IMG/VR virus record: IMGVR_UViG_3300010149_000106
Span: 1-28,130 of that record
Origin: a virus
DNA: 28,130 nt
Strand: one strand, 5' to 3'
A program made the translations under genes and the position numbers. Below are positions 1 through 28,130 of this stretch, in pieces. The notes under the pieces were generated by a model, which saw only the letters and a list, made by a program, of their open reading frames with translations, ran no database searches and was not told where the DNA came from. The first letter of the stretch is position 1; each line of letters starts with the position of its first letter.

Positions 1-125
1 GAACCGCTAGAGCCAGCACTAACAGAAAGAGATAACCGATTCTCACTAATAGTAACGGTGTTATTACTTTCTGTAATTTTAACCACATTAGCTATAGGCT
101 GCGTTATGATGATTTTGTTTGCCAT
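1..125 (-). CDS. Virion appendage or fibre protein, N-terminal fragment
   Basis: The ATG at 125 overlaps the stop of the upstream gene (ATGA arrangement) and the frame stays open to the left edge, so only the first 41 residues are visible. They begin MANKIIITQPIANVVKITES and continue with Thr/Val/Ser-rich beta-strand-like sequence and Ser/Gly at the edge. This resembles the opening of phage fibre or collagen-like appendage proteins, but no diagnostic domain is present. It is the last gene of a cluster of appendage genes, which supports a structural role. The function is inferred from context only. Confidence 0.6.
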   Translation of the reverse strand, partial: MANKIIITQPIANVVKITESNNTVTISENRLSLSVSAGSSG

Positions 126-508
126 CACTCAGTAACCTGTGGCTTGACTTTGAATTTCCCTTCAATGATTCTTTCTACGGAAGAGTCACTGTGCACTAGT
201 TCTAGGTCATACACTCCCTGGTTAAAGGTCATTGCATCAGTAGTACTCGAAGGAATAGTCAGAGTGAACTTGCCGATATCGTCTCCTGATTGTGTAGGAA
301 TATCGAAGTGAGCTAAATACCCTGTGTCTGCAGTATCGTTACTAGTAGCCCGATACACAAACTCCGTGTCTGTAATATGGTCTTTTACAGCCATACGCAC
401 CCTAGCACCAGTTAAACTGATTCCTGCATTAGAACTGTTCTTATACACAAATGTGACCTCGTGCTGAGATCCCTGCTCTACTATGAAGTTGTATTTACCA
501 GATGCCAT
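125..508 (-). CDS. Small beta-sandwich phage structural protein (BppU/Ig-like N-terminal type)
   Basis: A 127-residue protein opening MASGKYNFIVEQGSQHEVTF, followed by a segment about ligand-like loops (LTGARVRMAVKDH, residues 33-45) and ending in alternating strands (GVYDLELVHSD...IIEGKFKVKP). This pattern, an N-terminal statement of the form 'Q-G-x-x-x-x-x-T/F' and a closing 'G-x-Y-D/x-L-x' strand, is common in small tail or baseplate-associated proteins of marine phages and resembles the N-terminal immunoglobulin-like module of BppU. Start ATG at 508 shares one base with the TAA of the metallophosphoesterase gene (TAATG), implying coupled translation. The family assignment is from memory and moderate. 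Confidence 0.65.
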   Translation of the reverse strand: MASGKYNFIVEQGSQHEVTFVYKNSSNAGISLTGARVRMAVKDHITDTEFVYRATSNDTADTGYLAHFDIPTQSGDDIGKFTLTIPSSTTDAMTFNQGVYDLELVHSDSSVERIIEGKFKVKPQVTE

Positions 509-1734
509 TACAATACATATTCAAAAACGTTTGGTTTGCCCCTACCGTTATTCTCAATAACTGTATAACCTGGACTACTATTCCAACCATTACTCTCTGA
601 GTAAAAGTTGCCTGTAAATAAAGGTGCTACAGCAATTTGGCGGTAGTTTGCTTGATCTACGAGTTTTTCTTCTATAGTAGAGTATACTCTTTTTCCTTTG
701 CGGGAATGCCAATGGCCTCCTAACATAACATTGTACATACCCTGCTTTCCATGCTCCCAAAAAGCCTTACCTAAATCACCTTTAGATATGTTGTAATGAT
801 TGTGGGTAAGCAGGTAGAATATACCGTCTACTTCTATTCCTAAAAGTAAAGGATGATGCTCAATATTTAAAGCAGTGTTTTCTTGCAGCATATAAGCAAG
901 AAGTGACGCCACAGAACCTTGAGGGTCTCCAGTTAGTTTTGGGCTTGTCCTGTCGTGGTTTCCACTAACTATAGCAACCCTGACGGCATTATTTAAACTG
1001 GTCAAAAAGCGTTTGAGGATCGTATACGCTGTAATCACTATGTGCGAACCGTATCCATCCTTTTCTAACTCTTTCCAAGTTGATTCGTGGTTAATACCAG
1101 TAAAGGATTCTATAAAATCTCCTAGCAAGCATACCGTAACCTTCTTGTATTTGTGAGTATTTACGTTAGTAGCAACCTCTTGTAGTCGTGACACTACATC
1201 CTTAGTACTGAAGCTAGGGGTATTCCCTATAGCGTCTACTTGTGCACCTATGTGAAAGTCGCTAAGAACAAGCACACACTCGTTTGTACCTGGTTGAGTG
1301 TAAATCTGAAAACCATCTACACTGGTATTCAAGTCCTCTTTGATTCTTGCCCAATCAACAGTTGACACTTTGGGCGTTAAGTGAACTTTTACCTGATAGA
1401 AGGTTTTAGAACCTGTTTTTGTCGGAGCATCCCAACTGTTACAGGTATAGCGTTCTACTTCCCAAACATTTAAGTCTACTTTAAAGTGCTTTATAGCTTT
1501 ATCTAAAGAGTCTATTTGCTCCGGTCCCTTGTAGGTCAGTACAGCATCTTTAGAAGATAGTGATTTACCTGTACAGGATTTAGGGCCGTTGCGTAACTCT
1601 CCTATTTTTCTACGTAAAGTTCGGTGACTTAAAGAAAGGGTATCATAATCTAGCAGAATAGTAGACGCAATCTCTGAATGAGATTTTTCTGAATACCTGT
1701 TACAGTAGTCGGCTATTATTTCTTCTAAGCTCAT
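508..1734 (-). CDS. Calcineurin-like metallophosphoesterase with N-terminal helical region
   Basis: A 408-residue protein. Residues 1-50 are helical and basic, possibly a helix-turn-helix (SHRTLRRKIGELRNG). The C-terminal half carries the full metallophosphoesterase motif set: SDFHIG (D159, H161), LLGDFIE (D206), GNHD (258-261), an isolated THNH (H311) and GGHWH (340-343). These residues bind two metal ions in the family and support hydrolysis of phosphodiesters or phosphomonoesters; the substrate cannot be read from sequence and a nuclease is possible. It sits between fibre-like genes, with ATGA overlap at its own start and TAATG at its end, so it is co-translated with virion genes rather than replication genes. 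Confidence 0.9.
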   Translation of the reverse strand: MSLEEIIADYCNRYSEKSHSEIASTILLDYDTLSLSHRTLRRKIGELRNGPKSCTGKSLSSKDAVLTYKGPEQIDSLDKAIKHFKVDLNVWEVERYTCNSWDAPTKTGSKTFYQVKVHLTPKVSTVDWARIKEDLNTSVDGFQIYTQPGTNECVLVLSDFHIGAQVDAIGNTPSFSTKDVVSRLQEVATNVNTHKYKKVTVCLLGDFIESFTGINHESTWKELEKDGYGSHIVITAYTILKRFLTSLNNAVRVAIVSGNHDRTSPKLTGDPQGSVASLLAYMLQENTALNIEHHPLLLGIEVDGIFYLLTHNHYNISKGDLGKAFWEHGKQGMYNVMLGGHWHSRKGKRVYSTIEEKLVDQANYRQIAVAPLFTGNFYSESNGWNSSPGYTVIENNGRGKPNVFEYVL

Positions 1735-3434
1735 GCTTCAGAAATACTATACCTTATTTTGATTCGGTCTACAGGAAGAGTAGACCACAATATATTATTC
1801 CTAGCAAAAGTCCAAGAACCTGTACCTAGAGAAGACGACGTTGCTGTAGTAATGAAATTAGTTTGATTCAGTTCTAGCGTAGGGAACAGATCAATTTCGT
1901 AGTCTGAAGCTGTAATGCCTTCATTAGCAGTAAACGTAATCGTTATTGTCTCTGCAGCATCGTCTGGATCCCAATGGTTAGGGGACACTGACAAGGATCC
2001 AACAGTAGCTAAATCCACCGGGGTGTCAGATACAGCTTCAAAATATATAAGATTACTTACTCGTTGGGATACCCAGCTAGTTTTAAAATACAAATCTCTG
2101 TCTACAGTAGCAGGTAGTGTTACTGCAGTAGAACTCATAAATCCACCGTTGTCAGGTACAGAAATGGAAATGGTTTCGCTGACTTCAGGAACCCCACTAA
2201 AATCTGAAGATGTGTAACCCTCTACCTTAATGGTGCTGTTATATACCTGAGAATACAGGCTGTAATAGATAAAGCCGGATGACGCAGGCTCATTCAACCG
2301 GAAGTTTACTACGTCAGACGGCTCAAAATCTACAGTAGTAGTAGTAGTACTATTAACCCAAACACTTGCTGCAGAAAGAGTAGCGGTTTGATTCGATGTA
2401 GGTAGAGTAAGAGTATTCTTTGCCTCTAGGACATAAAATACCAATGCTACTGTACTATCAAAGTCGTCAGACAGATTGACGCTAGAAACATATGTGCCAT
2501 TTGCTTGAAGCGAAGTAAAGTCTAGACTGTGTGTAGAGACAGTGGAGCCATTTGACACCAGAACCTTTGCAGTAAGATCTGCTAATCCTTTCTTTTGCCC
2601 AGAATAGCTAGGGCCACTGCTAAGTGTTTGGAAGCTGTAATCAGTGGTTACAGGGGATATAGAAAACCCTACTTGATTATTAGGAATGAGCGGATTGTAC
2701 TCAGATGTGTATAGCGTAACATTCAAGTGTTTAGCCGCACCTAAGCGAAAATCATAGGTTCTCCCTTGGTGAAGCAGGGTGTCAGCAACCGCGAGAAGGC
2801 CATCATTATTTAAATCTCCTAATGGAACATCTGGGAATGTTGTAACCAACCCTACAGAATCAGATGACTCTAGAGTTCCTAACGAATATGGTGACTCGCT
2901 GTACCCTAGCTTAACGGCTTGAGTGATAGCACCAGCTAATGCTGTAGTCACGGTGATTACTCCTGAATATGTATTCGGTATAGTAAAGGAGAAATCAGCA
3001 TCATTATCCTCGGCATTTACTAAAACAATATTTGATGCAGAGTCTCCATATTGAGTGCTGATTACTGCATTAACCTCATATCCTGTTATTGGAGATAAGT
3101 CAGAAACACCGATAACCTCAAACGTTATAGTTCCCCCAGGAGAATATGTTGCTGTAGTGTTTTGGTATGTAGTAAAATTACCATCATAGTACACCACATC
3201 GTAAGTGACGACAGGAGGGGTGTAGTCATCAAAGCCTGGATCTTCGGGGTCGTCTACATAGCCGTTTTTAGCTGTGTAGAGGAGGGTATTAATAAAGAAA
3301 TCTTGCTTATCACAATCCCTATGCAGATCATACTCTGCCTTAGCAATATAGATTGCAGATGCGCCTGAGAAGTACTCATCTAGAGCAACATTCAGGTCTG
3401 TAGTAGTATCGTAGTCAGCAGGTAAGAAAAACAT
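1731..3434 (-). CDS. Fibre or appendage protein with a dockerin-like calcium loop
   Basis: About 567 residues, mostly Ser/Thr/Tyr/Val-rich beta repeats typical of virion appendages. Residues ~205-223 read GDLNNDGLLAVADTLLHQG, an EF-hand/dockerin type I loop (D-x-N-x-D-G-x-x-x-x-x-D) as often seen in secreted proteins of Bacteroidota and their phages. The N-terminal ~70 residues (DLNVALDEYFSG...DKQDFFINTLLYTAKNG) are helical and may be the virion attachment part. I prefer the ATG at 3434, which overlaps the previous stop as TAATG; an in-frame ATG at 3461 would add nine hydrophobic residues (MHLYLRLFL). Host-binding or polymerising role is inference. Confidence 0.7.
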   Translation of the reverse strand: MFFLPADYDTTTDLNVALDEYFSGASAIYIAKAEYDLHRDCDKQDFFINTLLYTAKNGYVDDPEDPGFDDYTPPVVTYDVVYYDGNFTTYQNTTATYSPGGTITFEVIGVSDLSPITGYEVNAVISTQYGDSASNIVLVNAEDNDADFSFTIPNTYSGVITVTTALAGAITQAVKLGYSESPYSLGTLESSDSVGLVTTFPDVPLGDLNNDGLLAVADTLLHQGRTYDFRLGAAKHLNVTLYTSEYNPLIPNNQVGFSISPVTTDYSFQTLSSGPSYSGQKKGLADLTAKVLVSNGSTVSTHSLDFTSLQANGTYVSSVNLSDDFDSTVALVFYVLEAKNTLTLPTSNQTATLSAASVWVNSTTTTTVDFEPSDVVNFRLNEPASSGFIYYSLYSQVYNSTIKVEGYTSSDFSGVPEVSETISISVPDNGGFMSSTAVTLPATVDRDLYFKTSWVSQRVSNLIYFEAVSDTPVDLATVGSLSVSPNHWDPDDAAETITITFTANEGITASDYEIDLFPTLELNQTNFITTATSSSLGTGSWTFARNNILWSTLPVDRIKIRYSISEA

Positions 3435-4033
3435 TAAGAACAGCCGCAAATACAGGTGCAAGAACTTCCGGTACAGATGTTAGACATCAATGTGACTTTT
3501 CGTTCTGCTGCTGTATAACGGGCTGCATTAACATCAAGTTGTGCACCTGTTCTAAGTGACACTAGCTCTTGCAGTGTCTGTAATTGCTGGGTCTCTTTAC
3601 ACTTATCGCATGAACTAGCTAAATAAGTGTCGAGCTTGGTAGAGATGCACGTATCTATAGTAGCTAAGTACAAAGTGTACTCGTCAAAACTATAGGTAGT
3701 GCCTCCAAATGAGTAGTCAACTTGAAAACGATAAAGACCGTCCGGAAACGTACTGGTAGTTATCGAGGGAACTTTGGACGGAGTAATCTCTAACGGATTA
3801 CCCCAAGGTTGGGCTAGAACATAATTGTATCCTGCATTAGATACAATCGCTTGTTCCTCAGCAGCATTTGCTCCTGTAGAAGTGTCTAACAGAGTTTCTT
3901 CCTCAGGAACAGTATGTCGACTTGGAGTATTGACCTTAAGAAGTAAATCTTCACGTGCCGTGGCGTTAGGGGTGTGATCCTGTAATTGGAACACACCCCC
4001 GACAACCTTAATTCTCCAATATCCTGTAGCCAT
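3434..4033 (-). CDS. Virion-associated protein with Cys-rich C-terminus
   Basis: 199 residues. The N-terminal half looks like a beta-rich fold (MATGYWRIKVVGGVFQLQD; later GLYRFQVDYSFGGTTYSFDEY). The C-terminal part is helical with CDKCK near residue 140 and ends in seven cysteines within the last 14 residues (ICTGSSCTCICGCS). I do not recognise a named family; similar CDKCK-containing helical tails occur in small virion proteins of marine phages next to fibre genes. Cysteines could bind metal or form disulfides in the particle. It is joined to the fibre gene by a TAATG overlap. Confidence 0.6.
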   Translation of the reverse strand: MATGYWRIKVVGGVFQLQDHTPNATAREDLLLKVNTPSRHTVPEEETLLDTSTGANAAEEQAIVSNAGYNYVLAQPWGNPLEITPSKVPSITTSTFPDGLYRFQVDYSFGGTTYSFDEYTLYLATIDTCISTKLDTYLASSCDKCKETQQLQTLQELVSLRTGAQLDVNAARYTAAERKVTLMSNICTGSSCTCICGCS

Positions 4034-4043
4034 AGTTTAAGGC

Positions 4044-4853
4044 TTATGCCAAGAAGGTATCCAACGTACCGTTCAAAGTAGTGTTAGAAGCAAGGGTATA
4101 CAAAACAATCTCGTGAATGTCTGTACGGTCCCCATGCGTCTGCTCTACAAACAAACAAGTCCGATCGTATGTATAGGCTCCAGTAACAACTGCAGGCTTT
4201 ACTACGTTGGGTCCAGCAATGTTAGTCACACCTTGAATAGGAAGAGCAGCTTGAACTTCGGCATTTACATCAGCTGCAGTACCAATAGTAAACTCAGCTG
4301 GAGTAGCGTTAGTAACAGCACTAGATGCATCATTAGCTGCACCTCGCATATTAACGTTCAAAGGCATTGTGATTTGAATCACAGTAGTAGCACCACCCTT
4401 CTCAGCAGCTTCAACATCTTTGAAGATATCACGCTTAGAAGCATTGATGGCAATAACTAACTGATCAACAGCAGCAGCGTCATTAGCTGCTCCTACTGCT
4501 TCAAAAGTCGCAATAGTAAACTTCTCACGGCCTTCAGTAACATTAATCAGCTTAATGTATGCAGAACCATCAGCTTCAATCTTAGGAGTAACCTCCAGGA
4601 TTTGCTGAGTGCCATTATTGTGATCTTCAATTGTAGATGATTTTACATCTGCTCCTTTAAAAAGCAAAGAGCTTCCTTCACCAGTTTGAAACTGAAAAGT
4701 TTTAGCTGCAGAATCAGCAGCATTAATAGCAGGCCATGGTGCACTGCTAACAGTAGCAGTACCATCAACAAAAGCGACAAGTTTACCGGGATCTACAGTT
4801 GTAGCAGTGGCGGCGGCGTCATTAGAGACGAGAACAGTCTTAGTATGAGACAT
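4044..4853 (-). CDS. Beta-rich virion structural protein
   Basis: 269 residues, low in Cys and rich in Ala, Thr, Val and Asn, opening MSHTKTVLVSNDAAATATTV. Central segment has two NDAAA/NDASS repeats. The C-terminal ~30 residues (HEIVLYTLASNTTLNGTLDTFL) resemble the equivalent stretch of the next upstream gene (NEVVRICIADDEGDSNLLEVL, in the 4886-6064 protein), suggesting the two share a fold or a common ancestor. Position after the connector-like gene and before fibre genes fits a tail-tube, muzzle or head-decoration role, but the exact part is not recognised. Confidence 0.6.
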   Translation of the reverse strand: MSHTKTVLVSNDAAATATTVDPGKLVAFVDGTATVSSAPWPAINAADSAAKTFQFQTGEGSSLLFKGADVKSSTIEDHNNGTQQILEVTPKIEADGSAYIKLINVTEGREKFTIATFEAVGAANDAAAVDQLVIAINASKRDIFKDVEAAEKGGATTVIQITMPLNVNMRGAANDASSAVTNATPAEFTIGTAADVNAEVQAALPIQGVTNIAGPNVVKPAVVTGAYTYDRTCLFVEQTHGDRTDIHEIVLYTLASNTTLNGTLDTFLA

Positions 4854-4885
4854 TTGTATGTATTAAAGAATTAGAGAATTGTCAA

Positions 4886-6064
4886 TTATGCGACTGTTGC
4901 TGCAGTATCTGTAGCTGCAGTTGATACGTTACCAGAAGTATCTGTAATAGTGGCGGTCGCAGTAAGCGTTACAGACGCAGCATAGCTATCGGCGGTTACG
5001 CCAGTATTTATTACACGAGCAGTAGTCGCATCAACAGCTACATTAATAGTAACATCTGCTTCTGAACCACTGCTGCTCAGTACAATTGTACCGTTAGCTG
5101 CATCAGAGGCAAATGAGCCAGCAAGCGATACGAAGATTGCATCTGCATCACTAACATCATAATTACTAGCAGAAGTCCCTTCCGCATCACTTGCAAATGC
5201 AACTGAAGTAAACGCGGCCGGAGCAGTTAAGTCAACCACTGCACTGCCGAACATCTCTTCTAGCACCTCAAGTAAGTTGCTGTCACCTTCGTCATCAGCA
5301 ATACAGATCCGCACGACTTCGTTCACTTTGCGGCGATTTGGAAGTGATTTTTCAATTTCGACAGTATAGATGCTGTAGTCAAGCCCTGTGCCAGTAGCAG
5401 AAGCAGGCACTACAATTGGAAACTCGTATTGATTGTAAGCACCCGCACTGATATATGCACGAGTCTCCAAATCAATGACATTTGATTGTTGGCCTAAGCG
5501 CCCATTGTTATCGCCAGAGACACTAACAGTTAAAGCGTCGTCACCAGTTACAACTACATCGCTTCCACGAGGAGTCACTGTGATAGCAACGTCTGATCCA
5601 CTAACAGCCATTGTTACGTTCTTAAAACGCTCTGTATCAGAACGTCCTGCGAAGTTGGCTACTATTTCGGTAGCGTTTTTGCCTGTCACGCCTAAAACAT
5701 CGTATAACTCTACGCCGTTTTTTGCTTCTAAACGAATAGAGTTCATGGATGCCACGATATTACCTACTGTAATAACTTGATTAGTACCGGCATTTGGCTG
5801 AGAGAACTTGATATTTTTAATATCACTCCGCAAAAACTCTGTACTACTTAACGTGGCTAAACTTCCATCAGGTTGAGTATGAGCAGCAGTAAGCTTGATA
5901 AGACCATTTAAGGCTCCAGAAGAGTTACCAGCAATAACAGCTCCATCATGCTGCACAAATAGCTTCCCATCAGTAGCCGCATTTGCAACACTTGTGGCTA
6001 AGCAGTTTGCTGCAGTAGAGTCGATGTCGCCGCGTACAACAAGAGTAGTTTCAGTAAAACTCAT
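4886..6064 (-). CDS. Virion structural protein with C-terminal bacterial Ig-like domain
   Basis: 392 residues. Residues 1 to ~275 form a beta-rich core opening MSFTETTLVVRGDIDSTAAN and ending near NLLEVLEEMFGSAV. Residues ~278-392 look like an added immunoglobulin-like domain: DLTAPAAFTSV, then Ser/Ala/Thr-rich strands, closing with ATITDTSGNVSTAATDTA, the D-x-x-G-N-x-S pattern of bacterial Ig-like repeats. Such domains decorate exposed surfaces of many phage particles and are thought to bind glycans. The core resembles the following gene (4044-4853) in length, opening and closing segments. Start overlaps the previous stop as TAATG. Confidence 0.65.
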   Translation of the reverse strand: MSFTETTLVVRGDIDSTAANCLATSVANAATDGKLFVQHDGAVIAGNSSGALNGLIKLTAAHTQPDGSLATLSSTEFLRSDIKNIKFSQPNAGTNQVITVGNIVASMNSIRLEAKNGVELYDVLGVTGKNATEIVANFAGRSDTERFKNVTMAVSGSDVAITVTPRGSDVVVTGDDALTVSVSGDNNGRLGQQSNVIDLETRAYISAGAYNQYEFPIVVPASATGTGLDYSIYTVEIEKSLPNRRKVNEVVRICIADDEGDSNLLEVLEEMFGSAVVDLTAPAAFTSVAFASDAEGTSASNYDVSDADAIFVSLAGSFASDAANGTIVLSSSGSEADVTINVAVDATTARVINTGVTADSYAASVTLTATATITDTSGNVSTAATDTAATVA

Positions 6065-6756
6065 TATTCAGATTTTGATTGTTCAATCGAATTTGTTTGG
6101 TATCTAGGAGACTCAATAGCCTCTATAATATTCTTTACTGCTAGGTCCACAATCTCTTGGTGAGTGTGGGTTGCAAGCTCGCAATCTAGGGACGAAGATA
6201 GGTTAATCTGTACCGGATTGCGAATATAGTCGACGAATACCGTTTTTAATATATACTTTTCGCCATCCTGGAAGACTCTTATTTCGTCATCATGGATGAA
6301 TCCAGAAGGTGCTACTTTGCTGGGTTTGGCGAAAGGATTCTCTATATGAGAATACATTTGATCTTGCTCTACTATACGAAGTTCCCGCTTAACTAAACTA
6401 TCTGACGTGCTAACTGCAGTCTTACAATTATTAGTATGAAACTCTATTCTAGCATTGATTAAAAACATGTAGTCTACCGGAAGGTCGAAGTTCACAAACT
6501 CCAAAGCAGAGTTTGGAACAACGCCATCCGTGTAGTCTACCGTAATAACTAAGCGCAGGTCATCAACACGTTTTTGCAACTTGCTGAATCCGAGCTTTTT
6601 GCTATCAAATACAGGTGCCAAGCGATGCTTTATATATCGATCCTGAGCGCGGTTTAACCAAAAGTCAACCTCTTCAGGAAGGAAGTAATCGTAAACTGAG
6701 GATGCTACCTTTTGCAATCCCTGGTCTACGGCATAGTGCATCTCTTGTACAGTCAT
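6064..6756 (-). CDS. Head-tail connector/stabilisation protein (crAss-like MTVQEMH type)
   Basis: 230 residues opening MTVQEMHYAVDQGLQKVASS and containing EEVDFWLNRAQDRYIKHRL (26-44), a hydrophobic central beta region (FVNFDLPVDYMFLINARIEF) and a closing helical segment with THQEIVDLAVKNIIEAIESP. This combination of an N-terminal MTVQEMH helix, an E-x-D-x-W-L-N-x-A-Q motif and a C-terminal THQEIVDLAV motif recalls a conserved connector or tail stabilisation protein of crAss-like and marine Bacteroidota phages. The assignment rests on remembered motif similarity and on position two genes downstream of the capsid gene. Likely acts in the neck of the particle. Confidence 0.65.
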   Translation of the reverse strand: MTVQEMHYAVDQGLQKVASSVYDYFLPEEVDFWLNRAQDRYIKHRLAPVFDSKKLGFSKLQKRVDDLRLVITVDYTDGVVPNSALEFVNFDLPVDYMFLINARIEFHTNNCKTAVSTSDSLVKRELRIVEQDQMYSHIENPFAKPSKVAPSGFIHDDEIRVFQDGEKYILKTVFVDYIRNPVQINLSSSLDCELATHTHQEIVDLAVKNIIEAIESPRYQTNSIEQSKSE

Positions 6757-7563
6757 TTATGCGTAAGCCTTTAGTTTGGCTTTTATAGAAGTTAAAACAT
6801 TGGAGTTCTTCTTATCCTTCAAAAACAAAATTGCTGCCTCCATAGAGTCTCCTAAAGATACATCTCCGTCGAGTATTGTATTCCCTACTTTTCTCAATAC
6901 TTCTGTAGTCAGGCATTCGTTAATCAAAGACGTCAAGTCTAAGTTTTTATCTGTAACGATATCTAGGAAGTACTGAGGGTTGTCCTCAAGAAGTTCTTCT
7001 AACTGCAGCTCCTTCTCCTCAGCTTTTAAGTCTTTTGGTTTGTATCCATAGATAATAAGAACCTTGTCCATACGGTCAGAGTTGTCAGAAAGCTTGATAT
7101 ACTCCTTGTAAGCACTCTTACGTAAGTCTAAGCCCATCTTAGCCTGCTTCAGCTCTCTGCGGTTATCAGACAAGTAATACTGATGCTTCTTACTAGCAGA
7201 CAAGTCTTCTTCATCCTGCACCACATATGGGTGGGCTAAAGCAAATTTGTAGCGAATAAAATCAGCACGGTTCAAAGGGTAGCCCTCTTCGTCTACTCCA
7301 ATTTCTAAATCGACACCTCCCATAGGAATTTCCACTGTGAGATTCAGGTAGTAGTCTTTACAGGCTCTACCAAAGTTTGGGTCTTCTGCGCTTACGCCTA
7401 AAACTTCTGGCAGCAACTTTCGCTGTTCCGCAAAAGTCAGACCTCTAATGATATCACCGCTTCCGGTGTAAACAGATCCAATACGACGTTTGGCTTCGGT
7501 GTAAATGTCATCCGGAAGGTTTGTAGGGTTCGGGCGACGGTTAAGTGTAACTATATGTGACAT
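6757..7563 (-). CDS. Conserved late protein after the capsid gene, function unknown
   Basis: 268 residues if translation begins at the ATG at 7563 (MSHIVTLNRRPNPTNLPDDI). The longest frame starts at 7614, but that extra start lies in the loop of a strong terminator hairpin and its 17 residues would be encoded by the hairpin, so 7563 is preferred. The protein is mainly charged and helical (residues ~120-190 Lys/Glu-rich) with SVYTGSGDIIRGLTFAEQ near the N-terminus. No domain recognised. The downstream ATG of the connector gene follows the stop directly. Being between capsid and connector genes suggests a head or neck assembly role. Confidence 0.75.
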   Translation of the reverse strand: MSHIVTLNRRPNPTNLPDDIYTEAKRRIGSVYTGSGDIIRGLTFAEQRKLLPEVLGVSAEDPNFGRACKDYYLNLTVEIPMGGVDLEIGVDEEGYPLNRADFIRYKFALAHPYVVQDEEDLSASKKHQYYLSDNRRELKQAKMGLDLRKSAYKEYIKLSDNSDRMDKVLIIYGYKPKDLKAEEKELQLEELLEDNPQYFLDIVTDKNLDLTSLINECLTTEVLRKVGNTILDGDVSLGDSMEAAILFLKDKKNSNVLTSIKAKLKAYA

Positions 7564-7594
7564 ATCTATTGTAACTAATGGGTTTCTAGGAATG

Positions 7595-7629
7595 AAAAAG
7601 GGGAGAGGGTACATTTCCCTCCCCCCTTT
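7595..7629 (-). terminator. Strong rho-independent terminator after the capsid gene
   Basis: On the minus strand, 7629-7617 pairs with 7609-7597: a 13-bp stem (AAAGGGGGGAGGG against CCCTCTCCCCTTT) with a single G-T wobble, a 7-base loop (AAATGTA) and a run of five T ending at 7595. A second hairpin just upstream on the transcript (7658-7640, TAAGTCT against AGACTTA with a 5-base loop) includes the capsid stop codon. The arrangement would stop most transcripts after the capsid gene and give reduced expression of downstream virion genes. Confidence 0.85.
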
Positions 7630-7648
7630 CTCGGTTTTGTAAGTCTAA

Positions 7649-9079
7649 TTAAGACTTAGTGCACTCTAAGTGCAAGCAATTGGTAGCGCGACGAATCGCA
7701 ACACCACACTCCTTCATGAAGTGGACAGAAGATCCGTCAACATCAGTAGCGCGGAGAGCGTTACCACCAAATCCTGGAGGAACACTAGCACCTGCAACTG
7801 CCCAACGAATCAGCTCACGTCCCTTACGAGAAATGTACTGAACATTCTTCTCTCCATCGTATGTGCTCATATCGAGGAAGATCATCCGATAGCTCTCCAT
7901 AGGGAGACCAGTGACCGGGTGACGATCAGCATTCAACGCACGAGCACCATGGTCAAACAAGGGCAAGTGGCGAACAGTGATGGTATGACCATCAATGTGC
8001 TGATAAGAAGTAAAGAAGCCACCAAGCTGCAAGTTGCTTCCGCTTCCGCTGATAAAGCTACCTGGGTCAGTGTTCTTAATGTATTGTCCTGAGCTAATCT
8101 CAGACTTCATAGCATTGTCGAACTCTTCCATTCCACCGATACCAGTGAACAGAACGATGTTCATCTGCTGAGCATCGGTAGCTCCATACAGAGCATCACG
8201 AACAACAGACTTCAACTTAGAAGCAGTCAACTGAGAGTATGTATCCACGTTAGGAATCTGCTCAAGCACACCAGAACCAATGGTAATTGGCTTGCCGTTG
8301 TCATCCTTCAAGTGAATAAGTCCGTTAGCATCACGGTTGTACTGGCTGTACCACAGTGCATACTCAGACTCTTCCTTCCAACGCAACATATGCTGATACT
8401 CCTCAAAGTCGTACCACAAGTTGGTTGAGCGTCCACCAACATTGAACTCGAAGTTCACAACGCGATCAGGCATGTTGCCTTCATACGCATAAGACTTACG
8501 GATCAAGCTGATTTGGTTACGCATCTTGGAAGGAGCAACCCAATGGCTTTCGTTTCCGCGAGATCCGCTCATTGCAGCTGGAGCATACAATTGAACAAAC
8601 ATCTTGTTTACGAAAGTGTCAGAAGCAGCAGTTGCTGCACCATCGGAAGCAACAAGCTGAACGCTATACTCATAGCCGTCGGCTACGGGAGTAGGGTCAT
8701 CCATCACACGCACTTGAGTTCCATCAGGAGCCTCCAAGATGTATTGACGCACGAACCAACGCTCAGGGAACGTTAACTTGATCCGGGTGTGGTTTGCACC
8801 TTGACCAGATTGTCCAGTACACTCAACAGCCTTGTTCATACGACCCATAACTGGGTAATCGTACTCAACGTCGTTGATGTATTTAGTAGCGCCCATGCCT
8901 TCAGTTAAAAAGCTAAGCGGGAAACGCTTGTCTTCTTGACCAGAGAGATGAGTGATAACAGGAGACAGCACATCAGGCTGAGTGAGGAGAGCAGCAGCTA
9001 AGCTGTTCTCGTCAGTCATCGAGGAGCTGTTAAAGGTGTCTTCGTATAGACGAAGTTTTTTCAAGTTGTCTGCGGACAT
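7649..9079 (-). CDS. Major capsid protein (HK97-type, by position and features)
   Basis: 476 residues, the expected length for a large HK97-type capsid protein. It follows TerL, portal and scaffold in the normal order and is followed by a strong terminator, as highly expressed capsid genes often are. Visible features: helical N-terminus (LKKLRLYEDTFNSSSM), a long middle region with SLIRKSYAYEGNMPDRVVNF and STNLWYDFEEYQHMLRWKEE, and a C-terminal region with SYRMIFLDMSTYDGEKNVQY and a conserved Cys pair near the end. The segments around YEGN and LWYDFEEYQHM recall crAss-like capsid proteins. No protease is visible nearby. The fold is inferred. Confidence 0.85.
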   Translation of the reverse strand: MSADNLKKLRLYEDTFNSSSMTDENSLAAALLTQPDVLSPVITHLSGQEDKRFPLSFLTEGMGATKYINDVEYDYPVMGRMNKAVECTGQSGQGANHTRIKLTFPERWFVRQYILEAPDGTQVRVMDDPTPVADGYEYSVQLVASDGAATAASDTFVNKMFVQLYAPAAMSGSRGNESHWVAPSKMRNQISLIRKSYAYEGNMPDRVVNFEFNVGGRSTNLWYDFEEYQHMLRWKEESEYALWYSQYNRDANGLIHLKDDNGKPITIGSGVLEQIPNVDTYSQLTASKLKSVVRDALYGATDAQQMNIVLFTGIGGMEEFDNAMKSEISSGQYIKNTDPGSFISGSGSNLQLGGFFTSYQHIDGHTITVRHLPLFDHGARALNADRHPVTGLPMESYRMIFLDMSTYDGEKNVQYISRKGRELIRWAVAGASVPPGFGGNALRATDVDGSSVHFMKECGVAIRRATNCLHLECTKS

Positions 9080-9099
9080 GTGTAGTAATTATATAAAGG

Positions 9100-10212
9100 T
9101 TAGAGTAGTTCAGATAAACTGGGCAGCTTATTGCCTTTACTAGAGTTTTGTGTACCACCTTTCATCCGTTTGGAAGCAGGCTGGTTGTTCTGCAAACGCT
9201 TCTTGAGATTCTGAGCCTTTTGAGTTGCTTTAACGCCTTGAACTAACTTGTTCAAGTCAAACTTTTTATAGAGTAAATACTCCATAGCCAGTTGAGTTTC
9301 TAAATCCATTCCTTCTTGATCAAGCATGCGCTGTGTGCGTCCTTGATTGTCTTTGGCATCACTCATCCAAGAATAAAACTTAGACTTGTCAGATTCAGGA
9401 ACTGTGAATCCTCGTAGCTCGCCTTGCTTAATAGTATCTTGAATATTGACCCATTGCTGCTGCACTTGTTGCTGATATTGCTCAGCTTCTTTCCTTTGAG
9501 ACTCAACCACATTTTTGGCTTGGCGCTCTTGAATGACCTTCAATTTAGACAAACCGCGATTAGCATGTTTTTCTAAAATACCTGCATCAATGTAATCTTG
9601 AACAGTTTCTGAAATTTCTTCCTCGCTGTAATTCATCATACGCAGATGTTCTTGAACTACTGCACGTTGGGTGCTTACGTCGTCTGCTTCAATTTCTAGG
9701 GAGTTGTAATCCACTGTTGGTGAAGAAGCTTGGAAGTATTTTTTGGGGTCGCCGCCGTTGTAGCGAAACTGCAAATACTCTTGAACATCTGGAAACTGAG
9801 AAAATACAGAGTCTAGTTGCTCTTTTGCCATCTCTCCCGCTACAGTTTGAGTAAACTGTGCTACTCCATCGTAGTCTTCGGTAAAATCGCCTACTACATC
9901 GTAACCCATTTTCTCTTTCAGAACATCGATTACCGTAAGGCTATCTGAAGCATCCTCATCTTCTCGCTCAGATTCGATAGGAGCTTCAGGTGTGTTTTCT
10001 GTGTTATCGACTTTTTCAGGTTCTGAAACTTCTTCAGGTTGTTCCGCAACACTTTCTTCTGATACCTCAGCTTCTGGTAAGGAATTCTCTGCTTCTTCAG
10101 GTACCGATGATTCGGCTGAAACCTCCTGTTCTAACACCGGAGCAGGCGCTTTGTCATCAATAAGGTTATTGAATGACACTTGGCTTAAATCAAGCTTTAT
10201 TTCTTCTGACAT
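9100..10212 (-). CDS. Capsid scaffolding protein
   Basis: 370 residues with the composition expected of a scaffold: residues ~20-90 are extremely acidic (Glu/Ser/Pro-rich), the middle is helical with a Gln-rich coiled segment (EAEQYQQQVQQQWVNIQDTI, ~238-257), and the C-terminus is short and basic (KKRLQNNQPASKRMKGG) then ends LPSLSELL, a plausible capsid-binding tail. The segment FPDVQEYLQFRYNGGDPKKY (~139-158) occurs in similar form in scaffold genes of other marine phages as I remember. It lies directly upstream of the capsid gene. No protease signature is seen. Confidence 0.75.
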   Translation of the reverse strand: MSEEIKLDLSQVSFNNLIDDKAPAPVLEQEVSAESSVPEEAENSLPEAEVSEESVAEQPEEVSEPEKVDNTENTPEAPIESEREDEDASDSLTVIDVLKEKMGYDVVGDFTEDYDGVAQFTQTVAGEMAKEQLDSVFSQFPDVQEYLQFRYNGGDPKKYFQASSPTVDYNSLEIEADDVSTQRAVVQEHLRMMNYSEEEISETVQDYIDAGILEKHANRGLSKLKVIQERQAKNVVESQRKEAEQYQQQVQQQWVNIQDTIKQGELRGFTVPESDKSKFYSWMSDAKDNQGRTQRMLDQEGMDLETQLAMEYLLYKKFDLNKLVQGVKATQKAQNLKKRLQNNQPASKRMKGGTQNSSKGNKLPSLSELL

Positions 10213-10217
10213 CTATA

Positions 10218-10250
10218 CAAAAGTATTATTTATACCAATAATTAGGACAA
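10218..10250 (-). promoter_or_regulatory. Possible Bacteroidota-type promoter ahead of scaffold/capsid
   Basis: The 70-base gap between the portal and scaffold genes is the largest in the head cluster and is A/T-rich. On the minus strand it holds TACTTTTG (10225-10218), a match to the TAnnTTTG element, with a TTG 22 bases upstream (10250-10248). The spacing is one to two bases longer than usual and the element is very close to the ATG at 10212, giving an almost leaderless message. This is a weak candidate. Confidence 0.25.
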
Positions 10251-10282
10251 CTCTGAATACCTATAAAAACCTGTTTATTATA

Positions 10283-12472
10283 TCAACTTTTTGAACGCGC
10301 AGCGTCTACTTTCTTACGTTCTATTTCTAATCTTTGACGATCAATGTCGTCTCGCCGACCATTCCCATCCGCATCGCTGCTCACTTTAGTAGCGACTTTC
10401 ATTCGTTCCACCTCTAGTTTGACCACGCGGTCTTTCTCGTTTTGGTCTGCCTCAAATGCCTGCTGCTGATTCTGAATCTGTTGTTGAGCCTCAGCTACTT
10501 GCTGTTGTTGCTGTTGTTGCATCTCTTGTTGCATCTTCTGAAGCTCTTTTTGCTTTTCGTCTACCTCTTGTAAGAGCTTTTTGACTTTACTGAAGTTGTT
10601 ACTATCAATAATTTCAGCAACTGTTGCTGGTTGCTGACCATTTTGAGCAAACGCCATAGCCAATCCTTTAAGCTGTTGCAGCTTATCCATTTCACGACTA
10701 CTGCTTTTGACAAAGACTCCGTACTCAGACTCTTGATACTCTTCGGGATCGATATTGAGCAAGGCAGTTCTTAAATCGCTCGCGACATACGTCATCTTTT
10801 TTCCGTCTCTCCAGGCAATCTTGCTTGTGTCTAGCAACCCAGCATACTCACGCTCCATAAAAGCCTCAAACCTTCTAAATATTTCTTCAGAAATAACTGA
10901 AGATTGGAAAATAGCGCGTTCGGTAGTGCCAACGCCGTCTGAAGAATTGACCTGACCCTTACGCTGCCTAGAAACACCGACCATTTCTTCCCACTCTGTC
11001 TTAATGGCTTGAAGAAGCTGGAACTGGGCAGCGATATATTGCCCCAAAGACATATCCAATACTTGGTACTGGTTAAATGTAACCCTCTCTCTGTTTTTGC
11101 CCTCTGCAGTAGAATCAACAAAAGCAAATCCCATGGCATCAGCGTAGTACATGAATTTTTCCTCATCCCAGCCGTGTCGTTTTGGGATAGTATTCATTTC
11201 CATAAGCATAATCTTGTCCTTGTTTTTAGCAATGGACAATTCTAAGCGGTAGTGGAAGACATTGTACAAGACCTGGTAGGCCAAGCCCATAGAAATGATA
11301 GATATGCTGTCAGAGTGCCTGTTACTGTATACTCTGCCATTGTAGGGCATCTTACACACAGACAAGTTGTTCATTTCGTTGCGTTGCACAACATGGGGAT
11401 TCATACTGACATAAATGTTATTGTCAATTTGATATCCTTCCCAAACCTCATTTACCCAGAAATATTTTATTTCTTGGCCCTCGTCTTTTTTGTACGTTTC
11501 GTCGACCACCATCTCTTGAGGAGATCCCATCTCATCTGTATAGGATAGAATGCCAACTCTAGCAAAACTCTTCCAACAAACATGAAGCACTTCCACCATC
11601 CGATCACTTTCGTCATCTTCCGGCTTGTTGACGAACATGCTTTGGTGTCCTCCGTAGCCATCTCTATATTTTCCATGAGGAGCTTCTAAATTGTCGATGT
11701 CTTTAGGAGACAGCACATCGTAAAAACGATCAACTACCTCATTTACACTCATAATCTTGCGACGCACAACCCAATCAGCGTCTTCAATGTAGTCCGTATC
11801 AGGAGACTTCTCATAGTCGATATCCAAGGGGCTTACGACTTGATAGTCCACATCATTCATGCATACATCCTTATAGGTGTAGCATTCACCGGCAACTAAC
11901 CAGTCGAAAAACAATTTTTGAATGTTGTCTTCTAGACCGAGCCAGTCAAAAAGATAGTTCAGTGCTTCCTGACCTACAATGGCTCTAGAGTCTCTGTAGT
12001 TAGAAAGAACTTGTTCCTGATAGTTCTTAGGGTCTTCTTCTGGAGCGTCAGGTTCTTCTCCTTTAGCTTTGCTCATCTCTGAAACAAAAATCTGTTCCAG
12101 ATATTCTTGGTACTGCTTCTGCCGATACTGGTCAAATCGTGATTGTATGTCTGCATTGCGAACAACTACTTGGTATGCTTGGGGACGCTTTGCTTTTTCT
12201 CCTAGCAGTAAGTCTACGACAGGCTTTAGGATATTATAATTGCGTAATCGCGCAGGGAAGTTCTTCTTAGCCCAAGCCTCGCTATTGTAGGGGTTTGTAA
12301 CATAGTTGTAATCAGACTCCTGAATATTACCGTTGTAAGCCTCGTAATACTTTTGAGTAGTATGTTTGGTGCTACTACTAAATGCAGACCTATTAATAAA
12401 AGCCCTTATAGTGTCTTTAGCCCAATCTTTGGTTTTACGTGATCGGGGGACTTTTTGTTTAGGTATATGCAT
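10283..12472 (-). CDS. Portal protein
   Basis: 729 residues, in the canonical place directly after TerL. The N-terminal part has KNFPARLRNYNILKPVVDLL followed by GEKAKRPQAY (about residues 69-98), a segment I recognise from large portal proteins of crAss-like and marine Bacteroidota phages. The core is a mixed alpha/beta body of about 570 residues, and the C-terminus (~620-729) is a long coiled coil with a poly-Gln run (MQQEMQQQQQQQVAEAQQQ) ending in a charged helix. Portals of this type form the dodecameric vertex through which DNA enters. The Gln-rich tail is longer than in typical podophage portals. Confidence 0.85.
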   Translation of the reverse strand: MHIPKQKVPRSRKTKDWAKDTIRAFINRSAFSSSTKHTTQKYYEAYNGNIQESDYNYVTNPYNSEAWAKKNFPARLRNYNILKPVVDLLLGEKAKRPQAYQVVVRNADIQSRFDQYRQKQYQEYLEQIFVSEMSKAKGEEPDAPEEDPKNYQEQVLSNYRDSRAIVGQEALNYLFDWLGLEDNIQKLFFDWLVAGECYTYKDVCMNDVDYQVVSPLDIDYEKSPDTDYIEDADWVVRRKIMSVNEVVDRFYDVLSPKDIDNLEAPHGKYRDGYGGHQSMFVNKPEDDESDRMVEVLHVCWKSFARVGILSYTDEMGSPQEMVVDETYKKDEGQEIKYFWVNEVWEGYQIDNNIYVSMNPHVVQRNEMNNLSVCKMPYNGRVYSNRHSDSISIISMGLAYQVLYNVFHYRLELSIAKNKDKIMLMEMNTIPKRHGWDEEKFMYYADAMGFAFVDSTAEGKNRERVTFNQYQVLDMSLGQYIAAQFQLLQAIKTEWEEMVGVSRQRKGQVNSSDGVGTTERAIFQSSVISEEIFRRFEAFMEREYAGLLDTSKIAWRDGKKMTYVASDLRTALLNIDPEEYQESEYGVFVKSSSREMDKLQQLKGLAMAFAQNGQQPATVAEIIDSNNFSKVKKLLQEVDEKQKELQKMQQEMQQQQQQQVAEAQQQIQNQQQAFEADQNEKDRVVKLEVERMKVATKVSSDADGNGRRDDIDRQRLEIERKKVDAARSKS

Positions 12473-12483
12473 TTTCGGTATTA

Positions 12484-14487
12484 TTAGAAGAAGTCACGAT
12501 TAAAAAAGCTGTTGGCGTCATTCTGCTCTGCTTTTTCGACTTCTAAATTAGATAAGTCTTTCAAGTGGAACATACCTACAAGCATTGCAGATACCCTGTC
12601 AAAGTTACCTCTAGAGTTGTATTTAATTAGTTCGTCTATTAATGCAATATCGTATATATAGTGCAAGTTTAACTTAGCTTCTCCTGTTTCTGTCTTGCCC
12701 CTCTTAGTCTTCAACCAGTCTCGTAAGTACAGCTCTGCTTGGCTTTTACGCTCTTTGCTACCCATGCTCATGCCGTACTTTCTTCCAAGCTTTTTGATTT
12801 TAACATTTTCAGATTTGTCAAAAATCTCAGCTTCTGGCATAAGCATATGTAGTTGCTTTGTACGCTTAGCGTATGGTATTACTTCTCCCCGGTCATTCTC
12901 AAATCCTATACGGGCGTTATAATACTCTGAAAGCAAAAATAGTGAATTATTGTATTCATCCTGAGAATCTGGTCGTCCTACATAAGATGCTACAATCATA
13001 TCGTCAGGACTTGAGATAGAATTGACTCTTTTTATTACATAAGCTGCTCCCAAAGAAGTGCCGTAGCCATCTTGTGCATACGGGTCGTGGACAATAATGT
13101 ACAGATCGTCAGGTGTAGATCCTTGCGAGTATGGTGCTTGGTAAATCACTACGCATCCTCGGATATCATCTCCTTTTTGAGCAGGAAACTTTTCTATAGG
13201 GCGCAGCATGTCATCTGGCATAAACTTTAGACCTTTTTTGCCTGTGATTAGTTTGCCTGCAACACCAATATTCCTGTAAGCCCCAGAGCGCATGAGTTCA
13301 TTGCGCCATTCTAAAAGTTGAGCAGAAGGAAATATGTTAGAGGTGTGCTGCATAAACGCCTCCTTAGGTGTAAAGGGATACTCTGTAATATGCTTATCTA
13401 AAACACCTCCGTCTTTTGTGTCTCTCTTAATCTGCTCACGTCGTGCTTCTTCAGCTTGCTTTGCATTCTCGATATTACTGTTGCCCTGGTTGTCCATGTA
13501 CCCCACCATGTTTTTGTAGGCTGGAAAAAAGAACCCGCAGTTAGAATGCTCTGAGCCATTGTCCCAAGTATTTTGTACAGGTAAAAGATTGTATGCTAGA
13601 GGGTTATAAAACATTGACTCAAAGTCTATAGTTCCACCAGACATGTCTCCACCAGTACCAAACAAAATCATTTGGCCTGTTGTAATTCCGCCATCCTCAA
13701 CTGTCGGCTTAGTTGCCAAAAATGAAGCTTTGAGGTTGTCGAAAGCTCCGCACTCCTCGAATATCACAATGCTTGCATCTTTACCACGAGCTGCATCAGG
13801 GTTGTCTTTAAATGTAATGGCTTCGACTTCGGATTTATAGCCCTTCTCAATAGGCTGCCCACCGACGTACTCTAAAAAGCTAGCCCTTCTGTGATTCTGC
13901 TTATCGACAACTTGTCGTCGCTTGCCCCAGCCGGTATGCTCGTTTAAGAAGTTCATATTGTCGGTAACCATAGCCATGATTCCCTTCGGGTACAAGTACT
14001 TTTTGTCAAACGCACAAAGTAAAGTGTAGCTGTTTCGATCATTATTGAACGTGTTAGCTACTAAAGCAGCATTCTTGTATGAAAATCCCTTACGTCTAGC
14101 TTTACCTACTATCAAATGCCGACCTCCAGACATGAACTCAGGGTCGACAACAGTCGAAAGGTTTAAGCTTTTGTATTTATCTGCAGTAATGCCTTCTCTG
14201 GCAATGTTTTGCAGCCAAAAGTATTCGTAGTCTCCATCCCAGAAGTTTGGGAAAGCAACAATCTTTTTATTTCCCTTAGCGGTCAGTTTAATCTGAACGA
14301 AGTTCAGGTAGAAGTAGTGGTGACCGGTAATGGTTGTGTCTCCTACAGTATAGCCGTGGGTACAACGACGAAGTCGTTCGGCCCAGTACTCATAATGACC
14401 TGCGGTTCCTTCTGGCTGGCTACAATAGTACCCATGCTTCAGGAAGTGTTGAGCGTCACGACAAAACTCTTGAGTATTGACCAGCAT
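12484..14487 (-). CDS. terL: Terminase large subunit
   Basis: 667 residues. The ATPase domain shows a degenerate Walker A (VGKARRKGFSYKNA, 127-140) and a Walker B with catalytic acid (ASIVIFEECGAF, ~238-249), followed by an ILFGTGGDMSGG coupling motif (~274-285). The RNase H-like nuclease domain shows IVHDPYAQDGYG (D468), GFENDRGEVI (E530/D532) and a late acidic residue in NFDRVSAML. These are the standard active-site positions for cutting and packaging concatemeric DNA. The start overlaps the previous stop as TGATG. Length and motifs are intact, so it should be functional. Confidence 0.95.
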   Translation of the reverse strand: MLVNTQEFCRDAQHFLKHGYYCSQPEGTAGHYEYWAERLRRCTHGYTVGDTTITGHHYFYLNFVQIKLTAKGNKKIVAFPNFWDGDYEYFWLQNIAREGITADKYKSLNLSTVVDPEFMSGGRHLIVGKARRKGFSYKNAALVANTFNNDRNSYTLLCAFDKKYLYPKGIMAMVTDNMNFLNEHTGWGKRRQVVDKQNHRRASFLEYVGGQPIEKGYKSEVEAITFKDNPDAARGKDASIVIFEECGAFDNLKASFLATKPTVEDGGITTGQMILFGTGGDMSGGTIDFESMFYNPLAYNLLPVQNTWDNGSEHSNCGFFFPAYKNMVGYMDNQGNSNIENAKQAEEARREQIKRDTKDGGVLDKHITEYPFTPKEAFMQHTSNIFPSAQLLEWRNELMRSGAYRNIGVAGKLITGKKGLKFMPDDMLRPIEKFPAQKGDDIRGCVVIYQAPYSQGSTPDDLYIIVHDPYAQDGYGTSLGAAYVIKRVNSISSPDDMIVASYVGRPDSQDEYNNSLFLLSEYYNARIGFENDRGEVIPYAKRTKQLHMLMPEAEIFDKSENVKIKKLGRKYGMSMGSKERKSQAELYLRDWLKTKRGKTETGEAKLNLHYIYDIALIDELIKYNSRGNFDRVSAMLVGMFHLKDLSNLEVEKAEQNDANSFFNRDFF

Positions 14488-15050
14488 CAGTCTTCAAACA
14501 TTCCTTTTTTACCTCCTCCCTTAATCCGAGTATCACTGGCTTGCTCTTTCTTTATTTTCTCTTCTAGGGTCGAGATGTTGTCTATTACCTTAGGCAGCTT
14601 TTCTCCGATTTCTAGCATTCGTTGCACACTACGCACTAATCCGTCTAAGTCCTCAACTTCATCTTGCTTTAGCTCTCTCTCTATACGTATACGCAATGTG
14701 TCAATAAGCCTTGAACTGGTCAACAAACCTTCACGGATCGAGGTCAGTGTTTTAATTGTTGGAGTCTGTGCAAATTTGAGATACTTCTCAATGGCTGCTT
14801 GCACTTTGAGATCTGGGACGTAGTCCTCCGCCAAACCTAAATCTTTACTTACCCGGATCAACCGCTCGTCAGAAGCATAAATAGCATAAGGGCTTTTGTG
14901 GTCGTGCATAAAATAGATGTACGCCAACTCCCGCACACAACCTTGCTTACTTTGACTTCTGTCACGTTTATACAAAGCTTTGAACTCTGGTATCAGCTGC
15001 ACTTCGGGGTCAGGAACGACCTTAAACTTTTCTTCTCTTAGTAAGCGCAT
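14487..15050 (-). CDS. Protein in the small-terminase position
   Basis: 187 residues directly ahead of TerL and coupled to it by TGATG. The N-terminal half contains PEVQLIPEFKALYKRDRSQS followed by KQGCVRELAYIYFMHDHKSP (residues ~14-53) with many aromatic and charged residues, then ERLIRVSKDLGL. The C-terminal half (~110-187) is a predicted coiled coil ending in a basic GGGKKGMFED tail. I recognise this as a conserved gene upstream of TerL in crAss-like or marine phages. A small terminase (DNA recognition) role is suggested only by position and the coiled-coil layout. It overlaps the preceding gene by 29 bases. Confidence 0.6.
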   Translation of the reverse strand: MRLLREEKFKVVPDPEVQLIPEFKALYKRDRSQSKQGCVRELAYIYFMHDHKSPYAIYASDERLIRVSKDLGLAEDYVPDLKVQAAIEKYLKFAQTPTIKTLTSIREGLLTSSRLIDTLRIRIERELKQDEVEDLDGLVRSVQRMLEIGEKLPKVIDNISTLEEKIKKEQASDTRIKGGGKKGMFED

Positions 15051-15255
15051 GATTGAGGTTGTATAAACGCCTAGGTTTCACATAAAACTTGCCTAAGTAT
15101 GGCATACGTACTTGAGAAAAGTCTCCCTTCTCCATAGTCTGGCAAAGAAACTTAAACTGGCTCTCTACTATATCCTGAATCTCTACCAGGCTCCCACCAT
15201 TCTCCTCTACAATCTCTAAGCAGATTTCTTTTTTTATTTTATTCGTTCTAGCCAT
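15022..15255 (-). CDS. HU/IHF-like DNA-binding protein
   Basis: 77 residues. The helical start (NKIKKEICLEIVEENGGSLV) is followed by QFKFLCQTMEKGDF and VRMPYLGKFYVKPRRLYNLN, the G-K-F-x-V-x-x-R segment typical of the beta arm of HU/IHF proteins, but shorter than a full 90-residue HU. Phages of Bacteroidota frequently carry such genes near the packaging genes. It may bend DNA during packaging or regulate late transcription. Gene is coupled to the downstream gene by a 29-base overlap. Confidence 0.65.
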   Translation of the reverse strand: MARTNKIKKEICLEIVEENGGSLVEIQDIVESQFKFLCQTMEKGDFSQVRMPYLGKFYVKPRRLYNLNHALTKRRKV

Positions 15256-15349
15256 ATATAGTATAGTCTAATAAATAGCAAAACTCCCCTATAGAAAGTT
15301 GACTGTCGTACTGCACACATTGAAGACTCATCAGAGATGCTATACGCAT
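15248..15349 (-). CDS. Possible small ORF between HU-like gene and its neighbour
   Basis: Bases 15256-15389 are not covered by a confident gene. In the frame whose stop overlaps the HU-like start there is an open stretch with plausible protein-like sequence: from the ATG at 15349 it encodes 33 residues (MRIASLMSLQCVQYDSQLSI and 13 more). The frame continues upstream to an ATG at 15502, but that part lies inside the conserved 15390-15737 gene and is rich in Leu/Pro/Ser, as expected for a shadow. It may be a translated leader that couples to the HU-like gene, or nothing. Confidence 0.2.
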   Translation of the reverse strand: MRIASLMSLQCVQYDSQLSIGEFCYLLDYTIYG

Positions 15350-15389
15350 CTCAAAACTCAGAACTACGTCCAGGTCGTACAGCTCATAA

Positions 15390-15737
15390 CTAAGCTGGTA
15401 CTTTGGAGTCTGAGAAGATGAACTTAAAGGTAATGGAGTCAAGATCAGAGGGGGGTTTAACAATAGGTATATAGCGGTAGACTCCTTTAGAATCCTTACC
15501 AATAATTTTCTTGTCCTTCAAGCTCTTTACGTAGTTGTTTAATACACTTACGCTTTTGAAGTTCATAGCATCAGAAACATACTTCCTAGAAGCCATGCTA
15601 CATGCCACCTCTGGGTCGTACTCTATGAACAACACTAATGAGTCTAACTCCCGTGGAGTCAACCTCAAAATACCATTAAGTAATTCTAAGTAGTTCCTTA
15701 GAAAGTTCTTCTTACTTGTCCGAATACTCAGCTCCAT
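15390..15737 (-). CDS. Conserved small phage protein, winged-helix-like
   Basis: 115 residues opening MELSIRTSKKNFLRNYLELL, then LTPRELDSLVLFIEYDPE and a C-terminal region SVLNNYVKSLKDKKIIGKDS then GVYRYIPIV. The pattern 'L-T-x-R-E-L-D-x-L' followed by 'V-L-N-N-Y-V-K-S-L-x-x-K-x-I' looks like a small winged-helix DNA-binding fold. I recognise this as a conserved hypothetical in marine Bacteroidota phages near the terminase. A transcription or packaging role is inference. Overlaps its upstream neighbour by 26 bases. Confidence 0.65.
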   Translation of the reverse strand: MELSIRTSKKNFLRNYLELLNGILRLTPRELDSLVLFIEYDPEVACSMASRKYVSDAMNFKSVSVLNNYVKSLKDKKIIGKDSKGVYRYIPIVKPPSDLDSITFKFIFSDSKVPA

Positions 15738-16020
15738 TTTGCTCTTGATATTTTGCTACTCTGTCAATCTTACGATTCAATCTCTTCTTGAACAGATTCC
15801 TCACATTCTTCAGTAGAAGAATACAACACTGGTTCTCGACAGAAAAGTTTTTCTTCTGTAGTTCATACAACCTGTCAATTAACATAGACACTACCTCCTC
15901 ATTGGTAGTTCCAGAGTTGTATGCAGATCCCTGCTTCTCAGTAAACCTTACAGTTTGATACTCAGTCTCAGACTTAAAATTATGTAGTCTGTATTCGATA
16001 CCTGGCTTTACAACATCCAT
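15712..16020 (-). CDS. Conserved small phage protein near the terminase
   Basis: 102 residues from the ATG at 16020 (MDVVKPGIEYRLHNFKSETE). Contains YQTVRFTEKQGSAYNSGTTN followed by EEVVSMLIDRLYELQKKNFS and VENQCCILLLKNVRNLFKKR. These phrases match a small family I have seen repeatedly beside terminase genes in Bacteroidota and crAss-like phages. Only a TTG at 16035 would extend it, so ATG 16020 is preferred. A minus-strand TATACTTG (16040-16033), one mismatch from TAnnTTTG, lies 12 bases upstream and could be the promoter element of the late arm, but no TTG at the right spacing is seen. Function unknown. Confidence 0.7.
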   Translation of the reverse strand: MDVVKPGIEYRLHNFKSETEYQTVRFTEKQGSAYNSGTTNEEVVSMLIDRLYELQKKNFSVENQCCILLLKNVRNLFKKRLNRKIDRVAKYQEQNGAEYSDK

Positions 16021-16108
16021 AGCAGTTCTGTTCAAGTATAAATATAAAACTTCTATATAATACTACCGCATTGCCTAGGGTCATGTCAGCTTAGTATAGA
16101 GGTTTCTA

Positions 16109-16258
16109 TTATTCTGTGTAAACAAGCTGCGCTATAGTATGGTCTACAAATTCGCCTGAATAGGTGTAAGCCAAAATCAACTCAGAGTCATTAGGCAGAG
16201 TATACGCAACAAATATTGCCCCCTCTACCACAGCTATCCCCTCTAAAAATTTTAGCAT
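16109..16258 (-). CDS. Small ORF at the start of the late arm
   Basis: 49 residues from the ATG at 16258: MLKFLEGIAVVEGAIFVAYT then LPNDSELILAYTYSGEFVDH and TIAQLVYTE. The sequence has alternating hydrophobic residues and turns like a small beta barrel or strand pair. The frame is open further upstream to 16429 but that portion (Cys/Gly/Trp-rich) is antisense to a plus-strand gene. Its ATG shares the palindrome CATG with a plus-strand ATG at 16257. Minus-strand TATCTTTG (16271-16264) fits TAnnTTTG, but no TTG at the correct spacing is visible. Confidence 0.45.
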   Translation of the reverse strand: MLKFLEGIAVVEGAIFVAYTLPNDSELILAYTYSGEFVDHTIAQLVYTE

Positions 16259-16373
16259 GTTCCAAAGATATGAGTTTGAGTACCACCACGATTTAACTCC
16301 CCCCACCAAAAACGGACAAGAACCACCCCCCTGCTCCGCCTGCAAAGGCAATGACAAACCCAAATTCAACAAC

Positions 16374-16703
16374 ATGATTGAAATTAATTCTCTCAGAGCA
16401 CAGCTCGTCAAAAAGATTGGCGATAACAAGAAGAATGGTCAGAAGTACAAGAAAAACGTTTTCGTTATTCATGCACCGAACCATCCTGCGCCGGAAGGAC
16501 TATGCATTATCGATGCCTTTCATACCAAGGCTCTTTACCAAATGATTGGTGAGGCCAAGGTGGACAGGCTGAGACAAGGCGTAAACTTTCCTGCAGTGCA
16601 GCAGACGAATGATGGCGATTGGATGCGCATCACAGTGCGTCCGAAGGTTAACGACCCTAGAAAGTCGTACTTCGACATCACACCCTGCTCAGCTCCTAAG
16701 TGA
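16374..16703 (+). CDS. First gene of the early arm, unknown function
   Basis: 109 residues from the ATG at 16374 (MIEINSLRAQLVKKIGDNKK). Contains KKNVFVIHAPNHPAPEGLCI and MIGEAKVDRLRQGVNFPAVQ, then DWMRITVRPKVNDPRKSYFD. No domain recognised. The frame is open back to an ATG at 16257 that would add 39 residues including PPPCSACKG; that start coincides with the minus-strand ATG on the same CATG and leaves no room for divergent promoters, so the internal start is preferred. First gene of the plus-strand operon and followed by two hairpins. Confidence 0.6.
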   Translation: MIEINSLRAQLVKKIGDNKKNGQKYKKNVFVIHAPNHPAPEGLCIIDAFHTKALYQMIGEAKVDRLRQGVNFPAVQQTNDGDWMRITVRPKVNDPRKSYFDITPCSAPK

Positions 16704-16738
16704 TTACGGGGGGCTAACAACCCCCTTAACGCATCACT
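16699..16738 (+). terminator. Hairpin with GGGGG/CCCCC core after the first early gene
   Basis: Starts at the stop codon: GGGGG (16709-16713) pairs CCCCC (16721-16725) around a 7-base loop, and the outer arms AGTGAT (16699-16704) and ATCACT (16733-16738) also pair across an internal loop. No T-run follows, so this is a weak intrinsic terminator or an RNA stability element rather than a classic terminator. Confidence 0.4.
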
Positions 16739-16752
16739 ATCATCAGCACGAC

Positions 16753-16796
16753 AACACTGCATGCATTCTCATACCAGGGAGTGTGTGCAGTGTTTT
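16753..16796 (+). terminator. Second hairpin with short T-run
   Basis: AACACTGCATGCA (16753-16765) pairs TGTGTGCAGTGTT (16782-16794), a 13-base stem with two G-T wobbles and a 16-base loop, followed by a few T (16793-16796). Together with the hairpin at 16699-16738 it occupies the 155-base gap between two early genes. Termination, attenuation or mRNA processing are all possible. Confidence 0.45.
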
Positions 16797-16858
16797 CAAT
16801 GAATTTGGGTATTCAACACGACAAAACTTTCATTGATATAAACTTTACAACTACTCTC

Positions 16859-17080
16859 ATGAACATTGAAGCAAGACAAAAACGTGAAGAGCTATGCTCT
16901 ACATTACAGCAACAGCATACCACAGCATGGAATGAGTACCACATGTTGGTGCAAGATCTAAAGCAGCACATCCCTTCAGATAAGCAGGATGAGGTTATGA
17001 CTATCGTGAAGCGCATGTGTGATGCACACGGCAAAGTCATGGTAGCTAACCATCGCTACGAGGAAACAATGAAATCTTGA
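16859..17080 (+). CDS. Small helical early protein, unknown
   Basis: 73 residues from ATG 16859: MNIEARQKREELCSTLQQQH, then TTAWNEYHMLVQDLKQHIPS and a closing helix HGKVMVANHRYEETMKS. Mostly amphipathic helix with coiled-coil character. A GTG at 16781 would extend it into the preceding hairpin and is unlikely. No family recognised. The next gene starts 17 bases after its stop. Confidence 0.6.
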   Translation: MNIEARQKREELCSTLQQQHTTAWNEYHMLVQDLKQHIPSDKQDEVMTIVKRMCDAHGKVMVANHRYEETMKS

Positions 17081-17097
17081 ACACAACAAGCAAGACA

Positions 17098-17688
17098 ATG
17101 GGTATAGTATACTTAGGGATATTCCTACCACAGAAATCTATTGACCAGCTATTGGTTCCAATAGACACAAACATCAAGCATCCACACATTACCATGAAGT
17201 ACTATGGTACATGGAATCTTGATAGGCTATCTGAAGAAGATCACAGTAAAGTAGGAATACATACTGAGATACATCCTTGGGCTATGATTACCTCTAAGGA
17301 TATTGATGTCCTTATATGTAGAAGGAGTCATGAAGGGATGGGTGATATGCCGCATGTCACTCTGCGGGCGTCTAATGGTGCTTTGCCTGTGAACTCTAAC
17401 AAGTACACAGAAGCATACACTAAGATATTCAAGGCTAGGGTATTCGACTCTAGTCCTCTTGGTGATGCTCAATACGAAGCCCTAGACTTCTTTGCCAAAG
17501 AGCATCCAGATGCTAAAATCTTCAAGTATGGTACTATTTCACCCATTGCCGCAAGGTGGGGTGTATATACTAGCGAAGGTGTTAAGTATCAACTGCCATC
17601 TAAAAGACTGCCAGGCCCAGATACAATAAGTATCCACCATCCAGACAACTGGAGGTGTATCGAGCCTGAGTATGATGCATATGACTAA
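17098..17688 (+). CDS. 2H phosphoesterase superfamily protein (cyclic phosphodiesterase-like)
   Basis: 196 residues from ATG 17098 (MGIVYLGIFLPQKSIDQLLV). It carries two H-x-T signatures in the right context: HPHITMKYYGT (H30, T32) and MPHVTLRASNG (H86, T88), about 56 residues apart, with hydrophobic strands before each. That is the defining pair of the 2H superfamily (LigT/CPDase/AKAP7/Acb1-like), enzymes that open 2',3'-cyclic phosphates or 2'-5' linkages. C-terminal ~70 residues (DAKIFKYGTISPIAARWGVY...) are an extra region of unknown role. Two genes later comes a polynucleotide-kinase-like protein, so RNA end healing is a reasonable guess; an anti-defence cyclic-nucleotide hydrolase is the main alternative. 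A TTG start at 17077 would overlap the previous stop and is less likely. Confidence 0.7.
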   Translation: MGIVYLGIFLPQKSIDQLLVPIDTNIKHPHITMKYYGTWNLDRLSEEDHSKVGIHTEIHPWAMITSKDIDVLICRRSHEGMGDMPHVTLRASNGALPVNSNKYTEAYTKIFKARVFDSSPLGDAQYEALDFFAKEHPDAKIFKYGTISPIAARWGVYTSEGVKYQLPSKRLPGPDTISIHHPDNWRCIEPEYDAYD

Positions 17689-17692
17689 TAAC

Positions 17693-17902
17693 ATGATTAT
17701 GAAGAACAACGCTATTCTTACAGCACTAGTCTCTTTTATTACATGTATCTATACATGTACCATTGGACTACTCGTAGGTCTCATCAACTCTGATGACCTA
17801 CATCCTGACCCCAACGCAACACTTCTATTGGCTCTCATTGGAGGGCTAATAGTTGTGTGCCTATGGATTGCTTTAGCATCTGCCAACAACAAAGAATCTT
17901 AA
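17693..17902 (+). CDS. Small membrane protein with two transmembrane segments
   Basis: About 69 residues. Two hydrophobic spans (roughly ILTALVSFITCIYTCTIGLL and ATLLLALIGGLIVVCLWIAL) separated by a short acidic loop NSDDLHPDPN form a helical hairpin. There are several in-frame ATGs (17672, 17675, 17681, 17693, 17699); 17693 is the first after the preceding stop at 17688. The next gene begins with ATG two bases after its stop (TAATCATG). Function unknown; a holin cannot be excluded but early-arm position argues against it. Confidence 0.65.
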   Translation: MIMKNNAILTALVSFITCIYTCTIGLLVGLINSDDLHPDPNATLLLALIGGLIVVCLWIALASANNKES

Positions 17903-17904
17903 TC

Positions 17905-18573
17905 ATGTTAATACATCAAGTAATTATCTTACGAGGTCTGCCCGGTGCCGGTAAAACTACCGTGGCTTCTACCTTAGCATTAGCGTCACGTGGTACAATA
18001 TGCTCTGCTGACCAATACATGGTTGACAGCAATGGCGAGTACCACTTCGACCCAAAGCGACTGAAAGATTGTCATAACCTCTGCTTCGATAAATTCTGCA
18101 AAGAGTTAACCAATGCAGTTCAAGACAAGCATTACGACCTTCGTAATCAGGCGTACACTATCATTGTAGATAACACCAACACTCAGTATTGGGAGTTCCA
18201 GAAGTATATCAACAAAGTAGCGAACGTGAATCTTCTGCTGAAAGAACTCGGCTCTAGCGACAAATTCATTGTTACTCAGCTCATCGTCGAGAATCCATCA
18301 GGATTTCAGTCTACACATGATGTTCCTAGTGCTACTATCGCCGCGATGAAAGACCGGTTTGAGGTTTATTTAGGTCCAGACCATCAGCTTAGTGACTGTC
18401 AGGAAGAACAGGTTCAAGAACATCCACCTTACGAAGAAGACGAGTGTGTAGGGTGTGGCAATTTGTATGATGTCAATGACCCACATTGTGAATGCACTGA
18501 TCGCGAGGAGCAAGCTCAGGCTATGATGACCGAAGACATGCAAGATTCTATAGACCCTGACTATGATGAATAA
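17905..18573 (+). CDS. P-loop polynucleotide kinase-like protein (N4BP2/AAA_33 type)
   Basis: 222 residues from ATG 17905. Walker A is RGLPGAGKTT (10-19), followed by CSADQYM (33-39), IIVDNTNTQYW (87-95) and THDVPSATIAAMKDRFE (~137-153). The combination of S-x-D-x-Y/F, V-D-N-T-N and H-x-V-P-x-x-x-I-x-x-M-x-x-R-F is typical of the polynucleotide kinase branch of P-loop NTPases (N4BP2-like, T4 Pnkp kinase domain), which phosphorylates 5'-OH ends. The C-terminus is acidic with a four-Cys cluster (CVGCGNLYDVNDPHCEC, ~182-198) that could bind zinc. No phosphatase domain is attached. A longer frame starts at 17857 but the ATG at 17905 follows the previous stop neatly. Partner of the 2H protein is plausible. 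Confidence 0.75.
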   Translation: MLIHQVIILRGLPGAGKTTVASTLALASRGTICSADQYMVDSNGEYHFDPKRLKDCHNLCFDKFCKELTNAVQDKHYDLRNQAYTIIVDNTNTQYWEFQKYINKVANVNLLLKELGSSDKFIVTQLIVENPSGFQSTHDVPSATIAAMKDRFEVYLGPDHQLSDCQEEQVQEHPPYEEDECVGCGNLYDVNDPHCECTDREEQAQAMMTEDMQDSIDPDYDE

Positions 18574-18883
18574 GACTCTAACTAAAATGAGTAGTAGACA
18601 GATTCAACACATCTTACGTGATGAGCTTAGGAATCAAAAGCTCAAGCACAGGTCTATGGCATATTTAGCTGACCGGCATCTGTCAGAACTAAAGAAGTAT
18701 GCAGCCCTTAAAAACTTTGAGCAAATAGATATTCAATCTCGTTTGCACTCTGAGTTTTGCCGAGAGCAACATATATCTAGTGTTGAAATCACGCGTTTAG
18801 AGAAAGAGCTGAAATATCAGCAACCTGCACCCAACAGAGTTGCTAAGTTTGTGATGAAACTTAAGATGAGGTTTAACCTATAA
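18563..18883 (+). CDS. Small helical early protein, unknown
   Basis: Up to 106 residues starting at ATG 18563 (MMNKTLTKMSSRQIQHILRD), with an alternative ATG at 18587. It is charged and helical (RNQKLKHRSMAYLADRHLSE, later EITRLEKELKYQQ) and ends in a basic segment (RVAKFVMKLKMRFNL) that could touch nucleic acid or membrane. Overlaps the kinase-like gene by 11 bases, so the two are probably co-translated. It is the last gene before the structured non-coding block. Confidence 0.6.
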   Translation: MMNKTLTKMSSRQIQHILRDELRNQKLKHRSMAYLADRHLSELKKYAALKNFEQIDIQSRLHSEFCREQHISSVEITRLEKELKYQQPAPNRVAKFVMKLKMRFNL

Positions 18884-19140
18884 CATTGTATGATGCCTTG
18901 CCTAGGCACCTCAATCTTAAGTAACACGGGGTTTGACTGTGCCTTGTTACCCAATTCAGTTACTATCTAAAAGTCCTACGCTAATCAATCGTAGGCATTA
19001 TTTATCAGTCAAGCAATAGTGTACGTGTTACCGCTTGATGTATAGACCACGTACCTGTCCCAGCTTGGACAGCTTAGTCATAGTTAGAGGGGGTGTAGCT
19101 GTTAGTGACGACTACGGTCTCAGTACACCCCTTCCATTTC
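18884..19140 (+). ncRNA. Structured non-coding block upstream of a tRNA-like element
   Basis: No convincing ORF lies in 18884-19251. Read 5' to 3' on the plus strand: TGCCTAGGCA palindrome (18899-18908); stem GTAACA (18921-18926) with TGTTAC (18945-18950) continued by GG/CC after one mismatch; perfect 6-bp stem CCTACG (18975-18980)/CGTAGG (18990-18995) with a 9-base loop; a pseudoknot (listed separately); perfect 6-bp stem CTGTCC (19055-19060)/GGACAG (19067-19072); and 8-bp stem GGGGTGTA (19090-19097)/TACACCCC (19124-19131) continued by CTG/CAG. So many exact stems in 260 bases argues for a structured transcript. Strand is inferred from flanking genes and the tRNA-like element. No own promoter was found. 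Confidence 0.55.
19008..19054 (+). ncRNA. H-type pseudoknot
   Basis: Stem 1: TCAAGC (19009-19014) with GCTTGA (19033-19038), extendable by a G-T pair at 19008/19039. Stem 2: GTACGTG (19021-19027) with CACGTAC (19048-19054). The order 1-2-1'-2' makes the stems interlock, with connecting loops of 6, 5 and 9 bases, sizes that allow an H-type fold. A perfect 6-bp hairpin starts on the very next base (19055) and could stack on stem 2. Confidence 0.6.
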
Positions 19141-19222
19141 AGCACAGTCAGGTTTGATAAGCATTTCATTTCATCAGAATGGATTACAAAATGCTTATGT
19201 GGTTCAATTCCACACTGTGCTC
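19141..19222 (+). ncRNA. tRNA-like RNA without a D-stem
   Basis: Acceptor stem AGCACAG (19141-19147) pairs exactly with CTGTGCT (19215-19221), followed by a discriminator C and no encoded CCA. Immediately before it is a perfect T-arm: TGTGG, loop TTCAATT, CCACA (19198-19214), matching the GGTTCRANYCC box. Between them, instead of D and anticodon arms, are an 11-base single strand TCAGGTTTGAT containing GG, and one long hairpin: AAGCATTT-CATT pairs AATG and AAATGCTT with a 7-base side bulge and a 7-base loop TCATCAG. C rather than T at the position equivalent to 33 and the lack of a D-stem make decoding unlikely. Acceptor, T-arm and long second stem resemble the tRNA-like domain of tmRNA. Confidence 0.6.
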
Positions 19223-19251
19223 AATCAACTAAAACATCGAATACACACAAG

Positions 19252-19767
19252 ATGGATATCAGCAAAACAAAGTTCATTAAGAACCTAGTGTTCAAACAGA
19301 GAAGCTACATCGAAGGAGGCAAAGTGTCTTACGGTGACAACCAGAGACACATCAACTATCAAGCTTGGCTTCACCTTCCAAACAAGTACAAGCTCTCAAT
19401 TATCACTGGCCCTGTTGGGACAGGACTAAAATCTGTTCCTAACGTCTATGAAATTGGGTTCTTCTCTTCACTTCATGGAGAGATGATTAAGGCACACAAA
19501 GAGGTGTACTGTTTCACCAACAAAGAAGGTGTAGAGAAGGAAGTTATTGACTACGATAGCACTGCTGGCTACTTCACTCTTGAAGGGCTTGAAGAATACC
19601 TCGTAGAGATTAGTGGGCGTCCAACTCGTACCATCGAAATGGAGATCGAAGAGGGTTACCTCTGTTCAGTACATAAGACAGAGTTAGAATACTCTACCAA
19701 TAGCCAAGTAATGGAACGCGTGTGTCCTAAATGCGAACCTGGACTCTTTAAATCTGAAGCCGAGTAA
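19252..19767 (+). CDS. Early protein with C-terminal Cys/His cluster, unknown
   Basis: 171 residues from ATG 19252 (MDISKTKFIKNLVFKQRSYI). The middle has IITGPVGTGLKSVPNVYEIG and FFSSLHGEMIKAHKEVYCFT. The last 40 residues contain CSVH (about 135-138) and CPKC (about 160-163), a spacing that could form a zinc ribbon. The longest frame starts at 19105 but runs through the tRNA-like element and is rejected. Followed by the RadC-like gene two bases after its stop. No family recognised. Confidence 0.7.
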   Translation: MDISKTKFIKNLVFKQRSYIEGGKVSYGDNQRHINYQAWLHLPNKYKLSIITGPVGTGLKSVPNVYEIGFFSSLHGEMIKAHKEVYCFTNKEGVEKEVIDYDSTAGYFTLEGLEEYLVEISGRPTRTIEMEIEEGYLCSVHKTELEYSTNSQVMERVCPKCEPGLFKSEAE

Positions 19768-19769
19768 TC

Positions 19770-20234
19770 ATGAAAACTATTAAAGAAGATATCTTTTTAG
19801 GATGGACAGCAGGTGAACTAGCTATAACATACAAAAGGGCAGCGCTAGATGGACCAACCATCAAAGCACCTGAGCATACTATCAAACTACTACGTAGATG
19901 CTACTCAGATACTATTGAGATACGTGAGTCAGCTATATGCATAGGTATATCCCGCGCTAATAGAATACGCTCAGTATTTATAGTAGGGGAAGGCGGTACA
20001 GCCGGATGCGTGATTGACCCTAAGCTAGTATTCAGCAGACTGCTGCTAGAAAACTGCTCTGCCTTTATCTTATCTCACAACCATCCTAGTGGCAACACAA
20101 ACCCTAGTATGGCAGATAAGAAATTGACACGTGATTTTCGAGCTTGTGGTAAAGTACTCGACATACCCTTGCTCGACCACATAATAGTCACCGACAACTC
20201 ACACTTCTCGTTTGCTACACACGATATGCTATAA
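19770..20234 (+). CDS. RadC-like JAMM/MPN-domain protein
   Basis: 154 residues, the length of the RadC catalytic domain alone, without the N-terminal helix-hairpin-helix of bacterial RadC. JAMM motif is present: an upstream acidic residue in IEIRESAICIGISRANRI (~E53), then SHNHPSGNTNPSMAD (H103, H105, S107, D116), which bind zinc in the family. C-terminal segment IPLLDHIIVTDNSHFSF matches RadC. RadC proteins are common in phages and mobile elements, where a role at replication forks or in anti-defence has been suggested but is unsettled. It lies in an early operon with nucleic acid enzymes. Confidence 0.88.
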   Translation: MKTIKEDIFLGWTAGELAITYKRAALDGPTIKAPEHTIKLLRRCYSDTIEIRESAICIGISRANRIRSVFIVGEGGTAGCVIDPKLVFSRLLLENCSAFILSHNHPSGNTNPSMADKKLTRDFRACGKVLDIPLLDHIIVTDNSHFSFATHDML

Positions 20235-20244
20235 CACTATCATC

Positions 20245-20508
20245 ATGCCGCATCCTAAACTCACTCCGACACTCAAGTCCAAGTATCAAAACAAATGGTA
20301 CAAGGCCTTAGTAGACAAGATCCAAAAGGATCCCAATGTTCCAGATTGCGAAAGAGTTCAACTCAAACAAGGGTATATATTCATTTCTCGTGCTGTAGAA
20401 CTTGTATTCGAGCACAGCGCAGAAGCACATGCTCTTCTACTAGAACTAAATGAACAGGAACACCTGGATACAGATCCAGATGCTACTCGTCTTTTTGATC
20501 CGCAATAA
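20245..20508 (+). CDS. Small early protein, unknown
   Basis: 87 residues from ATG 20245 (MPHPKLTPTLKSKYQNKWYK), ten bases after the RadC-like stop. Contains VQLKQGYIFISRAVELVFEH and an acidic end (EQEHLDTDPDATRLFDPQ). A longer frame from 20212 overlaps the RadC-like gene and is less likely. Its last 26 bases overlap the tail of an antisense gene (20483-20659), so the two genes are convergent and share 3' ends. No family recognised. Confidence 0.6.
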   Translation: MPHPKLTPTLKSKYQNKWYKALVDKIQKDPNVPDCERVQLKQGYIFISRAVELVFEHSAEAHALLLELNEQEHLDTDPDATRLFDPQ

Positions 20509-20659
20509 CTCTATTTCGGAGATACGCTAGTTCTTGATGAAGCTCTCCTATCATTTGTATGAGCTTTAAGTTTTGCTGACGCAACTCATCTATTGTTGAT
20601 TCCAAATGCTGGATTCTATCCATCATTTTCAGTATAAGTTTCGTCTTCTTAAACATCAT
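20483..20659 (-). CDS. Small antisense coiled-coil protein
   Basis: A 58-residue minus-strand ORF fills the 190-base gap between two plus genes. It reads MMFKKTKLILKMMDRIQHLE, then STIDELRQQNLKLIQMIGEL and HQELAYLRNRVIADQKDE. The heptad pattern (I-x-x-L-x-x-x-I-x-x-L) is a clear leucine-zipper-like coiled coil, and the codons give no sign of random sequence. Upstream on the minus strand is TATTTTTG (20677-20670), an exact TAnnTTTG element 11 bases before the ATG. The coding stop lies inside the plus-strand gene at 20508. Function unknown; small coiled coils of this kind may be regulators or structural adaptors. Confidence 0.6.
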   Translation of the reverse strand: MMFKKTKLILKMMDRIQHLESTIDELRQQNLKLIQMIGELHQELAYLRNRVIADQKDE

Positions 20660-20698
20660 TGCAGAGTATTCTCAAAAATACGATAATTATAGTAAACT

Positions 20699-20989
20699 AT
20701 GACGTCTATACTTCAAACAGCTGAGCGCAAACACATGCATTCTATTGTTCAATCATATGAATCTATCAGAATAAACTTAATATTAGTTTACCTCTTGATT
20801 TTTCTGTGTCTACTTTCTATGTGCCTGTTTGCCCTTATAAGCAAATCATACACTGCAGATCTGTGTATACAATTCGTACACTCCCTAGGTTTTTTGTATA
20901 TTGGTATTCGGTATGCTCATACCCGCATACTGCTGAAAAAAGCAAAAGAACAATATGACGTTGCCTTCGAAACCAGAGGTGTCCTCTGA
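20699..20989 (+). CDS. Small membrane protein with two transmembrane helices
   Basis: 96 residues. After a polar N-terminal helix (LQTAERKHMHSIVQSYESIR) come two hydrophobic spans, about INLILVYLLIFLCLLSMCLF and CIQFVHSLGFLYIGIRY, then a basic amphipathic tail (RILLKKAKEQYDVAFETRG). No family recognised. It starts 39 bases from the divergent antisense gene (20659), so the promoters of both must be in that A/T-rich interval. Its 3' end overlaps the next small ORF by 35 bases. Confidence 0.6.
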   Translation: MTSILQTAERKHMHSIVQSYESIRINLILVYLLIFLCLLSMCLFALISKSYTADLCIQFVHSLGFLYIGIRYAHTRILLKKAKEQYDVAFETRGVL

Positions 20990-21122
20990 ACCAGTACGAA
21001 TTTATACTTACTTCCGCAGCGGAGTAGAATTGATTAGCCCCTCTCTGAATATTTCTTTATCCAGGAATGATGGGCATCAACAAGTAACTTACATAGAGTA
21101 CAACTATGATGAACCCTCCTGA
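20955..21122 (+). CDS. Short ORF linking two early genes
   Basis: A 55-residue ORF: MTLPSKPEVSSEPVRIYTYF, then RSGVELISPSLNISLSRNDG and HQQVTYIEYNYDEPS. It overlaps the end of the upstream membrane gene by 35 bases and the start of the downstream gene by 17, filling a gap of 116 bases exactly, and its sequence looks like a small beta-rich protein. Overlapping order is in keeping with the compact organisation of this arm. No family recognised. Confidence 0.5.
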   Translation: MTLPSKPEVSSEPVRIYTYFRSGVELISPSLNISLSRNDGHQQVTYIEYNYDEPS

Positions 21123-21378
21123 TGACCCAGAGCTTAAGCTCTATAGTGGCGACGTATTTTTAACGATATGCGTTGTACACACAAAGACAGAAGCTTCTTC
21201 TATAGAAGAACTAGAGCAAGACACTCTAAAAGCTGTCAGACGTTTGCTTTCTCCTGATAGTTCAGAGATTGCTAGCATCAACATAGAGTTAGAAGACTCT
21301 GATTTAATGCAAGTCAATCGCGAGCCAGACTGGTGGGATAAAGTTGATGAGGCTAGGGATCATCTTAAAAATAAATAA
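21106..21378 (+). CDS. Small acidic early protein, unknown
   Basis: 90 residues, strongly acidic, opening MMNPPDDPELKLYSGDVFLT. Contains ICVVHTKTEASSIEELEQDT and SIELEDSDL-like strands (residues ~62-70, INIELEDSDL), then a C-terminal DWWDKVDEARDHLKNK helix. The layout strand-helix-strand-helix suggests a ferredoxin-like mini-domain. Acidic proteins of this size are common phage inhibitors of host proteins, but nothing specific is visible. Confidence 0.55.
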   Translation: MMNPPDDPELKLYSGDVFLTICVVHTKTEASSIEELEQDTLKAVRRLLSPDSSEIASINIELEDSDLMQVNREPDWWDKVDEARDHLKNK

Positions 21379-21383
21379 TCTAA

Positions 21384-21578
21384 ATGGCTACGATTTTTGA
21401 AAATGTATTCAAATGTGTAGTAGTGCGAGACAAACAATATCGCACTGCTTTCTATTCTCACACAGCAGAACTAGCTAAGCGAGAAGCACGTATTTATGTA
21501 CGTGCAAACAAAGACAAAAACATTACTTATGAAATCACACAGCCTGTACAGGTATTTGTGAATAGGCCATATATCTAA
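21384..21578 (+). CDS. Small basic early protein, unknown
   Basis: 64 residues: MATIFENVFKCVVVRDKQYR, then TAFYSHTAELAKREARIYVR and strands NITYEITQPVQVFVN. A beta-alpha-beta layout with a basic helix. Starts five bases after the previous stop and is the last gene before the intergenic RNA candidate. No family recognised. Confidence 0.55.
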   Translation: MATIFENVFKCVVVRDKQYRTAFYSHTAELAKREARIYVRANKDKNITYEITQPVQVFVNRPYI

Positions 21579-21591
21579 TATCTATATGTAC

Positions 21592-21621
21592 TTGCTCATA
21601 TCAAATAAAGCAGTATATTTG
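21592..21621 (+). promoter_or_regulatory. Bacteroidota-type promoter
   Basis: TTG at 21592-21594 and TATATTTG at 21614-21621 are separated by exactly 19 bases, matching the Bacteroidota sigma factor consensus (TTG/TTTG, N19-21, TAnnTTTG). It lies just after a stop codon in a 187-base gap with no ORF on the plus strand, so it should drive the RNA candidate that follows, starting about 5-7 bases downstream. Confidence 0.6.
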
Positions 21622-21627
21622 ACTGTG

Positions 21628-21774
21628 TAGTATAGAGTATATGCAAGTAAGAATGTTTTTCCAAAGTACCTCTTGCACTCACAATATAGACTTCATATAT
21701 GTGACGAAAGAGACGTTGTAAGCAGTTTGTTTTATTTGGTTATAGGTAAGAGGGCTTCGGCCCTTTTACTTTTT
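21628..21774 (+). ncRNA. Candidate small non-coding RNA
   Basis: A transcript of about 147 bases is framed by the promoter at 21592-21621 and the terminator at 21746-21774, with no plus-strand ORF of note. Internal stems visible: TGCAAG (21642-21647) with CTTGCA (21672-21677), and TCACA (21679-21683) with TGTGA (21700-21704). Its 3' end overlaps the stop of the antisense basic protein gene. Start position is an estimate. It may act in trans or simply protect against read-through into the opposing gene. Confidence 0.5.
21746..21774 (+). terminator. UUCG-loop intrinsic terminator
   Basis: GTAAGAGGGC (21746-21755), loop TTCG, GCCCTTTTAC (21760-21769), a 10-bp stem with one G-T pair, followed by TTTTT (21770-21774). 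A stable UUCG tetraloop followed by a T-run is a textbook rho-independent terminator for plus-strand transcripts. The stop codon of the minus-strand basic gene (21766) lies within it. Confidence 0.85.
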
Positions 21775-22074
21775 CTTCGTGTTTCGGCGACGAGATGAGG
21801 GTTTTTTCCCCTTCTTCATGCCATTACGAGCACGATTCTTTGACTGTGATTCCATCACAATCTTACCGCCTTTTGTATGGGAGGCATCCTTTTTATCCTT
21901 ATTACCATACGTCCCTGCGCGTCTGTTAGCTCTATTAGCAGCGACGCGCTTCTTTACCGCTGATTTTTTCTTCTGGTATTGAGCATCATACTTACGCTTC
22001 TTTGCGATACTCCTCGCAGTCATGCCACGTTGTTTATACGTGCGCCCTTTACCAGCTAATGAGTTACGTGCCAT
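21766..22074 (-). CDS. Highly basic conserved phage protein (MARNSLAGKG type)
   Basis: 102 residues, with Lys and Arg dominating: MARNSLAGKGRTYKQRGMTA, then SIAKKRKYDAQYQKKKSAVK and a central ANRANRRAGTYGNKDKKDAS. The phrases RRxGTYGNxDxKDxSH and ESQSKNRARNGxKK are known to me from a family of small basic proteins in marine phages, and the ending is RRRNTKKK. The charge suggests nucleic acid binding or DNA compaction. It is the only sizeable minus-strand gene in the plus-strand arm and is divergent from the next gene with a 56-base A/T-rich interval, so it needs its own promoter and is probably expressed late, like the virion genes. Confidence 0.75.
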   Translation of the reverse strand: MARNSLAGKGRTYKQRGMTARSIAKKRKYDAQYQKKKSAVKKRVAANRANRRAGTYGNKDKKDASHTKGGKIVMESQSKNRARNGMKKGKKPSSRRRNTKKK

Positions 22075-22130
22075 GCCCTAAAATTTAATCAGTACTAATT
22101 TAAATCTTTTACCTCTATTTTTTAAGTATC

Positions 22131-22643
22131 ATGAGTAATCAAGCTAAGAACTTTGTTCGTGTAGTATCCCATTCTATTCAATCAGACAAGAATGGTCGTG
22201 AGTATAACCGTGTGACTCTTCAACAGTTGCAGGGTCGTGAAGAGATTGCTGACCCTGAGACAGGCGAAGCACTGGCTGTCATTGGTCCAGAGATGACTGT
22301 CAATATTACTGGATACAAAATCCCGTACTACTTTGAGCTGGATGACCCGAAGGCACGTCCTGATTATGTGTGGAATGCACGTGAAGGGCAGGCTATTCAA
22401 GGTGTCATTGTTCGCACTACGGTAGAGCCATATATGATTGGTGAACGTACTGTCTCTACAGCTACTGTGTTTGTGCAGGGCGATCCAGACGGTGCCGACT
22501 TTGAGATGCGTAAGTCTCAAGCCTTTGAGCGTAGCGGTCGCACAATTGTACATCTCGGTGCATTGTTTAGTGACGACAGCGTAGTACCTACTCGCGGCAA
22601 TCGCATTGTAGTACCCGTGTCAAACGAGTCTATCGAGATTTGA
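22131..22643 (+). CDS. Conserved early protein, possibly OB-fold, unknown
   Basis: 170 residues: MSNQAKNFVRVVSHSIQSDK, NGREYNRVTLQQLQGREEIA, a segment MTVNITGYKIPYYFELDDPK and strands RTVSTATVFVQGDPDGADF. It is almost all beta with few helices, and ends in NRIVVPVSNESIEI. The layout would fit an OB-fold nucleic-acid binding protein such as a single-stranded DNA-binding protein, and the gene is two genes ahead of the DNA polymerase. I do not recognise a named family, so this is a suggestion. It is followed by a strong terminator, indicating a separate and possibly highly expressed transcript. Confidence 0.65.
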   Translation: MSNQAKNFVRVVSHSIQSDKNGREYNRVTLQQLQGREEIADPETGEALAVIGPEMTVNITGYKIPYYFELDDPKARPDYVWNAREGQAIQGVIVRTTVEPYMIGERTVSTATVFVQGDPDGADFEMRKSQAFERSGRTIVHLGALFSDDSVVPTRGNRIVVPVSNESIEI

Positions 22644-22664
22644 GCACTAAGTAGGTCTTAAGAA

Positions 22665-22696
22665 AGGGGGAGTGGCAAATGCTGCTCCCTCTTTTT
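22665..22696 (+). terminator. Intrinsic terminator after the beta-rich early gene
   Basis: AGGGGGAG (22665-22672) pairs CTCCCTCT (22685-22692), 8 bp with one G-T pair and a 12-base loop, followed by TTTTT (to 22696). It ends the transcript of the 22131-22643 gene and separates it from the polymerase operon that begins at 22722. Confidence 0.8.
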
Positions 22697-22721
22697 ATTA
22701 TCGAGAAGTAAAATATTCAAC

Positions 22722-23054
22722 ATGCCAGTAAAAATACCAACTGAACCTAATGAGGTAGTATACCGTGATAAGAACGGTAGAGAGTTTAGCATCGACCAAT
22801 TAAGCGAAAGCCAGCTCGCGGTAGCACTGTATGATATGTTGCAGAGAAAAGCCAGACATAATCATAAGGTAAATAAGATGTTTGACGTAGCTGACAAGCT
22901 TAGTCAAGTCGTTGTAGCTATCCACAAAGAGCAAGCATCACGCAAGGCTCCTATCACACTAGAGCCTTACTATAAATTGCAATGTGCTGCAGACCAAGGC
23001 ACATTGACATGGGTGCAAACCCAAGTAAACCTCGTGATAGAAGAGGATGAGTAA
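22722..23054 (+). CDS. Small early protein ahead of DNA polymerase, unknown
   Basis: 110 residues: MPVKIPTEPNEVVYRDKNGR, then EFSIDQLSESQLAVALYDML and a helical region KVNKMFDVADKLSQVVVAIH. Ends with CAADQGTLTWVQTQVNLVIE. It is the first gene after a terminator and lies 13 bases ahead of the polymerase start, so it heads the polymerase operon. No family recognised; a polymerase accessory role is possible only by position. Confidence 0.6.
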   Translation: MPVKIPTEPNEVVYRDKNGREFSIDQLSESQLAVALYDMLQRKARHNHKVNKMFDVADKLSQVVVAIHKEQASRKAPITLEPYYKLQCAADQGTLTWVQTQVNLVIEEDE

Positions 23055-23067
23055 CTAATTTAACGTA

Positions 23068-24963
23068 GTGAAATACGTTATCTACCCTCCATCAGTATCT
23101 GTCCCTGACTCTACACAGTATGAGCGTATGACATTTAACAATGCGTGTGCTGCATTGCATAGTGCTACATTCTTATACATAGACTTAGAGACTACAGGTT
23201 TTGATTTTCTCAATGATGATATACTTACTGTACAGATGGCTACCGATCATCTTAATCAGTATGTATTCATCTTGGGAGATGACCTAGATATACCTGACTT
23301 GATACCTACCCTAGAATCAGCATCTATGCTTGTAGGTCACAACATAAAATTTGATCTCAAGTTTCTACGTCGAGAGCCATACAGCTATTCAGCTAAGAAG
23401 GTGTTCGACACTATGATTGTAGAACAGATACTGGTCAATGGCACTAATCAACGTGCGTCTCTACTAGCTGTGGTTCAACGCTACTGCCAAGTAGATTTAG
23501 ATAAATCTGTCCGCGCATCATTTGGCAATACCAATGGGAATGTTATGCTCACTGAACGTCAGATTCTGTATGCTTTAGACGACGTAGTATACCTACCAAG
23601 TATACTCACGACGCAGATAGAATCTCTTCAAGAGCACAATCTTATGAAGATTGCTGAACTAGAATGCCATGCTGTCCTCGCCTTCACTGAGATAGAATAC
23701 AACGGTCTCAGTATAGATGTAGACCGGTGGAAGAAACAGGTAGAAAGTCTTAAGGTTGAAGCTATACAGCTAGAGATCGATATGAATACTATGGTCGACA
23801 CCGACCCAGTATTTGATTCGGCTCGACATACAACATATCAAACGGATATGTTCTTATCAGATTCTGACGTATCCGGTACACGTATTAACTGGGAGTCTCC
23901 TATGGAAGTGCTCAAAGTATTTCAGTGTATCGATAAGAAGTTAGAATCTTTTGGAGATAGCGAAATCATCAAGATGATGAGCAAGACTAAGCTCGCACCT
24001 ATGATGAAGGAGTACCGAGAAAAGTCCAAGAAAGTATCTTCCTTTGGAGATAAGTTCTTGTCTAATATGTGGAGTGATGGCAAGATTCATCCTCGATTTA
24101 TTCAGATCAAAAGGACTGGTCGTGTATCCTGTAAAGAACCTAACATGCAGCAGATACCTGCAGATAACAGCTATCGTAACTGTTTCATCACAACGCCAGG
24201 TAATGTCTTCGTGTCAGCTGACTACTCTTCCCAAGAGTTATGCATTATAGCGCACGGGTCTAAAGACCCTGTGTTTAATCATGCTTTGCAGCAGAAGCAT
24301 GATTTGCATTCTGTATGTGCAGAGCTTGTATTCGGACAGGAATGGAAAGATGCTGCATTAGATGACTGCGCATATTATGCCGGCAAGAAAAAATGCAGCT
24401 GCCCTGAACACAAGAAGCTACGGACTACTGTAAAGAGTATCAACTTTGGACTTGCTTATGGTATGGGGCCGAAGAAGTTATCTGAAACTATGAGCATACC
24501 TATGAAGGATGCTTCAAGTTTAATAGATAAATACTTCCAAGCTTTTCCAACTATTAAAGAGTTCCTAGATTCACAATCACGTTACGGAGTACGTAACGGT
24601 TGCATCAAAACATTCGACCCTTGGGGACGTATACGTTGGTTTGACGATTGGTCACCAGGGTATATGGACATGGCAATCAAGGGAAGGATAGAAAGGATTT
24701 CAAAAAACACACCTATTCAAGGTACTGCAGCAGACATGACTAAGCATGCCTTAGTACTTTGCCACAGCTATATCAGAGATAACAACTTCCCTGCTACTCT
24801 CGTCATGACTGTACATGATCAAATAGATACAGTCTGCGCAGAAGAAAATGCAGATGAGTGGGCTGCTATTCTAAAAAAGCTAATGGAAGAAGCAGCACAA
24901 CACATAATGGGAAATGACCTACTCAAAGCAGAGGTCGAGATAACAGAAAAATGGAGCAAGTAA
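23068..24963 (+). CDS. DNA polymerase family A with 3'-5' exonuclease domain
   Basis: 631 residues, starting with GTG at 23068. The N-terminal exonuclease domain is complete: IDLETTG (D39, E41), VGHNIKFDLKF (N92, D96) and YALDD (Y168, D172). No 5'-3' exonuclease domain is present. The polymerase domain shows TGRVSCKEPNMQQIP (~350-364), motif A SADYSSQELC (D385), motif B RTTVKSINFGLAYGMG (~452-467), NTPIQGTAADMTK (~547-559) and motif C MTVHDQID (H583, D584). Two departures from the usual: motif A has C in place of the Arg after EL, and motif C has HDQ instead of HDE. A Cys/His insert (CAYYAGKKKCSCPEHKK, ~434-450) sits just before motif B and is seen in other marine and Bacteroidota phage polymerases as I remember. 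Replicative role is likely. Confidence 0.95.
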   Translation: MKYVIYPPSVSVPDSTQYERMTFNNACAALHSATFLYIDLETTGFDFLNDDILTVQMATDHLNQYVFILGDDLDIPDLIPTLESASMLVGHNIKFDLKFLRREPYSYSAKKVFDTMIVEQILVNGTNQRASLLAVVQRYCQVDLDKSVRASFGNTNGNVMLTERQILYALDDVVYLPSILTTQIESLQEHNLMKIAELECHAVLAFTEIEYNGLSIDVDRWKKQVESLKVEAIQLEIDMNTMVDTDPVFDSARHTTYQTDMFLSDSDVSGTRINWESPMEVLKVFQCIDKKLESFGDSEIIKMMSKTKLAPMMKEYREKSKKVSSFGDKFLSNMWSDGKIHPRFIQIKRTGRVSCKEPNMQQIPADNSYRNCFITTPGNVFVSADYSSQELCIIAHGSKDPVFNHALQQKHDLHSVCAELVFGQEWKDAALDDCAYYAGKKKCSCPEHKKLRTTVKSINFGLAYGMGPKKLSETMSIPMKDASSLIDKYFQAFPTIKEFLDSQSRYGVRNGCIKTFDPWGRIRWFDDWSPGYMDMAIKGRIERISKNTPIQGTAADMTKHALVLCHSYIRDNNFPATLVMTVHDQIDTVCAEENADEWAAILKKLMEEAAQHIMGNDLLKAEVEITEKWSK

Positions 24964-25208
24964 AAACCCGCATAAGAGTACCTAATAAAGAGTACTACTT
25001 GATGAATCAGCAACAGCGTATTAATTACTGGGCTGATTATTTGAACCGATTAACTAGTTACATGGCTATTGAGGAGAGCCTATCTCCCCTACAAATTCAA
25101 CGGATTTCTAACGAGATTCAACACATAACCCAATACCTTAAAGTTTTAAGTAATGCCCCAGCACGTACCCATAAAAGCGGGACCGACCTCTCGCCAAGCA
25201 ATGTTTGA
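24951..25208 (+). CDS. Small helical protein after DNA polymerase, unknown
   Basis: 85 residues: MEQVKTRIRVPNKEYYLMNQ, QQRINYWADYLNRLTSYMAI and EESLSPLQIQRISNEIQHIT, then a polar tail. Two amphipathic helices and no domain recognised. Its start overlaps the polymerase end by 13 bases and its own end overlaps the DUF932-like gene by about 8 bases, so it is co-translated with replication genes. The long C-terminal overlap with the ATG at 25153 is one reason to prefer a later start for the next gene. Confidence 0.6.
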   Translation: MEQVKTRIRVPNKEYYLMNQQQRINYWADYLNRLTSYMAIEESLSPLQIQRISNEIQHITQYLKVLSNAPARTHKSGTDLSPSNV

Positions 25209-25911
25209 TGTACCTGTACCTACAGCAACACGTACATATGGACCTATACCTAACGCAGACCTCTACAACTTTGTAGTTAGTCGTATCAAAGAACAGAACC
25301 TCTCTATTACCAATGAATCTTTTGGTACAGATGCGGGAGGACAAGTGATGCTATGCAAGTTGCACATCTCTAGCAATGACCTAGAGATGGACCAAATGCT
25401 AGCCTTTTGGAATAGCTACAATAAGACTCGTGCAGTAACATTTACTACTGGCAGTGTAGTGCGCGTATGTACAAATGGCATGATGTGGTCTGATGGAGAT
25501 ATCCAAAGACACAGGCACTACCGGGATCGTTGGCAATCTATTCAAGACGACCTAGGTAAGGCTATCGATAAGATTGAACCTAAGTTCAAGAAGTGCCAAG
25601 CGCTGCGTAAAGAATGGAAGCGTGTGCCTATTGACTATACTAACACCGGCAAGCTTGCAGGGCAGCTATATTTTGACAATATCATTACGCCTCGTATGCT
25701 TAGTGATATCAAGAAAGAGACAACAGAGAGTGAGAACTTCTCATATGTCAATGCCGATGGTGAGCTTCGTGGCAACATGTGGCAGTTCTATAACAACTGC
25801 ACTCAAGCATTGAAGCGTAGTCGTGCCTCTACTTACGGTGAGTACAATGATCGGTTGACTAAGCGGTTGGCTCACGTCACTGGTCATGCCGACATTGTAA
25901 TGGGAGACTAA
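25201..25911 (+). CDS. DUF932-like phage protein
   Basis: 236 residues from ATG 25201, or 252 from ATG 25153, which would overlap the previous gene by 56 bases. Contains YGPIPNADLYNFVVSRIKEQ near the N-terminus, QMLAFWNSYNKTRAVTF then VRVCTNGMMWSDGDIQ (about residues 77-110), and RHRHYRD. The order Y-x-P-I-P-N, then F-x-N-S-Y-x-K, then V-C-x-N-G-M-x is typical of DUF932, a widespread phage and plasmid family of unknown function often next to replication genes. No catalytic residues are known for it. Confidence 0.7.
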   Translation: MFDVPVPTATRTYGPIPNADLYNFVVSRIKEQNLSITNESFGTDAGGQVMLCKLHISSNDLEMDQMLAFWNSYNKTRAVTFTTGSVVRVCTNGMMWSDGDIQRHRHYRDRWQSIQDDLGKAIDKIEPKFKKCQALRKEWKRVPIDYTNTGKLAGQLYFDNIITPRMLSDIKKETTESENFSYVNADGELRGNMWQFYNNCTQALKRSRASTYGEYNDRLTKRLAHVTGHADIVMGD

Positions 25912-25912
25912 G

Positions 25913-26191
25913 ATGGACATCCGTGAACTCTCAACAGTTCAAGCGGCACTGAGTGAGGCCCAGCGTGTAAGTAAAGCACTGACTATTAGTAGCCAGGATA
26001 AGTCTTTCTTCCGCTGGGCTATACTCAAAGGCCCCCACCCAAAGACCTCAAGCAACGAAATATTCTACATACTTGTAGATCTACGCACTCAATACACCGT
26101 ATGCTATATACGTGACTTGAACAAGCTTGAGCAGAAGTGTAAGAAGCACAATGTAGATGTAAATAGGATTGTGCTCCAATTCAATACATAA
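25913..26191 (+). CDS. Small early protein, unknown
   Basis: 92 residues: MDIRELSTVQAALSEAQRVS, then DKSFFRWAILKGPHPKTSSN and strands IFYILVDLRTQYTVCYI, ending in a Lys-rich helix and VNRIVLQFNT. Starts one base after the DUF932-like stop and shares a base with the next gene start (TAATG). Mixed alpha/beta, no family recognised. Confidence 0.6.
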   Translation: MDIRELSTVQAALSEAQRVSKALTISSQDKSFFRWAILKGPHPKTSSNEIFYILVDLRTQYTVCYIRDLNKLEQKCKKHNVDVNRIVLQFNT

Positions 26192-26535
26192 TGGCACACT
26201 CTTTTCATCACAGCCAAAGTTCTGCACGAATTCATGGTGGTACACCTGACGACTACTTACCTATCCATAATTGGTTAGATGCAAGTAAATCCTCATATGC
26301 TGACCACCGACACCGCGCCCTAAGACATCACACTCTTGGAGTCTTTTGGGCAGAAGAACATTTCGGTGTCACAATAACCAACAGTGATGGCAAAGAAGTT
26401 CCAGTTAGGACAATTGCCGAACAGCACATCCGAGAAGATCTCGGACGTATACCTACAGTAAAAGACTGGCTCCAAAACCTACCCAAAGAGTTCTGGATGA
26501 CCGGTCGTAAACTACCTCAACATGCTATCAGCTGA
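26191..26535 (+). CDS. DUF6915-like phage protein
   Basis: 114 residues with a strongly conserved-looking sequence: MAHSFHHSQSSARIHGGTPD, then DYLPIHNWLDASKSSYADHR, HRALRHHTLGVFWAEEHFGV and an end with EQHIREDLGRIPTVKDWLQN. I recognise the phrase set H-x-x-S-x-x-x-x-G-G-x-x-x-D-Y-L-P-I-H-x-W-x-D and HRALRHH as the DUF6915 family found in many phages and metagenomic contigs. Many conserved His (HRHRALRHH) suggest metal binding or an HD-like fold, but no catalytic role is established. Overlaps neighbours at both ends. Confidence 0.75.
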   Translation: MAHSFHHSQSSARIHGGTPDDYLPIHNWLDASKSSYADHRHRALRHHTLGVFWAEEHFGVTITNSDGKEVPVRTIAEQHIREDLGRIPTVKDWLQNLPKEFWMTGRKLPQHAIS

Positions 26536-27016
26536 TATACTTCCAAAAGCACTCAACACTATCATCAATGAATGCTATGCTCTATCTCGTGTCACACCTA
26601 CTGACTATCCTGTCATCAAGATTAACTACCACGGTGTAGGTGATTCAGGCGGCATAGAATCAGTTATGTTCCTTACTCCCAAAGGCGCTGAACTGGCTCA
26701 CAAGAATGAGATTCCTCCAGTCTTCCCTAGAGAAGAGATGCAGGAATACTACGCTACTACTACGCATACTTATGTATACAATGCAAATGAGTCTAAAACA
26801 TGTATTGTTCCTTTAGAGATAGACCTCTGTGATCCTAAAATGTCATCCGGTTGGGCTACCATAGAACAATGGATATACACTAGATTTTCACTTTGCGAAG
26901 TAAATGACGGGTGTATGGCTGACATTTTCGTTGATCAACCTATGGGAGCTATCTGGGGTACACGTACAGATTTTGTCACTGAAGAGCACGTTACACAGTT
27001 CCGGTATGAAAATTGA
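26522..27016 (+). CDS. Early protein, possibly DUF6878-like, unknown
   Basis: 164 residues: MLSADILPKALNTIINECYA, then VIKINYHGVGDSGGIESVMF, and later WATIEQWIYTRFSLCEVNDG and CMADIFVDQPMGAIWGTRTD. The Y-x-G-x-G-D-S-G segment followed by I-E recalls DUF6878, a phage family of unknown function; the match is from memory and weak. It overlaps the previous gene by 14 bases and the helicase start by 11, so the three genes are co-translated. Confidence 0.6.
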   Translation: MLSADILPKALNTIINECYALSRVTPTDYPVIKINYHGVGDSGGIESVMFLTPKGAELAHKNEIPPVFPREEMQEYYATTTHTYVYNANESKTCIVPLEIDLCDPKMSSGWATIEQWIYTRFSLCEVNDGCMADIFVDQPMGAIWGTRTDFVTEEHVTQFRYEN

Positions 27017-28130
27017 TTTAAACAAACTTGCAAGACAAAAACAAGTCATCAAAAGGTGGACTGAATCAGGTAGACGTGGAACACTAGAAGCTGTGACAGG
27101 TTTCGGAAAGACTTATGTATCTCTCCTTATCCTAAAAAACCTCCAGGAAAATAAACCAGAAGGTACAGCCTTAGTTATTGTGCCTACTACTAACCTTAAA
27201 GGTCAATGGGAAGCTGGGTGTCGTAAACTAGGAATTACCAACACTCAGGTAATGGTGATTAACACCGCTGTGAAGACAAGTCATAAGTGTGATTTGCTTG
27301 TACTTGATGAAATTCACAACTATACTTCGAAGATCTTTGGCACCATCTTCGAAATTGTAGACTACAGTTACATCCTTGGATTGACTGCTACTCTAGACAC
27401 TGAAGACCCGCGTTTTTATCTCATTGATGAGTACGCACCTGTCATAGACCGAGTAACTCTAAAAGAAGCTGTCGATAACGGTTACGTATCGAAGTTTTTG
27501 ATACTGAACCTCGGTGTACGGATGAATGCCGAAGAAGCTAGTACATACAAAGAAATTGTCGATTCATACTACAAGCACTTTGCTCTATTCAATAACCGCT
27601 ACAACATCGCTATGAGTTGTGGCAACAATCGCCAATACTTGCAGGCGTACACCCAGCAACTTAACGGGTGGACAGAGCAAGAGGTGCTGAATAAAGCTCG
27701 AGCTTGGAGAAAGGCTATGCAAGCTAGAATGACATTCATCTATAACTCTGTAAGCAAGCAAGAAGCTGCTAAAGAAATTATAGATATGTATGATGTTCCT
27801 ATGATAACCTTCAGTCAGAGCGTAAAATTTGCCTCAGAATTAGATAAAAAAACACAGCCTTGGAGCAAGGCATTCCACAGCAAAATCAACAAGGCTAAGC
27901 GTAAGCAAATCCTTGAAGATTTCTCTGACCCTAAAACAGATACTCACATCATCCATACTGCAAGAGCTTTGGATGAGGGTTTTGATGTGGATGGAATTGA
28001 ATTAGCAATAATTTGCTCAGGTTCTGGAACTCCAAGACAGGATCTTCAACGTACAGGCCGTGCAATCCGTTGGAAAGAAGGAAAGCTCGGCGTTGTAATA
28101 AACCTTTATCTAAAAGATACACAAGATGAA
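27006..28130 (+). CDS. SF2 DEAD/DEAH-type helicase, cut by the right end
   Basis: 375 residues visible from ATG 27006, in frame to the last base. Motifs of superfamily 2 helicases appear in order: TGFGKTYVS (Walker A, 31-39), ALVIVPTTNLKGQW (Ia, ~55-68), LLVLDEIHNYT (DEIH box, 101-104), ILGLTATL (III, ~123-130), IITFSQSVKF-like IV (~264-275), HIIHTARALDEGFDVDG (V region, ~314-330) and QRTGRAIRW (VI, 348-356). The arginine finger in motif VI is present. This is the layout of phage UvsW-like or Res-type helicases, probably replication or recombination. The C-terminus is outside the window. It was not visible as a closed ORF because no stop occurs. Confidence 0.92.
   Translation, partial: MKIDLNKLARQKQVIKRWTESGRRGTLEAVTGFGKTYVSLLILKNLQENKPEGTALVIVPTTNLKGQWEAGCRKLGITNTQVMVINTAVKTSHKCDLLVLDEIHNYTSKIFGTIFEIVDYSYILGLTATLDTEDPRFYLIDEYAPVIDRVTLKEAVDNGYVSKFLILNLGVRMNAEEASTYKEIVDSYYKHFALFNNRYNIAMSCGNNRQYLQAYTQQLNGWTEQEVLNKARAWRKAMQARMTFIYNSVSKQEAAKEIIDMYDVPMITFSQSVKFASELDKKTQPWSKAFHSKINKAKRKQILEDFSDPKTDTHIIHTARALDEGFDVDGIELAIICSGSGTPRQDLQRTGRAIRWKEGKLGVVINLYLKDTQDE

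Follow-up and report, generated by a model that had tools for sequence, protein, structure and literature searches.

Comparison of related viral sequences supports the view that a gene-free block in a crAss-like phage genome encodes a structured RNA under selection. Its 128-nt core appears to pass between distantly related phages and to be gained or lost as a unit. In the account that we consider moderately probable, the block is an RNA cassette that sits in a phage operon and is exchanged horizontally; tRNA-processing enzymes would free it at a tRNA-like element, and it would act in trans.

A gene-free block in a crAss-like phage genome

The window, by which we mean the whole stretch of DNA analysed, is a 28,130-base virus record whose terminase, portal and major head protein match PHROG families. 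The terminase matched 159 phage records, with Flavobacterium phage FpV21 at the top (40.9% identity), and further matches carry the names Bacteroides, Cellulophaga and CrAssphage. The virus is called crAss-like on the basis of these matches, and its host is therefore probably a member of the Bacteroidota. The samples of these records are presumably marine, to judge from their dataset numbers. Excerpts of PMC10136315 describe the order of phages related to the window virus as prevalent in the gut and present in many environments.

Long ORFs of the window lie on the minus strand from ~0.1 to 16 kb and on the plus strand from ~17 kb. In the plus-strand arm, exactly 368 bases (18884–19251) hold no credible gene, confirming the block that had been noticed from the letters alone (Table 1). 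The 171-aa protein encoded after it has no PHROG, Pfam or NCBIfam match. The original prediction had called the arm otherwise gap-free, which does not hold: by our own selection among mechanical ORFs, there are further gaps of 190 (20509–20698), 552 (21579–22130) and 78 bases. The 190-base gap, which could be a promoter region or a further RNA, has a counterpart in genome G001 that is 85% identical to locus L021 over 189 nt. Gaps of 189 bases also occur in G016, G019, L050 and L071, with L050 67% similar to G016/L071. The beginning of the gene-less 552 bases corresponds to a 187-base gap in G001 and is 82% identical over 186 nt in L021. The second gene upstream of the RNA (17857–18573) encodes a P-loop kinase, possibly an RNA-repair kinase (Pfam AAA_33; weak match to the polynucleotide-kinase family phrog_505, E = 1.5e-7), and the second gene past it (19770–20234) a RadC-like JAB-domain protein (Pfam E = 1.5e-30).

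As predicted, the fold of the whole block is better than expected from shuffling (z = -2.76; none of 100 shuffles matched it), which is not so for every part: z is -3.14 for 19077–19140, -1.32 for the pseudoknot core at 19006–19132 and -0.48 for 18928–19076, as scored by a program that cannot count pseudoknots. No promoter signal was found for the block, and the Bacteroidota promoter consensus TTTG-N-TANNTTTG has 0 matches in the window.

Table 1. Predicted features of the gene-free block and its flanking genes, in window coordinates
Feature	Position	Strand	Details
Upstream gene, 106 aa	18563..18883	+	No PHROG or Pfam match; stop codon precedes block
Leader	18884..18927	+	Alignable with L021/L006 as far as CTTAAGTA (18916-18923)
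Putative pseudoknot A	18928..18961	+	GGG in 18928-18931 with CCC 18950-18952; GACTG 18935-18939 with CAGTT 18957-18961
Hairpin P, CCTACG/CGTAGG	18975..18995	+	Halves 18975-18980 / 18990-18995
H-type pseudoknot B	19008..19054	+	Stem 1 19008-19014/19033-19039; stem 2 19021-19027/19048-19054
Hairpin H, CTGTCC/GGACAG, loop CAGCTT	19055..19072	+	Halves 19055-19060 / 19067-19072
Linker TAGTCATAGTTAG	19075..19087	+	1 variable position among 5 core sequences
Long stem T, inner hairpin capped by TACG	19089..19132	+	Contains GGGGTGTA / TACACCCC
tRNA-like element	19141..19221	+	Acceptor 19141-19147/19215-19221; D strand with GG 19148-19157
tRNA-like element, further parts	19158..19214	+	Helix P2 19158-19166/19189-19197; T arm 19198-19214, which abuts both
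Downstream gene, 171 aa	19252..19767	+	ATG at 19252; homologues in L006/L021 and L007

A conserved core with compensatory base changes

The region common to relatives begins near 18928, and from about that position the comparison supports a pseudoknot-rich RNA comprising, in order, putative pseudoknot A, hairpin P, pseudoknot B, hairpin H, the linker and stem T. The 128-nt core (H-type pseudoknot, hairpin, constant linker and long stem) occurs in five distinct viral sequences: the window virus, L007/L082 (genome G004), L020 (G006), L083 (G021) and L017. In a tool-made alignment of these five, which amount in effect to ~3 lineages, 99.4% of the 176 cells at 36 pairs can pair and 11 pairs show two-sided changes, compared with 24–50% pairing in a control in which partners were slid by 1–3 columns. 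None of 500 shuffles reached the number of two-sided changes or the covariation score of this 36-pair count, and 5 of 500 reached its number of further pair types. One outer pair of stem T is found as G-C, A-T and T-A. Stem 1 of pseudoknot B has compensatory pairs at 5 of 7 positions among the five sequences. In stem 2 the single compensatory pair among them is the seventh, which changes from G-C to T-A and lies outside the 36-pair count; the six stem-2 pairs inside that count have no two-sided change.

A sixth, diverged copy, L021b, was located through a 51-nt match, and its hand alignment fits the plan of the core. With it included, two-sided changes are seen in 22 of 38 pairs of stems P, B1, B2, H, T and the inner extension Ti, and none is broken, in a count that excludes four non-pairing L021b positions (P1, H1, H6, T5) and two bulges, one in L021b and one in L017. 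By stem, the changes fall at 4 of 6 pairs in hairpin P, 5/7 and 3/7 in stems 1 and 2 of pseudoknot B, 4/6 in hairpin H, 5/9 in stem T and 1/3 in Ti. Those in hairpin P, which reads CCTGA/TCAGG in L021b, all come through that copy. The L021b pairs were counted by hand, in an alignment chosen to follow the stems, because MAFFT set this copy out of register in A4–A6. Pseudoknot A is present in four of the six copies; its changes run only between G-C and G-U, none of them two-sided, so that the comparison lends it little support.

L021b lies 3′ of the 171-aa homologue in L021. Its opening 51 nt are 94% identical to the pseudoknot-A region of the window, after which the sequence is very different. 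The core covariance model, R1, misses it even at E = 10, with L021 among the loci scanned, and its own fold is not exceptional (z = -1.12). A descriptor of a pseudoknot plus hairpin proved too unspecific when run on all loci. A stricter version, run on G005, G016 and G019, gave 27 hits at or above the L021b score (29) in 491,918 nt on both strands, or by our own arithmetic ~0.2% for a 40-nt interval; given this low specificity, the assignment of L021b rests on its position after the 94%-identical 51 nt. At L021 ~3100 (L006 6001–6402), L021b begins where the 171-aa homologue, a protein of 133 aa in this relative, comes to its end; the final codons of that gene extend into the GGGG of pseudoknot A.

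Single-base indels in the core alignment argue against a conserved reading frame, and a protein-coding frame in the core was rejected; that relatives would share none had been anticipated. In 3 of 4 members, the fold of the core by itself shows no clear advantage over shuffled sequence; the tool cautions that its shuffles do not give probabilities for related sequences. Of the five stem items listed in the original prediction, all exist in the sequence and four are supported by comparison, if its unspecified pseudoknot is taken as 19008–19054; the order given was right apart from the first stem, and the support for CCTACG/CGTAGG comes from hand-aligned L021b. That first helix, GTAACA/TGTTAC (18921–18926 / 18945–18950), was rejected as not conserved: where GTAACA stands, L082 has CTCATT, L021 ACATC and L017 GATTT, each ahead of a common GGGG. 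A long-range helix of the minimum-energy fold (18932–18939/19006–19012) was likewise rejected, as by eye it misfits L017 and L021b. The compensatory changes across five or six sequences thus bear out the earlier suggestion of a selected structured RNA.

A tRNA-like element at the end of the block

Comparison also supports a tRNA-like element at 19141–19221 that can form an acceptor/T-arm helix with an elbow (GG of the D strand, TTC of the T loop), which agrees with the tRNA-like end originally proposed. A 7-bp acceptor (AGCACAG/CTGTGCT) and a 5-bp T arm (TGTGG/CCACA) would make a 12-bp helix; the T loop, TTCAATT, fits the tRNA pattern TTCRANN, and the D strand is without a stem. P2, a 9-bp helix around 22 nt, abuts the T arm and replaces the 5-bp/7-nt anticodon arm, and a variable loop is absent. 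The element is not a tRNA by ARAGORN or Rfam: neither ARAGORN nor RF00005 gave a tRNA in the window, with none at E ≤ 10 in 18600–19500.

Comparable elements close gene-free blocks in L020 and L018/L025. L017 ends in a form with a small D arm and an encoded CCA, L021a is the element alone with no core, and the L021b variant, whose acceptor and T stem both differ, keeps their pairing save for one mismatch. Fold z-scores are -3.24 for the window, -2.92 for L020, -2.30 for L018, -1.35 for L021b and -0.63 for both L021a and L017, three of the six being not clearly better than shuffled. The tRNA-like scan gave 10 rows, namely the window, L006, L018, L020, L023 and five others taken as tRNAs or chance; the L017 and L021b ends failed it and were recognised by eye and folding. 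A T-arm/acceptor 21-mer is identical at the ends of blocks with differing upstream sequence (window, L017, L018/L025, L020 and L021), an invariance that is partly due to selection of the loci, which were found by exact pattern. The same T-arm 21-mer also stands at L023 3555–3715, where the tRNA-like context is doubtful and the P2 loop very long. At L025 5785–5859, beside tRNA-Met and tRNA-Arg, ARAGORN reports a tRNA of unknown type with the anticodon given as 'ga'.

In L007 the core occurs without the tRNA-like element and is immediately followed by TTGTTTTTT and then a gene; the element is therefore not always needed, and core and element can be gained or lost separately.

Distribution of the core and signs of exchange between phages

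The block recurs, together with an identical 171-aa protein, in four IMG/VR contigs that have other dataset numbers; in remoter relatives the protein is 74% (L006/L021) and 69% (L007) identical. DNA pattern searches returned 10 stretches for the T arm and 8 for the core. In bacterial genomes the core pattern had 0 matches and the T-arm pattern one, in a bacterial MAG, where it is part of an ordinary tRNA-Glu. A scan of 68 of 83 loci with R1, the 15 overlapping ones being omitted, gave 10 hits, every one a copy of one of its 5 seed sequences. In a second set of 26 whole records, R1 hit 7 at E ≤ 10: 5 strongly (4 distinct genomes) and 2 at 8.2 bits, which were taken as chance. In both sets, then, R1 found no member beyond its own seeds. 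A blastn search of window 17500–20500 and the L082 and L083 blocks against the phage collection gave no match, and tblastn of the 576-aa protein found none.

The similarity of the core does not follow that of the genomes. G006 and G021 have cores 95.5% identical over 133 nt, a match whose ends lie ≤3 nt from the module on both sides; the genomes share 7 proteins at a median identity of 42.9% and differ in GC content (0.42 vs 0.51), and at E ≤ 1e-8 there are two DNA matches between them besides the core (69%). L017 shares 8 proteins with G006 at a median of 86.5%, and its core, 88.9% identical over 126 nt, is below the G006–G021 value. G005 is close to both G006 and L017 (medians 85.9% and 90.8%) and has no core match, carrying other gene-poor sequence ahead of the same kind of tRNA-like end. 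G001 is near-identical to the window, with identical proteins around the block. It matches G004 at 92.6% over 203 nt (19 shared proteins, median 45.6%) and G006 at 80.4% over 209 nt spanning core and tRNA-like element (12 shared proteins, median 32.8%). Between the window and L020 (12 shared proteins, median 32.8%) the tRNA-like elements agree at 93% identity, and between the window and L021 (9 shared, median 90.5%) at 76%. The homologous site in L021 is without ~218 nt of the window, CTTAAGTA being joined to GCACAGTC; after CTTAAGTA, L021/L006 jump directly to the tRNA-like element.

Strong constraint can also keep an RNA similar, as a tRNA-Met illustrates (100% over 74 nt between G001 and G006), but constraint alone does not explain the reversed order of similarity of core and genomes. 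The different dataset numbers of the contigs make chimeric assembly an unlikely cause. These comparisons support passage of the core between distantly related phages.

Comparison with known RNAs

No Rfam 15 family matched the window at its gathering score, in keeping with the expectation that no known family would fit; at E ≤ 10 there were five sub-threshold hits (15.4–18 bits) in 18600–19500. The tmRNA model RF00023 gave 0 of 7 records over the cut-off and 9 of 14 control genomes over it, its four weak matches being 17-nt stretches inside tRNA genes, and ARAGORN found no tmRNA in the window or in 5 loci; tmRNA identity was rejected. GOLLD (RF02032) matched 0 of 7 records at E ≤ 10, with none in window 18600–19500, and 5 of 14 controls, none over the cut-off; this identity was also rejected. 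ROOL (RF03087) matched 0 of 7 records at E ≤ 10 and none of the control genomes either, and cmscan lists none.

The tRNA-like domain of tmRNA consists of an acceptor and T arm, a stemless D strand and a long P2 helix where a tRNA has its anticodon arm, with pseudoknots nearby. The element described here shares this layout; unlike tmRNA, it closes on itself and the pseudoknots lie upstream. In plant mitochondria, t-elements have a tRNA-like fold that serves as a processing site and takes no part in translation. The likeness to the present element would be one of fold, as the genomes and transcripts are different.

GOLLD and ROOL are described in excerpts of PMC12286853 as large ornate RNAs of phages and prophages, of unknown function. 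Like the block RNA they are non-coding, phage-borne and pseudoknotted, often near tRNA genes (PMC12286853, in part), and they differ in size, with models of 416 (GOLLD) and 574 (ROOL) positions vs the 128-position core here. An ORF-less stretch of the lytic phage ICP1 is transcribed into a ~800-nt non-coding RNA, which the available sections of PMC7567579 compare to GOLLD and ROOL; it differs from the block in length and context, and the likeness is one of description. Phage tRNAs that defeat tRNA-cutting defences (PMC11555353, in excerpt) offer a candidate functional analogy, being likewise phage-borne and tRNA-shaped; those are true tRNAs, and the element here is without an anticodon arm. 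Among the papers listed from the openly licensed PMC literature, titles and abstract openings held no report of this RNA, and the words non-coding, noncoding and ncRNA are all absent from the text of a Crassvirales review. We therefore regard it as a new family of structured phage RNA that has a tRNA-like tail and appears to be exchanged in the manner of a cassette; GOLLD and ROOL are nearest to it in kind.

Processing, function and alternative explanations

We infer the processing and function of the RNA as follows. It would be co-transcribed with the plus-strand operon. Since RNase P and RNase Z recognise helices with such an elbow, we propose that RNase P would cut 5′ and RNase Z (or an equivalent) 3′ of the tRNA-like element, which would liberate a ~210-nt RNA and detach the downstream mRNA. 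Once freed, the RNA might act in trans on a factor of the host. Its turnover and exchange would make a part in phage-host conflict the likeliest role; it might, for instance, bind or decoy a host protein that targets RNA. The P-loop kinase and the variable stretches in sister phages also hint at an RNA-related conflict: L017, L018 and L020 share a 198–199-aa gene (80–85% identical), ahead of which stand differing gene-free sequence and small genes of 178 aa (L018), 94 aa (L020) or none (L017).

A cis-acting leader or attenuator governing the 171-aa gene in its mRNA would account for the position of the core upstream of 171-aa homologues in the window and, with one more gene between, in L007, where TTGTTTTTT after stem T is terminator-like. 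We think this unlikely, since the next gene varies (171 aa, 146 aa and 94 aa in the window, L007 and L020 respectively, with no detectable mutual similarity), a variation that speaks against regulation in cis and in favour of an RNA acting in trans. Moreover, the tRNA-like element separates core from gene in the window, L017 has ~160 more bases and a tRNA-like end ahead of its 199-aa gene, the L083 core is followed by sequence including module C (described below), and the diverged copy in L021 sits downstream of the 171-aa homologue. It is equally doubtful that only the tRNA-like element matters, as an mRNA-processing signal in the manner of t-elements, with the upstream RNA a passenger. The shared 21-mer that closes differing blocks and the element without core in L021a would fit such a signal; the core, however, has compensatory changes of its own, and occurs without the element in L007; the 133-nt G006/G021 match stops ahead of the element.

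A selfish mobile RNA, intron-like or otherwise, spreading for its own sake would also be expected to come or go, as the core does relative to L021, and to cross between distant phages with ends that match the module precisely. This is distinctly improbable: the core sits between genes, where splicing would have no purpose, the window has no match at gathering score to any Rfam family, those of introns and ribozymes among them, and no mobility gene was recognised in the 7 proteins scanned near the RNAs. As for a decayed tRNA cluster with chance stems, tRNA genes do lie near the core in L007 and the T-arm 21-mer is present in the bacterial tRNA-Glu, yet decay yields neither compensatory changes nor a conserved loop and linker, and the covariation makes this reading very improbable.

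For an exchanged RNA that would act in trans, the unusual part is the passage of the core between phages whose shared proteins are 33–46% identical (medians). Such exchange implies a function portable between different genomic settings, which makes trans action testable. Borrowing host tRNA-processing enzymes would be a possible way for a phage to define RNA ends, here on a compact RNA that combines a covariation-supported pseudoknot with a tRNA-like tail. More tentatively, and as a possibility that we would not yet favour, crAss-like phages of this group may keep hotspots of interchangeable structured RNA modules (the core, module C and other gene-free blocks), bounded by genes or tRNA-like processing elements and swapped like accessory genes; these might form an RNA arsenal, for example against RNA-targeting defences, released by host tRNA-processing enzymes.

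Other conserved stretches

Two apparently non-coding stretches of 96 nt and 141 nt are 91% identical between L017 (9786–9881 and 10327–10464) and L018 (~2715–2809 and 3625–3764). One of them adjoins an acceptor/T-arm mini-helix (AAGTATGAA...TTCATACTT) at L018 3814–3771. Directly past the tRNA-like element of L018, a 178-aa protein (1907–2443, minus strand) has a sub-threshold Pfam hit only, with none in NCBIfam or PHROGs, and contains two HxT-type motifs (HITI, HITI), which are typical of 2H phosphoesterases. Module C was seen at L082 ~5605–5672 (G004 22039–22106), L053 1893–1967, L083 4546–4620 and L119 6093–6110. It consists of a hairpin, CCTGC-TGYGG-CAGG, whose loop is able to pair with a downstream CCRCA, followed by GGTTTAGTACCGC; by eye this loop pairing seems compensatory, with TGTGG/CCACA in place of TGCGG/CCGCA.
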